From Bacillus sp. FJAT-27916 (GTDB lineage Bacteria; Bacillota; Bacilli; Bacillales; Pradoshiaceae), in the NCBI RefSeq assembly GCF_001183965.1, contig NZ_LFZV01000001.1, positions 1,487,112-1,551,111 of the forward strand: a stretch of DNA of 64,000 bases, read 5' to 3'. Within the stretch, counting starts at the first letter, position 1. Every line of letters starts with the position of its first letter. The notes beneath the pieces were generated by a model, which ran no database searches, had not been told where the DNA came from, and saw only the letters and a list, made by a program, of their open reading frames with translations. Below are positions 1-64,000 of this stretch, piece after piece. The translations under genes and the position numbers were made by a program.

Positions 1-2
1 CA

Positions 3-3000
3 AAAAGACCTTTGACAGGCAAAGGCTTGGCAGGAGTGGAATTCGGTGTTTACACTAAATCTGGTGATTTAGTTCAGAAAGTTGAAACTGGTAATGGTGG
101 AACAGTGACATTGAGCGGCTTGGCCTACGGTGAGTATTATGCTCAAGAGACACAAGGATTGGCTGGCTATAAAACAGATGACACGAAACACGACTTCACG
201 ATTGCGTCTGGAGAAGGAAACGCAGAAGTCACTCTTCAAATCAAAAATAAGGGTGTCGGAAGCGTAACAATCAAAAAGACCGATGAATTAACAGGAGCAA
301 CTCTAAAAGGCGTTGTTTTTGAAATTAAACAAGGAGACAAATTAATTGCAGAGTTAACCACAGATAAAGATGGTGCTGCATCCTTGGGTGGATTAGCTTA
401 TGGAACATATTCACTTACTGAAAAATCAACAATAGATGGTTATCAACTAAATGTGGATCCAATAATATTTATAATTGACTCGAATAATACCAGTGAGATT
501 ATTAAAGTTGATAACATTGGTACAGGACAAGTTATTGTAACAAAAGTTGATTCAGTAACTGGAGATAAGCTTAAAGGTGTCACTTTTGCCATTTATAAAG
601 GTGAAACAAAACTAGATGAGATTGCCACAAATAGTGAAGGCCAATTAATCTTCTCTGGTTTAGCCTATGGTGATTATGTGATTAAGGAAGTAAAGACAAT
701 CCCAGGTTATGAACTCGATGATACTGAAATACCGGTAACAATTGATAAAGACAATCAACTTATTAGCAAAGTGATTGGAAATACTGGAGTAGGATCAGCA
801 TCAATCCTAAAAATTGATGAAATTACTGAAGAACCGTTAGACGGTGTTATCTTTGATCTTATGAAAGGAGATAAGGTAATTCAAACTGTAGAAACTAAGG
901 ACGGTCTTGCGGTATTTGTTGGTTTGGCTCCAGGTTCATACAAAATTGTAGAAAAAAGCACAATTGATGGTTATAAACTTGATCAAACGCCAATTAGCTT
1001 CACGATTGGTACAGAGGAAGGTCAAACAAGCTTTGCTCAAACATTTACAAACACGGGTAAAGGAACCATTGACATCACGAAAGTGGATGCGTTGACTGGC
1101 CAAGCGTTGGAAGGCGTAGAATTTGGCGTCTACCAAGGTGATAAATTGATCACCTCTGTGAAAACAGACAAAGAAGGTAAAGCAACCTTCACTGGTCTTG
1201 CTTATGGCAAGTACGAGTTGAAAGAGATCGCAGCGCCAGAAGGCTATAAGGTGGAAAAAACACCAATTGAGGCGACTGTCGACTCTGAAAATGAAGGTCA
1301 TACCTTCAAAATTGCGAACACAGGTAAGGGATCCATCGACATCGAGGAAGTGGATGCGTTGACTGGCCAAGCGATGGAAGGCGTAGAATTTGGCGTCTAC
1401 CAAGGTGATAAATTGATCACCTCTGTGAAAACAGACAAAGAAGGTAAAGCAACTTTCACGGGTCTTGCTTATGGCAAGTACGAGTTGATAGAGATCGCAG
1501 CGCCAGAAGGCTACAAAGTAGAAGGAACCCCAATCAAGGTAACGATTAATGCGGATCATGAAAGCCGTGATTACACAATCAAGAATACTGGTAAGGGATC
1601 CAGCGACATCGAGAAAGTGGATGCGATGACTGGCCAAGCGTTGGAAGGCGTACAATTTGGCGACTACCAAGGAGATAAATTGATGACCTCTGGGAAAACA
1701 GACAAAGAAGGTAAAGCAACTTTCACGGGTCTTGCTTATGGCAAGTACGAGTTGATAGAGATCGCAGCGCCAGAAGGCTACAAAGTAGAAGGAACCCCAA
1801 TCAAGGTAACGATTAATGCGGATCATGAAAGCCGTGATTACACAATCAAGAATACTGGTAAGGGATCCAGCGACATCGAGAAAGTGGATGCGATGACTGG
1901 CCAAGCGTTGGAAGGCGTACAATTTGGCGACTACCAAGGAGATAAATTGATGACCTCTGGGAAAACAGACAAAGAAGGTAAAGCAACTTTCACGGGTCTT
2001 GCTTATGGCAAGTACGAGTTGATAGAGATCGCAGCGCCAGAAGGCTACAAAGTAGAAGGAACCCCAATCAAGGTAACGATTAATGCGGATCATGAAAGCC
2101 GTGATTACACAATCAAGAATACTGGTAAGGGATCCAGCGACATCGAGAAAGTGGATGCGATGACTGGCCAAGCGTTGGAAGGCGTACAATTTGGCGACTA
2201 CCAAGGAGATAAATTGATGACCTCTGGGAAAACAGACAAAGAAGGTAAAGCAACTTTCACGGGTCTTGCTTATGGCAAGTACGAGTTGATAGAGATCGCA
2301 GCGCCAGAAGGCTACAAAGTAGAAGGAACCCCAATCAAGGTAACGATTAATGCGGATCATGAAAGCCGTGATTACACAATCAAGAATACTGGTAAGGGAT
2401 CCAGCGACATCGAGAAAGTGGATGCGATGACTGGCCAAGCGTTGGAAGGCGTACAATTTGGCGACTACCAAGGAGATAAATTGATGACCTCTGGGAAAAC
2501 AGACAAAGAAGGTAAAGCAACTTTCACGGGTCTTGCTTATGGCAAGTACGAGTTGATAGAGATCGCAGCGCCAGAAGGCTACAAAGTAGAAGGAACCCCA
2601 ATCAAGGTAACGATTAATGCGGATCATGAAAGCCGTGATTACACAATCAAGAATACTGGTAAGGGATCCAGCGACATCGAGAAAGTGGATGCGATGACTG
2701 GCCAAGCGTTGGAAGGCGTACAATTTGGCGACTACCAAGGAGATAAATTGATGACCTCTGGGAAAACAGACAAAGAAGGTAAAGCAACTTTCACGGGTCT
2801 TGCTTATGGCAAGTACGAGTTGATAGAGATCGCAGCGCCAGAAGGCTACAAAGTAGAAGGAACCCCAATCAAGGTAACGATTAATGCGGATCATGAAAGC
2901 CGTGATTACACAATCAAGAATACTGGTAAGGGATCCAGCGACATCGAGAAAGTGGATGCGATGACTGGCCAAGCGTTGGAAGGCGTACAATTTGGCGACT

Positions 3001-5633
3001 ACCAAGGAGATAAATTGATGACCTCTGGGAAAACAGACAAAGAAGGTAAAGCAACTTTCACGGGTCTTGCTTATGGCAAGTACGAGTTGATAGAGATCGC
3101 AGCGCCAGAAGGCTACAAAGTAGAAGGAACCCCAATCAAGGTAACGATTAATGCGGATCATGAAAGCCGTGATTACACAATCAAGAATACTGGTAAGGGA
3201 TCCAGCGACATCGAGAAAGTGGATGCGATGACTGGCCAAGCGTTGGAAGGCGTACAATTTGGCGACTACCAAGGAGATAAATTGATGACCTCTGGGAAAA
3301 CAGACAAAGAAGGTAAAGCAACTTTCACGGGTCTTGCTTATGGCAAGTACGAGTTGATAGAGATCGCAGCGCCAGAAGGCTACAAAGTAGAAGGAACCCC
3401 AATCAAGGTAACGATTAATGCGGATCATGAAAGCCGTGATTACACAATCAAGAATACTGGTAAGGGATCCAGCGACATCGAGAAAGTGGATGCGATGACT
3501 GGCCAAGCGTTGGAAGGCGTACAATTTGGCGACTACCAAGGAGATAAATTGATGACCTCTGGGAAAACAGACAAAGAAGGTAAAGCAACTTTCACGGGTC
3601 TTGCTTATGGCAAGTACGAGTTGATAGAGATCGCAGCGCCAGAAGGCTACAAAGTAGAAGGAACCCCAATCAAGGTAACGATTAATGCGGATCATGAAAG
3701 CCGTGATTACACAATCAAGAATACTGGTAAGGGATCCAGCGACATCGAGAAAGTGGATGCGATGACTGGCCAAGCGTTGGAAGGCGTACAATTTGGCGAC
3801 TACCAAGGAGATAAATTGATGACCTCTGGGAAAACAGACAAAGAAGGTAAAGCAACTTTCACGGGTCTTGCTTATGGCAAGTACGAGTTGATAGAGATCG
3901 CAGCGCCAGAAGGCTACAAAGTAGAAGGAACCCCAATCAAGGTAACGATTAATGCGGATCATGAAAGCCGTGATTACACAATCAAGAATACTGGTAAGGG
4001 ATCCAGCGACATCGAGAAAGTGGATGCGATGACTGGCCAAGCGTTGGAAGGCGTACAATTTGGCGACTACCAAGGAGATAAATTGATGACCTCTGGGAAA
4101 ACAGACAAAGAAGGTAAAGCAACTTTCACGGGTCTTGCTTATGGCAAGTACGAGTTGAAAGAGATCGCAGCGCCAGAAGGCTATAAGGTGGAAAAAACAC
4201 CAATTGAGGTGACTGTCGACTCTGAAAATGAAGGTCATACCTTCAAAATTGAGAACACAGGTAAAGGATCCATTGATATCACAAAAGTAGACCAATTAAC
4301 AGAAAAACCACTTGAAGGAGTTATTTTCGGAATCTATCAAGGAGAAACTTTGATTACGAAAGTGACAACTAATGAAAAAGGACAAGCAACAGTTTCTGGT
4401 CTTGCTTATGGCGACTATCAATTGAAAGAAATCGAAACAATTGATGGGTACAAAGTAGATGGAACACCGGTCAGCTTCACAGTGAAGGCTGAAAATGAAT
4501 CACAAGAATTTACTATCCATAATAGTGGAGTAGGTTCTGTTGCGATTAATAAGGTAGATTCCGAAACTGGAAAAGCATTGGCTGGAGCTGAATTCACGAT
4601 TTATCTAGGGGAAGACGAATTAATGACTGTTACGACGGATGAAGAAGGTCAAGCAGTGATGAAAGGTCTTGCTTATGGTGAGTATACATTAGTTGAAACA
4701 AAAGCTCCTGAAGGTTATCTCCTTGAAGAGGAAACAGAGTGGGCTGTAAAGATTGATAAAGATCATCCGGTTATTCAGAAAACAATCGAAAACACAAAAG
4801 AAAATCCTAGCCTAACAGTTGAAAAAACTACTGATAAAACAAACTATGAACAAGGTGAAACCGTCAACTATACGATCAAGGTAACCAACAATGGTAACAT
4901 TGATTTGAACGGATTGACACTTGAAGATGTCTTCTCTAAAGACGGAGACTCTACAATCGATCAATTATCAGTGGAAGGCTATGAAGGCGCATTTGATTTA
5001 GCTGCTGGACAAACTGAAACATTCCATGCATCCTATGTGATTCCGGAATCTGATCTCGGTGACACAGTTTATACAAATGCCGTCACAGTGAAAAATGATG
5101 ATGTTACCGAAGAAGACGAAGTAACCATCGTCGTTGATCCGACTTATGGATTTGAAATCAACAAAACAGCCGACAAAGATGAAGTGAAAGTGGGCGAAAC
5201 CATCACTTACACCATCGATGTCACCAACACAGGCAATAAAGCGTTGACTGACATCAACGTCGTCGACGAAATGGTCGGTCTTGACGAAGTCATCAGCCAG
5301 ATTGAGGTTGGGGAAACGAAAACATTCACCGTTACTCATAAAGCAACTGCAGAGGATATCGGTGAATTAACCAACGTTGCGGTAGCGAAGGTAACCATGG
5401 ATGGTGAGGAAATCGTCCATGAAGCCGAAGCAACTGTAACGGTTCATGAAGTGAAAGCAGCGGTTGTGGATAAAGAAGAACCAACTGTTGCGAAAAAGAT
5501 CGTGGCGGCTGTGACGGATTTCGTTAATCCGAAAACAGGCCAAGATGTCGTCAACATCTTCTTGGCATTAGCCGTGTTCATGCTTGCCGGTTTCGGTTTA
5601 TATTACACTAGAAAAAAACATAAACATGAATGA
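3..5633 (+). CDS. Sortase-anchored CnaB-repeat (SpaA/collagen-binding B type) surface protein, 5' end outside window
   Basis: The reading frame is open to the window edge, so the start and signal peptide are missing; about 1,876 residues are visible. It is a chain of about 18 CnaB-type beta-sandwich domains of about 89 residues, each with a Lys in the first strand (such as ITKVDALTG), a Glu in the middle (YELKEIAAPEGY) and an Asn in the last strand (IKNTGKG): the triad expected for an intramolecular Lys-Asn isopeptide bond. Domains 7-16 are near-identical copies. Two DUF11-like domains follow (SLTVEKTTDKTNYEQGE and GFEINKTADKDEVKVGE), then an NPKTG sortase motif, a membrane helix and a KKHKHE tail, the layout of a peptidoglycan-linked stalk. 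Likely role is surface adhesion or a spacer stalk; the ligand cannot be read from the sequence. No sortase or pilin neighbour is visible. Confidence 0.93.
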   Translation, partial: KRPLTGKGLAGVEFGVYTKSGDLVQKVETGNGGTVTLSGLAYGEYYAQETQGLAGYKTDDTKHDFTIASGEGNAEVTLQIKNKGVGSVTIKKTDELTGATLKGVVFEIKQGDKLIAELTTDKDGAASLGGLAYGTYSLTEKSTIDGYQLNVDPIIFIIDSNNTSEIIKVDNIGTGQVIVTKVDSVTGDKLKGVTFAIYKGETKLDEIATNSEGQLIFSGLAYGDYVIKEVKTIPGYELDDTEIPVTIDKDNQLISKVIGNTGVGSASILKIDEITEEPLDGVIFDLMKGDKVIQTVETKDGLAVFVGLAPGSYKIVEKSTIDGYKLDQTPISFTIGTEEGQTSFAQTFTNTGKGTIDITKVDALTGQALEGVEFGVYQGDKLITSVKTDKEGKATFTGLAYGKYELKEIAAPEGYKVEKTPIEATVDSENEGHTFKIANTGKGSIDIEEVDALTGQAMEGVEFGVYQGDKLITSVKTDKEGKATFTGLAYGKYELIEIAAPEGYKVEGTPIKVTINADHESRDYTIKNTGKGSSDIEKVDAMTGQALEGVQFGDYQGDKLMTSGKTDKEGKATFTGLAYGKYELIEIAAPEGYKVEGTPIKVTINADHESRDYTIKNTGKGSSDIEKVDAMTGQALEGVQFGDYQGDKLMTSGKTDKEGKATFTGLAYGKYELIEIAAPEGYKVEGTPIKVTINADHESRDYTIKNTGKGSSDIEKVDAMTGQALEGVQFGDYQGDKLMTSGKTDKEGKATFTGLAYGKYELIEIAAPEGYKVEGTPIKVTINADHESRDYTIKNTGKGSSDIEKVDAMTGQALEGVQFGDYQGDKLMTSGKTDKEGKATFTGLAYGKYELIEIAAPEGYKVEGTPIKVTINADHESRDYTIKNTGKGSSDIEKVDAMTGQALEGVQFGDYQGDKLMTSGKTDKEGKATFTGLAYGKYELIEIAAPEGYKVEGTPIKVTINADHESRDYTIKNTGKGSSDIEKVDAMTGQALEGVQFGDYQGDKLMTSGKTDKEGKATFTGLAYGKYELIEIAAPEGYKVEGTPIKVTINADHESRDYTIKNTGKGSSDIEKVDAMTGQALEGVQFGDYQGDKLMTSGKTDKEGKATFTGLAYGKYELIEIAAPEGYKVEGTPIKVTINADHESRDYTIKNTGKGSSDIEKVDAMTGQALEGVQFGDYQGDKLMTSGKTDKEGKATFTGLAYGKYELIEIAAPEGYKVEGTPIKVTINADHESRDYTIKNTGKGSSDIEKVDAMTGQALEGVQFGDYQGDKLMTSGKTDKEGKATFTGLAYGKYELIEIAAPEGYKVEGTPIKVTINADHESRDYTIKNTGKGSSDIEKVDAMTGQALEGVQFGDYQGDKLMTSGKTDKEGKATFTGLAYGKYELKEIAAPEGYKVEKTPIEVTVDSENEGHTFKIENTGKGSIDITKVDQLTEKPLEGVIFGIYQGETLITKVTTNEKGQATVSGLAYGDYQLKEIETIDGYKVDGTPVSFTVKAENESQEFTIHNSGVGSVAINKVDSETGKALAGAEFTIYLGEDELMTVTTDEEGQAVMKGLAYGEYTLVETKAPEGYLLEEETEWAVKIDKDHPVIQKTIENTKENPSLTVEKTTDKTNYEQGETVNYTIKVTNNGNIDLNGLTLEDVFSKDGDSTIDQLSVEGYEGAFDLAAGQTETFHASYVIPESDLGDTVYTNAVTVKNDDVTEEDEVTIVVDPTYGFEINKTADKDEVKVGETITYTIDVTNTGNKALTDINVVDEMVGLDEVISQIEVGETKTFTVTHKATAEDIGELTNVAVAKVTMDGEEIVHEAEATVTVHEVKAAVVDKEEPTVAKKIVAAVTDFVNPKTGQDVVNIFLALAVFMLAGFGLYYTRKKHKHE
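1596..4265 (+). repeat. Tandem array of ten 267-bp units inside the CnaB surface gene
   Basis: The string GGATCCAGCGACATCGAG recurs at 1596, 1863, 2130, 2397, 2664, 2931, 3198, 3465, 3732 and 3999, exactly 267 bp (89 codons) apart. The first nine units look base-identical; the tenth switches in its second half (from about 4155) to the sequence of the older flanking unit at about 1210-1320, as recombination between repeats would produce. The unit keeps the isopeptide Lys, Glu and Asn. The frame stays open, so copy number could change without frameshift. Confidence 0.95.
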
Positions 5634-5649
5634 AACTGGTAAGTGAGAA

Positions 5650-5689
5650 AGGATGGCGCTGAGTGTTCAGCCGCCATCCTTTCTTTTTT
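5650..5689 (+). terminator. Intrinsic terminator of the CnaB surface gene
   Basis: The arms AGGATGGCG and CGCCATCCT enclose a short loop and are followed by TTCTTTTTT, 15 bases after the stop codon. The T-tract abuts the ISL3 element. Confidence 0.85.
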
Positions 5690-7069
5690 GGTTCTTTTTC
5701 AAGTGTTGGGGTAGAGTCTTTTTGCTCTACCCCTTATCCTAATGAATCGCCGATGTTTTTATATTGATGATGGAGAAGGATTCTCGCGCGGAATCGGGTG
5801 AAATTCCGATAGCCAAATCCATTCCGTTTCATGACCGTTGTCAAATTGTTTAAGCCTTCCACAAACCCATTCGAGTAATTGAACTCGAAGCGATTTAAGA
5901 TTTCTCTTTCCCAGTTTCGATACGTTTGGACTGTCTTGATCAATTCAGGAATGCCACTCTCTTCTACCTTCTGATAGAACTTGCGAAGTTCTTTCTGCGT
6001 CTCCACAATCCCATTTTCTCCATTTTCTTTTGCCTTATAAAACCACGTATAAAAGGCTTCCTTGAGCTCATACGCTTTCTGGAGCTCAGGGGAAAAGCTG
6101 AAGTATCGCTGAAGAAGCCATTGGTCTTTCTCCGTTAATTTATGAGCAGCTTTATGAAAGATATAGCGGGCTTTCTTGCATTTCTTTCGGTCATATTCAT
6201 GCCACCTGGCCTGTTCCCTCACTCGAACCCGATCCAGTGCCCAATTCATATATCGCACAAAGTGAAAGCTATCCGCCACAATGATGGGACGATCCAACGC
6301 CTGTTGAACCGCCGCTTTAAAGGCCTGGCTCATGTCCATGACCACCACTTTCACCTTCGCGCCGTATTGGCGCAAATAGTCCTTGATGGTGTCCTTTCGC
6401 CGATTTGGTAGGATGTCAATTGGCTCGCGAGTCTCGGCATTTGCGATGATGAGCTGGTACTTTTCCTTGCCTGTATTCCCCTTGAATTCATCAATGGCAA
6501 TCACTTCTGGTAAGGCTGACTTCCCCTTCATGGAGGACGGGACAATGGCATCAAACCGCCGGATGATGGTACTGACGGATGTGTGGTATTGAGCGGCGAT
6601 TTCCTTGAATGTCTTCGCTTTGACGGCTCGTATTTGTACTTGTTGGTTCCATTCTTTTGAGAAGCGTTGATACCGATCGACAAACGGATTCTGTTCGGCA
6701 AACCTTTTCCCGCATTGACAGGCATACCGGCGTTTACGATACTGGAGAATCGTTGGTCGTTCCGCCATTTTCAGATGTCGAACGGACTGGATGCGATAAT
6801 CATGAACCTTCCCTGTTTTCTCGCCGCATCTTGGACAAATATGCGGGGTCAGGGGCATCTCCACGGTCATTTCAAAAACACCATGATCATTTACCTTGGA
6901 CTTTATCACCTTAACGTCTTCTAAACCTGGCAATGTTATGTTAAAATTCAAGAGCACACATCTCCTTTTCGACTTGTTTCTCGACAATTCAAGTATAAGA
7001 AAAGTGGAGCATGTGTGCTCTTTTTTTATGTCCGTTTTTTGTGGACACCCCAACATTTAGTATAGAACC
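5690..7069 (-). mobile_element. ISL3-family insertion sequence, complete
   Basis: The two ends are inverted and related: the left starts GGTTCTTTTTCAAGTGTTGG at 5690 and the right, read on the other strand, starts GGTTCTATACTAAATGTTGG at 7069. Both share GGTTCT, eight variable bases, then TGTTGGGGT. The element is about 1,380 bp, normal for ISL3. CTTTTTT lies directly outside both ends (5683-5689 and 7070-7076), consistent with most of the family's 8-bp target duplication. It carries one transposase gene and appears intact. Confidence 0.88.
5734..6951 (-). CDS. ISL3-family transposase
   Basis: This DDE transposase is about 405 residues. The N-terminus has a zinc-finger pair (HICPRCGEK, then YACQCGKRF) and a helix-turn-helix region (FKEIAAQYHTSVSTIIRRFD). 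The catalytic core shows AIDEFKGN, VVVMDMSQAFK and a late FVEGLNNL segment with the Glu, matching ISL3. I chose the TTG at 6951 (MNFNITLPGLE), because AAGGAG lies about ten bases upstream; the longer frame to 7056 would run into the inverted repeat. No internal stop or frameshift is visible, so the enzyme could be active. Confidence 0.92.
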   Translation of the reverse strand: MNFNITLPGLEDVKVIKSKVNDHGVFEMTVEMPLTPHICPRCGEKTGKVHDYRIQSVRHLKMAERPTILQYRKRRYACQCGKRFAEQNPFVDRYQRFSKEWNQQVQIRAVKAKTFKEIAAQYHTSVSTIIRRFDAIVPSSMKGKSALPEVIAIDEFKGNTGKEKYQLIIANAETREPIDILPNRRKDTIKDYLRQYGAKVKVVVMDMSQAFKAAVQQALDRPIIVADSFHFVRYMNWALDRVRVREQARWHEYDRKKCKKARYIFHKAAHKLTEKDQWLLQRYFSFSPELQKAYELKEAFYTWFYKAKENGENGIVETQKELRKFYQKVEESGIPELIKTVQTYRNWEREILNRFEFNYSNGFVEGLNNLTTVMKRNGFGYRNFTRFRARILLHHQYKNIGDSLG

Positions 7070-7086
7070 CTTTTTTCCTTATCAAC

Positions 7087-7110
7087 AAAAAAGAGCGGAG
7101 AGAACTCCGC
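7087..7110 (-). terminator. Terminator of the IDEAL-domain gene
   Basis: On the minus strand GCGGAG, a four-base loop and CTCCGC are followed by TCTTTTTT, downstream of the stop at 7151. Confidence 0.8.
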
Positions 7111-7150
7111 CTGATGATTTAATCTGGTTATTGTATGTGTATAAGGGATG

Positions 7151-7444
7151 TTAATTGAGTGTCCTGCAGTTATTCAATTCTTTCTTGAAGGATGCAAATA
7201 GCTCTTCATCCCCGAGTGAGAGGGCTAGGTTCATCAAATCTAGATAATCGTCAGATGTTAGGTCTGTTTCATCCATTGCGTGCAATGCAGTAAAATGAAA
7301 TTTCCGTGTTCGTAGATTGTAGTAAGGCTTCTCGAAATATACAGTTGCGATCTCTTTGCCAGCATCGACCTTGGCAACTGTGCCCTCTACCATTTCGTTT
7401 TCTTCTTTAACATAGACTCGGTCACCAACTTTGAATGTTTTCAT
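7151..7444 (-). CDS. IDEAL-domain small protein, function unknown
   Basis: This 97-residue cytosolic protein starts with an SH3/KOW-like beta-barrel stretch (MKTFKVGDRVYVKEE, then GTVAKVD), typical of nucleic-acid or ribosome-associated small folds. It ends with a helical segment, LMNLALSLGDEELFASFKKEL, that resembles the short IDEAL domain of Bacillaceae proteins of unknown function. I prefer the ATG at 7444 over the upstream 7456 because AAAGGATG is the likely ribosome site before 7444 and overlaps the alternative start. The gene is monocistronic with its own terminator. The domain call is by eye. Confidence 0.65.
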   Translation of the reverse strand: MKTFKVGDRVYVKEENEMVEGTVAKVDAGKEIATVYFEKPYYNLRTRKFHFTALHAMDETDLTSDDYLDLMNLALSLGDEELFASFKKELNNCRTLN

Positions 7445-7659
7445 GATTCTCAACATCCTTTATGTCGAATTTGGTCGAACTTTATATATATATCTTTACC
7501 CTTTTTTTAGCAAAACTAATCTTTCAAGTATGATTCTTGTACATAAGAAATTGGTCCTATTTTATCCTTTCATCTCAATCTTTCCAGGTTTTCACTTGAG
7601 GATTTGGAAATGAAAAGGATATATTGAACCATATAGAATATGTGGTGAAAGGGGATAAG

Positions 7660-9012
7660 ATGAAGAGATTAATAGGCTCTTTCATGGTGATATGTTGCAT
7701 GGTTCTGCTGTTTGGCTGTTCAGGGGTGGAGAAAGAATCTAGTGAGAAAGAAAAGGCAGCCAGCAGTGAGCCGCAAGAGCAAAAGGAGAAGAAGGAGACT
7801 GTTCCGGATGCTCCCGTTTATAATGTGCATGATATTGTCAGCCAGACCGGAAAGTTTCCGCTGAATGACATTCGTTCAGATGACCAGATAAAGGAGCAAT
7901 TCGATGAAGAGCTGAAGAAGCTTCCTGAAGGAATGACAGGAAAAGAGGCTTATAATCGGGTTATTCCGCTGATGGCCTATGATTATCGAGAGCAGGCGAA
8001 GGGGTTTGAGGAGATTGATCCCTATATTGAATTGGATTCCTCCTTTGATGATCAAATTGATATTCCTGAGCTTGAGGAGGTGAATGTGGCTATCCTCCTT
8101 GATGCGAGCGGGAGTATGAGGGCGCCTGTTTCTGGCGGCGAGAAGATGGTCCTGGCGAAGAAGGCCATTCAGCAATATGCGGAGGATCTTCCGGATGGCT
8201 CTAATCTGATGCTTCAAGTATATGGTCATAAAGGAACAGGGGACGATGCGGATAAAGAGCTTTCATGCACCTCCCATGAAGTCGTCTATCCGCTTCAAGC
8301 CTATGATAAGAAGAAATTCACTGCGGCACTCGATCAGTTCGAGCCGGCTGGATGGACGCCGATTGCCGGGGCGCTGAAGCATGCGGAGGAGAAGCTGTTG
8401 AAATCAGAGGGGGAGAACACGCGCAATGTGATCTATCTGGTTAGTGATGGTGTTGAGACATGTGATGATAATCCGGTCGCAGCGGCTAAGAGCCTGAAGG
8501 ATTCAGAGGTTGCGACAGAGGTGAACATCATTGGTTTTGATGTGGATGATGAAGGGCAGAAGCAATTGAAGGAGGTCGCTGAGGCAGGCGGCGGGGTCTA
8601 TACCTCGGTTTATTCAGAGGATGAGTTGAATGATTACCTACAAAAGGAGTACTCGCGCCTTTATATGGATTATGTCCAATGGAGCAAAAGCAGCTATATG
8701 GACCTGTACAGCCATACAACGAATTTTGCGATTGAACTCCCTTGGACCACAACAGGACTCACCACAGAGGCCAATTCAGAGAATCAATTCCTAAGCAGCG
8801 TGGCCTCCCTCCTTGATGAAGAGAGGAAATTTGCGAATACGGAGGAGCGGCAAGCCTTTATCGACCTGACTGATAGAAGGATGGAAGCTATTCAAACCTA
8901 TTATAGACAGGAAAGCGACCGGAAACGGAAAATACATGATGAAATGTCCGATAAATATGAGCAAATTATTGAAGAGACAGAGAAGATAGTAAAGGGAAAA
9001 ACGGGGAAATAG
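7660..9012 (+). CDS. Lipoprotein with von Willebrand factor A domain (YwmC/YwmD-like)
   Basis: The protein is about 450 residues. A lipoprotein signal sequence ends in LLFGC (residues 17-21), followed by a Ser/Glu/Lys-rich linker that would hold the protein off the membrane. A VWA domain begins near residue 140 with the metal-site motif DASGSMRAP (DxSxS) and continues with a Thr loop (GWTPIAGAL) and LVSDGVETCDD. The C-terminal 90 residues are helical and charged. It should sit on the outer face of the membrane as a metal-dependent binding protein; the partner is unknown. The ATG at 7660 has AAAGGGG six bases upstream; the frame extends to 7624 without a ribosome site. Confidence 0.8.
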   Translation: MKRLIGSFMVICCMVLLFGCSGVEKESSEKEKAASSEPQEQKEKKETVPDAPVYNVHDIVSQTGKFPLNDIRSDDQIKEQFDEELKKLPEGMTGKEAYNRVIPLMAYDYREQAKGFEEIDPYIELDSSFDDQIDIPELEEVNVAILLDASGSMRAPVSGGEKMVLAKKAIQQYAEDLPDGSNLMLQVYGHKGTGDDADKELSCTSHEVVYPLQAYDKKKFTAALDQFEPAGWTPIAGALKHAEEKLLKSEGENTRNVIYLVSDGVETCDDNPVAAAKSLKDSEVATEVNIIGFDVDDEGQKQLKEVAEAGGGVYTSVYSEDELNDYLQKEYSRLYMDYVQWSKSSYMDLYSHTTNFAIELPWTTTGLTTEANSENQFLSSVASLLDEERKFANTEERQAFIDLTDRRMEAIQTYYRQESDRKRKIHDEMSDKYEQIIEETEKIVKGKTGK

Positions 9013-9018
9013 GGTGGA

Positions 9019-9049
9019 AGCCAGGTTAGATAATCTAATCTGGCTTTTT
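9019..9049 (+). terminator. Terminator of the VWA lipoprotein gene
   Basis: AGCCAGGTTAGA pairs with TCTAATCTGGCT (one G-T wobble) around a TAA loop, followed by TTTTT, seven bases after the stop. Confidence 0.87.
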
Positions 9050-9196
9050 GCTTATGTTTTATTGTAAAACTGCTATTTGTGAAATCTTTGTGGATGTTAA
9101 TTTCCCAAAATGTAGGGTGCGGTATTCATCAACGAAATGGTATTAGAATAAATTAATTTTATTTCAATATACTAATAAGAATAGGAAGTGTTGATA

Positions 9197-9859
9197 ATGG
9201 GTTCAAAAATACAGTACGCAGTCATCGGACTAGGCCGATTCGGTGGAGCGGTAACAAGAGAATTGTTCAATATGGGACATGAGGTTTTGGCCATTGATAT
9301 AAATGAAGACCTAGTTCGGGAATATTCCTCCTGTTCCACACATGCCATGATTGCCAACACAACAGATGAAGCGACGATGAAGGCGCTTGGAATCAAGAAC
9401 TTCAATTATGTCATTGTTGCAATCGGTGATGATATTCAGGCTAGCATTCTGACGACGTTGATCTTGAAGGAGATAGGTGTAGAGAATGTATGGGTGAAAG
9501 CCCAGAATGAGTATCATCACAAGGTGCTTGAGAAAATTGGGGCAGACCGCATCATTCATCCGGAGAAGGATATGGGTGTGCGCATTGCCCAACATCTTAT
9601 CTCGCAGCATATTATTGACTATATTGCTCTATCAGAAGAGCATAGCATGATGGAGATTATGGCGACCGACAAGCTTGCTGGGAAAACCCTTGTTGAGGTC
9701 AATATTCGTCAGCGATACAGATGCACGGTTGTCGCCATTTGGCGGAATTCCGACTTAATTATGACACCGCTTCCTGATGAAGTGATTCAAAAGGGGGATG
9801 TCTTGATGATGATAGGCAAGAAATCAGCTCTCACTAAATTTAGTGAAATAGAACTATAG
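9197..9859 (+). CDS. ktrA: Potassium uptake regulatory subunit KtrA/KtrC (RCK domain)
   Basis: This 220-residue cytosolic gating ring subunit has an N-terminal Rossmann RCK_N domain with the nucleotide loop VIGLGRFGGAV, an acidic end of strand two (AIDINED) and the family segment YHHKVLEKIGADRIIHPEKD. The C-terminal half (from about residue 140) is RCK_C, the site where c-di-AMP binds in known KtrA/KtrC. It binds ATP/ADP and gates the KtrB-type channel encoded 15 bases downstream. I chose ATG 9197 because AGGAAG lies eight bases before it; GTG 9188 overlaps that site. KtrA is favoured over KtrC because the B. subtilis operon is ktrAB. Confidence 0.9.
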   Translation: MGSKIQYAVIGLGRFGGAVTRELFNMGHEVLAIDINEDLVREYSSCSTHAMIANTTDEATMKALGIKNFNYVIVAIGDDIQASILTTLILKEIGVENVWVKAQNEYHHKVLEKIGADRIIHPEKDMGVRIAQHLISQHIIDYIALSEEHSMMEIMATDKLAGKTLVEVNIRQRYRCTVVAIWRNSDLIMTPLPDEVIQKGDVLMMIGKKSALTKFSEIEL

Positions 9860-9874
9860 CTCGGGGGAATATCC

Positions 9875-11203
9875 ATGAATCACAGCAAGTGGGAAACCAT
9901 CCAACTCACACCTCCTCAAGTTCTGGCGCTGGGGTTTGCGCTCGTCATTCTTTTGGGAACGGTGCTCTTAAAGCTGCCGATTTCAACGAAGGTGGAAATC
10001 TCTTGGATGGACGCCTTTTTTACAGCCGCATCCGCAACAACGGTGACCGGCTTAAGTGTGATTAATATAGGGACAACACTTTCTGTATTTGGGGAATGTG
10101 TCATGATTGTGATGATGCAGATTGGAGGACTTGGCTTGATGACGTTTGCCATCTTTGTCCTGATCCTTCTCGGTAAGAAAATCGGGCTTAAAGAAAGGCT
10201 CATTGTGCAAGAGTCATTTAACCAAACCTCCATTGGGGGAGTCATTCGTTTGGTGAAGATTTTATTTATTTTCACGATAGCCGTTGAGCTTGCCGGGACT
10301 GTCATCCTTTCGCTGAAATGGATACCAGTGTATGGGGCTGTGAGAGGAGTGTTCTATAGTTTATTCCATTCCGTCTCAGCCTTCAATAATGCGGGTTTTT
10401 CCTTATTTTCCGATAATTTGATGGGTTATTCGCATGATGGCCTTGTTAACTTGGTTATCACGCTGTTGATTATCACGGGAGGACTGGGGTTTACCGTATT
10501 GGTTGATCTGGCAAATAAACGAAACTTCAAGAACTTAAAGCTCCATTCCAAAATCATGCTCATCGGGACATTTGTATTGAATGTGACAGCCATTCTGTTT
10601 TTGTTCCTCCTTGAATATTCGAATGAGGCGACCATTGGCTCTATGCCGCTTGGAGAGAAGCTGTGGGTGTCGTATTTTCAAGGGATTTCCCCGCGTACGG
10701 CTGGATTTAATACGATTGATATTGGCGGGATGACGGATGGATCGCTTCTTCTCATCATGCTTCTCATGTTTATTGGGGCAGGCAGTGCATCTACCGGTTC
10801 TGGAATCAAGGTGACAACCTTTATCGTCATTGTCTGGTCTGTGTTTGCCTACATACGTGGACGGAAGGAGCCGGTCATGTTTGAGCGGACAATCCATCAG
10901 ACGGTTGTTTTTAAGTCATTGGCGGTGATGATGATTGGGCTTTTCTTTGTCTTTTTGACCGCTTTTCTGCTGACCGTCACCGAGGATGCATCATTATCCA
11001 TGATTCTCTTTGAGTCCTTCTCGGCCTTTGGGACAGTGGGGCTTTCCATGGGACTGACGCCTGACTTATCAAATGCCGGCAGGCTCTTGATCATTATTCT
11101 CATGTTTATTGGACGGATTGGTCCGCTCACATTGGCCTTCTCCTTCGCCAGAACAAGGACAGCAAAAATCCGCTATCCGGAGGAAGATATTTTTATCGGA
11201 TAA
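9875..11203 (+). CDS. ktrB: Potassium uptake channel subunit KtrB (TrkH/Ktr family)
   Basis: This 442-residue integral membrane protein has four M1-P-M2 repeats. All four selectivity-filter loops are visible with their key Gly: ATTVTGLS, FNNAGFS, SPRTAGFNT and FGTVGLS. A flexible Gly-rich loop in the third repeat (FIGAGSASTGSGIKV) is the gate in known KtrB. It forms a Na+-dependent K+ uptake system with the upstream KtrA, probably in one transcript (15-base gap, GGGGGAA ribosome site). Length matches the family. A terminator follows immediately. Confidence 0.93.
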   Translation: MNHSKWETIQLTPPQVLALGFALVILLGTVLLKLPISTKVEISWMDAFFTAASATTVTGLSVINIGTTLSVFGECVMIVMMQIGGLGLMTFAIFVLILLGKKIGLKERLIVQESFNQTSIGGVIRLVKILFIFTIAVELAGTVILSLKWIPVYGAVRGVFYSLFHSVSAFNNAGFSLFSDNLMGYSHDGLVNLVITLLIITGGLGFTVLVDLANKRNFKNLKLHSKIMLIGTFVLNVTAILFLFLLEYSNEATIGSMPLGEKLWVSYFQGISPRTAGFNTIDIGGMTDGSLLLIMLLMFIGAGSASTGSGIKVTTFIVIVWSVFAYIRGRKEPVMFERTIHQTVVFKSLAVMMIGLFFVFLTAFLLTVTEDASLSMILFESFSAFGTVGLSMGLTPDLSNAGRLLIIILMFIGRIGPLTLAFSFARTRTAKIRYPEEDIFIG

Positions 11204-11207
11204 TCTG

Positions 11208-11238
11208 ACAGTCAAAGCAATTTGCTTGGCTGTTTTTT
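11208..11238 (+). terminator. Terminator of ktrAB
   Basis: ACAGTCAAAGCAA pairs with TTGCTTGGCTGT (with G-T pairs), then TTTTTT. Confidence 0.83.
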
Positions 11239-11322
11239 ATGCTCGAAAATGATAAGTCCTAATAAAAGGATTAAGAGGAAAATGCAAGGGTAATATACGT
11301 ATAAACGATAAGGGAGGATGAG

Positions 11323-11814
11323 ATGATGAACAACCAATATAATCAAGAAGAAATTGAAAAACTGAGAGATTTAATTAAAGATATCGATACAGCCATGTTT
11401 ACAACAAGCACACCGGAAGGTCTGATTTCACGCCCGATGATGACGCAGGAAGTCGAATTCGATGGGGATCTCTGGTTCTTTACCATGAAGGATACCGAAA
11501 AATACCGTGAGATTCTGCATGAAAGTGACGTGAATGTTTCCTATGCGGGTAAATCCTATGTCTCTGTCAGCGGTAAAGTAGAAGTAGTAGAGGATATGGA
11601 TAAGAAACGCGAGCTTTGGAATAAAGCCTATGAGAAGATGCTGGACACCTCCTATGATGACCCAAACGTTGTCTTGCTCAAGGTAAATGTCCGGTCGGCA
11701 GAATATTGGGAAACAGGAAGCGTGACGAAGAATGCTGTCAACCTATTCAAGAAAATGACAGGCAACGATGAAACTGACCCAGCAGATATGAATAAAACCA
11801 TAAAGTTTCAATAA
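11323..11814 (+). CDS. General-stress-type pyridoxamine 5'-phosphate oxidase-like flavin-binding protein
   Basis: At 163 residues it has the split-barrel fold of the general stress protein 26 family (such as YdaG): TAMFTTSTPEGLISRPMM near the N-terminus, then DGDLWFFTMKDTEKYREI, SYAGKSYVSVSGKVEVV and a LLKVNVRSAEYWE strand. The family binds FMN/FAD or F420-like cofactors and is often sigma-B induced; no clear sigma-B promoter is claimed here. ATG 11323 and 11326 both fit the GGGAGG ribosome site. Its terminator appears to be split by the IS3-family element that starts about 30 bases downstream. Confidence 0.82.
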   Translation: MMNNQYNQEEIEKLRDLIKDIDTAMFTTSTPEGLISRPMMTQEVEFDGDLWFFTMKDTEKYREILHESDVNVSYAGKSYVSVSGKVEVVEDMDKKRELWNKAYEKMLDTSYDDPNVVLLKVNVRSAEYWETGSVTKNAVNLFKKMTGNDETDPADMNKTIKFQ

Positions 11815-11878
11815 ATAAATGAAAAAGGGGCCGTGCTCACCTCAGAGGGTAGTGACCCCTAAAAGTTAGAATGTTTTA

Positions 11879-12802
11879 TTAAGCAGCTGATTGGCTGGTT
11901 TGAGTTCGGTATTGTACGGGACTTAAACCGGCCAATTTTTGCTTAATGCGTTCATTGTTATAGTAATCGATGTACTCTTCGATCTTTTGTTTTAGCTCAT
12001 CATATGAGACTAATTTTTCCCCATAATACATCTCCTGTTTTAAAATCCCAAAGAAGTTTTCCATCGCCGCATTATCTGCACAAGTGGCCTTTCTCGACAT
12101 ACTCTGAAAAATGTTATTCTGCCTCAATGTATGGACCCATTTGTTGTGCTGGTAATGCCATCCCTGATCTGAATGGATGGTAGTTCGAAAGTTCGCTTCC
12201 TTTTTAATGACTTCTAATGCTTGATTTAGTGGTTCTATAACGAAATTTAATGTTGGTCTTTTTGACATTCCAAACGAGATGATTTCGCCATTGTATAAAT
12301 CTAGAATAGGGCTTAAGTAGAGCTTCTCTTCTCCAACACATTTAAATTCAGTCACATCTGTGACGAGTTTCTGTAGACGAATAGGCGTATGGAACCTGCG
12401 GTTCAACCGATTTTTGGCTATCCTGCCTACTTGACCTTTATAGGAGTTATAGCGAGATTTACGGGTGAATTTGACACACTTTAAGCCTAACTCCTTCATA
12501 ATTCGCTGAACCTTTTTATGATTGATGACATAACCTTGTGTTCGTAATGCCAAATAAATGCGACGGTATCCGTATTTTCCCTCGTGCTTCTGAAAAAGTT
12601 CTGAAATGATGGTCGTCCATCCTTTATCAGGGTCTTCTTTCTTCAGTTGTTGGATGTGATAATGATACGTTGATTCAGGAATACCAACTACTCCAAGTAC
12701 ATCTTTTAATCGGAATCCTTCTTCTTTGAGCCCGAATGCCAGTGCTGCTTGTGCTTTGCGAGGAAGGCATCCGGATTCTCCTGAAAAGCTTTTAACTTTT
12801 TT
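11879..12802 (-). CDS. IS3-family transposase OrfB (made as OrfAB by -1 frameshifting)
   Basis: This is the DDE integrase part. From the frameshift site at 12802 the frame is open for 307 codons: an HTH_21-like region (FRLKDVLGVVGIPESTYHYH, then KYGYRRIYLAL) and the rve catalytic core with VTDVTEFKC (Asp), IHSDQGWHYQ (Asp) and NAAMENFFGILKQEMYY (Glu). The C-terminus (YNNERIKQKLAGLSPVQYR) is typical of the IS150 group. The internal ATG at 12553 gives only 224 residues and cuts the HTH part, so it is not the functional start. A frameshifted OrfAB would be about 465 residues. Confidence 0.9.
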   Translation of the reverse strand, partial: KKVKSFSGESGCLPRKAQAALAFGLKEEGFRLKDVLGVVGIPESTYHYHIQQLKKEDPDKGWTTIISELFQKHEGKYGYRRIYLALRTQGYVINHKKVQRIMKELGLKCVKFTRKSRYNSYKGQVGRIAKNRLNRRFHTPIRLQKLVTDVTEFKCVGEEKLYLSPILDLYNGEIISFGMSKRPTLNFVIEPLNQALEVIKKEANFRTTIHSDQGWHYQHNKWVHTLRQNNIFQSMSRKATCADNAAMENFFGILKQEMYYGEKLVSYDELKQKIEEYIDYYNNERIKQKLAGLSPVQYRTQTSQSAA

Positions 12803-13275
12803 AAATAAGCGTTCTCTAAACGAAGAAGTTCATTTTCACGTTCTAATTGTTCTTCACGAGATAATGATTTCGCTTGCTTTCCTCTTTCTGATTTCGCCTT
12901 TCGATTTTTAGACATAGGAGGCCGTCCTTTCGCTTTTTCTATCAGGCCTTCGATACCTTCTTCCGAAAATTTTCTGTTCCAAGTCGCAATCAAGCTAGGA
13001 TTATTTAGTTTAAATCTAATCGCTGTATCTTGGTAAGAAGCACCTGTTTGTTTCATAAAGTGTAATACATCGATTTTAAATTGAACAGGAATAACTTGTT
13101 TGGACTGTTTTCTTCGCAATCCATCTTCTCCAAAGGCTTCATAAGCACGTACCCAGCGTTGGATTTGTGAATGACTGGGTATGCCGTGTTTTTTCGCCAA
13201 CGATACACTTCCTAAAGAACCTTCTAAATACTCTTTGACAACTTTTAATTTAAATTCCTCACTATATTTCCCCAT
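12706..13275 (-). CDS. IS3-family transposase OrfA (helix-turn-helix protein)
   Basis: At 189 residues it contains two helix-turn-helix stretches (KYSEEFKLKVVKEYLEGSLG with HGIPSHSQIQRWVRAY, and ASYQDTAIRFKLNNPSLIAT) followed by a basic linker and a leucine-zipper-like helix (LERENELLRLENAYLKKLK), all typical of IS150-group OrfA. It binds the IS ends. The slippery heptamer A-AAA-AAG lies in frame at its LKK codons. ATG 13275 (MGKYSEEF) is preferred; the upstream frame to 13290 lies in the terminal repeat. Confidence 0.9.
   Translation of the reverse strand: MGKYSEEFKLKVVKEYLEGSLGSVSLAKKHGIPSHSQIQRWVRAYEAFGEDGLRRKQSKQVIPVQFKIDVLHFMKQTGASYQDTAIRFKLNNPSLIATWNRKFSEEGIEGLIEKAKGRPPMSKNRKAKSERGKQAKSLSREEQLERENELLRLENAYLKKLKAFQENPDAFLAKHKQHWHSGSKKKDSD
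12796..12802 (-). promoter_or_regulatory. -1 programmed ribosomal frameshift heptamer A-AAA-AAG
   Basis: On the minus strand the orfA codons TTA AAA AAG contain A AAA AAG in exactly the X XXY YYZ phase. Slipping back one base puts the ribosome into the orfB frame, which is then open to 11879. This is the established control signal for IS3-family OrfAB production. Confidence 0.85.
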
Positions 13276-13352
13276 ATAAAAACACCCCAAAAGTTAGCTT
13301 TTTTACTCTAACTTTTGGGGTGCAGCACCGAGCCGGCCACTTTTTTGCACCC

Positions 13353-13387
13353 AAAAAAATCCCTCCAAGCCCTGGTGGGGAGGAGGG
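13353..13387 (-). terminator. Terminator of xylR
   Basis: On the minus strand CCCTCC and GGAGGG form the outer stem, with an inner CCC/GGG pairing, followed by ATTTTTTT. Confidence 0.75.
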
Positions 13388-13441
13388 TTCCAAAGAATGG
13401 AGAATGCTGCGATGACTGTTACATCATATATATCGACGGTT

Positions 13442-14623
13442 TTAGTATGCATTTACACTTTTTTTGTGTAAATCAATGGATAAAAAATGTTCTGCCCCAT
13501 GTGCGGCTGCCCCTAATGCGGCGGAATAGACTGATAGATTGGAAAAAACAATCTGCAAATCAGTTTGGTTGTTTTTCAGGCTTCGTTCCTTTACGTTTGC
13601 CAGAATGGATTCTATCAGCAAATCTTTCGCCATTGCGAGCCGATTGCCGATGATGATCTTCTCAGGATTAAAGGTATTGGCGATATTCGTCATCCCAATT
13701 CCGAGAAAGGTTCCGACCTCCTCAAATAGAGGCTTCGTTTGGCGATTGGTGTCACATAACTCAATCAAATCCTCAAGGGAGAGGTCTTCTTGATTTGGAT
13801 GGATGGCCTCTGCCTTTGTCAGCAGGGCGCGCTCTGAGGCGTATAATTCCCAGCAGCCCTTATTCCCGCATGGACAAGGAAGTCCGTCATATTGAATGGA
13901 CATATGGCCCATTTCACCAGATATCCCGTTTGCCCCCTTAAAGAGCTGCCCATTCAAGATAAATCCAGCCCCAATCCCAATTCCGGCACTGACATAGACC
14001 ATATTGTCGCAATCCTGGCCGGCACCGAGGATTTTTTCGGCATAAGCCCCTGCGTTAGCCTCGTTCTCAATAATGACGGGAATGGAGAAGGCTGCCTCGA
14101 TTTCCTTCCTGAGATTCTTGTACTCCCAGCCAAGGTTCGGGGCAAGCAGGATATCTCCCTCATTATCCACAATTCCAGGAATCCCAATCCCGATTCCGAC
14201 GACGCCATAAGGGCTTTCTGGAACGGATTGATGAAGGTCCTTGATCATAGAGATGATTCTTCCGACAGCTGCTTGATAATCCTTGTTGTCTGTTTTCTGT
14301 TTCTCCTTACGTATGATATCGCCATTTAACGTAGTTAAGATGCCTAGTATGTAATTGACGCCGACATCGATGCCAATCGTATAGCCGGCCCGGTCATTAA
14401 ACAGAAGCATGACAGGTCTTCTGCCGCCGCTTGATTCCCCAGGACCTGATTCTACACATAACTTCTCCTCAAGCAATTCGTTCACTAAGGAGGAGATGGT
14501 GCCTTTCGTCAACCCGAGTGTTTGGGATAAGTCGGCTCGTGAGATTGGTGCTTTATCACGTATGGCTTGCAGGATGATTTGTTTATTGTTCAGCTTAACG
14601 ACTTGCTGATTCCACTTCATCAT
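13442..14623 (-). CDS. xylR: Xylose-responsive transcriptional repressor XylR (ROK family)
   Basis: The protein is 393 residues. An N-terminal winged helix (ISRADLSQTLGLTKGTISSLV, residues about 26-46) is joined to a ROK sugar-kinase-like domain with the ATP-loop relic GIDVGVNYILG and the zinc cluster PCPCGNKGCWELYAS. It is divergent from xylA-xylB-transporter, and a perfect inverted repeat lies between them. In Bacillus XylR this domain binds xylose and releases the operator. The ATG pair at 14623/14620 follows GGAGAGG. Confidence 0.94.
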   Translation of the reverse strand: MMKWNQQVVKLNNKQIILQAIRDKAPISRADLSQTLGLTKGTISSLVNELLEEKLCVESGPGESSGGRRPVMLLFNDRAGYTIGIDVGVNYILGILTTLNGDIIRKEKQKTDNKDYQAAVGRIISMIKDLHQSVPESPYGVVGIGIGIPGIVDNEGDILLAPNLGWEYKNLRKEIEAAFSIPVIIENEANAGAYAEKILGAGQDCDNMVYVSAGIGIGAGFILNGQLFKGANGISGEMGHMSIQYDGLPCPCGNKGCWELYASERALLTKAEAIHPNQEDLSLEDLIELCDTNRQTKPLFEEVGTFLGIGMTNIANTFNPEKIIIGNRLAMAKDLLIESILANVKERSLKNNQTDLQIVFSNLSVYSAALGAAAHGAEHFLSIDLHKKSVNAY

Positions 14624-14679
14624 TTCCTCTCCTTCATATACTCGCTACTCTTATTTATACCATAAGTGCAACGATTTGA

Positions 14680-14714
14680 AAAACTTTGTTTATTCGTTAG
14701 ACAAACAAAGTTTT
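14680..14714. promoter_or_regulatory. XylR operator between xylR and xylA
   Basis: Inverted arms AAAACTTTGTTT (14680-14691) and AAACAAAGTTTT (14703-14714) are perfect complements separated by 11 bases, fitting the Bacillus xyl operator type. The right half overlaps the xylA -35 region, so bound XylR would block the polymerase. Confidence 0.88.
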
Positions 14715-14726
14715 CCATGCTACAAT
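14698..14726 (+). promoter_or_regulatory. xylA promoter (sigma-A type)
   Basis: -35 TAGACA (14698-14703), a 17-base spacer and -10 TACAAT (14721-14726) each match five of six consensus positions. The -35 lies in the operator. Confidence 0.78.
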
Positions 14727-14738
14727 TTCCTTGTGAGT

Positions 14739-14752
14739 TGTAAACGATTACA
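14739..14752. promoter_or_regulatory. Catabolite-responsive element (cre) for CcpA
   Basis: TGTAAACGATTACA fits the cre consensus with the central CG and lies just downstream of the xylA -10, a roadblock position for glucose repression. Confidence 0.8.
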
Positions 14753-14773
14753 TAGATTTTCAAGGAGGAAGAA

Positions 14774-16096
14774 ATGATGAGCTATTTCTCAAATGTACAG
14801 AAGATTCAATATGAAGGGCCAAACAGTCAAAATGATTTTTCATTCCGTTATTATAATCCGAACGAGCAAGTAAATGGTCAGACGATGGAGGAACTGCTTC
14901 GTTTCGCTGTGTCTTATTGGCATACCTTTACGGCTGAGGGCACCGATCCATTCGGTCAGGCAACAATGAAGAGACCATACAACCATTTAACTGGATTAGA
15001 TCTTGCGAAGGCACGTGTCGAAGCATCATTTGAATTCTACGAAAAATTGCAGGCGCCATTCTTCTGCTTCCATGATGTCGATATTGCACCGGAAGGAACA
15101 TCCTTAGCTGAGACGAACAAGAATCTTGATGTGATTGTTGCCATGATCAAGGATTATATGAAGACGAGCAAAACAAAGCTTCTTTGGAACACGGCGAATA
15201 TGTTCTCTCATCCTCGCTGGGTGCATGGTGCAGGTACAGCCCCGAATGCAGATGTGTTTGCCTATGCAGCAGCTAAGGTGAAGAAGGGTCTTGAAGTCGG
15301 TAAAGAGCTTGGTGCGCAGAACTATGTGTTCTGGGGCGGTCGTGAAGGCTATGAGACTTTATTAAATACAAATATGAAGCTCGAACTCGATAATCTGGCA
15401 CGCTTGTTCCATATGGCGGTTGATTACGCGAAAGAAATCGGCTTTGATGCCCAGTTCTTGATTGAGCCAAAACCGAAGGAGCCGACAAAGCACCAATATG
15501 ATTATGATGTGGCGACAGCTCTATCATTCTTGCAGGCTTATGATTTAGCTGATTCCTTTAAGTTTAATATAGAAGCAAACCATGCAACCTTGGCTGGCCA
15601 TACATTCGAGCATGAATTACGCGTTGCGCGCATTCATGGCATGCTAGGTTCTGTGGATGCAAACCAAGGGGATCCGCTTCTTGGCTGGGATACGGACGAA
15701 TTCCCAACAGACTTGTACTCTACGACATTAGCGATGTATGAAATTATTAAGAACGGCGGACTTGGCAGAGGCGGTCTGAACTTTGATGCGAAGGTAAGAA
15801 GGGGCTCCTTTGATCCGGAAGATTTATTCCACGCTCATATTGCCGGTATGGACAGCTTCGCGATTGGTGCCAAGGTTGCTCAGAAACTAATTGATGACAA
15901 GGTTCTTGAGAATTTCATTGATAACCGTTACAGCAGCTTCAAAGATGGAATCGGCCTTGAAATCGTTGAAGGAAAAGCTGATTTGAAATCATTGGAGCAG
16001 TATGCACTCGGTCTTGGCGAAATCAAAAATCAATCCGGCAGACAGGAACAACTAAGAGCCATCGTTAATTCTTACTTACTTGATATTCTTCGCTAA
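14774..16096 (+). CDS. xylA: Xylose isomerase XylA
   Basis: It converts D-xylose to D-xylulose in the cytosol. At 440 residues it has the long-type (class II) length. Visible family motifs include [33 protein letters not shown] with the metal-binding Glu, the [18 protein letters not shown] block and [18 protein letters not shown] with metal-binding Asp residues. It is the first gene of the xyl operon, with an AAGGAGGAAG ribosome site before the tandem ATG codons 14774/14777. Control is by the XylR operator and cre upstream; xylB follows after 26 bases. Confidence 0.96.
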
Positions 16097-16122
16097 TGGA
16101 CAAGGCAGGAGGGAGCCGGACA

Positions 16123-17619
16123 ATGAAGTACGTAATTGGAATCGATCTTGGAACGAGCTCGGTCAAGGCCTTGCTTGTCAATGAACTTGGAGAGGTTTCT
16201 TTAGAGGTATCAAAGCCTTATCCTCTTTATCATCCAAAGCCGGGATATAGCGAGCAATCGCCGGAGGATTGGGTAAAGCAGACGAAAGAGGCACTGGCTG
16301 AGCTTATCGAGCGTTTTGACGGCGAGCCTGGCGATATAGCCGGAATCAGCTTTTCCGGGCAGATGCACGGACTTGTTCTCCTTGATGAGGAGTATGAGGT
16401 TCTCCGCCCGGCCATCCTCTGGAATGATACAAGAACGACAAAGCAATGTGAGGAAATCTACGAGACGGCAGGGAAGGAGAGAATTCTCTCCATTACGAAA
16501 AACCCTGCTTTGGAGGGATTCACCCTGCCGAAGCTTCTCTGGGTGAAGGAGCATGAACCAGCACTGTTTGAGAAGGCAGCGGTGTTTATGCTGCCAAAGG
16601 ATTATGTCCGTTTCAAAATGACCGGCACGATTCACAGTGAATATTCCGATGCGGCTGGTACGCTGCTGCTGGATGTGCCGAATAAGAAGTGGAGCAAGGA
16701 GATTTGTGGGATCTTCGGGATAAAGGAAAGTCTCTGTCCGCCATTACTGGAATCTCACGGGCTTGCCGGTACATTGACTGCCGCTTTCGCAGCAAGCACT
16801 GGGCTCTCACCTGAAACGAAGGTGTTCGCCGGTGGAGCGGATAATGCGTGCGGCGCCATTGGAGCGAATATCCTTGCAAAAGGCGCAACCCTATGCAGCA
16901 TCGGTACTTCCGGAGTCATTCTTTCCTATGAGGCAGAGAAGGATCTTGATTTCGGCGGAGTCGTCCATTATTTCAATCATGGGAAGGAAGATGCCTTCTA
17001 TACAATGGGGGTAACTTTATCCGCCGGTCACTCGCTCAGCTGGTTCAAGGAGCAGTTTGCCAAAGAGGAGACGATGGAGCAATTGCTTGAAGGTGTAGGA
17101 GACATTCCGCCTGGAGCACATGGACTTCTCTTTGCTCCATACTTAACAGGTGAGCGGACGCCGCATCCGGATGCGATGATTCGTGCAAGCTTCATCGGCC
17201 TTGATGCGACACATACGAGAACAGATTTGGCTCGGGCTGTCATGGAGGGCATCACGTTCTCTCTGAATGAATCGATTGAGATTTTCCGGGAGAAGGGAAA
17301 AGAAATCGATACCATCGTCTCCATTGGCGGAGGAGCCAAGAATCCCGCATGGCTGCAAATGCAGGCCGATATCTTCCAGGCTAAAGTCGTGACCTTGAGA
17401 GGAGAGCAGGGACCTGCGCTTGGAGCGGCTATTCTGGCTGCCTATGGAAGCGGGATCTTTGCCAGCTTAGAGGAATGTGCAAAAGTGTTCACCTCCTATA
17501 AGGATGAGTATGTCCCAAATCCTGAAAGGTCGGAACAATACCGCAAGCTATATGCGCTCTATCAGAAGGTTTACCCGCAAACGAGGGAATTGTGTAAGGG
17601 GTTAATGGAATTTCGTTAA
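16123..17619 (+). CDS. xylB: Xylulokinase XylB
   Basis: This FGGY-family kinase phosphorylates D-xylulose to xylulose 5-phosphate for the pentose phosphate pathway. The 498 residues show the N-terminal phosphate loop IGIDLGTSSVKALL, the substrate motif SFSGQMHGLV, the Asp in AGGADNACGAIG, the second nucleotide motif IVSIGGGAKNPAWLQMQADI and LRGEQGPALGAAILAAYG. I chose ATG 16123 because AGGAGGG is nine bases upstream; the frame reaches back to 16096 without a ribosome site of its own. Confidence 0.95.
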   Translation: MKYVIGIDLGTSSVKALLVNELGEVSLEVSKPYPLYHPKPGYSEQSPEDWVKQTKEALAELIERFDGEPGDIAGISFSGQMHGLVLLDEEYEVLRPAILWNDTRTTKQCEEIYETAGKERILSITKNPALEGFTLPKLLWVKEHEPALFEKAAVFMLPKDYVRFKMTGTIHSEYSDAAGTLLLDVPNKKWSKEICGIFGIKESLCPPLLESHGLAGTLTAAFAASTGLSPETKVFAGGADNACGAIGANILAKGATLCSIGTSGVILSYEAEKDLDFGGVVHYFNHGKEDAFYTMGVTLSAGHSLSWFKEQFAKEETMEQLLEGVGDIPPGAHGLLFAPYLTGERTPHPDAMIRASFIGLDATHTRTDLARAVMEGITFSLNESIEIFREKGKEIDTIVSIGGGAKNPAWLQMQADIFQAKVVTLRGEQGPALGAAILAAYGSGIFASLEECAKVFTSYKDEYVPNPERSEQYRKLYALYQKVYPQTRELCKGLMEFR

Positions 17620-17650
17620 GGTTCAGGCAGAATAAAGGGGATGGACAATC

Positions 17651-19048
17651 ATGAAGGAAAAACGAAATTTAGGCTATATCATTACGATTACGATGGTTGC
17701 CGCGCTCGGCGGATTGCTTTTCGGATATGACACAGCTGTCATATCCGGGGCTGAGCGCTCTTTAGAGGTATATTTCATTGAAAGCCTTGGGCTCAGCTCA
17801 TTCATCCATGGTGTCACAACGTCCAGCGCCTTGATTGGCTGTATTATCGGAGGGATCATTTCCGGGTATTTTTCCCGTCAATTCGGCCGGAAGAATTCCT
17901 TGATCTTTGCAGCAATCCTTTTCACTCTATCAGCGCTGGGTTCAGCTTATCCGGAATTCTTATTCTTCACAAAAGGGGAACCGAGCATTTCGCTTTTGCT
18001 GATGTTTAATGTGTACCGGATTATCGGAGGAATCGGCGTCGGTCTTGCTTCAGCAGTCGTACCGATGTACATAGGGGAGATTGCGCCGGCAGATATACGC
18101 GGCCGTTTAGTCTCCTTCAACCAATTCGCCATCATCTTTGGGATGCTGGTCGTTTATTTCGTCAATTATTTGATCGCGAGCGGACAAACAGTTGCCTGGA
18201 TCAATGATATTGGCTGGCGTTATATGTTTGCCTCAGAGGCTGTGCCAGCCATTCTGTTCGGCTTGCTTTTATTCTTTGTTCCGGAGACACCGCGCTATCT
18301 CGCTCTTAAGAAGAAGGACAGCCAAGCATTATCTGTTCTGACGAAGATTAATGGAGCGAAGGCAGCTAAAGGCATTCTTGCCGACATTAAAGGAACCCTT
18401 GGAACCAATGCTGCTCGGGGAAAATTATTTGCCTATGGCAAGCTGGTCATTATCATCGGAATCCTGCTGTCTGTATTCCAGCAATTTGTCGGAATCAATG
18501 TGGCACTTTATTATGCACCAAGAATCTTTGAAAGCATGGGTGCGGCAAAGGATGCCTCAATGCTGCAAACCATCGTCATGGGATTGGTTAATGTTATCTT
18601 CACCATCCTCGCTATCATGACGGTGGACAAGTGGGGAAGAAAGCCGCTCTTGATCGTCGGGTCCATTGGGATGGCGATTGGGATGTTTGGTGTAGCGTCT
18701 CTTGCTTATTTTGAAATCATAGGGGTTTCTACCCTTGTGTTCATTATTATCTATACAGCGTCCTTTATGATGTCATGGGGACCAATCTGCTGGGTGCTCA
18801 TTTCAGAGATCTTCCCGAATAAGATTCGCGGGCAAGCAGTAGCCATTGCGGTAGCGGCCCAATGGGCAGCCAATTATTTCATCTCATCCACGTATCCGAT
18901 GATGATGGAATACAGCGGAGCGATGACATATGGCTTCTACGGCGTTATGAGTGTTCTTTCTGCCCTTTTCGTCTGGAAATGGGTGCCGGAAACAAAAGGC
19001 AAGACACTCGAGGATATGGATGCACTTTGGCGCAGACGCGTCAGCTGA
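17651..19048 (+). CDS. xylE: Xylose:H+ symporter (MFS sugar porter, XylE-like)
   Basis: It has 465 residues and 12 predicted membrane helices. Sugar-porter signatures are GGLLFGYDTAVISGA, GRKNSL after helix 2, the RIIGGIGVGLASAVVPMYIG block, VPETPRYLA after helix 6, FQQFVGINVALYYAP with the sugar-binding Gln residues, DKWGRKPLLI and the ending VPETKGKTLEDM. The whole sequence reads close to E. coli XylE, and it lies third in the xyl operon, 31 bases after xylB, which supports xylose as substrate. Arabinose or glucose porters share many of these motifs. Confidence 0.9.
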   Translation: MKEKRNLGYIITITMVAALGGLLFGYDTAVISGAERSLEVYFIESLGLSSFIHGVTTSSALIGCIIGGIISGYFSRQFGRKNSLIFAAILFTLSALGSAYPEFLFFTKGEPSISLLLMFNVYRIIGGIGVGLASAVVPMYIGEIAPADIRGRLVSFNQFAIIFGMLVVYFVNYLIASGQTVAWINDIGWRYMFASEAVPAILFGLLLFFVPETPRYLALKKKDSQALSVLTKINGAKAAKGILADIKGTLGTNAARGKLFAYGKLVIIIGILLSVFQQFVGINVALYYAPRIFESMGAAKDASMLQTIVMGLVNVIFTILAIMTVDKWGRKPLLIVGSIGMAIGMFGVASLAYFEIIGVSTLVFIIIYTASFMMSWGPICWVLISEIFPNKIRGQAVAIAVAAQWAANYFISSTYPMMMEYSGAMTYGFYGVMSVLSALFVWKWVPETKGKTLEDMDALWRRRVS

Positions 19049-19056
19049 CAATTTGG

Positions 19057-19102
19057 AACTCTTCAAAGGCAGTTATATCCTGCTTTTGGAGAGTTTTCTT
19101 TC
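19057..19102 (+). terminator. Terminator of the xyl operon
   Basis: AACTCTTCAAAGGCAG pairs imperfectly with CTGCTTTTGGAGAGTT, followed by TTCTTTCTT. Confidence 0.72.
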
Positions 19103-19217
19103 TTCTCCCTTTCAATCTAACAATTTTAATAGACAAGAGAGAGGTAAGGTGATATTGTGATATAATGTTTTAGCAGATAAAAATTCCTGGTCATCCAGGT
19201 GGAGTGATAGGTGAAAA

Positions 19218-19421
19218 ATGGATACAACAAACAAGAAAAATGATGTAGTGAAAGGAAACGAAGGCACAACCAAGGCATTTGACATACAAGCTGCCTTGAG
19301 AGAATTGTTTAGCGTGCGAATGATTCAGCGTTTGAAGCTGTGCGGATTCATCGCAGGGAGAATCTGGGTACGTTTGAGCATACCAGGTCTTCTGAAATTA
19401 TTTATTACACGAATCCATTAA
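19218..19421 (+). CDS. Hypothetical small protein, doubtful
   Basis: This 67-residue frame begins at an ATG preceded by GGTG-type spacing (AGGTGAAAA) and a small CCTGG-TCAT-CCAGG hairpin. The N-terminal half is polar (MDTTNKKNDVVKGNEGT), and the C-terminal half is basic and hydrophobic (FIAGRIWVRLSIPGLLKLF), which could be amphipathic or membrane-associated. I do not recognise the family. The +1 frame from about 19340 is also open past the terminator, so a frameshifted longer gene cannot be excluded. A good terminator follows, which supports a transcript here. Confidence 0.3.
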   Translation: MDTTNKKNDVVKGNEGTTKAFDIQAALRELFSVRMIQRLKLCGFIAGRIWVRLSIPGLLKLFITRIH

Positions 19422-19450
19422 GCCTCCCTGAATCGGGCACCATTCGAGAA

Positions 19451-19484
19451 AAGCATCTGCTCACGGATGCTTATTTATTTTTTT
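19451..19484 (+). terminator. Terminator after the small gene at 19218
   Basis: AAGCATC and GATGCTT enclose eight bases, then ATTTATTTTTTT. Confidence 0.82.
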
Positions 19485-19527
19485 GCATAAAGGCGGCGGA
19501 CAGAATGCACTGTCCGCCGCTGTTTAT

Positions 19528-20454
19528 TTATAGGGAATGATGAGCCTTGATCTCATATTGAGTGATTTTCTTCTGTCTTTTGGCATATAGGATATTGCTC
19601 GTTGTGTAGATGATAAGGGCAATCCAAATGCTTAGGAAGGATCCCCATTCAAAAGCGGTCAATGTCTCTCCGTAAATGGAAACGGCGACAATCAGCATAA
19701 GAGTCGGCGCTAAATATTGCAGGAATCCGAGCATTACATAGCTGATTTGTTTGGCGGCTGAAGAAAAGAGAAGAAGCGGTACGACCGTAACAAGTCCGCC
19801 CCCAATCGCTACCGCATTCAAGCCCGACCCGTAGCCCATGAAGGCATGTTCGGCAAAAAAGAGCAAATAAATGAGTGCGAACGGGGATATGATTAAGGTT
19901 TCAATGGTCAATCCTGTCCATGTGCTCACAGAGACCTTCTTCTTGATCAGCCCGTATAAACTGAACGTAATCGCCAGGCTGATAGCCGCCCATGGGACAG
20001 CCCCTTGACTGATGGATAAAAGGACCACCCCGATTGCTGCAATGACGACTGCAACCATCTCACCTGAGCGCAGCCGTTCCTTCAACAGCAGCATCGCAAA
20101 CACAATATTGACGAGCGGGTTTATGTAATAGCCAAGACTGGCGGATAAAATATGATTGCCGTTAACCGAAAAAATGAACAGGAACCAGTTGATTGATATG
20201 AGCAAAGTGGCCGCTGTCATGGCCAAAAGAGTTCTCGGCTGCCGAGTAATCTGACGGAGCTCGGTCATGACACTTTTCCACCTGCCAAAGATGGCAATCA
20301 GTACGACCATGAACACAAAGGACCAAATCATACGATGCGCCAATATCTCCACAGCATCGATCTCCCCGGCAAGCTTCCAATACATCGGCAGGATTCCCCA
20401 AATGAAATAGGAGCCTGCACCAATCCATATCCCAATCTTCTTTTCTCTCTCCAT
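19528..20454 (-). CDS. rarD: EamA-family permease RarD-like
   Basis: At about 308 residues with ten membrane helices, it has the RarD subfamily pattern: IWIGAGSYFIWGILPMYWKL at the N-terminus, AHRMIWSFVF, INWFLFIFSVNGNHILSASL and GYYINPLVNI. RarD proteins are inner-membrane transporters of uncertain substrate; the chloramphenicol-sensitive label comes from one homologue. I chose ATG 20454 (MEREKK); the GTG at 20460 would abut the AGAAAG ribosome site. It stands alone between convergent and divergent neighbours. Confidence 0.84.
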   Translation of the reverse strand: MEREKKIGIWIGAGSYFIWGILPMYWKLAGEIDAVEILAHRMIWSFVFMVVLIAIFGRWKSVMTELRQITRQPRTLLAMTAATLLISINWFLFIFSVNGNHILSASLGYYINPLVNIVFAMLLLKERLRSGEMVAVVIAAIGVVLLSISQGAVPWAAISLAITFSLYGLIKKKVSVSTWTGLTIETLIISPFALIYLLFFAEHAFMGYGSGLNAVAIGGGLVTVVPLLLFSSAAKQISYVMLGFLQYLAPTLMLIVAVSIYGETLTAFEWGSFLSIWIALIIYTTSNILYAKRQKKITQYEIKAHHSL

Positions 20455-20603
20455 AAGCACGCTTCTTTCTGTAAGTTCTCGTATTAAGTTGAACTCATTA
20501 TACTCCTGTTTCCTGAATTAGGAAACTTTACAGTCTTATGAATGCGCTTGTTTAGTATGAGTCATTTTGCGTATGCTAAAAGCAAAAAATGGAGGACGTA
20601 CCT

Positions 20604-21386
20604 TTGAAAAGAATCTGTGGACTTCTTATCTTACTGACGATATTTATGCCGGTGAATGCACAGGCTGCAGAGAAGATTCCCATTCTCGTTTATCATTCCA
20701 TCGCTGAATATAAAGGGCATGGAGACCAAGAATTATATGTCGCACCGGATGTTTTTGAAAAACAGGTCCTGTATTTGCGTGAGCATGGCTTTACCCCGCT
20801 TACCTTCGAGGATTGGGGGAAATTGGATAAAGTCGAGAAGCCAATCTTCCTCACCTTTGATGATGGATACAAAAATAATCTGCAGGCATTTGCTGTTTTT
20901 CAAAAGCTGCAAACAAACGATTTTCTGCCAAAAGGGACCTTCTTTGTTATATCGGATTTTATCGGCCGCAAGAACCGGTTATCGGAAAACGACTTGAAAA
21001 GGCTCGCTTCCTCTAATCTCATATCAGTTCAATCCCACACAGCGACCCATCCGGATTTGACGAAGACAGAGAATCTGGAGGATGAATTAAAGGGCTCGAA
21101 GGAAACCATTGAGCAAATTACGAGCAAGCCGGTGGTTGCTCTTTCTTATCCGTTTGGCAGTTTTAATGAGCGAGTGATTCGTGAGACAAGGAAAGTGTAT
21201 GAGTTCGGCCTGACGACTACACCAGAGTATTATATGCTTGGTGGAAAGAAAGAAGAAAACGCTGAATTGCCAAGGCTGTATGTGACAGGCTCCATGTCGA
21301 TGGATGAATTCGCTGATTTAGTCGAAGGGAAAAGAAAAAAGGCACCGGGATTTTCCCAGCGCCTTCTAAATCGTATAGATGATTAA
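20604..21386 (+). CDS. Secreted polysaccharide deacetylase (NodB homology domain)
   Basis: At about 260 residues, it has a signal peptide (MKRICGLLILLTIFMPVNA) ending near AQA. The NodB domain shows IPILVYHSI, FLTFDDGYKNN (catalytic Asp and metal Asp), SHTATHPDL (metal His pair) and ALSYPFGSFNE. The family removes acetyl groups from peptidoglycan, chitin-like or poly-N-acetylglucosamine chains; the YxkH-like length and lack of an anchor suggest a secreted or wall-associated enzyme. The start is a TTG at 20604: ATGGAGG lies eight bases before it, and the signal peptide begins exactly there. Its 3' end overlaps the convergent gene by four bases. Confidence 0.86.
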   Translation: MKRICGLLILLTIFMPVNAQAAEKIPILVYHSIAEYKGHGDQELYVAPDVFEKQVLYLREHGFTPLTFEDWGKLDKVEKPIFLTFDDGYKNNLQAFAVFQKLQTNDFLPKGTFFVISDFIGRKNRLSENDLKRLASSNLISVQSHTATHPDLTKTENLEDELKGSKETIEQITSKPVVALSYPFGSFNERVIRETRKVYEFGLTTTPEYYMLGGKKEENAELPRLYVTGSMSMDEFADLVEGKRKKAPGFSQRLLNRIDD

Positions 21387-22474
21387 TCCAGTTTCTGCGG
21401 GTGAACTGGTATGGAGCCAATCGGCAGCGGGGCATGGTGAGTGGAGCGGATCCATGACCATGTAACCGAAGCGAGCAGTACGAAGCCGACATAGCCCATA
21501 ATTGGATAGACTGTGTTCACTAATGTTGTAAACCCGGCAAAGCTGAGTGCAAACCCGATGAGACCGACTGCACTTACGGAGATACCGAAATAGCGTCCTT
21601 GCGGTACAAAGCGGACAGTAAAGGAATAAAACATGCCGACACATGTATTATAGATCATGGCCAATAGAATGATGGATAACAGGTGCCCGACAATCGGGGA
21701 GATGTTGTTAGCCAAATAAAGGGTCGGCATGTCCATCTTTTGAGTGACGGCAAAGTTGGTCATCATTCCTGCATTGATAAGAAGGAGCAGCACTCCAAGA
21801 AGGATGCCTCCGATAATGCCCCCGACACCAGCTTGCTTCTTATCCTTGAAGGTTCCGCCGATGACAGAGAGCATTGAGAAACCAACGGCAACATTAAAGG
21901 ATACATACAGGAGTCCGCTCATCATCCAGTTGGAGGCGGAAGCCTTCGTGACGTCTGCATAACGATTTACCTCATCTGGATTAATACCATTCTTCATGAG
22001 GGCATAAGCGACAATCACAATAACGATTATGAGCAGGAATGGAGTAATGGAGCTGATAATCCCGATAATCCGTTCAATCTTCAACAGCATCGTCAATACG
22101 GTGATGATGGTCATTCCTAAGGCACCGATAAATGCAGGGATGCCGAATTGCTGCTCAACAATGGAGCCCGCCCCGGCAATCATGATGACGCCAACGCCAA
22201 ATAAGAAGAACGATAACACGATATCAAGCGCATTTCCAAGAACGCGGCCGCAAAGGACCGTAATAATTTCTTTATGAGATGTGGCTTGCAGATGGCTGCT
22301 CAGCTGGGCAACCTGCATACCGATAAATGCGAACAGGACAGTAGATAATAGAATCGCAGGAATGCTGTACATCCCGAAGTTAGTGAAGAACTGCAGGATT
22401 TCCTGCCCGGAGCCAAATCCGGCGCCAACAATGACCCCGACAAAAGCTCCAGCTAAATAGATGCTTTTTTTCAT
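21383..22474 (-). CDS. YkvI-like integral membrane transporter (first of a tandem pair)
   Basis: About 363 residues and about ten membrane helices. It opens with KSIYLAGAFVGVIVGAGFGSGQEILQFF, whose unwound Gly-rich helix 1 resembles APC/LeuT-fold symporters; the family matches the uncharacterised B. subtilis YkvI. Interior motifs LYLANNISPIVGHLLSIILL and TLVNTVYPIMGYVGF recur in the paralogue that follows it in the window. Substrate is unknown. ATG 22474 has GAGGTATC-type spacing. Both copies lie on the same strand with about 200 bases between them and may be co-transcribed. Confidence 0.75.
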   Translation of the reverse strand: MKKSIYLAGAFVGVIVGAGFGSGQEILQFFTNFGMYSIPAILLSTVLFAFIGMQVAQLSSHLQATSHKEIITVLCGRVLGNALDIVLSFFLFGVGVIMIAGAGSIVEQQFGIPAFIGALGMTIITVLTMLLKIERIIGIISSITPFLLIIVIVIVAYALMKNGINPDEVNRYADVTKASASNWMMSGLLYVSFNVAVGFSMLSVIGGTFKDKKQAGVGGIIGGILLGVLLLLINAGMMTNFAVTQKMDMPTLYLANNISPIVGHLLSIILLAMIYNTCVGMFYSFTVRFVPQGRYFGISVSAVGLIGFALSFAGFTTLVNTVYPIMGYVGFVLLASVTWSWIRSTHHAPLPIGSIPVHPQKLD

Positions 22475-22646
22475 ATGTAAGATACCTCTTTTTTTGCCTG
22501 AAATCACGGAGATTTCAGATTATTAATATTACTATACTAGCATAATTCAGAACTGCTGAATATAGGGAAAGGCTTATCTATAGGGTAAAGTAATTTTATG
22601 GAAATTGAAAGCAAAAAGGGTTAAGCGAAATTAGGAAGGGGGAGGG

Positions 22647-22668
22647 ACATGGTTTTCCATGTCCCGCG
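22647..22668 (-). terminator. Possible terminator between the two YkvI-like genes
   Basis: A perfect GGGACATGG/CCATGTCCC hairpin follows the stop of the upstream copy, but only a C-rich tract follows, so termination may be weak. Confidence 0.45.
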
Positions 22669-22672
22669 GTTC

Positions 22673-23737
22673 TTATTTCTTTTCCACTTCTTTTAATGGT
22701 TTCATCTTGATGAATGCGATAATCAGGACGGTTATTAAAAGCAGTCCCATATAGCCGAATAACGGGTAGAAGAAGGAGACCAATTGTTTGAAGCCGAAGA
22801 AGCTGGCACCAAAGGCAATTATCAAGGCGCCGATGACAAACCAATTAAACTTCTTTGTTTTCGGTGTAAAGAAGCGGGTTCCAAAAGAGAAGAACATACT
22901 GACGGCTGAATTGAAAATCATCCCGAACAAAATGATGGAGTAGATGATACCGAAAATAGGCGATATAAGATTGGCCAATCCAAGTGACGGCATATCATAA
23001 TCACCGACCACATCCACCTTGGAGAGAATGGCCAAGTGGTGAATCACAATCAAGATACCGACACCGACACCGCCGAGCATCCCTCCAAATGAAGCAATCC
23101 GCTCCTTAGATTCATCTCCTCCCATCACGAGTGTCATGGAGGCGCCCATCGTGATGGCGAGTGAAACATAATTGATGACGGAAGTGAACCAATGACCAGT
23201 AGCAGAAGGCTGCTCCCTCGCAATAGCGTCCAGCTCCATGAAGGAATAATCCTTCGTAGCCACACTGTAAACAAACAGGAACACGACCCCTAAGATGAGA
23301 AAAGGGGTAATGGAGGCGATGATTTTCACGACTCGATCCACGTTGGAGAGGATGGAAATCAATACGAGAACGGTCATAAGAATGATCCCGACATAGGATG
23401 GCAGCCCAAATTGCTGCGCAAAAATAGAGCCTGATCCGGAAATCATCACAACCCCAATACCGAAAAGGATAAAGACGAGGATGGCATCAATCACAAATCC
23501 TAAAAATCGTCCGCTGATCTGATAAATAACTTCCTTATGGGAATCAGTCTCAAGCCTGCTGCCAATCTTCGTTAAGACCATTCCTAAATACCCGAATAAT
23601 ACGATGGAAAGGGCAGCACCGATTGTTCCCATCATGCCAAAGCTTGTGAAATACTGCAGAATTTCTTGCCCAGATGCGAAGCCTGCACCGATAATAATCC
23701 CGATGAAGGCACTGGCAATTTTAATACTGTTCTTCAT
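22673..23737 (-). CDS. YkvI-like integral membrane transporter (second of a tandem pair)
   Basis: About 354 residues, homologous over its length to the adjacent downstream gene (both contain VGAGF or IGAGF, then SGQEILQ; here IIIGAGFASGQEILQYF). About ten membrane helices, a GVVMISGSGSIFAQQFG segment and PSLGLANLISPIFGIIYS. ATG 23737 follows AGGAGG. The transported substrate is unknown; helix 1 suggests a LeuT-fold amino-acid or ion symporter. The 540-base upstream gap carries the 20-bp periodic repeat array. Confidence 0.75.
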   Translation of the reverse strand: MKNSIKIASAFIGIIIGAGFASGQEILQYFTSFGMMGTIGAALSIVLFGYLGMVLTKIGSRLETDSHKEVIYQISGRFLGFVIDAILVFILFGIGVVMISGSGSIFAQQFGLPSYVGIILMTVLVLISILSNVDRVVKIIASITPFLILGVVFLFVYSVATKDYSFMELDAIAREQPSATGHWFTSVINYVSLAITMGASMTLVMGGDESKERIASFGGMLGGVGVGILIVIHHLAILSKVDVVGDYDMPSLGLANLISPIFGIIYSIILFGMIFNSAVSMFFSFGTRFFTPKTKKFNWFVIGALIIAFGASFFGFKQLVSFFYPLFGYMGLLLITVLIIAFIKMKPLKEVEKK

Positions 23738-23951
23738 GTAGCCTCCTATCAATTGTTGTTGAATATTTGAGAGATTCCACGACCAAATACCCATGCGAGA
23801 AATCCTCCCTTTTTGCAAATACCCCTAAATAATAGAAAATAATCCTTTTTGACCCAAAAGGAGTGGAATGTATGTTTTCGTGAAATATGGTATGAAAGGA
23901 AGCATGATTGATGCAGACATAAAGGAGATCTAACAGGGAAGAAGAGGAGAG

Positions 23952-24150
23952 TTCGGCCATAAGTCCTGACTATCGCCCTTACCATGGGAGTTTCGCCCAT
24001 AAACTGAACTCTTTCGCCCTTAAACGAGTGGAAATCGCCCTTAAACCAAGAAAACGGGGAAATCCTCATTAAAAAAGAAGGCTGTTTCATGCTGGAATAA
24101 CAGAAATAGACAAGCTAAAGTATTTTTTAAGGAAATCGAACTTTTCAAGG
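23952..24150 (+). repeat. Periodic TCGCCC(A/T)TAA array, copy A, with conserved 3' tail
   Basis: Core words start at 23953 (TCGGCCATAA), 23973 (TCGCCCTTAC), 23993 (TCGCCCATAA), 24014 (TCGCCCTTAA) and 24035 (TCGCCCTTAA), spaced 20, 20, 21 and 21 bases. The final unit runs into a tail (AAACCAAGAAA, GGGGAAATCCTC, AATAACAGAAATAGACAA) that is closely matched by the reverse-strand copy at 34.48-34.62 kb. The rest of the 23,738-24,278 gap holds no gene I can support. Confidence 0.75.
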
Positions 24151-24220
24151 TATTTCTCTGCAAAAATACCCTTAATTACGCTGTTTTGATTTTGGGGGAA
24201 TCACGAGGAGTCAATAGATA

Positions 24221-24264
24221 AAAAGAAAGAAGCAGAAACGTTGTTTCCAACATTCCTGCTTCTT
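24221..24264 (-). terminator. Terminator of trhO
   Basis: On the minus strand GAAGCAGGAATGTTG and CAACGTTTCTGCTTC pair around GAAA, followed by TTTCTTTTT. Confidence 0.85.
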
Positions 24265-24278
24265 TAGAATCATGCTGT

Positions 24279-25235
24279 TCAGCTGACAGATGATGTTTCA
24301 AGCTTAGCTAGGCGTTCCTTTACTTCCTCATCCGTTAATCCATGCTCGACAATATAGCGGTTGCGTGGATGTGTGCGGCATTCGTGGCTGCAGCTGCGCA
24401 TATATTTATGCTCATTCTCTTCACTGCAGAGGATTTGGTCATTGCACTCAGGGTTGGCGCAATTCACGTAGCGTTCGCAAGGTTCTCCTGTGAAGAAGTC
24501 ACGGCCTACGACGACATGCTCGACTTGGTTGATTGGCACGGCAATCCGTTCGTCGAAGACATACATTTGTCCGTCCCATAGCTGGCCTTTTACCTCTGGG
24601 TCCTTCCCGTAAGTGGCGATGCCTCCATGAAGCTGGCCGACATCCTCGAAGCCTTCACGCACGAGCCAGCCGGAGAATTTCTCACAGCGGATTCCGCCTG
24701 TGCAGTAGGTCAGGATTTTCTTGCCTTCAAACATGTCTTTGTTATCACGCACCCATTGCGGAAGCTCACGGAAATTGCGGATATCCGGTTTGATGGAGCC
24801 GCGGAAATGGCCAAGCTCATATTCATAATCATTCCGTGCATCCAGGACAATTGTGTTCTCATCCTGCAAGCCTTCAAAGAATTCCTTCGGGCTTAAATAT
24901 CGTCCAGTCAATTCATTCGGATTGATGTCATCCTCTAAGCTTAAATTGACAAGCTCCGGACGCGGGCGCACGTGCATTTTCTTAAATGCGTGTCCGTCTG
25001 CTTCATCGATCTTAAAGACGATATCCTTGAAGCGCGGGTCGTTTTGCATCTTCTCCATATAGGCCTGTGTCTGCTCGTAATCCCCGGACACGGTACCGTT
25101 TATGCCTTCATTGGCGACGAGGATTCGGCCCTTTAGGCCAATCTCCTTACAAAAGGCCAAATGCTCCGCTGCAAATTCTACCGGCTCCTCAATGGGAGTG
25201 TAGTAATAATACAGCAATACTCTGTACTTACTCAT
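24279..25235 (-). CDS. trhO: tRNA uridine(34) hydroxylase TrhO (rhodanese family)
   Basis: This 318-residue cytosolic enzyme of the YceA/YbfQ type performs O2-dependent 5-hydroxylation of U34 in tRNAs. Visible parts are the N-terminal ferredoxin-like domain ([19 protein letters not shown]), a rhodanese domain with the catalytic loop [17 protein letters not shown], and a C-terminal Cys/His cluster ([18 protein letters not shown] and [12 protein letters not shown]) that probably binds zinc. Length is normal. The minus-strand ATG at 25235 is the only good start. Monocistronic. Confidence 0.93.
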
Positions 25236-25373
25236 GTGTTCTTACCACCCTAAATTTATATTTGCAAGATATACGTATTAAAAAGGTGATTTTTCAGATA
25301 CTGTTCTCTTACAAAAGAATATTATAGCAGGGATTAGTAAATTGTACTAATTCGGCAACTTATTGGTAATGAG

Positions 25374-26015
25374 TCAAGGCTTTAAATAATCAAGGAAGAT
25401 GCGTTTCATGATGACTAATTGCTCCTCAGACGTTATTTCAGGCGCCGGCAAATCCTCATTTCCTTTCAGAGAAAGCTTAAAGGTGAATACAGAGAAATTA
25501 CTCAGAATCGTCGATATGATTTGGGCAGCACGCAACTCTTGCTTGATCGTACCGTCATTCTTGCGGGTTTCAATCATTCGAGTAAACACGATGGATATTT
25601 CATCCCGCATTTCATTGTACATATTCAGGTCATCAAATGAATCGATTGCGACGGCTTTATAGTTGACGAAATTATCGAGCAGCTTCGGCATGGCACCGTC
25701 TTGCTCGGCCATTTGGTCGATAAAGAAATCCATGACAGCCGTCATCATCTCCATGCAGGTGGAGGTACATTCCTCAATCTCCTTTAGGGCACCCAATAGG
25801 ATGCGGAGCTTTGCCGTCGCCACCTCCTGGATAATGAGCTCCTTCTTCGGAAAGTACCGGAAAAGGGTGGCAATTCCAATCTCAGCCTCCTTCGCAATCT
25901 CATCCATCGTTGTATTGTCGATTCCTTGGTGGAGGAATAAGTTTTCTGCCGCTTTCAATATGGTTTCTCTTCGTTTCTTCTTAGCTCGTTCTCTATTGCT
26001 TAAATGGCTGGGCAT
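25374..26015 (-). CDS. TetR-family transcriptional regulator
   Basis: At 213 residues it has the N-terminal TetR helix-turn-helix (RRETILKAAENLFLHQGID, then TTMDEIAKEAEIGIATLFRYF) and a variable helical ligand domain. It is divergent from the FAD enzyme at 26231, whose promoter region carries a perfect 17-bp palindrome, the likely operator. By position it should repress the FAD/SRPBCC gene pair and perhaps itself, and release on binding a hydrophobic or steroid-like ligand; that ligand is inferred only from the enzyme class. Confidence 0.87.
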   Translation of the reverse strand: MPSHLSNRERAKKKRRETILKAAENLFLHQGIDNTTMDEIAKEAEIGIATLFRYFPKKELIIQEVATAKLRILLGALKEIEECTSTCMEMMTAVMDFFIDQMAEQDGAMPKLLDNFVNYKAVAIDSFDDLNMYNEMRDEISIVFTRMIETRKNDGTIKQELRAAQIISTILSNFSVFTFKLSLKGNEDLPAPEITSEEQLVIMKRIFLDYLKP

Positions 26016-26122
26016 TCCTCAATCACCTCATAAATAAATAGAAAGATGGCATCTTTATTCCATCGTTTCAACCTTATCATAAACTCGAGTTTTTCGAAAA
26101 TAAACAAATGTAAGCGAATTAA

Positions 26123-26152
26123 TTTACAAGTGTATGAATTCTCTGGTAGGAT
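26123..26152 (+). promoter_or_regulatory. Promoter of the FAD-oxidoreductase gene
   Basis: -35 TTTACA (26123-26128), an 18-base spacer and -10 TAGGAT (26147-26152). The palindromic operator begins 11 bases downstream. Confidence 0.55.
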
Positions 26153-26162
26153 GTTTATAAAG

Positions 26163-26179
26163 TGATAGTGACACTATCA
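26163..26179. promoter_or_regulatory. Palindromic operator, probably for the adjacent TetR regulator
   Basis: TGATAGTG-A-CACTATCA is a perfect 8+1+8 palindrome that would overlap the transcription start of the FAD enzyme gene, a typical site for a TetR repressor. Confidence 0.75.
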
Positions 26180-26230
26180 TTTTTATCAAAAAATCTATTT
26201 ATCTTTTACCTAACAAGGGGGAGAACGGTT

Positions 26231-27859
26231 ATGCCAGCGAGAAAACCAGAGAAATGGGATCGCGAAGTTGACGTTGTAATCATGGGAACAGGCGGTGCAG
26301 CTTTAACCGCTGCTATCACGGCACATGATCAAGGGTTAAAAGTACTAGTATTAGAGAAAACACATCAAATCGGCGGAACGACAGCCTTTTCAGGCGGAGT
26401 GCCTTGGATTCCGATGAACCGCTACATGAAGGAAGCGGGAATCGAGGATACACGAGAGGATGCCTTGAAATATATTCGCAGAATCACTGGAGGAAAAGAA
26501 CCAAATCCAGACCTTCTTGAAACATATGTTGATAACGCTTACAAAGCAATTGATTACTTGCATGAAAATACACCGGTCCGGTTCGCTGTACCGAAAGGCT
26601 ACCCTGAGTATTTTGGGTATTTCGATGGAACGAAGACTGGTCGTTCACTCGATCCGCTTCCATATGACATGAATGAAATCGGGGAATACGGTGCTTTAAT
26701 TCGAAATAACCCGGCATTCCCTCCATTGACTCTTGAAGAAGGCGGAGCAAAGGGCGGCATTGACTTCATGAAGATTGCCGAGCGGATGGAAAACAATATC
26801 GTTACAATGGGACGTTCTCTTATTGCCTCCATGGTGAAGGGCTGCTTGGACCGGGATATCGAGATTATTCTTGAAACACCAGGGAAAGAGCTTGTCTTAA
26901 ACGATGAGGGAGACGTAATCGGACTTGTCGCAGAGCAAGGGGATAAGAAAATCTACATCGGTACATCTAAAGGCGTTATCATGGGCTCCGGCGGATTCGA
27001 GTGGAATAAAGAACTGATTAAGACGTTCTTAAAAGGGGAAATCACGCATCCGCTTACTCCTTGGGGTAACGAGGGTGACGGGCTGATTATGGCAATGGAG
27101 GCAGGCGCATCACTTGGGAATATGAGTGAAGCCTGGTGGTATCCAGCCATGCAGGACCCAACATTCGAATATGAGGACCGTGTCATGAACCAATTGGGCG
27201 GCAGCGGACGTTTCGGCCCGAACAGTATTTTCGTCAATAGCAAGGGTAAACGCTTCGTCCATGAAGGGACTACTTATAATGATCTTCCAAAAGCTTTCCA
27301 TCACTATGACCCAGTCAATGTGGAATGGCCGAATGAGAAGAACAACTGGATGGTCTTTGACCAGCAGTTAAAGGACCGCACAATGATTATTACGATGATG
27401 CCGGGCGAAGAGGCTCCTGATTGGGTGCCGCAGGCCGAAAGCATTCGTGAATTGGCGGAGAAAATCAATATTGACCCAGATGCTCTTGAGGAAACGGTGA
27501 ACCGTTGGAACGCTCAGGTTGAAGCAGGCGAGGATACGGATTTCCACCGCGGTACAACCTTCTTTGAAGGGCTTGAAATTGGCGGAGGAACAGCAGAACG
27601 GAATTTAGGCAAGATTGAAAAAGGCCCATTCTACGCAGTGCCTGTCTACTATGGTTCATTAGGCACAAACGGCGGACCGCGCATCAATGAAAACGGCCAA
27701 GTACTCAACCATAGAGGAAAGACCATTAAAGGATTGTATGCAGCCGGAAATGCCGCAATGGGTATCTTTGGACAAGCATATGTCAGTGCCGGCGGGACAA
27801 TTGGACCAGCTATCACATTCGGCTATCTTGCCGGACTTGCTATCGGCAAGGCAGAGTAA
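26231..27859 (+). CDS. FAD-dependent oxidoreductase, 3-ketosteroid dehydrogenase / fumarate reductase flavoprotein type
   Basis: The protein has 542 residues. An N-terminal FAD-binding Rossmann loop (VVIMGTGGAALTAAITAHD) is followed by EKTHQIGGTTAFSGGVPWIP, the FAD block shared by flavocytochrome fumarate reductases and 3-ketosteroid dehydrogenases. Further matches are GVIMGSGGFEWNKEL, GPNSIFVNSKGKRFVHE and the C-terminal FAD segment GLYAAGNAAMGIFGQAYVSAG. The YYGSLGTNGGPRIN segment near the C-terminus also fits ketosteroid dehydrogenases. Substrate is therefore a steroid-like or other enone, or a dicarboxylate; the sequence does not settle it. ATG 26231 follows AAGGGGGAG. TetR-controlled, with an SRPBCC protein next. 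Confidence 0.82.
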   Translation: MPARKPEKWDREVDVVIMGTGGAALTAAITAHDQGLKVLVLEKTHQIGGTTAFSGGVPWIPMNRYMKEAGIEDTREDALKYIRRITGGKEPNPDLLETYVDNAYKAIDYLHENTPVRFAVPKGYPEYFGYFDGTKTGRSLDPLPYDMNEIGEYGALIRNNPAFPPLTLEEGGAKGGIDFMKIAERMENNIVTMGRSLIASMVKGCLDRDIEIILETPGKELVLNDEGDVIGLVAEQGDKKIYIGTSKGVIMGSGGFEWNKELIKTFLKGEITHPLTPWGNEGDGLIMAMEAGASLGNMSEAWWYPAMQDPTFEYEDRVMNQLGGSGRFGPNSIFVNSKGKRFVHEGTTYNDLPKAFHHYDPVNVEWPNEKNNWMVFDQQLKDRTMIITMMPGEEAPDWVPQAESIRELAEKINIDPDALEETVNRWNAQVEAGEDTDFHRGTTFFEGLEIGGGTAERNLGKIEKGPFYAVPVYYGSLGTNGGPRINENGQVLNHRGKTIKGLYAAGNAAMGIFGQAYVSAGGTIGPAITFGYLAGLAIGKAE

Positions 27860-27907
27860 AAGGGAAACCAAATCATTTATTATAAAAACAAAGGGGACGT
27901 GTAGTAT

Positions 27908-28363
27908 ATGCCAGCAGGTACACATACAGTACAATTACCAGTAGGAATCGAAGAAATATGGACATTCGTGAGCGATATGGATAAGTGGGCGCCGCTTGTT
28001 CCAGGATATATCGAGCATGAAATCATCAATGACCGTGAATCCACTTGGGCATTCAAAGGAGACCTTGGATTCATGAAGAAAACTGTTAAGTTGAAAATCG
28101 ATATTACTGAATGGAAAGAGCCAACGACAGTAACGTTTAATTTGAAGGGTCTATCTGATAATTTCAAGGGCGGCGGCTATTTCCAAGCAGAAGCTATTGA
28201 TGAAAATAACACACAAATGACGGGCAATCTTGATATTACAGCAGGCGGTGCGATGGGGCCGATGGTCAATACAATCCTGAAGAATTTCGTGCCGAAAACG
28301 GCTGAAGAGCTGACCGTTGCGGTAGCGGATAAAATCAGGGAAGTTAATGGCGTTTCCTTATAA
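27908..28363 (+). CDS. SRPBCC-fold protein (CoxG/START-like lipid or hydrophobic-ligand binding)
   Basis: At 151 residues it has the CoxG pattern: an N-terminal strand (HTVQLPVGIEEIWTFVSDMD), KWAPLVPGYIEHEIIND, central strands (TVTFNLKGLSDNFKGGGYF) and a long C-terminal helix (TAEELTVAVADKIREV). SRPBCC proteins hold hydrophobic ligands in a helix-grip cavity. It follows the FAD enzyme by 48 bases with an AAGGGGA ribosome site and shares its TetR control, so it may present or bind that enzyme's substrate; this is inference. A terminator follows. Confidence 0.8.
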   Translation: MPAGTHTVQLPVGIEEIWTFVSDMDKWAPLVPGYIEHEIINDRESTWAFKGDLGFMKKTVKLKIDITEWKEPTTVTFNLKGLSDNFKGGGYFQAEAIDENNTQMTGNLDITAGGAMGPMVNTILKNFVPKTAEELTVAVADKIREVNGVSL

Positions 28364-28376
28364 GAATAATGATATG

Positions 28377-28410
28377 GGCCGGGGGCAAACAATGCTTCCG
28401 GTCTTTTTCT
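28377..28410 (+). terminator. Terminator of the FAD/SRPBCC operon
   Basis: GGCCGGGGGCA pairs with TGCTTCCGGTC using G-T wobbles, followed by TTTTTCTT. Confidence 0.72.
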
Positions 28411-28778
28411 TATTTGGTTAGAACCTCTTTTTGAATATAGTGGATAAATTCGGCCTGATCATAGGAGATAAAGAGGGGTTCCTTGGAATCAAATAAAACA
28501 TAGGCAGGTTCTTTTTTTAGGTCAAGACCAGGCAGTCTGTCCGCTGTTTCGGAGAAGTTCTCAGCGTGCTCAATCGCATCAATCAGCGGATAACCGAGTA
28601 TATCTTCAAAATCTCCATCAGCCTCTGCACCGATTAATAAGATATGATACTTTCCTTCAGGTGCCACCAATCCTCCAGCGGCGTTTGTATGGTCGAAACG
28701 TAGATAATCCTTAAACATGATGTACGGAATCAATAGGATAACCATCAATAATCCTGCAGCTGCAATCCATTTTTTCAT
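28410..28778 (-). CDS. Hypothetical membrane-anchored protein
   Basis: At about 122 residues, one N-terminal membrane helix (WIAAAGLLMVILLIPYIMF) acts as an uncleaved anchor or signal. The rest is an extracytoplasmic alpha/beta-like domain with HILLIGAEADGDF and PAYVLFDSKEPLFISYD. I do not recognise the family. AAAGGAG is eight bases before ATG 28778. It converges with the SRPBCC gene. Confidence 0.6.
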   Translation of the reverse strand: MKKWIAAAGLLMVILLIPYIMFKDYLRFDHTNAAGGLVAPEGKYHILLIGAEADGDFEDILGYPLIDAIEHAENFSETADRLPGLDLKKEPAYVLFDSKEPLFISYDQAEFIHYIQKEVLTK

Positions 28779-28943
28779 CTCCATCACTCCTTTATTCTAC
28801 ATAATATTCGACAAGGTCATTCGTTTTTCCTATCTTATTCACGTTTTTGGAGAGAAATCATCATGAGTCTAATTGACTATTTTTTGAATAGAGTCATTTT
28901 TTCATCTTGAAAAGAATCGAAAGAGTGATAAAGTATATAATTG

Positions 28944-28962
28944 ATAATGATTATCACTATCA
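28944..28962. promoter_or_regulatory. Fur box upstream of the siderophore importer
   Basis: GATAATGATTATCACTATC matches the 19-bp Fur consensus at 17 of 19 positions and directly follows a -10-like TATAAT (28937-28942). Confidence 0.85.
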
Positions 28963-28991
28963 ATACATATTAACAAAAGGAGTTAGGACAG

Positions 28992-29939
28992 ATGAAGAAG
29001 CTATGGAAAGTTGGTTTCGTTGCTGCGTTAGCGTTAAGCTTGGCTGCATGCGGTGAGGACGAGACAGCAAACAGTAAGACCAAACAGGCAGATACTGAGG
29101 CAAAGGAAAAGACGGTTACCTACATGGATAAGGAGTATAAGGTTCCGGCGGATCCGACGATTGTGGCTGCAAGTCTTGAATCAATGGAAGACTTGGCCCT
29201 TTTGGATGTGAAGCCGGCCGGTGCACTTGCTGTCGGGGGAGAGCTGCCTTCTTATTTAGCTGAGGACCTAAAGGGAGCTGAGCTCATCGGGGACAAGATG
29301 CAGCCCAATTATGAGACGATTCTAGGCTTAGACCCGGATATCATCCTTGGTACCTCCAAGTTCCAGGAGGATGTGAAATCACAGCTTGAGAAAATCGCGC
29401 CAATGATGCCGATTTCTCATGTATCGACAGACTGGGAAGCCAACTTAACGGCTGTTGCTGAACTGACTGGCAAGGAAGAGGAAGCTGAAAAGATTCTTGA
29501 AGAGTACAAGGCTGATGCTGCGGAAGTAAAGAATTCTGTATCTGAGTCCATGAAGGATAAAGAAGTGGTCATCATTCGTCTGCGTGCCGGCAATTTGATG
29601 ATTTATGGACAGGACTTATATTTGAACCCGGTATTATACACTGACTTAGGTCTAGCGGTTCCGGATGAAGTGGCTGCCGCAAAAGCACAGGAAGCCATCT
29701 CACTTGAGAAATTGGCGGAAATGAATCCGGACTATATCTTCCTGCAATTTGAGGAAAGCGAAAATGCAGATAAGCCGGAAGCACTCGATGAGCTTCAAAA
29801 GAATGCGATTTGGAATGGTCTTGATGCCGTCAAAGCAGATCACGTTTTCATCAATAGCGTTGAACCGCTTGCCCAAGGCGGAACAGCTTGGAGCAAGACG
29901 CAATTCCTTGATGCGGTTCAGCAAAATTTGACTAAATAA
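28992..29939 (+). CDS. Iron-siderophore ABC transporter, substrate-binding lipoprotein
   Basis: At 315 residues it has a signal peptide with lipobox SLAAC (Cys at residue 20), then a polar linker and a PBP2 fold of the TroA/FhuD class: SLESMEDLALLDVKPAGALA, NYETILGLDPDIILG and LEKLAEMNPDYIFLQ. It should capture a ferric siderophore outside the membrane and deliver it to the two permeases downstream. The sequence resembles hydroxamate or catecholate binders but does not tell which; the terminal esterase in the operon points to an ester-linked siderophore. A Fur box lies 30 bases upstream; the stop overlaps the next start by one base. Confidence 0.9.
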   Translation: MKKLWKVGFVAALALSLAACGEDETANSKTKQADTEAKEKTVTYMDKEYKVPADPTIVAASLESMEDLALLDVKPAGALAVGGELPSYLAEDLKGAELIGDKMQPNYETILGLDPDIILGTSKFQEDVKSQLEKIAPMMPISHVSTDWEANLTAVAELTGKEEEAEKILEEYKADAAEVKNSVSESMKDKEVVIIRLRAGNLMIYGQDLYLNPVLYTDLGLAVPDEVAAAKAQEAISLEKLAEMNPDYIFLQFEESENADKPEALDELQKNAIWNGLDAVKADHVFINSVEPLAQGGTAWSKTQFLDAVQQNLTK

Positions 29940-30958
29940 TGCGTATGGATAAGCCATGGAAGACTGCCCCTCCAATGATGATATTGATTGCCGCTCCCTT
30001 TATCATGGCAGCGGTGGTCATCGTATCAATCCTGTATGGGGCAAAGGATATCAATATTTCTATCGTCATGGATGCCATCTTCCATTATGACCCGAAGAAT
30101 GTGGACCATGCGATCATTGTGACCTCAAGGCTGCCAAGAGTATTGGCGGCCTTGTTGGTTGGAGCATTCCTGGCTATTTCAGGTGCTGTCATGCAGGGGA
30201 TGACCCGGAATTATCTCGCCTCCCCTTCTATTATGGGTGTCACTGATGGCTCTGCTTTCTTCATTACCATCGCGATGATTCTCATTCCTGGAGCCTCCAA
30301 TCTGACGATGATTCTCCTGTCGATGGCGGGGTCCGCCTTTGGCGCATTGATTGTCTTCGGGTTCGGTTCCTTGCTCCGTGGAGGGTTGTCCCCGGTCCGG
30401 CTTGCAATCATTGGTACGGTGATTGGAACCTTCCTAAGCAGCCTATCAGCTGCAATGGCGACGTATTTCCAAATCTCGCAGGATATTAGCTTCTGGTATA
30501 ATGCCAAGCTCCATCAAGCTGATTTGGATATGCTGCTTTTAGCCTTGCCGCTAGGTCTTGTTGGGTTCATTCTGGCCTTGCTGCTTTCCGGGTCCTTGAC
30601 GATTCTCTCGCTTGGGGATGAGACGGCCGTCAGTTTAGGCCTGCGAACAACGGTTGTGAAGGCCTTAGCCATGATATCTGTCATTGCAATGACGGGAACG
30701 GCCGTTGCACTTGTCGGGAAGATTGCCTTCGTCGGACTGATTATTCCGCATATCACGCGCTTTTTGATTGGGGTTGATTATCGCTGGGTCATTCCTTGTG
30801 CCGGCGTGATTGGGGCCATATTCCTGGCCTGCTGTGATTTGGCAAGCCGCTTTATCAATTATCCTTTCGAAACGCCGATTGGTGTGGTCACCGCCATTAT
30901 TGGTGTTCCGTTCTTCCTCTATTTAATCCGGACGAAGGGAGGCGGAAAGTTTGCGTAA
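29939..30958 (+). CDS. Iron-siderophore ABC transporter permease (FecCD family), first subunit
   Basis: 339 residues with about nine to ten membrane helices. FecCD landmarks are TSRLPRVLAALLVGAFLAISG with AVMQGMTRNYLASPSIMGVT, GKIAFVGLIIPHITRFLIG and the C-terminal ETPIGVVTAIIGVPFFLYLI. The start ATG overlaps the upstream stop (TAATG), so it is translationally coupled. It pairs with the following gene as a heterodimeric permease. Confidence 0.9.
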   Translation: MRMDKPWKTAPPMMILIAAPFIMAAVVIVSILYGAKDINISIVMDAIFHYDPKNVDHAIIVTSRLPRVLAALLVGAFLAISGAVMQGMTRNYLASPSIMGVTDGSAFFITIAMILIPGASNLTMILLSMAGSAFGALIVFGFGSLLRGGLSPVRLAIIGTVIGTFLSSLSAAMATYFQISQDISFWYNAKLHQADLDMLLLALPLGLVGFILALLLSGSLTILSLGDETAVSLGLRTTVVKALAMISVIAMTGTAVALVGKIAFVGLIIPHITRFLIGVDYRWVIPCAGVIGAIFLACCDLASRFINYPFETPIGVVTAIIGVPFFLYLIRTKGGGKFA

Positions 30959-31964
30959 GAAGAACACTCTCGGCCTCCTGTCTGTGTTTGTTCTGTTAAT
31001 TGCCATAACAGTCTATATCAGCTTGACAAACGGTGCCTTTGATATGACGGTCGGCGAGGTCGTCCGGACATTGCTCCGCATCGAGGGTGACCCGAAATTT
31101 GACTTGATTATCTTTGATTTCAGACTTCCGCGGATTGTTATTGCTGCTCTTGTCGGCATGGGGCTTGGAGTGGCAGGAACCGTCATTCAAGGCATCACGC
31201 GCAATGGGCTCGCTGATTCCGGCATCCTCGGAATCAATGCCGGAGCTGGTGCTGCCATTGTCATCTTTATGTTCTTCTTTCAAGGGCAGCTCAGTAATCT
31301 GGGCACAGCCGGTATCATGCTGCAGCCGTTATTCGGCCTTGCCGGCGGATTGCTAGCCGCCTTATTGATCTATTTCTTCTCCTTTAAGGGAGGGCGGCTT
31401 GATACGGAGCGTCTTTTGCTGACTGGGATAGCGATTGGCTCCGGTTTTGGGGCGCTGTCCTTATATGTGTCCTTGAAGATGAAATCAGCTGATTTTGAAA
31501 TGGCGACGGTGTGGATCTCTGGAAGCATTTATAATGCGAACTGGGTTTATATTTTATCCATGCTGCCATGGCTTTTGATCCTGCTGCCGGTCATTTACCA
31601 TAAGGCCCATTTGCTTGACTTATTTCAGCTTGAGGAAGCGACCGTAACGAGCATCGGAGTCAGGGTGGAGCGGGAGAAATCCATCCTGCTCCTGGCAAGC
31701 ATCGGTGTCATCAGCAGCTGTGTAGCGGTATCGGGCAGCATTTCGTTCATCGGCCTCATGGCCCCGCATATCGCAAGAAGCCTTGTTGGAACAAGGCATC
31801 GGGCCATTATCCCGGTGAGCGGGGCAGTTGGAATGCTCTTGGTGCTGCTTGCTGACTTTATCGCCAAAACGGCGTTTTCACCGCTTGAAATACCGGTGGG
31901 AATTGTTGTCTCAATCATAGGCGTACCATATTTTCTATATTTACTCGTGAAAAGAAAGCAATAG
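30951..31964 (+). CDS. Iron-siderophore ABC transporter permease (FecCD family), second subunit
   Basis: 337 residues of FecCD type: DFRLPRIVIAALVGMGLGVAG with VIQGITRNGLADSGILGIN, SGSISFIGLMAPHIARSLVG and SPLEIPVGIVVSIIGVPYF. The start is TTG 30951, with GGAGG eight bases upstream, overlapping the previous gene by eight bases. It forms the channel with the first permease. Confidence 0.9.
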   Translation: MRKKNTLGLLSVFVLLIAITVYISLTNGAFDMTVGEVVRTLLRIEGDPKFDLIIFDFRLPRIVIAALVGMGLGVAGTVIQGITRNGLADSGILGINAGAGAAIVIFMFFFQGQLSNLGTAGIMLQPLFGLAGGLLAALLIYFFSFKGGRLDTERLLLTGIAIGSGFGALSLYVSLKMKSADFEMATVWISGSIYNANWVYILSMLPWLLILLPVIYHKAHLLDLFQLEEATVTSIGVRVEREKSILLLASIGVISSCVAVSGSISFIGLMAPHIARSLVGTRHRAIIPVSGAVGMLLVLLADFIAKTAFSPLEIPVGIVVSIIGVPYFLYLLVKRKQ

Positions 31965-31977
31965 GAGGAAAGCGCAT

Positions 31978-32790
31978 ATGGCAACGATTATATCCGTCGA
32001 ACAATTAGAAGCCCGTTATGAGGAACGCACGGTTTTCCGTGAATTGAGCATGGCGATTCAAGAGGGAAGTGTGACGACAATCATTGGCCCGAATGGCTGC
32101 GGGAAATCAACCTTGCTCAAAACGATGGGGAGAATCTTGAAGCCAAAGTCAGGGAAAGTATCACTGCTGGGCAAGAGCTTGAGTCACATGTCGACGAAGG
32201 AAATTGCAAAGAAGCTTGCCCTCCTGTCGCAGAACCCTGTCGCTCCTTCCCAGCTTAAGGTGGAGGAGCTCATCTCTTATGGAAGATATCCGCATCAAAG
32301 AAGGGGACACAGCTTGAGTGCGGCAGACTTTGATGTGATGGAATGGGCGATGGAGGTCACAAAAACGCTCGAATTCCGCGAGCGGGAGATGGACCAATTA
32401 TCCGGCGGACAAAGGCAGAAGGTATGGCTGGCCATGGCTCTCGCGCAAGAGACTGATTTGCTTCTCTTAGATGAGCCGACCACTTATTTGGATATGGCAC
32501 ACCAGCTTGATGTGTTGAAAATCGTGCGGGATTTAAACCAAAATCAAGCATGCACGGTTGTCATGGTCCTGCATGACATCAATCATGCTGCCCGGTTTTC
32601 TGATCAGCTTGTGGCGATGAAGGACGGCCAAATTAAGGCAATCGGCAAGCCGGAGGAAATCATGACGCCTGAAGTGCTTCGTGCCGTATTTGACATTGAG
32701 GCCCGTATTATTGAGGACCCTTATGATGGTGTTCCAATCTGTCTTGGATATGACTCCGTAACAACGCGTGAGGCTGTCTTATCGAACTAG
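31978..32790 (+). CDS. Iron-siderophore ABC transporter ATP-binding protein (FhuC/FecE type)
   Basis: 270 residues. Walker A GPNGCGKST, Q-loop LLSQNP, signature LSGGQRQK, Walker B LLLLDEPTTYLD and switch His in VLHDINHAARF are all present. It powers the FecCD permeases. AGGAGG lies before ATG 31978 and the gene is 13 bases after the second permease. Confidence 0.93.
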   Translation: MATIISVEQLEARYEERTVFRELSMAIQEGSVTTIIGPNGCGKSTLLKTMGRILKPKSGKVSLLGKSLSHMSTKEIAKKLALLSQNPVAPSQLKVEELISYGRYPHQRRGHSLSAADFDVMEWAMEVTKTLEFREREMDQLSGGQRQKVWLAMALAQETDLLLLDEPTTYLDMAHQLDVLKIVRDLNQNQACTVVMVLHDINHAARFSDQLVAMKDGQIKAIGKPEEIMTPEVLRAVFDIEARIIEDPYDGVPICLGYDSVTTREAVLSN

Positions 32791-32801
32791 GAGGCAAGGA
32801 C

Positions 32802-33557
32802 ATGACACAACAACAGTATCAACTGGAGGATTATGAGCTATTTATCTACAGCCCAGACACTGCTCCGCCTTCTGCCGGCTTTCCGGTGCTATACGTGCTT
32901 GATGGGAATGCATTCTTTCATACCGTTTCTGATTTAATTCATCTTCAAGCAAGAAGGCAGGAAAAAACAGGGGTCATTCCGGCAATTGTCTGTGCGGTTG
33001 GTTATCCAGGAGATGCCCCGTTTCATCCAAGGCGTTTTTGGGATTATACGCCGCCCCAGGACACTTTACATGCGCCGATGAGACCGAATGGACAGCCATG
33101 GCCAGCGTCAGGGGGAGCAGATCAATTTCTTCGAACGATGGAAGAGGTCATAAAGCCGTTTGTGGAAGCTCATTATCCGGTAAACCGATTAAGCCAAACA
33201 CTATTCGGGCATTCACTTGGCGGGCTGCTGACACTTTATGCCCTTTATACAAAGCCTGATGCCTATCAGCACTATGTCGCAATCAGTCCGTCGCTTTGGT
33301 GGAACCGCTCCTTGATGAGGGGGCTTGAGCATGATTATTTGATTCAACCCGTGGATAATCATCACCGCGTTTTCATGGCTGTCGGGTCAGAAGAGAAGAA
33401 TTATTTGATTCAGGATGCGGCTGAGCTATTTGCCAGACTGCACGATTCAGACAAGATTCAGGTGGAATTTATGGAAGCGGCCGGGGAAAATCATCTATCG
33501 GTTGTGCCGACAGTCATGAGCCGGGCGCTGCGATTTGTTAATAGAGAAGATGGGTAG
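32802..33557 (+). CDS. Siderophore-type esterase (Fes/IroE/BesA-like alpha/beta hydrolase)
   Basis: At 251 residues it has the esterase D / enterobactin-esterase pattern: FPVLYVLDGNAFFHTV, AIVCAVGYPG, PRRFWDYTP, the nucleophile elbow LFGHSLGGLLTLYAL and ISPSLWWNRSLM, ending with a catalytic His in AAGENHLSVVP. It has no signal peptide, so it acts in the cytosol. In known systems this enzyme cleaves the trilactone or ester bonds of imported ferric siderophores to free iron. It is the last gene of the importer operon, 11 bases after the ATPase, with AGGAGG. Confidence 0.85.
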   Translation: MTQQQYQLEDYELFIYSPDTAPPSAGFPVLYVLDGNAFFHTVSDLIHLQARRQEKTGVIPAIVCAVGYPGDAPFHPRRFWDYTPPQDTLHAPMRPNGQPWPASGGADQFLRTMEEVIKPFVEAHYPVNRLSQTLFGHSLGGLLTLYALYTKPDAYQHYVAISPSLWWNRSLMRGLEHDYLIQPVDNHHRVFMAVGSEEKNYLIQDAAELFARLHDSDKIQVEFMEAAGENHLSVVPTVMSRALRFVNREDG

Positions 33558-33584
33558 AGACTCTCCTTTTTGGAGAGTCTTTTC
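33558..33584 (+). terminator. Terminator of the siderophore importer operon
   Basis: AGACTCTCC and GGAGAGTCT enclose TTTTT, followed by TTTT; the stem begins right after the stop codon. Confidence 0.88.
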
Positions 33585-33648
33585 TCATCTGGCAGAAGGG
33601 AATTTTCATTAGTTGGGTGAATCGTATTTAAAGATAGAGGGGAGTTCG

Positions 33649-33774
33649 GTGATCTGGAGAAAGTATCACTGGCTGCTCAACGGGCTTGGTGTGTCGTATT
33701 TGGGAAACTGGGTGTATCTTGTCGTTTATACACTTCAACACTCCGCTGAGATGCAGCGTAGGATAATAATTTGA
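33649..33774 (+). pseudogene. Remnant of an MFS permease gene (N-terminal fragment)
   Basis: A GTG start with GAGGGG seven bases upstream opens a 41-codon frame beginning MIWRKYHWLLNGLGVSYLGN and continuing WVYLVVYTLQHSAEM before a stop. The first helix (LLNGLGVSYLGNWVYLV) looks like the start of a major-facilitator permease. The frame then degenerates and nothing recognisable follows before 33916, so I read it as a 5' remnant of a deleted permease gene. The rest of this 360-base gap holds only the promoter of the next gene (TTGTAT, 17 bases, TATACT at 33840-33868). Confidence 0.5.
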
Positions 33775-33915
33775 ACAGGGCAGGACTTGGATGTGGGACG
33801 GTTATCTCAGTTATCAATTTCTTTTTCACCTCGATTTTGTTGTATTTGCAATAAAATGCCCTTATACTAATGACATACTTATTAAGCAAGCTGCTTCCAG
33901 AGAGGTGGAATATAC

Positions 33916-34350
33916 GTGAATTATAAAAGAATTACAGCAGAAGAAGATTTACAGCACGCCTTTCATATTCGAAAATCCGTGTTTGTAGAAGAGCAGGGTG
34001 TCCCGCTGGAGGATGAATTCGATGAAATGGATCATCTCGACGGGAATTGTGACCATATCTTAGTCTATCACGAGCACCAGCCGGTCGGCACCGGAAGAAT
34101 CAGGCCGCATGATGGATACGGCAAATTGGAGAGAATCTGCCTTTTGGAGCCCTACCGCAAATTCGGATTGGGGAAGGTCATTATTCATGCATTAGAAGAA
34201 AGGGCAAGAGAAAAAGGATTGGGGAAAGTAAAGCTGCACGGGCAAACACAGGCGGAAGGATTTTATCATAAGCTCGGGTATGAGACAGCCTCTGAGGTGT
34301 TTATGGAGGACGGGATTCCACATGTGCTGATGTATAAAGAGTTAGAATGA
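33916..34350 (+). CDS. GNAT-family N-acetyltransferase (YjcF-like)
   Basis: At 144 residues the GNAT fold shows KSVFVEEQGVPLEDEFDEMD at the acceptor side and the acetyl-CoA loop in strand 4/helix 3 (ERICLLEPYRKFGLGKVII), then KVKLHGQTQAEGFYHKLGY, the classic C-terminal motif of this subfamily. Substrate unknown. The start is GTG 33916 with GAGAGGTGG upstream and its own sigma-A promoter. Confidence 0.85.
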   Translation: MNYKRITAEEDLQHAFHIRKSVFVEEQGVPLEDEFDEMDHLDGNCDHILVYHEHQPVGTGRIRPHDGYGKLERICLLEPYRKFGLGKVIIHALEERAREKGLGKVKLHGQTQAEGFYHKLGYETASEVFMEDGIPHVLMYKELE

Positions 34351-34479
34351 GGCGGGGGGCAGAAGGCCATAGTTGGTTTTCTGTCTTTTTCTTGTTTTTT
34401 GGCAAGTCATTATTAGATTACGAGCTAGATGTCTAATTGTTAGGCAGGGACTCCGCTTAATCTGACAGAAAATCACCTA

Positions 34480-34622
34480 AAAAGGACAGATTATTCTTCA
34501 AAAAATCGATTAATTTGTCTATTTCTGTTATTTCAGCATAGAACTGTCTTCTATTTGGAGGAGGATTTCCCGAGTTTCTTGGTTTAAGGGCGAAGTCATC
34601 CCATTTAAGGGCGAAAGGGTGA
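34480..34622 (-). repeat. Periodic TCGCCCTTAA repeat, copy B, with conserved 3' tail (reverse orientation)
   Basis: On the minus strand two TTCGCCCTTAAA words lie 21 bases apart (ending at 34614 and 34593). They are followed by AAACCAAGAAA, GGGAAATCCTCC and AATAACAGAAATAGACAA, each also present in the same order and spacing in copy A at 24.0-24.1 kb. The rest of the 34,351-34,790 gap shows a weak GNAT terminator near 34360 and no gene I accept. Confidence 0.75.
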
Positions 34623-34790
34623 AAACATATTTTCAAGGTTGAAAGGCTGCTTTGGACAAAGGAGCTTTTAACACCGGCTTCATCCTTTCCCACCCATTCC
34701 CAAATGTACTTACATTTAACCAATGCTTCACCGATTCGTTTAAATTATAATTAAATTGTGAATAATTTAACAAATTGGAGGAGATTTGTG

Positions 34791-35933
34791 ATGATGTATT
34801 ATTTGCCAAGCAGAAACTTGTTAGGAAGAGGCTGCCTCAATGAATTGGGAGGAGAAATCAAATCCTACGGTTTTAAGAAAGCCTTTGTGGTGACGGATAA
34901 AGGATTGAGCAAGAATGGAATCCTGAAAATGGTGACAGATCAGCTTGAGAAGTCAGAGATTGATTATGTTGTCTATGATGAAGTCAGTCCAAATCCGACG
35001 ACAAGACAGGTACATAATGGTGTGGAAGTATTGCAGGAAGAGGATTGTGATTTCATTCTGTCTGTCGGCGGCGGTTCTCCTCAGGACTGTGCAGCGGCAA
35101 TTAGCATTATTACAACAAACGGCGGGGATATCCGCGATTATGAAGGCTTACATAAATCCAGCCGTCCTGGCTATCCGACGATTGCGGTTAATACGACAGC
35201 CGGTACATCTGCTGAGATTACGATTAACTATGTAATCACTGATGAAGACCGTGGAGTGAAGATGGTTTGTGTGGATAAAAACAGCATTGCCCTGTTGTCT
35301 GTCAGCGATCCAGAGTTAATGGTTAATAAACCGGCCGATCTTACAGCTGCGACTGGCATGGACGCTCTTACCCATGCCATTGAAACGCTGGTGACTCCAG
35401 GAGCTAACCCTGTGACGGATGCGACTGCGCTTGAAGCGGTGCGTATTATCTTCAAGTATCTTCCTGCTGCTGTAAAGAACGGTCATGATTTGGATGCCAG
35501 AGAGCAAATGACATATGCATGCTTCTTGGGCGGAATGGCTTTCTCGAATGCCGGACTAGGCTATGTACATGCGATGGCCCATCAGCTTGGCGGGCTTTAT
35601 GATCTTCCACACGGTGTATGTAACGCTATGCTTCTTCCAATCGTCGAGAAACGTAACGCAAAATATGCGCCGAAGAAATTCCGCATGATTGCCGAAGCAC
35701 TTGGCTTCCCGCAAATAGGTCAGACAGATGAAGAGGCAAGCGATTTCGTGATTGAGAAGATCAGAGAGCTTGCGGCAGAGGTTGGCATTCCAACTTCCTT
35801 GAAAGAGCTTGGCGTCGAAAACCCGGATTTGGACACTTTGGCGGAAAACTCCTTGAAGGATGCTTGTGCACCTGGCAACCCTTATATGCCAACTAAAGAA
35901 GAAACCATTGAAATGTTTAAGGAAATCCTTTAA
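34791..35933 (+). CDS. Iron-containing alcohol dehydrogenase (group III, NAD(P)-dependent)
   Basis: At 380 residues it has the NAD-binding Gly motif (FILSVGGGSPQDCAAAI), the Fe-ADH motif with metal ligands (AATGMDALTHAIETLVTP) and GYVHAMAHQLGGLYDLPHGVCNA with two metal-binding His. It oxidises short-chain alcohols or reduces aldehydes in the cytosol; methanol dehydrogenase of Bacillus and AdhB-like enzymes are the same family. ATG 34791 is chosen because TTGGAGGAG lies seven bases before it; the longer frame from 34758 has none. Confidence 0.9.
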   Translation: MMYYLPSRNLLGRGCLNELGGEIKSYGFKKAFVVTDKGLSKNGILKMVTDQLEKSEIDYVVYDEVSPNPTTRQVHNGVEVLQEEDCDFILSVGGGSPQDCAAAISIITTNGGDIRDYEGLHKSSRPGYPTIAVNTTAGTSAEITINYVITDEDRGVKMVCVDKNSIALLSVSDPELMVNKPADLTAATGMDALTHAIETLVTPGANPVTDATALEAVRIIFKYLPAAVKNGHDLDAREQMTYACFLGGMAFSNAGLGYVHAMAHQLGGLYDLPHGVCNAMLLPIVEKRNAKYAPKKFRMIAEALGFPQIGQTDEEASDFVIEKIRELAAEVGIPTSLKELGVENPDLDTLAENSLKDACAPGNPYMPTKEETIEMFKEIL

Positions 35934-35940
35934 TCATTTT

Positions 35941-35968
35941 ACTGGGCAATATATTGCCCAGTTTTTTT
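35941..35968 (+). terminator. Terminator of the alcohol dehydrogenase gene
   Basis: ACTGGGCAAT and ATTGCCCAGT form a near-perfect palindrome, followed by TTTTTTT. Confidence 0.9.
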
Positions 35969-36024
35969 ATGTTCTGGCTGCTTTATTTTCAGATAAGAAA
36001 AACAAGAAAACGCTTATAAAACAT

Positions 36025-36053
36025 TTGCGTTTCTCTGAAGAACCTGTTACTAT
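36025..36053 (+). promoter_or_regulatory. Candidate promoter of the cold-shock gene
   Basis: -35-like TTGCGT (36025-36030), a 17-base spacer and -10-like TACTAT (36048-36053). It implies a leader of about 105 bases, as expected for csp mRNAs that rearrange in the cold. Confidence 0.45.
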
Positions 36054-36165
36054 AAAGAAGAATTATTTTTGTTTGTTACGGTTGAAAGTTGAACAATATT
36101 TCGTCTTTACGATCGATAAGCAAGGATAGTAATACAATGTGCTATCGCACTAGGAGGCAACAAAC

Positions 36166-36366
36166 ATGGAACAAGGTAAAGTTAAATGGTTTAACGCAGA
36201 AAAAGGTTTTGGATTTATCGAACGTGAAGGTGGAGACGATGTATTCGTTCACTTCTCAGCGATCCAAGGTGAAGGATTCAAAACTCTTGACGAAGGTCAA
36301 GAAGTTACTTTCGAAGTAGAACAAGGTCAACGCGGACCACAAGCTACTAACGTTCAAAAAAACTAA
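36166..36366 (+). CDS. cspC: Cold-shock protein, CspC-like
   Basis: This 66-residue single OB-fold RNA chaperone has RNP1 KGFGFIERE and RNP2 VFVHFSAIQ. The N-terminus [17 protein letters not shown] and the end [14 protein letters not shown] are closest, from memory, to B. subtilis CspC rather than CspB or CspD. It binds single-stranded RNA and keeps messages unfolded. It has an AGGAGG ribosome site, a long 5' leader and a strong terminator. Confidence 0.93.
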
Positions 36367-36386
36367 TATAAGTTTAACTTATCGGA

Positions 36387-36427
36387 ACAGACCCAATCAC
36401 TTGGGTCTGTTTTTTTTTTTTTTTTTT
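36387..36427 (+). terminator. Terminator of the cold-shock gene with an 18-T tract
   Basis: ACAGACCCAA and TTGGGTCTGT enclose TCAC, followed by an uninterrupted run of T to 36427. Confidence 0.93.
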
Positions 36428-36451
36428 GACTTTACTAATGGAGGAGAGACC

Positions 36452-36943
36452 ATGCAAATAATGCTTGAGAAGTTTCAAGAAGCGGATTTCGATTTGTATT
36501 ATGCACTTGTATCAGAAGAACGGGTTATGGCCCAGATTACTGAGCGGGCCATTCCTTTAGAAGAGGCTGAGATTAACTTCCATGCATTGCTTAAACGCAA
36601 TCAACAGGCTGAAAAGACCGGCTCCTATAAAATATATGATCAACAGACGCTGGAGTATATTGGGCTTGGGCATATTACCCCTGATGATGATTTAAGCGGT
36701 GAGGCTGAGCTGGGCTATATGATTCTGCCGCAGTATTGGGGAAAGGGGTATGGATCTGAAATTGCCAGAGTGCTGCTTGTTAAAGCGGGTGAGGCCGGAA
36801 TGACAAGTTTGAAGGCAATCATCGACCCGGATAATATTCCTTCAAGAAGAATTCTGCAGAAACATGGTTTTATTTCGGAAAAGATTGGTGAAATTGATGG
36901 ACTGCCGGCGGAAATTCTGCGTAAATCAATAAATGCTGAATAA
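36452..36943 (+). CDS. GNAT-family N-acetyltransferase (RimJ/RimL type)
   Basis: At 163 residues it begins MQIMLEKFQEADFDLYYALV and carries the RimJ/L acetyl-CoA segment AELGYMILPQYWGKGYGSEI with Q/G-x-G-x-G/A-like residues, then IDPDNIPSRRILQKHGFIS, the subfamily signature. Substrate may be a small molecule or protein N-terminus; the sequence does not tell. ATG 36452 follows GGAGGAG; the frame upstream of it is the poly-T of the previous terminator. Confidence 0.85.
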   Translation: MQIMLEKFQEADFDLYYALVSEERVMAQITERAIPLEEAEINFHALLKRNQQAEKTGSYKIYDQQTLEYIGLGHITPDDDLSGEAELGYMILPQYWGKGYGSEIARVLLVKAGEAGMTSLKAIIDPDNIPSRRILQKHGFISEKIGEIDGLPAEILRKSINAE

Positions 36944-36947
36944 GCAC

Positions 36948-37015
36948 AAAAAAACCCTGCTGAAGCCAGCAGGGCCATGTAAAATGGTAAGTAAAATGTT
37001 ATGCAGTTTTAGGTC
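36948..37015 (-). ncRNA. Candidate small RNA with extended -10 promoter and terminator
   Basis: A minus-strand intrinsic terminator (CCCTGCTG, four bases, CAGCAGGG, then TTTTTTT; 36974 down to 36948) has no minus-strand gene to serve. About 50 bases upstream on the same strand is the extended -10 TGCTATACT (TATACT at 37027-37022). Together they define a transcript of about 70 nt with no plausible open frame. Promoter strength and start are inferred. The rest of the 36,944-37,259 gap holds only the upstream region of the next gene. Confidence 0.4.
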
Positions 37016-37259
37016 TCTACGAGTATAGCATATTCCCTCCTAATATGCGACAAAATTTGTGTTTTTCGACATACAGAAAGAGATACTACCTTTCGTATTC
37101 TTTAATTAGGGGGACTATATAGATAGAAGGGATGAATGATTGACTGGCATAATAGGGAGAATGATGGGTTTTTTTGGGTATTTGAGAATAACATCGAAAA
37201 AACTCGACTTTGCATGTATAATGAATGAGAGATTTCGAAGGTAGGAGGAACGGTTACCA

Positions 37260-37643
37260 ATGCAAATGGCTTTAGTAATATTATTTGCGGCTTCCGCGGT
37301 GTTGTTTGTCGCTTCATTTGTTAAGATGAGAAAACAAGCAAAAGACGATCAAAAACAAATTGATACATATTACGCGGTTATGCTGGATGAAACAAATCAA
37401 TTAAAAGAGCAGATCCGCAAACTTGAAATGGATGAGGAAATTACCGCTCAGGAGGCAGGCGTTATGGGCTTGAATTCTGAAGAACGCCATACAATGCGTA
37501 AGATGCTGGACCTTTATAAGAGGGGTTATTCCATTAAGAGCATCGCGGTCCAAACGAAACTGTCCGAGCAGGAAGTAGAAGAGATCCTAGCTCCTTATGA
37601 ATCTGGAAGGAACAAAGGGAGGAAGCTGGCAAATGACGCATAA
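37260..37643 (+). CDS. Membrane-anchored small protein with C-terminal helical (HTH-like) region, unknown function
   Basis: At 127 residues it has one N-terminal membrane helix (MALVILFAASAVLFVASFV), then a coiled-coil-like charged stretch (DETNQLKEQIRKLEMDEEI) and a C-terminal segment, YKRGYSIKSIAVQTKLSEQE, that resembles a sigma-70 region 4 or HTH helix pair. I do not recognise it as a named family. Its end overlaps the next gene by 11 bases, so the two are coupled. TAGGAGGAAC precedes ATG 37260. Confidence 0.7.
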   Translation: MQMALVILFAASAVLFVASFVKMRKQAKDDQKQIDTYYAVMLDETNQLKEQIRKLEMDEEITAQEAGVMGLNSEERHTMRKMLDLYKRGYSIKSIAVQTKLSEQEVEEILAPYESGRNKGRKLANDA

Positions 37644-38157
37644 AGTAATGAGCAGCTTCGCCTCAGGAATCTTACTTGCCTCATGCATTCTTGGGGGAGT
37701 TTATTTCTTCTCATCCGATGATGCGGGAGCAGAAGAGACTTCCGGAAAGAAAGAAACGGCAAAAGCAACAGAGACCGAGACAGTTACCGAGACACCTGTT
37801 TTATCTGCAGAGGATATGAAGACTCAGTTGGAGACGGAAGGATATGTGGTCTTGACTGATGAAGAATATTTGAACGAGATTGAAACAGCTGAGGAGAAAG
37901 CAAAGGCTGAGGCAGAAAAGGCCGCGGCTGAGAATTCCGAGAAGGTTGTCTATAAAACGGTTATTAATGTTGCAAGCGGCATGACAACGTCCGATGTAGC
38001 AGAAGTCCTTGTAGCCGGAAATATCATTAAGGATGCATCCAGCTTCGTTAAGGCTGTTGAAAGCAAGGGTGTTGCGAACAAGCTTCGCCTAGGTGTGTTT
38101 AAGGTCGATAGCAAGATGTCTGTTGATAAGATTATTAGTATGATTTTCAAAAGCTAA
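37633..38157 (+). CDS. MltG/YceG-like LysM-type membrane protein (truncated relative to MltG)
   Basis: At 174 residues it has an N-terminal membrane helix (SFASGILLASCILGGVYFF), a Thr/Glu-rich linker and a charged coiled coil (EETAEEKAKAEAEKAA-like region). The C-terminal domain (VINVASGMTTSDVAEVLVAG and NKLRLGVFKVDSKMSVDKII) resembles the N-terminal LysM-like part of endolytic transglycosylase MltG; the catalytic domain is absent. It could bind peptidoglycan or division proteins. ATG 37633 follows GGGAGG and overlaps the preceding gene. Confidence 0.65.
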   Translation: MTHKVMSSFASGILLASCILGGVYFFSSDDAGAEETSGKKETAKATETETVTETPVLSAEDMKTQLETEGYVVLTDEEYLNEIETAEEKAKAEAEKAAAENSEKVVYKTVINVASGMTTSDVAEVLVAGNIIKDASSFVKAVESKGVANKLRLGVFKVDSKMSVDKIISMIFKS

Positions 38158-38165
38158 TAGAATAA

Positions 38166-38205
38166 AAAGAACAGCGCTCAAGGATTTTGAGCGCTGTTCT
38201 TTTTG
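38166..38205 (+). terminator. Terminator after the MltG-like gene
   Basis: AAGAACAGCGCTCAA pairs with TTGAGCGCTGTTCTT (15 pairs), followed by TTT. Confidence 0.92.
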
Positions 38206-38210
38206 GTTTA

Positions 38211-38546
38211 TTATTTTGTAACGGCTCCCTCTTTAACAGCCACTACATCAAAGATGCTGATTTTATTGCTGATGATTGGGGATTCTGTTTTCGCCTCTGA
38301 AGAGCCTTCTGCCGGGCGTGCGTGAGATTTCTTGAAGGAATCACTGTTTCTCCAAGTCTCGAAGCTTTCTTTGTCTTCCCAATACATATTGACGCTTAGT
38401 TCATCTGTTTCTTCCACGCCTTGTGTTAAAAGAACTTCCACGCGGATGAATCCTTTAAATGTTTCTAAGTCATTTTTCGTGAATGCTGCTCCCATTTTTT
38501 CGCCAAAGCCTTTTTTCGTTTGGAATTTGTTTTGAACGACGATCAT
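38211..38546 (-). CDS. Haem-degrading monooxygenase, IsdG/HmoA family
   Basis: At 111 residues it has the ferredoxin-like ABM fold: VVQNKFQTKKGFGEKM with the conserved Asn near residue 6, LSVNMYWEDKESFETWRNSD with the Trp residues and FKKSHARP with the haem-ligand His, ending SPIISNKISIFDV as in Staphylococcus IsdG/IsdI. It would open the porphyrin ring and release iron. It is last in an operon with an IsdE/FecCD-type importer, whose stop it overlaps by four bases, which supports haem as the cargo. Confidence 0.85.
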   Translation of the reverse strand: MIVVQNKFQTKKGFGEKMGAAFTKNDLETFKGFIRVEVLLTQGVEETDELSVNMYWEDKESFETWRNSDSFKKSHARPAEGSSEAKTESPIISNKISIFDVVAVKEGAVTK

Positions 38547-39334
38547 ACTATCAATCTCCTTTGTTTGAGTTGTGGAATGATGACTGGATAGTCCTCATCA
38601 AAATGAATCTTTGCAGTAATATTATAAACCTTCTGTAAAAAAGATGCAGTGAGAAGCTCTTTTGGTTTTCCTTGATCTATGAGACATCCCCCCTTTAAAG
38701 CAATCATGTGATGGCTGTAAGCAGCGGCCTGCTGAAGGTCGTGAAGGACCATTACAATGGTTATTCCATATTGATCGTTAATTTCCTGCAGCATCTCCAT
38801 TAAATCAAGCTGGTGGGCCATATCTAAATAAGTTGTTGGCTCATCGAGCAAAAGGATATCCGTTTTTTGCGCAAGGGCCATCGCGATGCGTGCCTTTTGC
38901 TGTTCTCCTCCTGACAGCTCATGGAACATCCGGCTTTCATGCTTCTTCGTGCCGGTTATATCCAACGCCCAGTCAATGACAGCCTCATCCGCCGCTTTAC
39001 TGCCCTTGTGTAGAAACGAGTGATGCGGAGAGCGCCCGTAGGAGACGAGTTCCCTGACGCATAAGTCCGGAAGTTCTTCCTTCGATTGTGGGAGCATGGA
39101 TATGGTCTTGGCAAATTCCCGCCTTTTGTATGTATGGATTGGTTGATCTTGAACGAGAATTTCTCCCTCATCCATCCCCATTAATTGTGCCGTAATCTTC
39201 AGGAAAGTAGATTTGCCAGATCCATTTGGTCCAATAATGGCTGTCATTTTCCCTTTTGGTATCACAAGACTGATATCCTTCAGCTGAAAGAAGCCTACTC
39301 TTTGGCACAGGTTACTCGCTTCAATGGCATTCAT
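38543..39334 (-). CDS. Haem/iron ABC transporter ATP-binding protein
   Basis: 263 residues with Walker A GPNGSGKST, Q-loop MLPQSKE, signature LSGGEQQK, Walker B ILLLDEPTTYLDMAH and the His switch VLHDLQQAAAY. FecE/FhuC class. It overlaps the permease gene (39331) and the monooxygenase gene (38546) by four bases each (ATGA type), showing translational coupling. Confidence 0.91.
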   Translation of the reverse strand: MNAIEASNLCQRVGFFQLKDISLVIPKGKMTAIIGPNGSGKSTFLKITAQLMGMDEGEILVQDQPIHTYKRREFAKTISMLPQSKEELPDLCVRELVSYGRSPHHSFLHKGSKAADEAVIDWALDITGTKKHESRMFHELSGGEQQKARIAMALAQKTDILLLDEPTTYLDMAHQLDLMEMLQEINDQYGITIVMVLHDLQQAAAYSHHMIALKGGCLIDQGKPKELLTASFLQKVYNITAKIHFDEDYPVIIPQLKQRRLIV

Positions 39335-40335
39335 CCTACCAATCTCCTTTTCTTTAATAGAATCATAAAGAACGGGGCGCCGAGCGCTGCCAGCAATATG
39401 CCGACCGGCAGTTCAATCGGGTCAAACCAAGTTCTTGCAATCGTATCGGCAAAGACAACGAGTGCCGCACCACCTAATGCTGAAAACGGCAATAAGTAGC
39501 GATAATCGCTTCCAATCAAGATGCGGATGATGTGCGGAATGACTAACCCGACAAAGCCGACCAATCCTGCAACACTGACAGCAGCACCGGCAAGAAAGGA
39601 AGCGAGCAAAATGATGGTCAGACGTGTCAATTCGACTCTTTGTCCGAGCAGCTTGGCCGAATCATCGCCCAGCATGAGCAGGTTGACCGGCTTAATGGCA
39701 AAGAATGATAGAGCTAGACCGATGAGTGCATACGGATACATAAATTCAAGATGATACCAGCTCCGTCCGCTAAGACCTCCGGACAGCCAGGAAATAACGG
39801 ACTGGACACGATCGCTGTAAATATTCATGATGCCGTTTTGAACAGCACTTAAAAGGGCGCTGATAGCAACCCCTGCTAAGATGATCTTAAGCGGGGAGGC
39901 TCCCTTGTCCCAGGCGAGGAAATAAATGACGAGTGATGTCAAGAATGCCCCAGCAAAGGCAACAAGCGGCAATAAATAGGAGAGGGCTGGGAAGATAAGC
40001 ATAATCACGCAAGCTGCCAAGCCGCCGCCTGCCGTAACGCCGATAATTCCTGGGTCTGCGAGCGGGTTTTTCATAACACCCTGCAAGAGGGCGCCTGATA
40101 CAGCTAAGCAGGCACCCACTAACAATCCAATGATAACTCGCGGGAGACGAAGGTCCTTTATGATGGTTTCCTGCACGTCTGTCCCCTGATTGGTGAGCGT
40201 ATTCCATACATCGCCTAAAGATATGGGCACTGAGCCATATGTCAATCCATAGAAGGAGGCAAACAGCAGGAGAACCGGCAATACTAGGGTGAGGATCCTT
40301 CTTCTCATTGTTCGCTGTTCAATCTTCATGGTCAT
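39331..40335 (-). CDS. Haem/iron ABC transporter permease (FecCD family)
   Basis: 334 residues and about nine membrane helices. DLRLPRVIIGLLVGACLAVSG, LLQGVMKNPLADPGIIGV, GLVGFVGLVIPHIIRILIG and DPIELPVGILLAALGAPFF are FecCD landmarks. A single permease gene implies a homodimer, as in HmuUV/IsdF, unlike the two-permease siderophore importer at 30 kb. It overlaps the binding-protein gene by four bases; ATG 40335 or 40329 are both possible. Confidence 0.9.
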   Translation of the reverse strand: MTMKIEQRTMRRRILTLVLPVLLLFASFYGLTYGSVPISLGDVWNTLTNQGTDVQETIIKDLRLPRVIIGLLVGACLAVSGALLQGVMKNPLADPGIIGVTAGGGLAACVIMLIFPALSYLLPLVAFAGAFLTSLVIYFLAWDKGASPLKIILAGVAISALLSAVQNGIMNIYSDRVQSVISWLSGGLSGRSWYHLEFMYPYALIGLALSFFAIKPVNLLMLGDDSAKLLGQRVELTRLTIILLASFLAGAAVSVAGLVGFVGLVIPHIIRILIGSDYRYLLPFSALGGAALVVFADTIARTWFDPIELPVGILLAALGAPFFMILLKKRRLVG

Positions 40336-41288
40336 TCTCCAGCATTCAAGATTTCATCTAAATAAGAAATGGCTTCTGTTACTCTTGTGCCAGGGTTCGT
40401 GCCGAATAAATCAGCTGGGAGAATTTCGACCTTTTCATTCTTGACGGCATCAATCTTATTCCAAGCAGGGTTTTCAGACATTTCCTTCAGGAAACCGGCT
40501 TTTACTTCCTCAGGGTTGCCATGAGTCAGCAAAAATACATGGGTTGGATTCGCCTCCACAATGCGCTCTGTATTAAGCTGGGCATATTGCGGATATTGTT
40601 CGAGTGCAGGGTAATCAGAGGCGATATTTTGGCCGCCTGCAAGTTCAAGCAGATTCCCGCTCAATGAATTCGGGAGGGCAGCCATGTATGTACCAGGTGC
40701 ACCGTATACAAGCAAGGCCCGCTTTTCGTTGTCCTTGCTGTCGGCTTTTACTTTGCTGATTTCGGCATCTATCTCTTCATTTAATGTCTTTGCTTTTTCT
40801 TCCTTTTGCAGTAAATCCCCATAAAGAGTGATTTGGTTCTTAATTTCTTCAACGGAATTAGCGGATGTGAGAAGAGCTTCTGCCCCGATTGATTCAAAAT
40901 TCTGAATATCCTTTGCGTTCATCGGGTTATTTCCAATCACGACCTCAGGCTTCAAACTGGCAATCTTCTCAAGGTCGAATTCATGAGTGGAACCAATCTG
41001 TACAGCATTCTTATAGGGCGCATCTGCTTTCTCATGAGAAGATGTCGGCCGTCCGGCAACCTCGCCGCCCAGCGCATAAATAATATCCATATCTCCACCG
41101 CTTAAGGACACAATCTTCTCCGGTACTTGATCAAAGGAAACCTCACGTCCGGCAAAGTCAGTCAGGACAATCGCTGTAGCTGATTTTCCTGTTCCTTCTG
41201 TTTTATTTGAGCTTTCTGTATCCTCAGAGCCACAGGCGCCAAGCAGAAGGGCCATGGCTAACGCAGGTAAAATGAATGTTTTTCGCAT
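40332..41288 (-). CDS. Haem/iron ABC transporter substrate-binding lipoprotein (IsdE-like)
   Basis: At 318 residues it has signal peptide and lipobox LLGAC, then a TroA/FecB-type fold: IVLTDFAGREVSFDQVPEKI, IVSLSGGDMDIIYALGGEVAG, IASLKPEVVIGNNPM and LNTERIVEANPTHVFLLTHG. The operon composition (one permease, IsdG-like enzyme) argues for haem. First gene of a four-gene operon with two Fur boxes about 35-70 bases upstream. No NEAT-domain or sortase gene is adjacent. Confidence 0.88.
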   Translation of the reverse strand: MRKTFILPALAMALLLGACGSEDTESSNKTEGTGKSATAIVLTDFAGREVSFDQVPEKIVSLSGGDMDIIYALGGEVAGRPTSSHEKADAPYKNAVQIGSTHEFDLEKIASLKPEVVIGNNPMNAKDIQNFESIGAEALLTSANSVEEIKNQITLYGDLLQKEEKAKTLNEEIDAEISKVKADSKDNEKRALLVYGAPGTYMAALPNSLSGNLLELAGGQNIASDYPALEQYPQYAQLNTERIVEANPTHVFLLTHGNPEEVKAGFLKEMSENPAWNKIDAVKNEKVEILPADLFGTNPGTRVTEAISYLDEILNAGE

Positions 41289-41317
41289 GTTGTTCCTCCT
41301 TTAAGATTTAAATGATT

Positions 41318-41358
41318 GCGAATGATAATCATTATCAATAATTATGATAATCGTTATC
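41318..41358. promoter_or_regulatory. Two tandem Fur boxes upstream of the haem importer operon
   Basis: AATGATAATCATTATC at 41321-41336 (almost perfect consensus) and ATTATGATAATCGTTATC at 41341-41358, close to the haem operon start and about 105 bases from the divergent HAD gene. Confidence 0.87.
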
Positions 41359-41463
41359 AATTAGGCTGTCAATTCTTAATTTGAAATTTTTTGAAAGTTT
41401 CCTAGTAAAGACCATATGGGGATTATTCTCTTATATAATAGATAGAAAATATGGGGGGATTGG

Positions 41464-42150
41464 ATGATTAAGGCCATTTTGTTTGATTTAGACGGCACTC
41501 TGCTCGACCGAGATCGGTCCGTCAAAGAATTTGTTGAGAACCAATACGACCGCTTAATCTCGCCATCAAAGCCTGTTTCTAAGGGTGTCTACGTGTCTCG
41601 TTTCCTTGAATTGGATAATAGGGGCTATGTATGGAAAGACCGCGTATATGAGCAATTGGTTCATGAGTATCACATGACTGAAATCACATCCGAGAGCCTG
41701 CTTCAGGATTATTTGAATCATTTCAAGGATTGGTGCATTGCGTTTCCTCACATGCTGGACATGCTCCAGAGTCTTAGAGAGAAGCAGCTTCTGCTAGGAA
41801 TTATTTCAAATGGGCGCGGCCGCTTTCAAATGGATGCGATTTGCGGGTTAGGAATTAGGGAGTTCTTTGATGTGATTCTTCTATCAGAATGGGAAGGAAT
41901 AAAGAAGCCTGACCTGCATATTTTTTTAAGAGCCGCGAATCGGCTAGGGGTGTCTCCGCATGAATGTGTATTTGTCGGTGACCATCCACTCAATGATGTG
42001 AGGGCCGCTCAAAAGGCAGGAATGAAGACCATTTGGAAAAGAGACGCTAATTGGCAAGAGCCTGAAGCAGGCATCTTCATCAATGATTTAGTCGAAATTC
42101 CGCTTCTTGTCGAAAAACTAAGAGGAAATGAAGCAGGAGATGTCGTATAA
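41464..42150 (+). CDS. HAD-superfamily hydrolase (subfamily IA)
   Basis: At 228 residues it carries motif I LFDLDGTLLDRD with nucleophile Asp, motif II ISNG (Ser/Thr phosphate binder), motif III KKPD and motif IV FVGDHPLNDVRAAQKAG. The cap sits between motifs I and II. Such enzymes are broad small-molecule phosphatases; the substrate is unknown. A TATAAT-like -10 lies about 30 bases upstream, and GGGGGG precedes ATG 41464. The HIT-protein gene follows after 36 bases. Confidence 0.88.
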   Translation: MIKAILFDLDGTLLDRDRSVKEFVENQYDRLISPSKPVSKGVYVSRFLELDNRGYVWKDRVYEQLVHEYHMTEITSESLLQDYLNHFKDWCIAFPHMLDMLQSLREKQLLLGIISNGRGRFQMDAICGLGIREFFDVILLSEWEGIKKPDLHIFLRAANRLGVSPHECVFVGDHPLNDVRAAQKAGMKTIWKRDANWQEPEAGIFINDLVEIPLLVEKLRGNEAGDVV

Positions 42151-42186
42151 AGTAGAGAATCCAAAAATGATGAAGGAGTGGGTAGC

Positions 42187-42546
42187 ATGGCGAATGGAGT
42201 AGAGGATTTCTATTGTGATGAAGTGCTGAACGGAAAGACAGAGGTTGAGAAGGTATGGGAGACGGAAGACACCTTGGCATTTTACCATACACGTCCGTTT
42301 TATGAAGTACATATCGTCGTCATTCCAAAAAAGCATATTGTGTCATTGGTTGACGTCAAACCAGAGGAGAAGGATTTAATGATTGATCTATTCTCGGTGA
42401 TTCAGATAGTATCAAAGCAAGTAAATGATGAATATGGAGCCTGTACGGTATCAACAAACATCGGTGAATATCAAAGCAATAAGCATATGCATTGGCATGT
42501 GCATTATGGGGACCGCATTAAATTGGTGGATGGGACTTGGTGCTGA
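42187..42546 (+). CDS. HIT-family nucleotide-binding protein
   Basis: 119 residues. The histidine triad is visible as KHMHWHVHYGD near the C-terminus, with VHIVVIPKKHIVSLVDVK upstream as in HIT hydrolases (Hint/AP4A type). It likely hydrolyses adenylated nucleotides. ATG 42187 follows GAAGGAG by eight bases; the GTG at 42178 lies too close to it. Confidence 0.85.
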   Translation: MANGVEDFYCDEVLNGKTEVEKVWETEDTLAFYHTRPFYEVHIVVIPKKHIVSLVDVKPEEKDLMIDLFSVIQIVSKQVNDEYGACTVSTNIGEYQSNKHMHWHVHYGDRIKLVDGTWC

Positions 42547-42592
42547 AGGGGGCAGCTTATTCAACTATCGATATTGAAAAGGGGAAAATCTC

Positions 42593-42907
42593 ATGGATTA
42601 TTTAATTCTGGCTCTTTTTATCCTCATTTTAATATCACTTACTATCATTTCCTTTGTATTGTTTAAAAAGAAAAAAGTAAATCTTATGGTATCAGGGATC
42701 ATAATTATGCTACTTGGTCCGGTGATTGGATTTTCAAGCGGTGCATTATTTCTCCATTTCTATGATTGGAGTTCTGGCGGTACTGGGGAAGGCGCAGGCT
42801 TTGGCGGGGCTATATTAGGACTTGTCACAATCGCTAATGGGATTCTTATTTTCTTGATTGGAATGATCGGGTGGATGATAACCTTATTTCGGAAAATAAC
42901 AAATTGA
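42593..42907 (+). CDS. Small integral membrane protein, unknown function
   Basis: 104 residues with three predicted membrane helices (ILALFILILISLTIISFVLF; MVSGIIIMLLGPVIGFSSGA; LGLVTIANGILIFLIGMIGW) joined by short loops including a Gly-rich WSSGGTGEGAGFGG. I do not recognise a family. AAAGGGG precedes ATG 42593; a terminator follows. Confidence 0.72.
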   Translation: MDYLILALFILILISLTIISFVLFKKKKVNLMVSGIIIMLLGPVIGFSSGALFLHFYDWSSGGTGEGAGFGGAILGLVTIANGILIFLIGMIGWMITLFRKITN

Positions 42908-42919
42908 GAAGAACAAGTG

Positions 42920-42948
42920 AAGCCGCTTCCTTTCTGGAAGCGGCTTTT
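42920..42948 (+). terminator. Terminator of the small membrane-protein gene
   Basis: AAGCCGCTTCC and GGAAGCGGCTT enclose a short loop, followed by TT. Confidence 0.85.
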
Positions 42949-43068
42949 GCATGCAAATAATAGGTCAGCCTTGCTGTTTTCGTAGATTTATTATTTTTGA
43001 AAATAACAAGAGATTTTCGGAAGAATATGGTAATATAGTTTTAGAATATAGTCGGGGGGCGTTAGCTT

Positions 43069-43376
43069 ATGGAAACGATAGCTCTTTTAGGAATGATTCC
43101 TCTATTGGTCAATCTAGGAATACTTGTTTTTGCCATTTACCCCGCATTAACGGACAGTAAGACTCCCGCATAAAGCACTTAAGCAAATCAAGCAGTATGG
43201 GTGGTAGATCAACTGTCCGTAAAAGCCCGATTGGTTCAACTAACCATCAGCAGGGATGAGCTGATGGAAGTTTATACGTTGCTATAACCATCTTAAAGTT
43301 ATTCAAACAAAAAAATGAATATTTAAAGGAAATTCGTGATGAATGGAAGAAAAATAATCGTGCCAATCAACTCTAA
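43069..43376 (+). pseudogene. Small membrane-protein gene split by a 137-bp IS200/IS605-like element
   Basis: A frame with GGGGGG eight bases before ATG 43069 reads METIALLGMIPLLVNLGILV then FAIY (24 codons) up to 43140. After the insert, from 43278, the frame continues VAITILKLFKQKNEYLKEIR then DEWKKNNRANQL and stops at 43376. Deleting 43141-43277 joins the halves in frame into a 56-residue protein: one membrane helix plus a charged C-terminal helix, a common small Bacillaceae protein layout. With the insert the protein ends early at 34 residues. The rejoined reading is inference but very coherent. Confidence 0.65.
43141..43277 (+). mobile_element. 137-bp IS200/IS605-type non-autonomous element (PATE/MITE with TnpB-element-like ends)
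   Basis: The insert starts immediately after TTTAC, a target type of the IS605 group, and makes no target duplication. It contains GTAAGACTCCCGC near the left and, near the right, GTAAAAGCCC, GGTTCAACTAACC and CATCAGC-AGGGATGA-GCTGATG followed by GAAGTTT. This is the hairpin pattern I recall from the 3' ends of TnpB-carrying IS605/IS1341 elements. The 9-bp inverted repeat ACGGACAGT (43150) / ACTGTCCGT (43212) adds an internal stem. There is no transposase or TnpB gene inside. Confidence 0.65.
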
Positions 43377-43420
43377 GACCCAATGAAAGATGAACCCTTC
43401 AAGAAGAATATGGATAAAAA

Positions 43421-43459
43421 AACCAGGGACGTTCCAATGTGAACATCCCTGGTTTTTGT
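43421..43459 (-). terminator. Terminator of the DUF2871-like gene (works in both directions)
   Basis: AACCAGGGACGTTC pairs with GAACATCCCTGGTT; A-runs on the left and T-runs on the right allow termination on both strands. Confidence 0.87.
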
Positions 43460-43460
43460 T

Positions 43461-43895
43461 TTAAGCGGCAGGCTTCAAGAGGCGATTCTTTAGGATCAGG
43501 ACAAAAAGAACGAGTCCGATGGACATGATAATATGTCCCATACCTGAAATTCCTGAGACAGAGGCATTCAGCCCTGATGACAAAACGAGACTTCCCTTCA
43601 GCTCAAGAACAGAAAGAACGCCTCTTGCGGTCATGGCCGCCGTGGAGACACCTAGTCCGATATGATAGGTGATGAAGAAGAATTGGAATAGGTCATCCTT
43701 TGTAATCTCACTTATTTTTTCAAATAAGAGGGCAGCTAAAAAGAATAGAAAACCTAAGGAAAAAAGATGGCCATGCACCTTGCCGAGCGCGGTCGTTTCA
43801 TAAATGCCGTTCAGCTTCGTAAATTCCCTGAAGAATAGGCCGCTGATTAGCGCGAGGGCCATATAAGTAACAGCAGAATAGTAAAGCTTTTTCAT
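43461..43895 (-). CDS. DUF2871-like integral membrane protein
   Basis: 144 residues and four predicted membrane helices (LYYSAVTYMALALISGLFF; LGKVHGHLFSLGFLFFLAAL; a third around LFQFFFITYHIGLGVSTAAM; GMGHIIMSIGLVLFVLILKN). A His-rich first half (KVHGHLF, YHIGLG) suggests haem or metal coordination, as in some DUF2871 members, but this is not proven. Its own terminators lie on both sides, so it is monocistronic. Confidence 0.7.
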   Translation of the reverse strand: MKKLYYSAVTYMALALISGLFFREFTKLNGIYETTALGKVHGHLFSLGFLFFLAALLFEKISEITKDDLFQFFFITYHIGLGVSTAAMTARGVLSVLELKGSLVLSSGLNASVSGISGMGHIIMSIGLVLFVLILKNRLLKPAA

Positions 43896-43952
43896 AACTT
43901 CTCCTTCTTTCTTTTTTTAATACTATTTTAACATAATATTAGAAACAAAGAG

Positions 43953-43976
43953 AAAAAGCCGCCCTTTTAGGACGGC
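43953..43976 (-). terminator. Terminator of the alpha/beta hydrolase gene at 43984
   Basis: On the minus strand GCCGTCC and GGGCGGC enclose TAAAA, followed by TTTTT. Confidence 0.85.
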
Positions 43977-43983
43977 CTGATGG

Positions 43984-44925
43984 TTAATTCATATATTGAT
44001 TTAAGAACTCTGTCACTCTTTTCTCATAGGTTTCCGGGTTTGCATCATAGGCATTGCCATGCTCAGCGCCGGGTACGATGTAAAGCTCCTTTTCTCCATT
44101 CGCTGCTTCATACAGCTCATAAACCATCTCCACTGGTACAAAGGTGTCATCTTCACCGTGGATGAAGAAAATCGGCAGGGATGTCTTCTTGATTTGTTCA
44201 AGCGCGGAGGCCTCCTCAAAGGAATAGCCGGCACGCAGCTTTGTCAGCATACTGGTGCTTTGAATCAGCGGGAAGCTTGGCAGTCCGTACATTTCGCCCA
44301 TTTGGTAGCTGAGGATATCGAGTGCGGATGTGTAGCCGCAGTCTGCGATTACTGCCTTTACTTGTTCAGGAAGCTCCTCGCCGCTTGTCATCATGACGGT
44401 CGCGCTTCCCATGGAAACGCCGTGAAGGGCAATTTCGCTCTTATCCCCGTTTCGCTCGATCACATAGTCAATCCACTGGGCATAATCCTTACGCTCATGC
44501 CAGCCGAAGCCGATATAATCGCCCTCGCTCTTTCCATGCCCGCGTGCATCAGGCATTAACACATTGTAGCCAAGCACCTCATGGTAATACTTCGCATAGG
44601 CAAACATGCCAGTGGCCCGACCTGAGTAGCCGTGTGCAATAATGACGGTTTGATTCGTTTCCTTCTCTGCAGGTAAATAATAGCCTGCTAGAGTAAGGTT
44701 ATCGTAGGAGGTGATTTCTACCTCTTCAAAGCTGACCGCTTTTGCCCATTTTTTTGCCTCTGTCTGCAAGGTTTTTGGAGTCGAGACAGCAAGGTTCGGG
44801 TCAGAGTTCAAGAAATCCTTCTCCGCACGCTGTACCGCTACATTGTAGAAATAAAAGCTCGCAACAATAATCCCGGCGATAACCAGGGCGAGGATGATGG
44901 AGATGATGATGATGGTTTTCTTCAT
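43984..44925 (-). CDS. Membrane-anchored alpha/beta hydrolase (YqkD-like paralogue 1)
   Basis: At 313 residues an N-terminal membrane helix (IIIISIILALVIAGIIVASF) anchors the catalytic domain outside. Catalytic features are VIIAHGYSGRATG at the oxyanion side, MPDARGHGKSEG, the nucleophile elbow LHGVSMGSATVMM, Asp in FFIHGEDDTFVPVE and His in GAEHGNAYDANPE. It is homologous to the hydrolase at 57,843-58,766 in the same order of motifs. Substrate is unknown; such enzymes are often called lysophospholipase- or cephalosporin-deacetylase-like. Confidence 0.82.
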   Translation of the reverse strand: MKKTIIIISIILALVIAGIIVASFYFYNVAVQRAEKDFLNSDPNLAVSTPKTLQTEAKKWAKAVSFEEVEITSYDNLTLAGYYLPAEKETNQTVIIAHGYSGRATGMFAYAKYYHEVLGYNVLMPDARGHGKSEGDYIGFGWHERKDYAQWIDYVIERNGDKSEIALHGVSMGSATVMMTSGEELPEQVKAVIADCGYTSALDILSYQMGEMYGLPSFPLIQSTSMLTKLRAGYSFEEASALEQIKKTSLPIFFIHGEDDTFVPVEMVYELYEAANGEKELYIVPGAEHGNAYDANPETYEKRVTEFLNQYMN

Positions 44926-45120
44926 TGCAATGTCTTTTTGTCCTCCTGTGTTTTCTTAGTATAGTAGATTAGAAAAATGAGCTTGTATAGGCTTCCTCGG
45001 AAATTTCAAATAATTGCTAAAAGGGCACGAAAAGAGGCGTAATCAGGAGGTCAATTGCACATTTGCAGTCCTTCTAGTTTAATCCTTTTATAATATTAAA
45101 ATAATGAAATGAGCCGTAAG

Positions 45121-45576
45121 CTATTCTTGCTTCTCGATAAACCGCTTGATGATGGGCAAATCAGGCGGACTGATTTGCTCCGGCAAACAATCGAGCGCGA
45201 AGAAGCGGAGGGCGGCAACCTCTTCCGTTTGCGGCTTCAGTCTCCCCTTATATGTTCGGCAAAGAAAGGCGGCAATGACATTGTATACTTCATCGCCATG
45301 CGGGTATGTATAGTGGAACTCCTCTCCAGAGAACAGTCCGAAGAACTCTAAATTATCTGCGGTTAGTCCGGTCTCTTCAAGCAATTCCCTGCCTGCTGCG
45401 TCCTCTAATGATTCCATTAACTCAAGCGATCCTCCTGACAGCCCCCAATGGCCATTATCTTGGCGGAGCTGCAGCAGGAGCCGGTCCTCTGAATCCAGGA
45501 CAAGAACGGCTGTCCCAACCATTAAAAGCGGCCTGCTGCCGACAATCTTGCGTAATTCCATTATATACCCCATCAT
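45121..45576 (-). CDS. NUDIX hydrolase
   Basis: At about 151 residues, the NUDIX box GSLELMESLEDAAGRELLEE followed by TG fits G-x5-E-x7-RE-x2-EE-x-G. N-terminal strands VGTAVLVLDSEDRLLLQLR and a C-terminal LDCLPEQISPPDLPIIKRF helix are typical of small NUDIX proteins. It hydrolyses a nucleoside-diphosphate-linked compound; the exact one is unknown. ATG 45576 is favoured by AGAGGG four to seven bases before; upstream in-frame starts overlap that site. Confidence 0.83.
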   Translation of the reverse strand: MMGYIMELRKIVGSRPLLMVGTAVLVLDSEDRLLLQLRQDNGHWGLSGGSLELMESLEDAAGRELLEETGLTADNLEFFGLFSGEEFHYTYPHGDEVYNVIAAFLCRTYKGRLKPQTEEVAALRFFALDCLPEQISPPDLPIIKRFIEKQE

Positions 45577-45675
45577 CAATCCCTCTTTCAAAACATTCTC
45601 TTTCACCAATATAATTCAATTTCTGCCCTGCTTGAAGTTTTTTGAAACAAATTGTAAATAAATTACCATTGAATG

Positions 45676-45728
45676 CGAACGTATATTCGCTTATGATTAT
45701 GGGTATAATGAATGCGAACATATATTCT
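45676..45728 (+). promoter_or_regulatory. Two LexA (SOS) boxes flanking the uvrX -10
   Basis: CGAACGTATATTCG (45676-45689) and CGAACATATATTCT (45715-45728) both fit the Bacillus LexA/DinR box CGAAC-N4-GTTCG type (with ATTC in the second half). A perfect -10 TATAAT (45704-45709) lies between them, so repressor on both sides would clamp the promoter. Confidence 0.86.
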
Positions 45729-45752
45729 GTTTTTGAAAAAGAGGGTCTTAGG

Positions 45753-47009
45753 ATGGATTATAGCAAGCTGCCAAATGATTATGTGATGTGTATAGATATG
45801 AAAAGTTTCTTTGCGAGCTGCTCAGCTGTGATGATGGGACTCGACCCGCTTGAATGTTATTTAGCGGTGGTCGCCAATACGGACCGGAGCGGGTCAGTCG
45901 TTCTCGCTTCTTCTCCGAAGATGAAGAAGGAATTTGGCATTAAGACGGGTTCAAGGCTGTATGAGATTCCGAATGATCCGCGAATTCAACTGGTCAATCC
46001 TAGTATGTCCACTTATTTGCGAATCTCGACGGAAATAAGTCGATTGTTCAATCGGTATGTACCGAAGGACTCCATCCATACATATAGTGTGGATGAAAGC
46101 TTCCTGAAGGTGAACGGAACAGGACGGCTATGGGGAGATGTTTGGGAAATTGCGGAGAAAATCCGGGATGAGATTGACCGGGAGTTTCAGCTGCCATGCG
46201 CAGTGGGCATCGGCCCGAACATGCTGATGGCAAAGCTGTGCCTCGACCTTGAGGCGAAGAAGAAGGGCATTGCGGCTTGGGGATATGAGGACGTCCAGAC
46301 AAAGCTGTGGCCAATCTCCCCGCTGAGCGAAATGTGGGGAATCGGCAAGCCGCTTGAGCGCAAGTTGAATGCGATGGGTATTTTCTCAGTCGGACAGCTT
46401 GCCCGCTACGACCTCGCTGCTCTGGAGAAGAAATTCGGTATTATGGGCAATCAGCTTTACCATCATGCCTGGGGAATTGACTTATCTGATATAGGCGCCC
46501 CGATCATGGAAGGGCAGGTCAGCTTTGGCAAGGGCCAGGTCTTATTGCGCGATTATAAAGAACGGGAAGAGATCAAGCATGTGATATTGGAAATGTGCGA
46601 AGAGGTAGCCAGGAGGACCCGCCAAAGCGGAATGGCCGGGCGGACGGTCAGCCTTGGCGTTTACTACAGCAAGGATGAATTCGGCGGCGGCTTTCACCGT
46701 TCCATCACGAGGGAGATGCCGACCAATATTACGATGGATATTTATGAAATGTGCCTCCTCTTGTTTGAGAAATTCTATACCGGCAAGACGGTTCGGAAGC
46801 TGTCCATTACGCTCTCAAATGTAACGCCTGACCAGGAAATGCAGATTAGTCTTTTTGACCAGGATGGCTGGCGCAGGAGAGAGCTTGGCTTTGTTATGGA
46901 TCGCATGCGCCGTAAGTATGGATCAGATGCCATCCTGCGGGCTGTTTCCTATACCGCGGCAGGCACGGCTAAGCAGAGAAGTACATTGGTCGGCGGACAT
47001 AAAGCATAA
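45753..47009 (+). CDS. uvrX: Y-family DNA polymerase UvrX/YqjW (error-prone, SOS)
   Basis: At 418 residues the palm motif VMCIDMKSFFASCSAVM has the first catalytic Asp and steric residues, and the second motif is SIHTYSVDESFLKV with catalytic Asp-Glu. Helix-hairpin-helix AIGIGPNMLMAKLCLD-like and MWGIGKPLERKLNAMGI segments follow, then a little-finger domain and a QISLFDQ motif resembling the beta-clamp-binding peptide. It copies damaged DNA with low fidelity. Two LexA boxes lie upstream; the YolD-like partner is 17 bases downstream. ATG 45753 is preceded by AGAGGG. Confidence 0.92.
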   Translation: MDYSKLPNDYVMCIDMKSFFASCSAVMMGLDPLECYLAVVANTDRSGSVVLASSPKMKKEFGIKTGSRLYEIPNDPRIQLVNPSMSTYLRISTEISRLFNRYVPKDSIHTYSVDESFLKVNGTGRLWGDVWEIAEKIRDEIDREFQLPCAVGIGPNMLMAKLCLDLEAKKKGIAAWGYEDVQTKLWPISPLSEMWGIGKPLERKLNAMGIFSVGQLARYDLAALEKKFGIMGNQLYHHAWGIDLSDIGAPIMEGQVSFGKGQVLLRDYKEREEIKHVILEMCEEVARRTRQSGMAGRTVSLGVYYSKDEFGGGFHRSITREMPTNITMDIYEMCLLLFEKFYTGKTVRKLSITLSNVTPDQEMQISLFDQDGWRRRELGFVMDRMRRKYGSDAILRAVSYTAAGTAKQRSTLVGGHKA

Positions 47010-47026
47010 GTTTGGAGGGACATCAG

Positions 47027-47374
47027 ATGATTCGGGACCGAGGGAAAATCAAATGGACATCATTAATGCTGCCTGAGCATGTCTCCCTGCTGCGGGAATG
47101 GGCCCAGGAGGACAGCTATGAAACGAGAAATGAACTGGATGAACAGAAGGTAGAGGAGATCAATCAAATCATTGCAGAAGCGATGGAATACGGGACAGCT
47201 GTGCGCATCACCTATTATAAAACTAATGCCCGCCGGTACGAGTCGGTGGAAGGGTGCATTCACTTCTGCAATGACCAGGCGAGGAAGCTGCATATAGCCG
47301 GAGAAGGCGGCGAGATCTATTTCGTACCATATGCGGAATTGACGGATGTCCAATTGATTGGCGAAACAAGGTAA
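47027..47374 (+). CDS. YolD-like protein (partner of the Y-family polymerase)
   Basis: At 115 residues the YolD pattern DRGKIKWTSLMLPEHVSLLR then ELDEQKVEEINQIIAEAMEYG is clear; the ending YFVPYAELTDVQLI also fits. The gene follows uvrX after 17 bases and shares its SOS promoter. In B. subtilis the pair yqjW/yqjX is organised likewise; YolD-like proteins are thought to act with the Y-polymerase. ATG 47027 follows TGGAGGG. Confidence 0.87.
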   Translation: MIRDRGKIKWTSLMLPEHVSLLREWAQEDSYETRNELDEQKVEEINQIIAEAMEYGTAVRITYYKTNARRYESVEGCIHFCNDQARKLHIAGEGGEIYFVPYAELTDVQLIGETR

Positions 47375-47502
47375 GCATAGTGGAAATCCGGCATAGAATA
47401 GAAGGATGAGAAGGAAATGGACGTCACGCAATGGAAATTTGAACAAAAAGGGGGAATCTGCAGAAAAAATCCTATAATTAGACAAAATCCCCGATAATAG
47501 TA

Positions 47503-47518
47503 TACTATAATTATAGTA
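47503..47518. promoter_or_regulatory. Perfect palindrome overlapping a promoter of the 71-residue protein gene
   Basis: TACTATAATTATAGTA is a perfect 16-bp palindrome. -35 TAGACA (47479-47484), a 16-base spacer and -10 TATACT (47501-47506) read into it, so a dimeric regulator binding here would block the start. Confidence 0.45.
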
Positions 47519-47637
47519 AGACCATGCTATCTTAAGGAAGCTGGTTAACTATCGGCAATAAAGAGAAAAAATGCCGCTACCTGTGATTCTCGAAGGCTAG
47601 TCAAGGGATAACACAATAAAAAGGGGTATAGGATAAA

Positions 47638-47853
47638 ATGGAAAAAGAAAAATATAGTACGATCTATGAAGCACCATACGGAATGGTCATCGGAGAACTC
47701 AAAAAAGAGATGACGAAACAAGATGCTGTAGCGCTTGGACAGCGGTATTGTGAAGAACACGGCTTTAAATATAAAGGCACATACAATGGCGACGAAGCTG
47801 TTGCAGCCTTACAGAACCTAATCGAAAAACATAGAGCGACCAAATTGCATTAA
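47638..47853 (+). CDS. Hypothetical small protein of 71 residues
   Basis: The sequence is short, charged and soluble (MEKEKYSTIYEAPYGMVIGE, then KEMTKQDAVALGQRYCEEHGFKY), ending in a helical tail. I do not recognise a family. An AAGGGGTATAGG ribosome region precedes ATG 47638, with a 130-base leader that holds a CGGCA/TGCCG hairpin. It has its own promoter palindrome and terminator, so it is a regulated single gene between the SOS pair and yqkB. Confidence 0.65.
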   Translation: MEKEKYSTIYEAPYGMVIGELKKEMTKQDAVALGQRYCEEHGFKYKGTYNGDEAVAALQNLIEKHRATKLH

Positions 47854-47885
47854 TGATAAAACGCTTTCATTTTTTGTGGGGCATG

Positions 47886-47914
47886 GCGGTATTCAGACGG
47901 AATGCCGCTTTTTT
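47886..47914 (+). terminator. Terminator of the 71-residue protein gene
   Basis: GCGGTATTC pairs with GAATGCCGC around AGACG, followed by TTTTTT. Confidence 0.83.
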
Positions 47915-47957
47915 GTGTCAATAGGGCAAGATAAGCATGGAAGAAGGAGGTCGTGGA

Positions 47958-48281
47958 ATGGAAATTACATGGACAGAGCGTGCAATTGAAAAAGTGAACG
48001 AGCAGCTTGAAGGAAGAGAAGGATATTTTCTCCTGAAATATGAAACGGAAGGCTGCGGCTGCGTCATGAGCGGTGTATGGAATCTGTTTGTTGAGAGTGA
48101 GGTGCCGGATGGTGTGAAGCTGTGGGAAACGAATGTGTATCCGGTTTACATTAACCCGAACCACGAGGTTTTCTTGGATGAGTTGCTCATCATTGATTAC
48201 ACGGACGGGGCCCGGACGTTCCAGCTGAAAAGCCCAAATCAATACTTGAATCCGATGATGTCATGCAGGATTGGGGTATAA
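47958..48281 (+). CDS. yqkB: HesB/IscA-related YqkB-like protein
   Basis: At 107 residues MEITWTERAIEKVNEQLEG opens a HesB-fold strand-helix set; YETEGCGCVMSGVW carries the conserved Cys pair and DELLIIDYTDGARTFQLKSP the C-terminal strands. It belongs to the iron-sulfur cluster biosynthesis/YqkB group, but the IscA triad of Cys is incomplete, so cluster transfer is not certain. ATG 47958 follows AAGGAGG. Gene order near uvrX-yolD matches B. subtilis yqjW to yqkB. Confidence 0.8.
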   Translation: MEITWTERAIEKVNEQLEGREGYFLLKYETEGCGCVMSGVWNLFVESEVPDGVKLWETNVYPVYINPNHEVFLDELLIIDYTDGARTFQLKSPNQYLNPMMSCRIGV

Positions 48282-48289
48282 TAGAGAAA

Positions 48290-48327
48290 TAAACGCTGCC
48301 GATAGATACCGGCAGCGTTTATTTTAT
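48290..48327. terminator. Bidirectional terminator between yqkB and yngK-like gene
   Basis: AAACGCTGCCG and CGGCAGCGTTT enclose seven bases; both strands have T-rich ends. Confidence 0.85.
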
Positions 48328-49820
48328 TTCCCGATAACAGTCATATTCCGCACCTTTCCTGCCTTTATGATGACGGGATAAGCAGGAGATTTATGCTGTT
48401 TGTCAGCGATTTTGATTACATAGGCCCCAGGCTTTAGGCCGCTGAGGCCGAACCAGCCGTTCCCATCGGTCTTAATGGTTTTCTTAAATCCTTTTGCTCC
48501 CTTTATTTCTAAAACAGCATCTGAAAGGTCCTGTTTTTTGATTGTCCTTGCTTGTCCCATTAAATAGCCGCTTTTCGGCTTTGTTTTCCATTTCATTTCA
48601 GGGATTGCTGCTTTCTCAGGGAAGACAGCAGCCTGCTGCTCCGTCCCATTCACAAGAGCATCTAAAAAGGCACCGCGGGGCTCATTGTTCATATCAGTGA
48701 CCGCATAGCTGTAATAGCTCACCCCGGCAAGCTTGCGTCCCTCCGCGTCTGGTGCGAGGGCGCGTCTTGTTTGGGCGAGTGTCGAATCAATTGAATTGAG
48801 GTAAGCAGCAGGGCCGGCCACAATCTGCCGGTTGAATTGATTGGTTTTCTGGAAGGAAATCCATTGATCATACCATTGTCTCTGGCTCTCGATATGTTCT
48901 CTGTCATAGTTCATCGGTATAGCTATATCAATAATTTCATCCCGAAGCCAGCCCTGCCAGTCCTGGAACACCTCGGTCATGGTGCGGGTATTATTGTACT
49001 CCTCCTGTGTTCTTGGACCTGCTCCCCAAGCGATGGTGGCGCAGGATACCTTGACATGAGGATTTACGGCAATCGCCTTTAGATAAACTTTTCTGACGAG
49101 GGAGTTAATTTGCTCCCTTCTCCAATCAGCCCAATCAGGGTCAGTTGGTTCCGGTATCATGTCTGTTTGGAATGCCTCCTGATAGCGCTCGATGCTCGTT
49201 GGGTTATATCCCCAATCTGTCCCCATATATCGGGCTAAATCGAGGTGAATTCCGTCAACGTCGTATTGCTTCACGACATTCACATACTGTTCCACCGTAT
49301 AGTCCAATGCATCAGGATGGCCTGGGTCAAGTACATAATCTGCCCCGGAGCGCATCGCTCCATCCTTATTCGTCATCAGCCAGGAGTCGTCTCCCTCGGC
49401 AGACGGACCATGGGTGTTAAAAACATGATCAGGGCTTGCAGGCGGGGTGAGGGAATTCCAAATCGGCAAAGTGGCTAACCAGGCATGAACCTCAATGCCC
49501 CTTGCGTGTGCTTTCGTAATTAAATCCTCCAAAACATCAAAGTCTTGCTGTAAGGCAGGATCCTGAGTCCTCGGCTCCAGCGCTTTGTTGAAATAGGCAT
49601 CGCCTCTTCGGCGAACCTGCACAATGACCGCATTCGCGTTAGCGGCCTCCACATCCTCAATCAACTGGTCCACTTGGGCCTCTGTTTTAAATCCATCATG
49701 AAAGGCATCCACCCAAAAGGCGCGGAATTCACCTTGGACGGTTTCAGCAGACGCAGGGGAAGGGAGCAATCCTGAAAGCATCAAAAGGCAGGCAAAGAGA
49801 AGAAACAAAAGCTTTTTCAT
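48324..49820 (-). CDS. yngK: Secreted family-10-like glycoside hydrolase (GHL10, YngK-like)
   Basis: 498 residues. Signal peptide (KLLFLLFACLLMLSGLL ending in SAE). The catalytic TIM-barrel region shows EFRAFWVDAFHDGFKTEAQV, VQVRRRGDAYF, HAWLATLPIWN, the YDVDGIHLDLARYMG strand and SCATIAWGAGPRT, typical of DUF187/GHL10. A C-terminal carboxypeptidase-regulatory-like beta domain (GNGWFGLSGLKPGAYVIKI) follows. It sits in an operon-like row with NagZ and an endonuclease/phosphatase-fold protein, so a role in wall-polysaccharide turnover is likely, but the substrate is unknown. Confidence 0.85.
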   Translation of the reverse strand: MKKLLFLLFACLLMLSGLLPSPASAETVQGEFRAFWVDAFHDGFKTEAQVDQLIEDVEAANANAVIVQVRRRGDAYFNKALEPRTQDPALQQDFDVLEDLITKAHARGIEVHAWLATLPIWNSLTPPASPDHVFNTHGPSAEGDDSWLMTNKDGAMRSGADYVLDPGHPDALDYTVEQYVNVVKQYDVDGIHLDLARYMGTDWGYNPTSIERYQEAFQTDMIPEPTDPDWADWRREQINSLVRKVYLKAIAVNPHVKVSCATIAWGAGPRTQEEYNNTRTMTEVFQDWQGWLRDEIIDIAIPMNYDREHIESQRQWYDQWISFQKTNQFNRQIVAGPAAYLNSIDSTLAQTRRALAPDAEGRKLAGVSYYSYAVTDMNNEPRGAFLDALVNGTEQQAAVFPEKAAIPEMKWKTKPKSGYLMGQARTIKKQDLSDAVLEIKGAKGFKKTIKTDGNGWFGLSGLKPGAYVIKIADKQHKSPAYPVIIKAGKVRNMTVIGK

Positions 49821-49840
49821 ATTCTCACCTCATTCATAGA

Positions 49841-51604
49841 TTAGTAGGATAGCCCATGGCCATATGGGTACATGCCCGGAATGGTGACAGGGAGCTTACC
49901 GCTCGGCGATAATTCGCCGCTTAATGCTTTTGCCAGCGCTTTGACGGAAACCGGACGGAAGCCATAAGTCAGGATATTCGCATCTACTTCAGGAAAAGCC
50001 AGAATATCATATGGATTTCGCATAGAGGCAACGATGATTTTTTTGCCCGTTTGCTCGAGCTGCTTCACTAATTGCTGCTGGGCAGTGTTGGTATTGGCTG
50101 TGTAGGCGGTGATGATGATGCTGTCCGCATTTTGTGAGCGGGAGACAGCTTCAGCAATTTGTGAGGCTGTTGGGCTTGCGCTCGTTTCATAGACGCGTGA
50201 ATCAAAGCCTTTCTGTCCAAGCATTTGTGAAAGCATGGAAGGATTCCCCGTGCTCGGCCCGGTTATAAAGACGGATTCCTCTTGGTTGAGGGGAAGGGCA
50301 GACTGGTCATTTTTCACCAATGTAATGCTTGATTCCGTGATTTTATCTGCTTTATCCAGATTTTCTGGAAGTCCAATCTGGTTGATGGCATCCTCTGGCA
50401 TGGTCGGTTGATGGAATAGGCCTCTCTTAAACTTCAATTCTAGAATCCGGTATACAGATTGCTCTAATCGTTTCTTTGAGATTTCACCAGATTTCACGGC
50501 ATTTAATACAGCTTCATAGGCGACAGGGACATTTGGCGGGTTAAGGAGGATATCTGCACCGGCTTTAAAGGCCTCCACAGCGACCCGGTCAGACGGCACG
50601 ACATTGGCTCCTGACATGCCTAAACTATCCGTTATGATGACGCCGTTGAATTTCATCTCTTTGCGCAGAAGGTCCGTCAGAATCGGTTTAGAGAGTGTAG
50701 CAGGAAGCCCGGAATCATCTAATGCCGGGACAACGATATGACCGGGCATAATCGCATCAATGCCAGCCTTGATGGCGGCCTTAAACGGTTTAAGGTCAAC
50801 ATTATGCAAGGTTTCCAGGTCATGGTCGATGATTGGGAGACCGTAATGAGAGTCCACATTTGTATCCCCATGCCCCGGGAAGTGCTTGGCCGTTGCGGCA
50901 ACATGTGATTTTTGATACCCGGTTACCTGGGCTGCTCCGAGTGCTGCGGCTAAGTCAGCGTTCTCGGCAAAGGAACGAACCCCAATGACCGGATTCTCCG
51001 GATTGACATTCACATCAAGAGTGGGCGCGAGATCCATATTGATGCCTAGGCTCTTCAGTTCAAGACCCATGATTTTGGCGGAGTCATATGCATTTGGCAC
51101 CGACCTGGCTGCTCCTAAGGCCATATTCCCTGGGAAGACGGTTGCGGGCTCGGTCACTCGTGCCACCACACCGCCCTCTTGGTCCGTTGAAATGAGCAAG
51201 GGGATTTCCATTCTCTGCTTCATGGCAATCCGCTGAATGCCATTAGACAAGGAAAGGGTTTGCCGGGCATTCAAGGGTGTCAGGATGTTATCGGTCCAGT
51301 TAAAATAAATCACACCGCCAATATGATATTTTTCAATCGCTTCCTTGAAGTTTTTCACCCCGCGATTATTGGATAGGTTCATTTCTTCATAGGCCGGGTC
51401 TGTCGGGGTTTGTCCATATACATGAATCATGAAGAGCTGGCCGACCTTCTCTTCGGTCGTCATTCGTTTCATTTTACTTTGGATCCAGCCTTTGGCAATC
51501 TTTCCGTCCTTCCATCCAGGCTTTGCTGCTGAGCCCGTCGTACTTGGAACGGTAAAAGAGAATAGGAGGCTGATAGCAAATAGAAAAGTAAGCGCTTTCT
51601 TCAT
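49841..51604 (-). CDS. nagZ: Secreted beta-N-acetylglucosaminidase NagZ (GH3)
   Basis: 587 residues. Signal peptide (LTFLFAISLLFSFTVPSTTG). The GH3 N-domain shows EKVGQLFMIHVYG, STDQEGGVVARVTEPAT, NMDLAPTLDVNVNPENPVIG, the Bacillus-type acid/base loop KHFPGHGDTNVDSHYGLP (His-Asp dyad) and the nucleophile VIITDSLGMSGANV. A C-terminal GH3_C-like domain completes it. It releases GlcNAc from muropeptides outside the cell for MurNAc/GlcNAc recycling. ATG 51604; the spacing to the neighbours (about 20 bases) suggests co-transcription. Confidence 0.92.
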   Translation of the reverse strand: MKKALTFLFAISLLFSFTVPSTTGSAAKPGWKDGKIAKGWIQSKMKRMTTEEKVGQLFMIHVYGQTPTDPAYEEMNLSNNRGVKNFKEAIEKYHIGGVIYFNWTDNILTPLNARQTLSLSNGIQRIAMKQRMEIPLLISTDQEGGVVARVTEPATVFPGNMALGAARSVPNAYDSAKIMGLELKSLGINMDLAPTLDVNVNPENPVIGVRSFAENADLAAALGAAQVTGYQKSHVAATAKHFPGHGDTNVDSHYGLPIIDHDLETLHNVDLKPFKAAIKAGIDAIMPGHIVVPALDDSGLPATLSKPILTDLLRKEMKFNGVIITDSLGMSGANVVPSDRVAVEAFKAGADILLNPPNVPVAYEAVLNAVKSGEISKKRLEQSVYRILELKFKRGLFHQPTMPEDAINQIGLPENLDKADKITESSITLVKNDQSALPLNQEESVFITGPSTGNPSMLSQMLGQKGFDSRVYETSASPTASQIAEAVSRSQNADSIIITAYTANTNTAQQQLVKQLEQTGKKIIVASMRNPYDILAFPEVDANILTYGFRPVSVKALAKALSGELSPSGKLPVTIPGMYPYGHGLSY

Positions 51605-51625
51605 GGCGTTTTCTCTCCTTTTGAT

Positions 51626-52483
51626 TTATTTTTTGCCCTTTTTAAGGGAAATGTCAGCGATGACGGGCAGATGGTCAGAGGCAAGTGTTGAAAGGACATT
51701 TGCCTGTTTGACGGTTATTTGCCGACTTGCAAGTAAATAATCAATTCGGATGTTAGGGGCTATAGCAGGAAACGTAAACCCGTGCTCAGTATGGGTTTCA
51801 TTCCAGGCATCCTGAAATTGGGCAAATAAGGGGGCAAGCTCAGGAGCATCTGGCGCGGCGTTCATGTCGCCGGCTAGAATCGAAGCACCCTTTGAATGAG
51901 ACATGACTTCAAGCATATCGCGAACCTGCATTTGCCGGACGGACGGGTCAGGGCGGAAATCGAGATGGGTGACATAGAAGGATAGCTTAGCTCCTTTGAC
52001 ATTAAGCAGTACTTCTAGAAATCCTGGGGCTGGTGCGGGAGACGGGTCAGGGTCTTGCGTTGATAGTCTAGTGATGGAGTGATTTTCAGTCTTTAAGATT
52101 GGGTATTTGCTTAGAATCGCAACGCCGTATTGCCTTCTCGGCTCGCCTGTGTTTAGAGGGTCGAAATCATAGATGGGGGCAAAGAAGTAGAACATGTTTA
52201 ATTCCTCAGCGAGCTCCTTGATCATATTCTCATGATTGCTGCGGCTGCCCCAATGGACGTCAACCTCCTGCAGAGCAATAATGTCAGCACGCGAGATTTT
52301 GATTTCCTTGGCAATTCTGCCGCGGTCATACTGCCCATCTGAGCCGATTCCAGCGTGGATATTGTAGGTCATGATTCGCGCGTTAACCTTGGAGGGAGCC
52401 TTGGCATTAGCGGCGTGAGGGAGAGTGATGGATGACAGGAACAGCAGGGTTAAGCTGATGACGATAAGGCTTGCTTTTTTCAT
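51626..52483 (-). CDS. Secreted endonuclease/exonuclease/phosphatase-fold protein
   Basis: 285 residues. Signal peptide (KASLIVISLTLLFLSSITLP to ANA). EEP fold: IMTYNIHAGIGSDGQY, IIALQEVDVHWGSRS (metal Glu), YGVAILSKYPIL, TLSFYVTHLDFRPDP (as KLSFYVTHLDF), GASILAGDMNAAPDAPEL and the terminal ASDHLPVIADISL with the catalytic Asp-His. Could cleave phosphodiesters of nucleic acids, phospholipids or teichoic acid. It is the first gene of the group with nagZ and yngK. Confidence 0.85.
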   Translation of the reverse strand: MKKASLIVISLTLLFLSSITLPHAANAKAPSKVNARIMTYNIHAGIGSDGQYDRGRIAKEIKISRADIIALQEVDVHWGSRSNHENMIKELAEELNMFYFFAPIYDFDPLNTGEPRRQYGVAILSKYPILKTENHSITRLSTQDPDPSPAPAPGFLEVLLNVKGAKLSFYVTHLDFRPDPSVRQMQVRDMLEVMSHSKGASILAGDMNAAPDAPELAPLFAQFQDAWNETHTEHGFTFPAIAPNIRIDYLLASRQITVKQANVLSTLASDHLPVIADISLKKGKK

Positions 52484-52844
52484 ACACTAATCACCTTCCG
52501 TTTTTTAATGGATTGAAGGAATATCCAGGATGTATGAATTTAGCGAGACATATTTTTACATATAATCCCAATTGTTGATAAGAGTTTAGCAAGGATAGAA
52601 GGACTTGTCTATGGAGCTTAGGAGCCATCGTATAGAGGTAGATTGCATCAAGAAACGACGGAACTAAACGTTTAGTTGGAGAGAATAATGTCAGTTTATG
52701 GGCGGGAGGAAAAGAATGTCCATCTAACGCCCCTTTTTAACCAGGTTTAACTAGTAACAAAAAAGATTAGAAAATTCTAAAAAATATAAGTAAATATTTA
52801 GGGGATTTTGATATGATGTAAGGAAAAGGATGAGGGGGAATTAT
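52484..52844. other. Intergenic region with a 16-bp palindrome and a lone TCGCCC-type word
   Basis: The region holds no gene I can support. It contains the perfect palindrome AACTAAACGTTTAGTT at 52662-52677 and, on the minus strand, CCGCCCATAAAC (52705-52694), a single word of the periodic repeat family. A promoter for the S9 peptidase should lie near TATGAT (about 52812) but is weak. Confidence 0.4.
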
Positions 52845-54644
52845 ATGTTCACATTTCCAAAGCCAGATGTAGAAGAATTGCTTCAGTCTATATCGATTAT
52901 CGATTTTGCTGTCAGTCCAGATGAAAAACAGCTCTTGTTCTGTTCAAACTTCAGCGGGAAATACAATCTTTGGGGCATGGATTTACCGAATGCATTTCCG
53001 TACCGGCTGACATTTAATGATCAGCCAAGTGAAGGTTTGCTGTATGACAAAGAAGGCAGATTCGTAATTGCCGGCTTTGATCAGGATGGTGATGAGAATA
53101 CCCAGTTTTATGCGCTTAAGCCGCATGGTGGAGCATTAAAGCAAGTCGTCTATCAGGAAAGCACCCGTAATTTCAATCCGCTATTATCCAAGGATGGGGA
53201 GCGTCTATACTATACCTCCTCGAAAGGAAATCCGAGCTACCTTAACAGCTATTGTTTAGACCTCCGTACCGGCGAGGAGACGACCGTGCTTGAGGGAAGC
53301 GGCGGTGCTACATACATAGCTGAAGTGAGTGAGGATGAAACAACCATCCTTTATTCCAAGCACTTCACCAATACAAATTCTCTTTACTATGCAAAGGTTG
53401 GGGATGAAGAGATTTTATTGACGCCTCCAACCGATCAAGAACATACCGTTAGCTTTGCTGTGCTTGTCTTACCGACAGAAGTCTATCTCGTAACAGACTA
53501 TGAGGCAGATTTCTCGTACCTTGCCAAATTTGATCTAGAGACAAAGACATTTACGAAGGTGAAGGAAGTCTCAAAAGAGGGATTCACGACTCTGACGTAT
53601 GATAAGGAAAACCAAATCCTTTATATCGTAGCTGAAAAGGGCGTGGAGGATAGACTGTATGCCTATCATTTAGAGGATGGCACATGGGAGAGAATAGAGA
53701 TTCCATGTGATTTGATTGGGAAGCTAGTCGTCGCTAAGTCAGGCAGCCTTTATCTTTTGGGCCGAGGCTCAACAAAGCTCGGAAACATTTATAAACGTGA
53801 GCAAGGGGAATGGGTGCAGCTTACTCGAAACAAGATGGCCGGCGTGGCAGAGGAGGATTTTATCGCTCCGAAGGTCGTGACCTATCCATCCTTTGATGGA
53901 TTGGAGATAGAGGCTTTATTTTATCAGCCGAAGGAAGAGCATGATAAAGGAGAAATTATCCTGTGGCCGCACGGGGGACCGCAGCACGCAGAACGAAAAT
54001 CATTTAATGCTATCTTCCAATATTTCTTAAGCAATGGCTATAGCATCTTCGCACCGAATTTCCGCGGCTCCACTGGATATGGTTTAGCTTTTACCAAAAT
54101 GGTTGAACGGGCATGGGGAGCAGGACCTCGCCTCGATCATATTGCCGGCCTTGATTGGCTCATCGAACAGGGCTATGGATCGAAAGGTGAATTTATCGTG
54201 ATGGGTGGAAGCTATGGCGGTTATATGAGCTTGCTCTTACACGGGCGTCATGCTGATTATTTCAAGGCCGTCATTGATGTATGCGGGCCGTCCAATCTAT
54301 TCTCCTTCATCAGCTCTGTCCCTGAAGATTGGAAGCCTGTCATGGATGCATGGGTAGGACATCCGGAAAAAGACCGTGAGAAGCTGATAGAATACTCCCC
54401 AAGCACCTATGTTGACCAAATGACGAAGCCAATGCTCGTTGTGCAAGGAGCGAATGACCCGCGTGTCGTTCAGGCTGAATCCGACCAAATCGTCGAAGCA
54501 CTGAAAGAAAAGGGCCGAGACATTACCTACATCGTCATGGAGGATGAGGGGCATGGATTTGCGAAGAAAGAAAACGAGATAGCCGTCTTCAGACGGATCC
54601 TGGCGTTTATGGAGGAGCATGCTGGGCGGAAGGTGAATGTGTAA
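52845..54644 (+). CDS. S9-family (prolyl oligopeptidase / acylaminoacyl-peptidase type) serine peptidase
   Basis: 599 residues. An N-terminal seven-bladed-propeller region with repeated strands (such as LLFCSNFSGKYNLWGMDLP and RLYYTSSKGNPSYL) leads to a C-terminal alpha/beta-hydrolase domain with HGGPQHAERKSF, the nucleophile loop VMGGSYGGYMSLLL, catalytic Asp in VQGANDPRVVQAE and His in EDEGHGFAKKENEI. No signal peptide, so it is cytosolic and probably trims short or N-acylated peptides. ATG 52845 is favoured by GAGGGGG six bases before it. Confidence 0.9.
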   Translation: MFTFPKPDVEELLQSISIIDFAVSPDEKQLLFCSNFSGKYNLWGMDLPNAFPYRLTFNDQPSEGLLYDKEGRFVIAGFDQDGDENTQFYALKPHGGALKQVVYQESTRNFNPLLSKDGERLYYTSSKGNPSYLNSYCLDLRTGEETTVLEGSGGATYIAEVSEDETTILYSKHFTNTNSLYYAKVGDEEILLTPPTDQEHTVSFAVLVLPTEVYLVTDYEADFSYLAKFDLETKTFTKVKEVSKEGFTTLTYDKENQILYIVAEKGVEDRLYAYHLEDGTWERIEIPCDLIGKLVVAKSGSLYLLGRGSTKLGNIYKREQGEWVQLTRNKMAGVAEEDFIAPKVVTYPSFDGLEIEALFYQPKEEHDKGEIILWPHGGPQHAERKSFNAIFQYFLSNGYSIFAPNFRGSTGYGLAFTKMVERAWGAGPRLDHIAGLDWLIEQGYGSKGEFIVMGGSYGGYMSLLLHGRHADYFKAVIDVCGPSNLFSFISSVPEDWKPVMDAWVGHPEKDREKLIEYSPSTYVDQMTKPMLVVQGANDPRVVQAESDQIVEALKEKGRDITYIVMEDEGHGFAKKENEIAVFRRILAFMEEHAGRKVNV

Positions 54645-55208
54645 ATGAAAAAGCCGGGGGATAGGGTGAAGCAGACAATCTATTCTTTAAAGAAGAGATT
54701 TGATGACGGGAACATCATCCAAATGCAAACGGAAGAAGGGTATTTATACAACGCCACATGCACATTCAATCCGCCGGCAACCGATGCAGAAATAGCGCAT
54801 TTTGAGCAGGAGACAGAGTTTATTCTGCCGAAGGATTATAAAGAATTCTTAAAAATCACGAATGGATGCTCTTTGTTTGACGATGTGGAATACGGAGGCG
54901 AGATAGATTTGTACAGCCTAGAAGAGATTCTTAAACGCAATCAAGGCTATGATGAATATGAGGGCTGTTATGATATCGCCTATATTTATCAAGATAATAT
55001 CGTCATCCATTCAACATGTATTTCACAAAATGAGGGGAACTACCTCTTTTGGAAAGGACATATCGACCAATTTGATGAAGCGAGACCACTGGAATCTAAC
55101 TTTGAATTGTGGGTTGATCGTTTTGTCGTTTGCCAAGGAGCGAAGTTTTGGTGGTGGCCGATTTATACTAGCGCAAATGAGGATAAGCTCAAGGGAAAGG
55201 GATTGTAA
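54645..55208 (+). CDS. SMI1/KNR4 (SUKH) family protein
   Basis: 187 residues. SUKH pattern: ATDAEIAHFEQETEFILPKD then YKEFLKITNGCSLF, IDLYSLEEILKRNQ and WVDRFVVCQGAKFWWWPIY. Many SUKH proteins are immunity proteins against nuclease toxins, others are housekeeping. It begins with ATG directly after the S9 peptidase stop, so the two are coupled; no toxin gene is present. It is therefore not assigned as immunity here. Confidence 0.82.
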   Translation: MKKPGDRVKQTIYSLKKRFDDGNIIQMQTEEGYLYNATCTFNPPATDAEIAHFEQETEFILPKDYKEFLKITNGCSLFDDVEYGGEIDLYSLEEILKRNQGYDEYEGCYDIAYIYQDNIVIHSTCISQNEGNYLFWKGHIDQFDEARPLESNFELWVDRFVVCQGAKFWWWPIYTSANEDKLKGKGL

Positions 55209-55210
55209 TC

Positions 55211-55384
55211 ATGGAAATGAATAGGTTCCAGGTGACGCCCGAAAAAATACAAGGGCGCACGGTCGAAGAAATCGTAGTGACAGATATGGCGGTCGTGATG
55301 AAATTTACAGATGGAACATTCTTGGATATTTATCTTGACCAGCAGGGGGCATTGAAGACCTCGATGAATAAGATAGAGGAATAG
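55211..55384 (+). CDS. Hypothetical 57-residue protein
   Basis: The ATG at 55211 follows the SUKH stop by two bases, with AAGGGA just upstream. It reads MEMNRFQVTPEKIQGRTVEE, IVVTDMAVVMKFTDGTFLDI and a short tail ending NKIEE. The strands (VVMKFTDGTFLDIYLDQQG) look like a small beta-sheet domain. Family unknown. It is the last gene of the peptidase-SUKH transcript and ends just before the terminator. Too short for a standard 60-residue cutoff. Confidence 0.65.
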   Translation: MEMNRFQVTPEKIQGRTVEEIVVTDMAVVMKFTDGTFLDIYLDQQGALKTSMNKIEE

Positions 55385-55394
55385 GATACTCAGG

Positions 55395-55434
55395 AAGCCG
55401 CAAACAAGGAAGATTAGATGTTTGCGGCTTTATT
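55395..55434 (+). terminator. Terminator of the S9/SUKH/57-residue operon
   Basis: AAGCCGCAAACA and TGTTTGCGGCTT enclose 12 bases, then TATTA. Confidence 0.82.
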
Positions 55435-55454
55435 AGCGGTAAGGGGGCAAACCA

Positions 55455-55658
55455 TTGACAGTGTTCTTGATTATTGGTGCCATCGGTTTCTTCATTTCGG
55501 GTATTTCGATAGGAGCGTGGACGGATGGACGGCAATATAGGGCAAATTTTCATGTTGAAACGAAAGAAGAACGAAATTTCCGCTTAAAGACAGCGATGAT
55601 TTCCGGTTTGGTTGGGCTGGTTTCTTTTGGTGTGGCTGGATTGATTTATGTTTTGTAA
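55455..55658 (+). CDS. Two-helix small membrane protein (DUF5316-like)
   Basis: 67 residues with two membrane helices (VFLIIGAIGFFISGISIGAW and AMISGLVGLVSFGVAGLIYV) and a polar loop between (TDGRQYRANFHVETKEERNF). The layout resembles the Bacillaceae DUF5316 proteins as I recall them. The start is TTG 55455 with AAGGGGG seven bases upstream. Function unknown. Confidence 0.62.
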   Translation: MTVFLIIGAIGFFISGISIGAWTDGRQYRANFHVETKEERNFRLKTAMISGLVGLVSFGVAGLIYVL

Positions 55659-55750
55659 GGTTTTAGTAGTCTTCCGAGTGGCTATCAGGCGGTATAATCG
55701 GATTCTTCGAAGTGTACGGGTTCGATTGAATTTATTAAAGGGGACTGAAA

Positions 55751-56803
55751 GTGAGTAAATTGTATAACTTTATATCAGCTGGTGATTTTGAAAATAAAAT
55801 CATTTCTAAAGGCAATCATTTTCCATCGGTCGATTTTTCTGACGGTTATCTTAATAAACTCTTTGTCTTATTGCATCATCAAATTCAGAAAGAAGAAATA
55901 ATGAGTCATTTAGGTATTAGTGAGCGAGAGTTTGAATTAAGAATAGATGAACTGGTGAGAGAAGGGCTTATTAAGGAAGAGGGGAGAGAATATGTATTAT
56001 CCTTTCCTTGCATTACCCAAAAAGAAGGCGATGAATTTTATCGACTCAGCAAAGTGGCGGGCAGCAAGATAGAGAAATTAATAGTTGATCATCTTGATGA
56101 AATTCGGACAAAGACAGGCCTAATAGAATCATTGGCCGCCTATCAATTTGAGGAGCTATCTTTCTTTATTATTAGCGGAGTTATGCTAGACTTTATCCAA
56201 ATTGATTATGTAGAGAAATACTTTTTGCAAAGTGAGCGTCCAAGCCGAAATGGCAGCAGGTATTATTTTTCGTTAATGCAAAAAACATCGGCTGTAAAAG
56301 AACCCTTCGGAATCTATGGGAATCATTGTAAAGGTTTCGGTGACTTTTCTTTATGTATGTATGGGAATGACCGGTATAGTACGAAGAATTTTATTACGAT
56401 GAATGAGGAAGAAATAAAAAGTGAGCTGCATATCTCAAACGAAGGTCAATTAATCAAGAGGATAAGAACCGGAGTCGAGAATGATTCAATTATGACAAAG
56501 GGAATGGAAAAAATTCATCTGATGAATGATCATGTAATGGTCCCTCTTATAACAAATGAAGATTATAAATTATTGATCAATGTGGCTCGTATTCTAACAG
56601 AGGATTTAATTCACGTGTTGGAAAAGGAAAGAACGGCGCTTATTGAAGCGCACAATCTATCGACGTACGAGAACAAAACTACCTTTGAAGAATATTTCAT
56701 TTGGTATTATCACTTTCTTTATACATATATAACAGATAGTCTGATAGATAAGGGTGTAATCACGAAACCAAAGAATAGGGCATTTAGCTATATATTGGTT
56801 TGA
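55751..56803 (+). CDS. Hypothetical protein with N-terminal winged-helix-like region
   Basis: 350 residues, soluble. The N-terminal part (LFVLLHHQIQKEEIMSHLGI then SEREFELRIDELVREGLIKE) reads like a MarR/winged-helix DNA-binding domain; the rest is helical and includes ISGVMLDFIQIDYVEKYFLQ. I cannot assign the C-terminal ligand domain. GTG 55751 with AAAGGGG seven bases before it. Base use looks more AT-rich than the neighbours, so it may be a recent arrival, though this was judged by eye only. A terminator follows. Confidence 0.6.
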   Translation: MSKLYNFISAGDFENKIISKGNHFPSVDFSDGYLNKLFVLLHHQIQKEEIMSHLGISEREFELRIDELVREGLIKEEGREYVLSFPCITQKEGDEFYRLSKVAGSKIEKLIVDHLDEIRTKTGLIESLAAYQFEELSFFIISGVMLDFIQIDYVEKYFLQSERPSRNGSRYYFSLMQKTSAVKEPFGIYGNHCKGFGDFSLCMYGNDRYSTKNFITMNEEEIKSELHISNEGQLIKRIRTGVENDSIMTKGMEKIHLMNDHVMVPLITNEDYKLLINVARILTEDLIHVLEKERTALIEAHNLSTYENKTTFEEYFIWYYHFLYTYITDSLIDKGVITKPKNRAFSYILV

Positions 56804-56830
56804 AACACCATTCATCCATCCAAAATTATT

Positions 56831-56858
56831 AAAAAGACTGCTAGGTTGTCTTTTTTTA
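56831..56858 (+). terminator. Terminator of the 350-residue hypothetical gene
   Basis: AAAAAGAC and GTCTTTTT enclose TGCTAGGTT, followed by TTAT. Confidence 0.75.
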
Positions 56859-56931
56859 TCATGCTATAATATTCTCCGCTGAGAGTATTGTCAGCATAGG
56901 TTTGATTGTACATAGGTGAAGGATGATTTTG

Positions 56932-57846
56932 GTGGAACGTTTAAAAGGAATTTTGATGATTGTCATTGGCTCGGTGTTTTGGGGAGCGACGGGTCCAATG
57001 ATGGAATGGCTGCTGCATAATACCGAAATGACGGTTATATTTATGCTTTCCATTCGATTAATGACTGCGGGAATAATTATTTTAACGGTAATGCATGTTC
57101 AAAGGAAATCGGTTTTGGCGATCTGGAAGGAACGAACGTGGCGTTTGCAGCTGCTTTTATTTGCTGTTCTTGGTATGGCTCTTTTCAGTTACTCCTTTGT
57201 TCGTACAATCGATGAAAGTAACGCTATTGTTGCGACTTTATTGCAATTTTTAGCGCCGATTTTTATTATCGTCTATCTATCGGCTGCTTATAAAGCATGG
57301 CCTCAAAAAAATCAGGTGATTGGGATTGCGGGAACGCTATTCGGATTGTTTTTACTATTAACGAATGGGTCGCTGTCATCGCTGCTAGTGAGTAAAACAG
57401 CTTTGATATGGGGAGTTGTGCTCGGGCTTGCCTATGCGTTTTACACCTTATATCCGAAGCGGCTTATGGCAAAATGGGGTGTACTGCAAATCGTTGCTTG
57501 GGGGATGGTTATAGGAGGTGCGGTTCTAGCCTTCATCGGTCGTATTTGGACATCGGATGAATGGCAGCTATTAAAGGAGCCGGTGATTCTCTTGATGATG
57601 CTTGCGTTAGTCTTTCTTAGTACAACTGCGTTTGTCCTGTTTTTAATGAGCTTACATTATATTTCGGCTGTGGAAACGAGTGTATTATCAAGCGTTGAAC
57701 CGTTAACCTCCATGTTGATCTCTGTCTGTTGGTTCGGAACAATCATACGGGTGTGGCAATTAGCAGGCATAGCCCTTATGATTTTCTTTATTGTGTTCTT
57801 ATCGATTACAGGGGCAAAAAAGGAAATAAGGAAACCCGCACACTAG
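56932..57846 (+). CDS. EamA-family permease (drug/metabolite transporter superfamily)
   Basis: About 304 residues and ten membrane helices in two EamA repeats, the first starting MIVIGSVFWGATGPMMEWLL and the second LIWGVVLGLAYAFYTLYPKR; the ending VETSVLSSVEPLTSMLISVC is typical. These export or import amino acids and metabolites; substrate unknown. GTG 56932 is preferred because GAAGG is nine bases before it; the ATG at 56923 has it too close. The end overlaps the convergent hydrolase by four bases. Confidence 0.82.
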   Translation: MERLKGILMIVIGSVFWGATGPMMEWLLHNTEMTVIFMLSIRLMTAGIIILTVMHVQRKSVLAIWKERTWRLQLLLFAVLGMALFSYSFVRTIDESNAIVATLLQFLAPIFIIVYLSAAYKAWPQKNQVIGIAGTLFGLFLLLTNGSLSSLLVSKTALIWGVVLGLAYAFYTLYPKRLMAKWGVLQIVAWGMVIGGAVLAFIGRIWTSDEWQLLKEPVILLMMLALVFLSTTAFVLFLMSLHYISAVETSVLSSVEPLTSMLISVCWFGTIIRVWQLAGIALMIFFIVFLSITGAKKEIRKPAH

Positions 57847-58766
57847 GCGCGGGGGACATATGTATCCAAAAAGGAGTCTATCGCTTTTTCGTACTCCTCT
57901 GGATTGGTGTTGAAGGCTTGAGCATGGGCGCCCTTCTCGAGAAGGACTAATTGCTTAGGCCCTTTTTTGTGCTCGTAAAGCTCCTCACTCATAGTGGGCG
58001 GAATAAAGGTATCCTCTAAGGTGTGGATAAATAGGACAGGCTCGTCAATATTTTCGACTGCCTTTAACGGAGACACTTCCTTTAAGGAATAGCCGTCCCG
58101 CCGTTTCAGCCACCAATCGCCAAAGGGAAGAATCATCCATTTCGGCAGATGGTAATTCCGTTTAATTAAATGGGCGACCTGTTCGGAGAATTCGGAGAAC
58201 GGGCAATCAGCTATGTAGAAATCAGCTCCCTTTGGTTTCATTCCTCCATATAGCAGGAGGGTGGCGGCACCCATTGATTCACCGTGAATCCCGATAAGGA
58301 TATCGTCTCCTTTATCTGCCTTTAACTGTTGGATGACTGACTGAAGGTCATCCTTTTCATAAAAGCCATAGCTGCTCGTCTTTCCTTCTGACTGGCCGTG
58401 GCGGCGGTGGTCATAAATCACGGCATTGAAGCCTCTTTTCGTGAATAGGCGAAGGAAGCGAATCGAGTTATATTTATTCTCGGTGATGCCGTGAACGAAA
58501 ATCATCCACTTTTTCGAACCTGGATTTGGTTCGGCGAAGAGGGTGTGCAGGCGATAGCCATGCTTCGATTGAATCCATTTTTCCTCCTGAGGGATGTTTT
58601 TGAATGTCTCTGGGTCATAGCGGCCAGCCTGTACTTCCCGGTCTAAAACGAAATCAATCTCTTTTTTCTTCATGTACATGATTTGGCTGGAGGCGAAGAG
58701 ACCAACCCCGGTTATGTAAGCAGCGACTCCTCCCGCAAGAGCGAGCCACTTTTTCTTTTTCTTCAT
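57843..58766 (-). CDS. Membrane-anchored alpha/beta hydrolase (YqkD-like paralogue 2)
   Basis: At 307 residues an N-terminal signal-anchor (WLALAGGVAAYITGVGLFAS) precedes a hydrolase domain: MIFVHGITENKYNSIRFL, VIYDHRRHGQSEGKTS, the nucleophile elbow IGIHGESMGAATLLLYG, Asp in LFIHTLEDTFIPPT and His in KGAHAQAFNTNPEEYE. It is homologous to the hydrolase at 43,984 (same motif order and length) and resembles B. subtilis YqkD, which also lies in the yqk region. Substrate unknown. Confidence 0.82.
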   Translation of the reverse strand: MKKKKKWLALAGGVAAYITGVGLFASSQIMYMKKKEIDFVLDREVQAGRYDPETFKNIPQEEKWIQSKHGYRLHTLFAEPNPGSKKWMIFVHGITENKYNSIRFLRLFTKRGFNAVIYDHRRHGQSEGKTSSYGFYEKDDLQSVIQQLKADKGDDILIGIHGESMGAATLLLYGGMKPKGADFYIADCPFSEFSEQVAHLIKRNYHLPKWMILPFGDWWLKRRDGYSLKEVSPLKAVENIDEPVLFIHTLEDTFIPPTMSEELYEHKKGPKQLVLLEKGAHAQAFNTNPEEYEKAIDSFLDTYVPRA

Positions 58767-58876
58767 ATGAGATCCCTCCGATTCTTTCTATATAGCAATA
58801 GTTTATCATTCCTTAAGAGAAAGAAAATAATCAAACTGAAGATGAGAATGAAAAGAAAGGAATCTAAGTGAACAGT

Positions 58877-59518
58877 TTATGATTGTTTGACCGCTTCCAT
58901 CAGCCAGACGAATGGATTGAGCTGCTGGAAGGTAGCGCGGAAATGATGCTTTTCCAGCACAGATTGCAGAAAAGGAATCGTCGTATAATATTCTGTTCGC
59001 AAATCCTCGGCCAGTCTATCGTAATGAACCGCGTCTGCTTTATGAATGGTTTTAAGCAGGGCTTCCTTGGATGGGAACATCGTATCGGCGAAGATGATTT
59101 TCCCGCCTGGTGCCAATACCGATGAGTAAAGGGCGATGGCCTGCTCCTTCTCGTCGTCTGTTAAGTGATGAAAGGCATAAGTACTTACAATGGTGTCTAT
59201 TGGCTGGTCTGTTTGAGGGATATGCAAGAAATCGCCGTCTATGACAGGAACAGAAGGTAATTTAGTGCTGGCAATCTTCCGCATCACAGCAGAAGGCTCC
59301 ACACCCGTAATCAGCTCTGCTTTCTTTAATAGCTTTTCAGTCAAATTGCCGGTGCCCACACCATACTCAAGAACGTGGCCGCTTGACCTCGAGCTGACGG
59401 CATTCAAGATATCCTCATAATGCATGAACACTTCTGCATACTCAGGGTCAACGCCTGAAACTGTCTCGTCATAGGTAGGTGCCCACTCATCAAATAATCG
59501 ATCAAATTCCCTGCCCAT
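58877..59518 (-). CDS. yrrT: SAM-dependent methyltransferase YrrT
   Basis: 213 residues. The SAM-binding Rossmann motif VLEYGVGTGNLTEKLL with acidic ITGVEPS, then IDGDFLHIPQ and IVSTYAFHHLTDDEKEQAI, matches B. subtilis YrrT closely (MGREFDRLFDEWAPTYDETV at the start). In B. subtilis the gene lies in the yrrT-mtnN-mccAB cysteine/methionine recycling operon; here none of those neighbours is present, so it stands alone. Substrate of YrrT is not settled. Confidence 0.85.
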   Translation of the reverse strand: MGREFDRLFDEWAPTYDETVSGVDPEYAEVFMHYEDILNAVSSRSSGHVLEYGVGTGNLTEKLLKKAELITGVEPSAVMRKIASTKLPSVPVIDGDFLHIPQTDQPIDTIVSTYAFHHLTDDEKEQAIALYSSVLAPGGKIIFADTMFPSKEALLKTIHKADAVHYDRLAEDLRTEYYTTIPFLQSVLEKHHFRATFQQLNPFVWLMEAVKQS

Positions 59519-59649
59519 CCGCTGTTCATCTCCTTTAATTATTCATACCTTATCTATATGAATAAGGAGTTTTAACGTGCGGTCCAATCTGATAAAATAA
59601 CAAGGCATAGAATGATATACTGTAAGAAAAAAGGAGTAAGAACAGCATT

Positions 59650-59907
59650 ATGGCAAGAAAAAAACAATCGCAGCGAAAACCGGCTGCCAAACAAGAGGAT
59701 ACGAGCCTTCATCTTGGCGACCTGCTCAATGATGATGTATTAGGGAAACTGCGTCAGAAGAAGGGTGAATGGGAAGAGGCTGAAAAGAAACGCCAGGAAG
59801 AGGCGGAGCGACAGAAGCGTGAAGAGCGCAAGCGCAGAGAAAAGAACAAAAGCTTTGAAGAGCTGTTAAATGAAAGCGACCTGAACTGGAAGAAGTTCAA
59901 GGGATGA
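59650..59907 (+). CDS. yqkE: YqkE-like small charged protein (DUF3886)
   Basis: 85 residues, almost wholly charged helix: the N-terminal ARKKQSQRKPAAKQ, then LGDLLNDDVLGKLRQKKGEW and a Glu/Arg coiled coil to KSFEELLNESDLNWKKFKG. This is the YqkE pattern, and its position before yqkF matches B. subtilis, though an aminotransferase gene separates them here. Function unknown. AAGGAG precedes ATG 59650. Confidence 0.83.
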   Translation: MARKKQSQRKPAAKQEDTSLHLGDLLNDDVLGKLRQKKGEWEEAEKKRQEEAERQKREERKRREKNKSFEELLNESDLNWKKFKG

Positions 59908-59969
59908 GCAATAGGAAGAGACGGGGAAAGGAATTCTTCGTCTCTTTACTGTTTTTAATGCGAGACTGG

Positions 59970-60115
59970 AATCGCTCATACGTTAAAATTTTCGCCCATA
60001 TAGAGAAAGAACCGCCCATACCGCAGAAATTCCGCCCATAAGCTATTTCTTTCGCCAATAAATTTTGCCGTTCGCCCTTAAACCGAGAATTCGCAATAAA
60101 TTCGCTCAAAGATGA
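59970..60115 (+). repeat. Periodic TCGCCC(A/T)TAA array, copy C
   Basis: Words start at 59972 (TCGCTCATA), 59992 (TCGCCCATA), 60012 (CCGCCCATA), 60032 (CCGCCCATA), 60052 (TCGCCAATA), 60072 (TCGCCCTTA), 60091 (TCGCAATAA) and 60102 (TCGCTCAAA). The first six are exactly 20 bases apart. The downstream tail differs from copies A and B. The 59,908-60,278 gap holds no other gene that I can support. Confidence 0.8.
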
Positions 60116-60278
60116 GAGCTCCTCCACCCTTCAAGAGTCAAAACAAACAAGCTGAGCGTGGTTTTAGTCGAAGTTTTTGCTCAAAAACCTTTCTGCACGC
60201 CTCCTTTTCATGACAATGTCATTTTCCCCATCCGCACATATACTGTCAATGACTGATTGTGGATTGAAGGTGAAAAAG

Positions 60279-61781
60279 ATGGTGCTCTCGGCCCGAATTG
60301 GGAATAAGACAGTAGAATGGTTTAGTGAGCTGGAACAGCATTTCTCGGTGTATAGGAAAGGGATTGTCGGCATCAATCAGACGTTTCAATCGCCTTATGG
60401 GGAAATGCCGATAATGTATGCGGATTGGACGGCGAGCGGCCGTCTATATCGGCCGATTGAAGCGAAGATCCTTGAAGAGTTTGCGCCTTTCATGGCGAAT
60501 ACACATACGGAGTCTAATGAGACGGGTTCGTTTATGACGAATGCGTATCATCATGCGAAAAAGATTATCAAGCAGCATGTCAACGCATCTGAAACAGATG
60601 CACTTATTTTCGACGGATTTGGAATGACCTCTGTGATCAATAAGCTGCAGCGGATGCTTGGGTTGCGCATTCCAGAGGCATGGATGCCGCAGGTACAGCT
60701 GGCTTGTGAGGACCGGCCGGTTGTGTTTATCACGCATAGGGAGCACCATTCTAATCACACATCATGGCTTGAAACGGTTTGTGATGTGGTTGTCCTTCCG
60801 CAGGGGGCGAACGGAGAGATTGACCCCGCTGCATTAGAAGAGCTGCTTCCGTTCTACAAAGAGCGGCCGCTGAGGATTGGCGCGTTCACCGCTTGCTCGA
60901 ACGTGACCGGCTTGATGACACCGTATCACCAGCTTGCCCGTATCATGCATGAGCATGATGGCATCTGTCTGGTTGATTTCGCAGCATCCGCTCCATATGT
61001 AAAGATGGATATGAATCCCGGCGACCCGCTTGAGGCGCTGGATGCAATTGTGTTTTCTCCCCATAAGTTTCTCGGCGGACCAGGGACGAGCGGCGTGATG
61101 GTATTGAATCAATCCTTGTATCATAACCAAATACCAGACCATCCTGGCGGGGGTACAGTGAAATGGACGAATCCGTGGGGGGAACATAGCTATTACGATG
61201 AGATTGAGGTCAGGGAAGACGGCGGGACACCAGGAATCCTGCAGGGCATCAGAGCCGCATTATGCATTAGACTCAAGGAAGAGATGGGGGTTGAGAAGAT
61301 GCTCGCTCGGGAGAAGGAATTGATAAAGGTCATTCTGCCTGGCTTAAAGGCAATTAAGGGAATCCATGTGCTTGAAGGGCAGGAGGAGGACCGGTTAGGT
61401 ATTATTTCTTTCATGGTTCCGGGCGTCCATTATAATTTAATCGTGAAGCTGCTCAACGACCGCTTTGGTATCCAGGTTCGCGGAGGCTGCTCCTGTGCAG
61501 GGACATACGGACATTGCCTGCTTAATATTTCTAAGGAACAATCGAATGAGATTATGGAGGCTGTGGAGGCAGGAGATTTATCGGTAAAACCCGGCTGGAT
61601 TCGCTTTTCCATGCACCCGGTCATGACGAATAAGGAAGCGCATGAATTCCTGCTGGCGATGAGGTCGATTATGAATCATTTGGATGAGTGGAAGCAGGAA
61701 TATGTGTATGATCCGCAGACAAATGATTATTTCTATCAGGATTTGCATCGGGAGGATTTCGACTGGCTGTTTTATGTATAA
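60279..61781 (+). CDS. Aminotransferase class V PLP-dependent enzyme (SufS/cysteine-desulfurase-like)
   Basis: 500 residues. The PLP domain shows YADWTASGRLYRPIEAKILE, HTESNETGSFMTNAYHHAKK, HREHHSNHTSWLE, ACSNVTGLMTPYHQLARI, VDFAASAPYVKMD and the PLP-binding Lys in VFSPHKFLGGPGTSGVM. RGGCSCAGTYGHCLLNI near the C-terminus holds Cys residues as in desulfurase-like members. The exact substrate is not known; a cysteine-desulfurase or kynureninase-like activity is possible. I chose ATG 60279 after GAAGGTG by six bases. Confidence 0.85.
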   Translation: MVLSARIGNKTVEWFSELEQHFSVYRKGIVGINQTFQSPYGEMPIMYADWTASGRLYRPIEAKILEEFAPFMANTHTESNETGSFMTNAYHHAKKIIKQHVNASETDALIFDGFGMTSVINKLQRMLGLRIPEAWMPQVQLACEDRPVVFITHREHHSNHTSWLETVCDVVVLPQGANGEIDPAALEELLPFYKERPLRIGAFTACSNVTGLMTPYHQLARIMHEHDGICLVDFAASAPYVKMDMNPGDPLEALDAIVFSPHKFLGGPGTSGVMVLNQSLYHNQIPDHPGGGTVKWTNPWGEHSYYDEIEVREDGGTPGILQGIRAALCIRLKEEMGVEKMLAREKELIKVILPGLKAIKGIHVLEGQEEDRLGIISFMVPGVHYNLIVKLLNDRFGIQVRGGCSCAGTYGHCLLNISKEQSNEIMEAVEAGDLSVKPGWIRFSMHPVMTNKEAHEFLLAMRSIMNHLDEWKQEYVYDPQTNDYFYQDLHREDFDWLFYV

Positions 61782-61784
61782 ATA

Positions 61785-61909
61785 AGAGGCTGGGACAATA
61801 AAAAGCCAAACTATTATAGGTGCTGTTTAAGCATGATTCATAATAGTTCGGCTTTTTTTAGTTGGTTTAATGTTTTGGACACAGCAAATTTAGTTATGTT
61901 CCAGCCTCT
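61785..61909. repeat. 125-bp nested palindromic intergenic element (AGAGGCTGG...CCAGCCTCT)
   Basis: Outer arms AGAGGCTGG (61785) and CCAGCCTCT (61901-61909) enclose an inner hairpin of AAAAAGCCAAACTATTAT and ATAATAGTTCGGCTTTTT. The AGAGGCTGGGACA word is common in Firmicutes intergenic repeats. It would also stop transcription from both flanking genes. Confidence 0.78.
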
Positions 61910-61914
61910 GCGTA

Positions 61915-62835
61915 TTAGACGCGATGGGCTTCATATTTGCTCATCTTTGTAAGGGAGCGGAGCAGACCAATTTCTTTCTCGCTCAATGGTTTGCTTTTAA
62001 TGGCGGCCGCATTTTCACAGAGCTGTTCTGGACTGCTGGCCCCAGGGATGACGGCTGCGACCGCTGGTGAAGAGAGCACGTACTGGAAGGCAATCTCGTT
62101 CATCGTGCGCTCTGCCAGTGTTTCTTTAATGGATGAAAGAAGCTCCTCAAGCTCTTGATAAGAATAATCAAGATAGCCTTCTTCACGCACTTTAGAAGAG
62201 GCCTTGGCGAGCATTTTCTCGGATAAAAGTCCCTTGGCAAGCGGACCTCTAGCAATCACGCTGACATGATGCTCCTCGAGCAGTGAGAACCATTCCTCCG
62301 GTCGCCTGTCAAGAAGGCTGTATTGCATCATGTTTGAGACGATGCCGGAACGTTGTACATATTCGTGAATGACATTCGGGCGAATGGAGGAAATGCCGTA
62401 TGCCCGAATGAGTCCCTCCTGCTTTAATTCCTCGAATGCTTCAATCGTTTCATCGATTGGGTCATCTAATGTTCCCCCGTGAAGCTGGTACAGATCGATA
62501 TAATCGGTTTGCAGCCGGCGGAGGCTGTCCTTGACCGCTTGTTTAATATAGGCTTTTGAAGGATCCCAGCTCCAGCTTGTTTTTTCCTCGTTCCAGCGGT
62601 TTCCGGCTTTTGTCGCGAGGATGATATCATTTCGGTGCGGCTTTAAGACCTTACCGACGATTTCCTCGTTGACACCAAAATCATACAGGTCAGCTGTGTC
62701 GAAATAATTAATGCCTGAATCAAGCGCCTCGCTGAGAATGGAGGCAGCTTTCTTTTCGTCTGTTCCAAGTGACATGCAGCCAAGTCCCATTTCAGAGACA
62801 TATAGGCCGGATTGACCCAATTGCCGTTTATTCAT
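61915..62835 (-). CDS. yqkF: Aldo/keto reductase YqkF
   Basis: 306 residues. AKR pattern: RQLGQSGLYVSEMGLGCMSL, the catalytic Asp/Tyr in FDTADLYDFGVNEEIVG, Lys in IILATKAGNRWNEEK, His in YIDLYQLHGGTLDDPI, and NADPH-site ASSPEQLCENAAAIKSK. Matches B. subtilis YqkF as I recall it over its full length. It lies upstream of mciZ and nudF, as in B. subtilis. Physiological substrate unknown. Confidence 0.9.
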   Translation of the reverse strand: MNKRQLGQSGLYVSEMGLGCMSLGTDEKKAASILSEALDSGINYFDTADLYDFGVNEEIVGKVLKPHRNDIILATKAGNRWNEEKTSWSWDPSKAYIKQAVKDSLRRLQTDYIDLYQLHGGTLDDPIDETIEAFEELKQEGLIRAYGISSIRPNVIHEYVQRSGIVSNMMQYSLLDRRPEEWFSLLEEHHVSVIARGPLAKGLLSEKMLAKASSKVREEGYLDYSYQELEELLSSIKETLAERTMNEIAFQYVLSSPAVAAVIPGASSPEQLCENAAAIKSKPLSEKEIGLLRSLTKMSKYEAHRV

Positions 62836-62893
62836 GAAATCACTCCTTCAATCGTTGTCATTGCTTCTATTGTAACGAAAGGAGTGCAATCCG

Positions 62894-63028
62894 TCATTTT
62901 ATACGTTGAGCATCGCGTATCATGTCAAGAACATAGACATATTTCTGGCTGTATTCCCGCAGCTTTGCCCGTACCTCCCAGGCTTTCCCGCTCATAATTA
63001 TTTGATTTCCACTAATTTTCACTCTCAT
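62894..63028 (-). CDS. mciZ: Cell-division inhibitor MciZ (FtsZ inhibitor)
   Basis: At 44 residues, MRVKISGNQIIMSGKAWEVR then AKLREYSQKYVYVLDMIRDA with the end QRIK, it aligns with remembered B. subtilis MciZ (MKVHRMPKGVVLVGKAWEIR, AKLKEYGRTFQYVKDWISKP): GKAWE, RAKL and EY are shared in place. MciZ is made in the mother cell during sporulation and caps FtsZ filaments to stop Z-ring formation. ATG 63028 follows AAAGGGG. A sigma-E-like promoter (GCATTTG, 14 bases, CATATAGC) is a possible control. Located next to nudF, as in B. subtilis. Confidence 0.85.
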   Translation of the reverse strand: MRVKISGNQIIMSGKAWEVRAKLREYSQKYVYVLDMIRDAQRIK

Positions 63029-63109
63029 TGTCCCACCCCTTTGGACATGCTATATGGTAGAATATATGAACAAATGCACTTGTTAGACCAAAAAGGAGAG
63101 AGAATCAGT

Positions 63110-63661
63110 ATGTACAAATATGAAGAAAAAACCGTCAGCACAAAGCCAATCTTCAAGGGACGCATCTTGGATGTCCGTGTCGATGAGGTCCTTTTGCCAA
63201 ATGGCAAGACTTCTACGAGAGAATTAATTAAGCATCCAGGGGCTGTGGCGATTATCATGGTGACGGATGACAATAAAATTGTTCTAGTAGAGCAATACCG
63301 TAAGCCAATGGAAAAACCGCTTGTGGAAATCCCGGCCGGAAAATTAGATGAGGGTGAAGAGCCGCTCGCTTGTGCGATGCGCGAGATGGAAGAGGAGACC
63401 GGCTATGAGTGTGAATCCATGGATAAGCTGATTTCCCTGTACACATCCCCTGGATTTGCGGATGAAATTATACATATTTATGTGGCGAAGGGCTTGAAGA
63501 AGAAAGAGAATGCAAAGGGCCTTGATGAAGATGAATTCGTAGACTTGATGGAGGTTACGCTTGAGGAGGCGCTTGAGCTCATTAAGGAAGAGAGAATTCA
63601 AGACGCGAAGACGGCGTACGCTATTCAATACTTGCAATTGCAAGAGGCGCTATCGAAGTAA
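63110..63661 (+). CDS. nudF: ADP-ribose pyrophosphatase NudF (YqkG)
   Basis: 183 residues. The NUDIX box is GKLDEGEEPLACAMREMEEE then TGYE (G-x5-E-x7-REMEEETG). Upstream strands TRELIKHPGAVAIIMVTDDN and VLVEQYRKPMEKPLVEIPAG are the ADP-ribose pyrophosphatase pattern. It hydrolyses ADP-ribose to AMP and ribose 5-phosphate. ATG 63110 follows AAAAGGAGAG; the longer frame reaching back to 62906 is the antisense of mciZ. The stop overlaps the next start by one base. Confidence 0.93.
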   Translation: MYKYEEKTVSTKPIFKGRILDVRVDEVLLPNGKTSTRELIKHPGAVAIIMVTDDNKIVLVEQYRKPMEKPLVEIPAGKLDEGEEPLACAMREMEEETGYECESMDKLISLYTSPGFADEIIHIYVAKGLKKKENAKGLDEDEFVDLMEVTLEEALELIKEERIQDAKTAYAIQYLQLQEALSK

Positions 63662-64000
63662 TGAACATTTATTACGGGGATTTTCACATACATGTGGGGA
63701 GAACGATGAGCGGCCGTCCGGTTAAAATCACTGGTGCACGCTCGTTAACGATTGAAAGCATCTTGGATTATGCGGCTAACAAGAAGGGGCTTGATATGGT
63801 CGGGGTAATTGATTGCCATGTTCCGGAGGTCATTGAAGAGCTGAGACTGCTTATTCAAAAAGGGGAATTGGCTGAGCTTCCAGAAGGAGGCCTGCGCTAT
63901 AAGGACGGAACGGTATTAATTCCGGGAAGCGAGATTGAAATCAATGATGAACATTGCAAGGGGCCGGTTCATGTGCTTGCCTTCTTCTCGAATCTGGCAC
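63661..64000 (+). CDS. PHP-domain protein, endonuclease Q-like, 3' end outside window
   Basis: 113 codons visible: MNIYYGDFHIHVGRTMSGRP, then SLTIESILDYAANKKGLDMV, IDCHVPEVIEELRLLI and IPGSEIEINDEHCKGPVHVL. DFHIHVG and VIDCH are the metal-binding His/Asp of a PHP domain; the pattern matches the TIGR00375/endonuclease Q family, known in some Bacillales to cleave DNA at deaminated bases. It starts with ATG overlapping the nudF stop, so they are co-translated. The C-terminal helicase-like or zinc part lies outside the window. Confidence 0.8.
   Translation, partial: MNIYYGDFHIHVGRTMSGRPVKITGARSLTIESILDYAANKKGLDMVGVIDCHVPEVIEELRLLIQKGELAELPEGGLRYKDGTVLIPGSEIEINDEHCKGPVHVLAFFSNLA

Follow-up and report, generated by a model that had tools for sequence, protein, structure and literature searches.

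Array A lies at positions 23953 to 24044 on the plus strand of the window, by which we mean the whole stretch of 64,000 nucleotides analyzed here. It consists of five words, TCGGCCATAA (23953-23962), TCGCCCTTAC (23973-23982), TCGCCCATAA (23993-24002), TCGCCCTTAA (24014-24023), and again TCGCCCTTAA (24035-24044), at steps of 20, 20, 21, and 21 bp. The number of words and their steps are those given by the first-pass annotation and were confirmed in the sequence. The array had been placed in a gap of about 540 bp between two transporter genes and trhO. The length of the gap and the right neighbor were correct, trhO (24279 to 25235, minus strand; NF001133) having its 3′ end towards the array, while the left neighbor, read there as a transporter, matched no family.

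The same words had been noted in two other gaps of the window, and both copies are real. Array B (34584 to 34614, minus strand) has two exact words, at 34584 and 34605, with a step of 21 bp, and array C (59972 to 60081, plus strand) has six words with five steps, all of 20 bp. Single words were mildly enriched in the window (17 versus 8.4 expected), and pairs were far above chance. No cas genes were found among the annotated genes flanking the window copies, and no Rfam match was obtained between 18 and 64 kb of the window.

Array A is followed by a 3′ module (24084 to 24213, plus strand), in which CAGAAATAGACAAGCT, 67 bp past the start of the last word, precedes an imperfect inverted repeat and then TTACGCTGTTTTGATTTT. 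The register of this module is common to 20 array copies. The module of array B (34415 to 34544, minus strand) has the register of that of array A, and array C retains a degenerate module core, CAAAACAAACAAGCT (60139 to 60153, plus strand), 67 bp past its last word.

The family was explored across the 4.15-Mb genome of Bacillus sp. FJAT-27916, from which the window comes. The pattern TCGCCCWTAA-N(8..14)-TCGCCCWTAA gave 34 exact pairs, every one with a gap of 10 or 11, and the reversed pattern gave none. A relaxed pattern gave 71 word pairs versus 0 for its reverse, and chaining with a position matrix gave 38 chains at about 36 places, with 2 to 9 units apiece. A genome scan for gap-confined arrays with 20- to 21-bp steps, as put forward in the first-pass annotation, therefore finds many of them. 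Ninety-one of the steps are of 20 bp and 46 are of 21 bp, and their order is polar: steps of 20 bp come first and steps of 21 bp follow, with 20 transitions from 20 to 21 bp and two in the opposite sense. The units are graded as well, those on the 5′ side being degenerate and often ending in TAC and those on the 3′ side being near-perfect copies of TCGCCC[AT]TAAAC. Core word positions carry approximately 1.6 to 2.0 bits, and the identity of the spacers is about that expected by chance, at 0.26 for spacers of one array and 0.28 for those of different arrays. The combination of conserved words and chance-level spacers indicates that the units are not recent duplicates and that the words are specifically preserved.

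In most arrays of this genome, a conserved module, CAAAATAGACAAGCT ... TTACGCTGTTTTGATTTT, follows at 67 bp from the first base of the last word. Array and 3′ module, at this fixed distance, thus usually form one composite element. The module resembles an imperfect inverted repeat, yet no covariation or compensatory changes were found between copies. RNA structure was rejected as an explanation of it, given that RNAalifold returned 0 pairs and that swapping arms between copies gave folds of about equal quality. Three conserved modules were distinguished, M1 (TTTGTCGAA), M2 (AACGTGTAAC...), and M3 (CAAAATAGACAAGCT). The TTTGTCG of M1 lies 19 bp ahead of the first word at four Rossellomorea-type loci (L078, L079, L080, and L032) and at 59 in two more, and M2 (AACGTGTAACAAAAATAAAAACACGTACCGTAAAA) is the in-register end module of some word families. 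M1 was considered as a universal array end and rejected, since it is present in just 4 of the 29 arrays of G365, a genome described below; such modules are a property of particular word families.

Several observations concern the surroundings of individual copies. One unrelated sequence (AGTCAAGTCCTCACTTTTGTGTAAATTACT...), probably an insertion sequence, splits two array elements on contig C1 of the FJAT-27916 genome (L010/L147 at 367 kb and L011/L148 at 383 kb). Four arrays (L157, L162, L164, and L166) have similar downstream flanks. L157/L026 and L164/L030 lead into an apparent 5S rRNA gene, so some arrays adjoin rRNA operons.

The arrays of the FJAT-27916 genome are all intergenic, with two overlapping weak short ORF calls only. 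Read in the orientation of the array, 17 gaps are convergent, 17 are same-direction, 1 is divergent, and 3 are unassigned on one side. Divergent gaps are not rare there, with 25 counted in these stretches, and the shortage of arrays in them is significant (Fisher P about 0.001). The bias is similar in the sampled part of G365, for which genes were called with simple ORF models: arrays occupy 13 of 26 convergent, 15 of 94 same-direction, and 0 of 38 divergent gaps, and all are intergenic. Many arrays start 10 to 100 bp past a stop codon, ahead of the terminator. They were considered as substitutes for terminators, and this was rejected because terminators are equally common with and without arrays. 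In same-direction gaps, the words run in either direction with respect to the upstream gene, which favors a role at the level of DNA. On the scale of the FJAT-27916 chromosome, 27 of the 36 places fall in the origin-proximal half (P = 0.004, post hoc) and 25 of the 36 are on the plus strand (P = 0.03, post hoc). There is no co-orientation with replication, the plus strand prevailing on both replichores. An 807-kb stretch of the left replichore (C1, 2.46 to 3.26 Mb) is free of arrays (permutation P = 0.017).

In the sister species G001, the flanks of array A are 78 to 84% identical, and the syntenic gap holds a decayed array (TTCGCTCATAA, TTCGCTCTTAA, TTCGGCCATAT, TTCGTCCTTAA). Five other syntenic gaps of G001 have no array, and word matches elsewhere in its genome are not above the control level. 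A survey of 397 genomes from 135 genera of the order found pairs of TTATGNNCGA at 20 to 21 bp in 31 of the genomes and in 17 of the genera. The central dinucleotide of this type of word differs between arrays and is mostly uniform within one. Exact TCGCCCWTAA pairs are also present in Halobacillus, [Bacillus] enclensis, Rossellomorea, Planococcus, and Lysinibacillus, among others, and some arrays repeat a 20-bp unit in tandem without any change. Two arrays combine different words: L079 (G070, C2, 761 kb) is a long array with a block of TCGCACATAA followed by one of TCGAGCATAA and a 41-bp higher-order repeat, and in L083 blocks of TTCGGCCA and TTCAACCA words are mixed at approximately 20 to 21 bp, an apparent word switch within the array. 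An origin from phages was rejected: the 40 matches in viral contigs are all single pairs attributable to chance in coding sequence, and no real longer array was among them.

The period was also searched for independently of any given word, by requiring three 9-mers with at most one mismatch. The samples of G365, G345, and G001 used in this analysis cover about one-tenth of each genome. G365 does not have the TCGCCCWTAA word, and 29 arrays were found in 400 kb of it, with a word or family of words particular to each array (GTGGACAGTAAA, TTCCGTGAT, TAACGTGAA, AATCTGTCC, TTTATAGGCC, ATCACATAA, and others). Its counts by period were 29 at 20, 21 at 21, 9 at 19, 6 at 39 (two units), and 0 or 1 at the other periods tested. 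Four further arrays, of the TTTATTATCGA type, were found in 40 kb of [Bacillus] enclensis. At period 20, none were detected in nine other 40-kb samples, in 150 kb of Escherichia coli, or in 416 kb of G001. The phenomenon is wider than one word: the period is shared by relatives whose words are different, and this holds even within a single gap.

This is apparent from seven array gaps of G365 that were traced through its congeners (genus g46). Gap 1 holds TAATCTGTCCAATCT in G365, G263, G284, and G141, TACTGTCCACTTT in G325, G241, and G345, and TTAACGTGGGATT in G192. Gap 3 holds TTCACGTTA in G365 and G263, CAGGTGGAA at 21 bp in G284, G241, and G141, and TCCGGCGAGTTTT in G345; in G325, the array is down to one unit and the flanks are kept. 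Gap a has TTTATAGGC in five species and TTTTGAGCGAA in G192, gap e has TCGGACAAAT in G365 and TTGGACAGAT in G345, and gap c has TTTCCGTGAT in G365, GTTGATATC in G263, and no array in the other species. Among the species read, gaps b and d and gap 2 of L248 have an array in G365 only, and in gap b the other congeners have the terminator only. Where orthologous arrays could be aligned, words differed at 33 of 533 sites (6.2%) and spacers at 60 of 370 (16.2%; P = 2e-6), a rate of change that is 2.6 times slower in the words.

A literature search for the array words gave nothing relevant, and known repeat kinds were compared by their architecture. CRISPR arrays have repeats of approximately 23 to 47 bp and unique spacers of similar length, in contrast with words of approximately 10 to 12 bp, spacers of 9 to 11 bp, and, in some arrays, identical spacers. 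REP/BIME and bcr-type repeats are palindromic or stem-loop sequences, dispersed at the 3′ ends of genes, for which a role in chromosome topology has been proposed. The arrays resemble REP/BIME in dispersal and location but consist of asymmetric direct repeats. The closest described kind is the STAR element of Staphylococcus, with a 14-bp GC-rich word, T(G/A/T)TGTTG(G/T)GGCCC(C/A), spacers of at least 40 bp, and repeats of about 50 bp (PMC3532100). Both are intergenic direct repeats of Bacillales with a conserved word and locus-specific spacers, both expand and contract, and both vary among species in number and location (PMC3532100). The arrays differ in having 10- to 12-bp words, TCGCCCWTAA and others, in place of the STAR 14-mer, and 9- to 11-bp spacers with a strict 20- to 21-bp period (PMC3532100). 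They also differ in their many words, the replacement of words at one locus, the ordered 20-to-21 steps, and the location mainly at gene 3′ ends. The TAACTGA repeats of Beggiatoaceae and Cyanobacteria, a heptamer with many sets per genome located mostly just upstream of start codons, are likewise short intergenic direct repeats (PMC4679880), whereas the arrays have a two-turn phase and are almost never in divergent promoter gaps. Neither a two-turn period nor word turnover appears in the excerpted descriptions of STAR (PMC3532100) or TAACTGA (PMC4679880). The arrays belong with the dispersed intergenic direct repeats, among which they could form a distinct class.

The reading that we tentatively favor, with somewhat less than even confidence, is that the arrays are cis-acting, head-to-tail sites for a putative protein on one face of the helix, which would punctuate the chromosome in 3′-end and convergent gaps. 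Cooperative head-to-tail protein binding fits the strict spacing of two turns, the conservation of asymmetric words beside random spacers, and the mixed orientation and placement in 3′ gaps. An array would offer 2 to 10 putative sites of approximately 10 to 12 bp each, and their distance of two helical turns may allow cooperative binding of a protein to a single face of the DNA. Location in 3′-end and convergent gaps would suit a topological, nucleoid-organizing, or anchoring role and not promoters. The first-pass annotation had likewise offered, beside a phased structure, a row of bound protein dimers on one face of the helix, and a row of proteins is still the best reading of the putative sites. 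The probable origin of an array is tandem duplication of a 20- to 21-bp unit, since perfect young arrays exist; the spacers would then drift while selection holds the words, and arrays may collapse and be reborn with a new word. Several points weigh against the protein-array reading: the many words per genome would call for either a large number of readers or a single, very permissive one, the sister G001 lives with almost no arrays, tolerated junk would also avoid promoters and genes, and some arrays travel as copies, as with the shared spacers of L244 and L235.

It is possible, though doubtful, that the selected trait is the two-turn period and the self-similarity of the array and not a fixed sequence, with words that belong to a single array, gap, or species and are replaced in concert. 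Such replacement would mean that the reader coevolves rapidly with the word or reads the repetition itself.

A somewhat unlikely alternative is that the words are transposase sites of MITE-like elements or solo ends, with M1, M2, and M3 as terminal sequences. The ends of Tn7/Tn402-type transposons contain several TnsB/TniA sites, head-to-tail at approximately 20 to 22 bp, in short arrays beside a terminal sequence, and the arrays resemble them in the scale of their head-to-tail sites and in the end sequence that adjoins them. The fixed register of end modules in some word families, the patchy distribution among species, the array of gap b in one congener with the terminator alone in others, and the dispersed double-array copies L244 and L235, with common spacers and inverted related words, are in line with such an origin. 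However, words differ between arrays and switch inside one gap, spacers of different arrays in the window genome show no relationship, and viral contigs hold nothing past chance coding pairs. Comparison of the filled and empty versions of L153, gap b, and gap d, whose flanks have diverged, revealed neither a clean target-site duplication nor terminal inverted repeats. Moreover, PF09299, the C-terminal domain of Mu/TnsB/TniA, is absent from 10 of 11 genomes (among them that of FJAT-27916, G365, G263, G345, G192, G070, G141, and G066), including all array-rich ones searched, and was found once, in G113 only, which makes a TnsB/MuA-type transposase unlikely.

Neutral minisatellites, that is, functionless tandem duplications of about two turns that decay where 3′ gaps tolerate them, are improbable. 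Perfect 20-bp tandem arrays, variable unit numbers, the collapse to a single unit between kept flanks, and confinement to gaps, where junk is tolerated, are what they would produce, but they account poorly for a period limited to 20 to 21 bp, for strongly conserved word positions beside chance-level spacers, for a 2.6-fold slower evolution of words than of spacers, and for the dominance of a single word over a whole genome. RNA-level elements of 3′ untranslated regions, acting in mRNA stability, termination, or RNA-protein binding, suit the position of many arrays between stop codon and terminator but are very improbable given the mixed orientation relative to the upstream gene, the module free of compensatory base pairs, the equal terminator frequency with and without arrays, and the lack of an Rfam match in the searched part of the window (18 to 64 kb).

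If the arrays are rows of putative protein-binding sites, they would represent an undescribed layer of chromosome organization in Bacillales. Arrays are dense in some genomes (29 per 400 kb sampled in G365) and near-absent in sisters, so that their role is testable across close species. The replacement of words in arrays that keep their period and place would, if true, be an unusual case of rapid turnover of DNA recognition in bacteria.

Two separate dispersed repeats were seen in genus g46. One, of 124 bp (L244, 2563 to 2686), lies beside the double-array element and has dozens of copies in these genomes, and the other, of approximately 200 bp (L248, 573 to 777), has many copies per genome.
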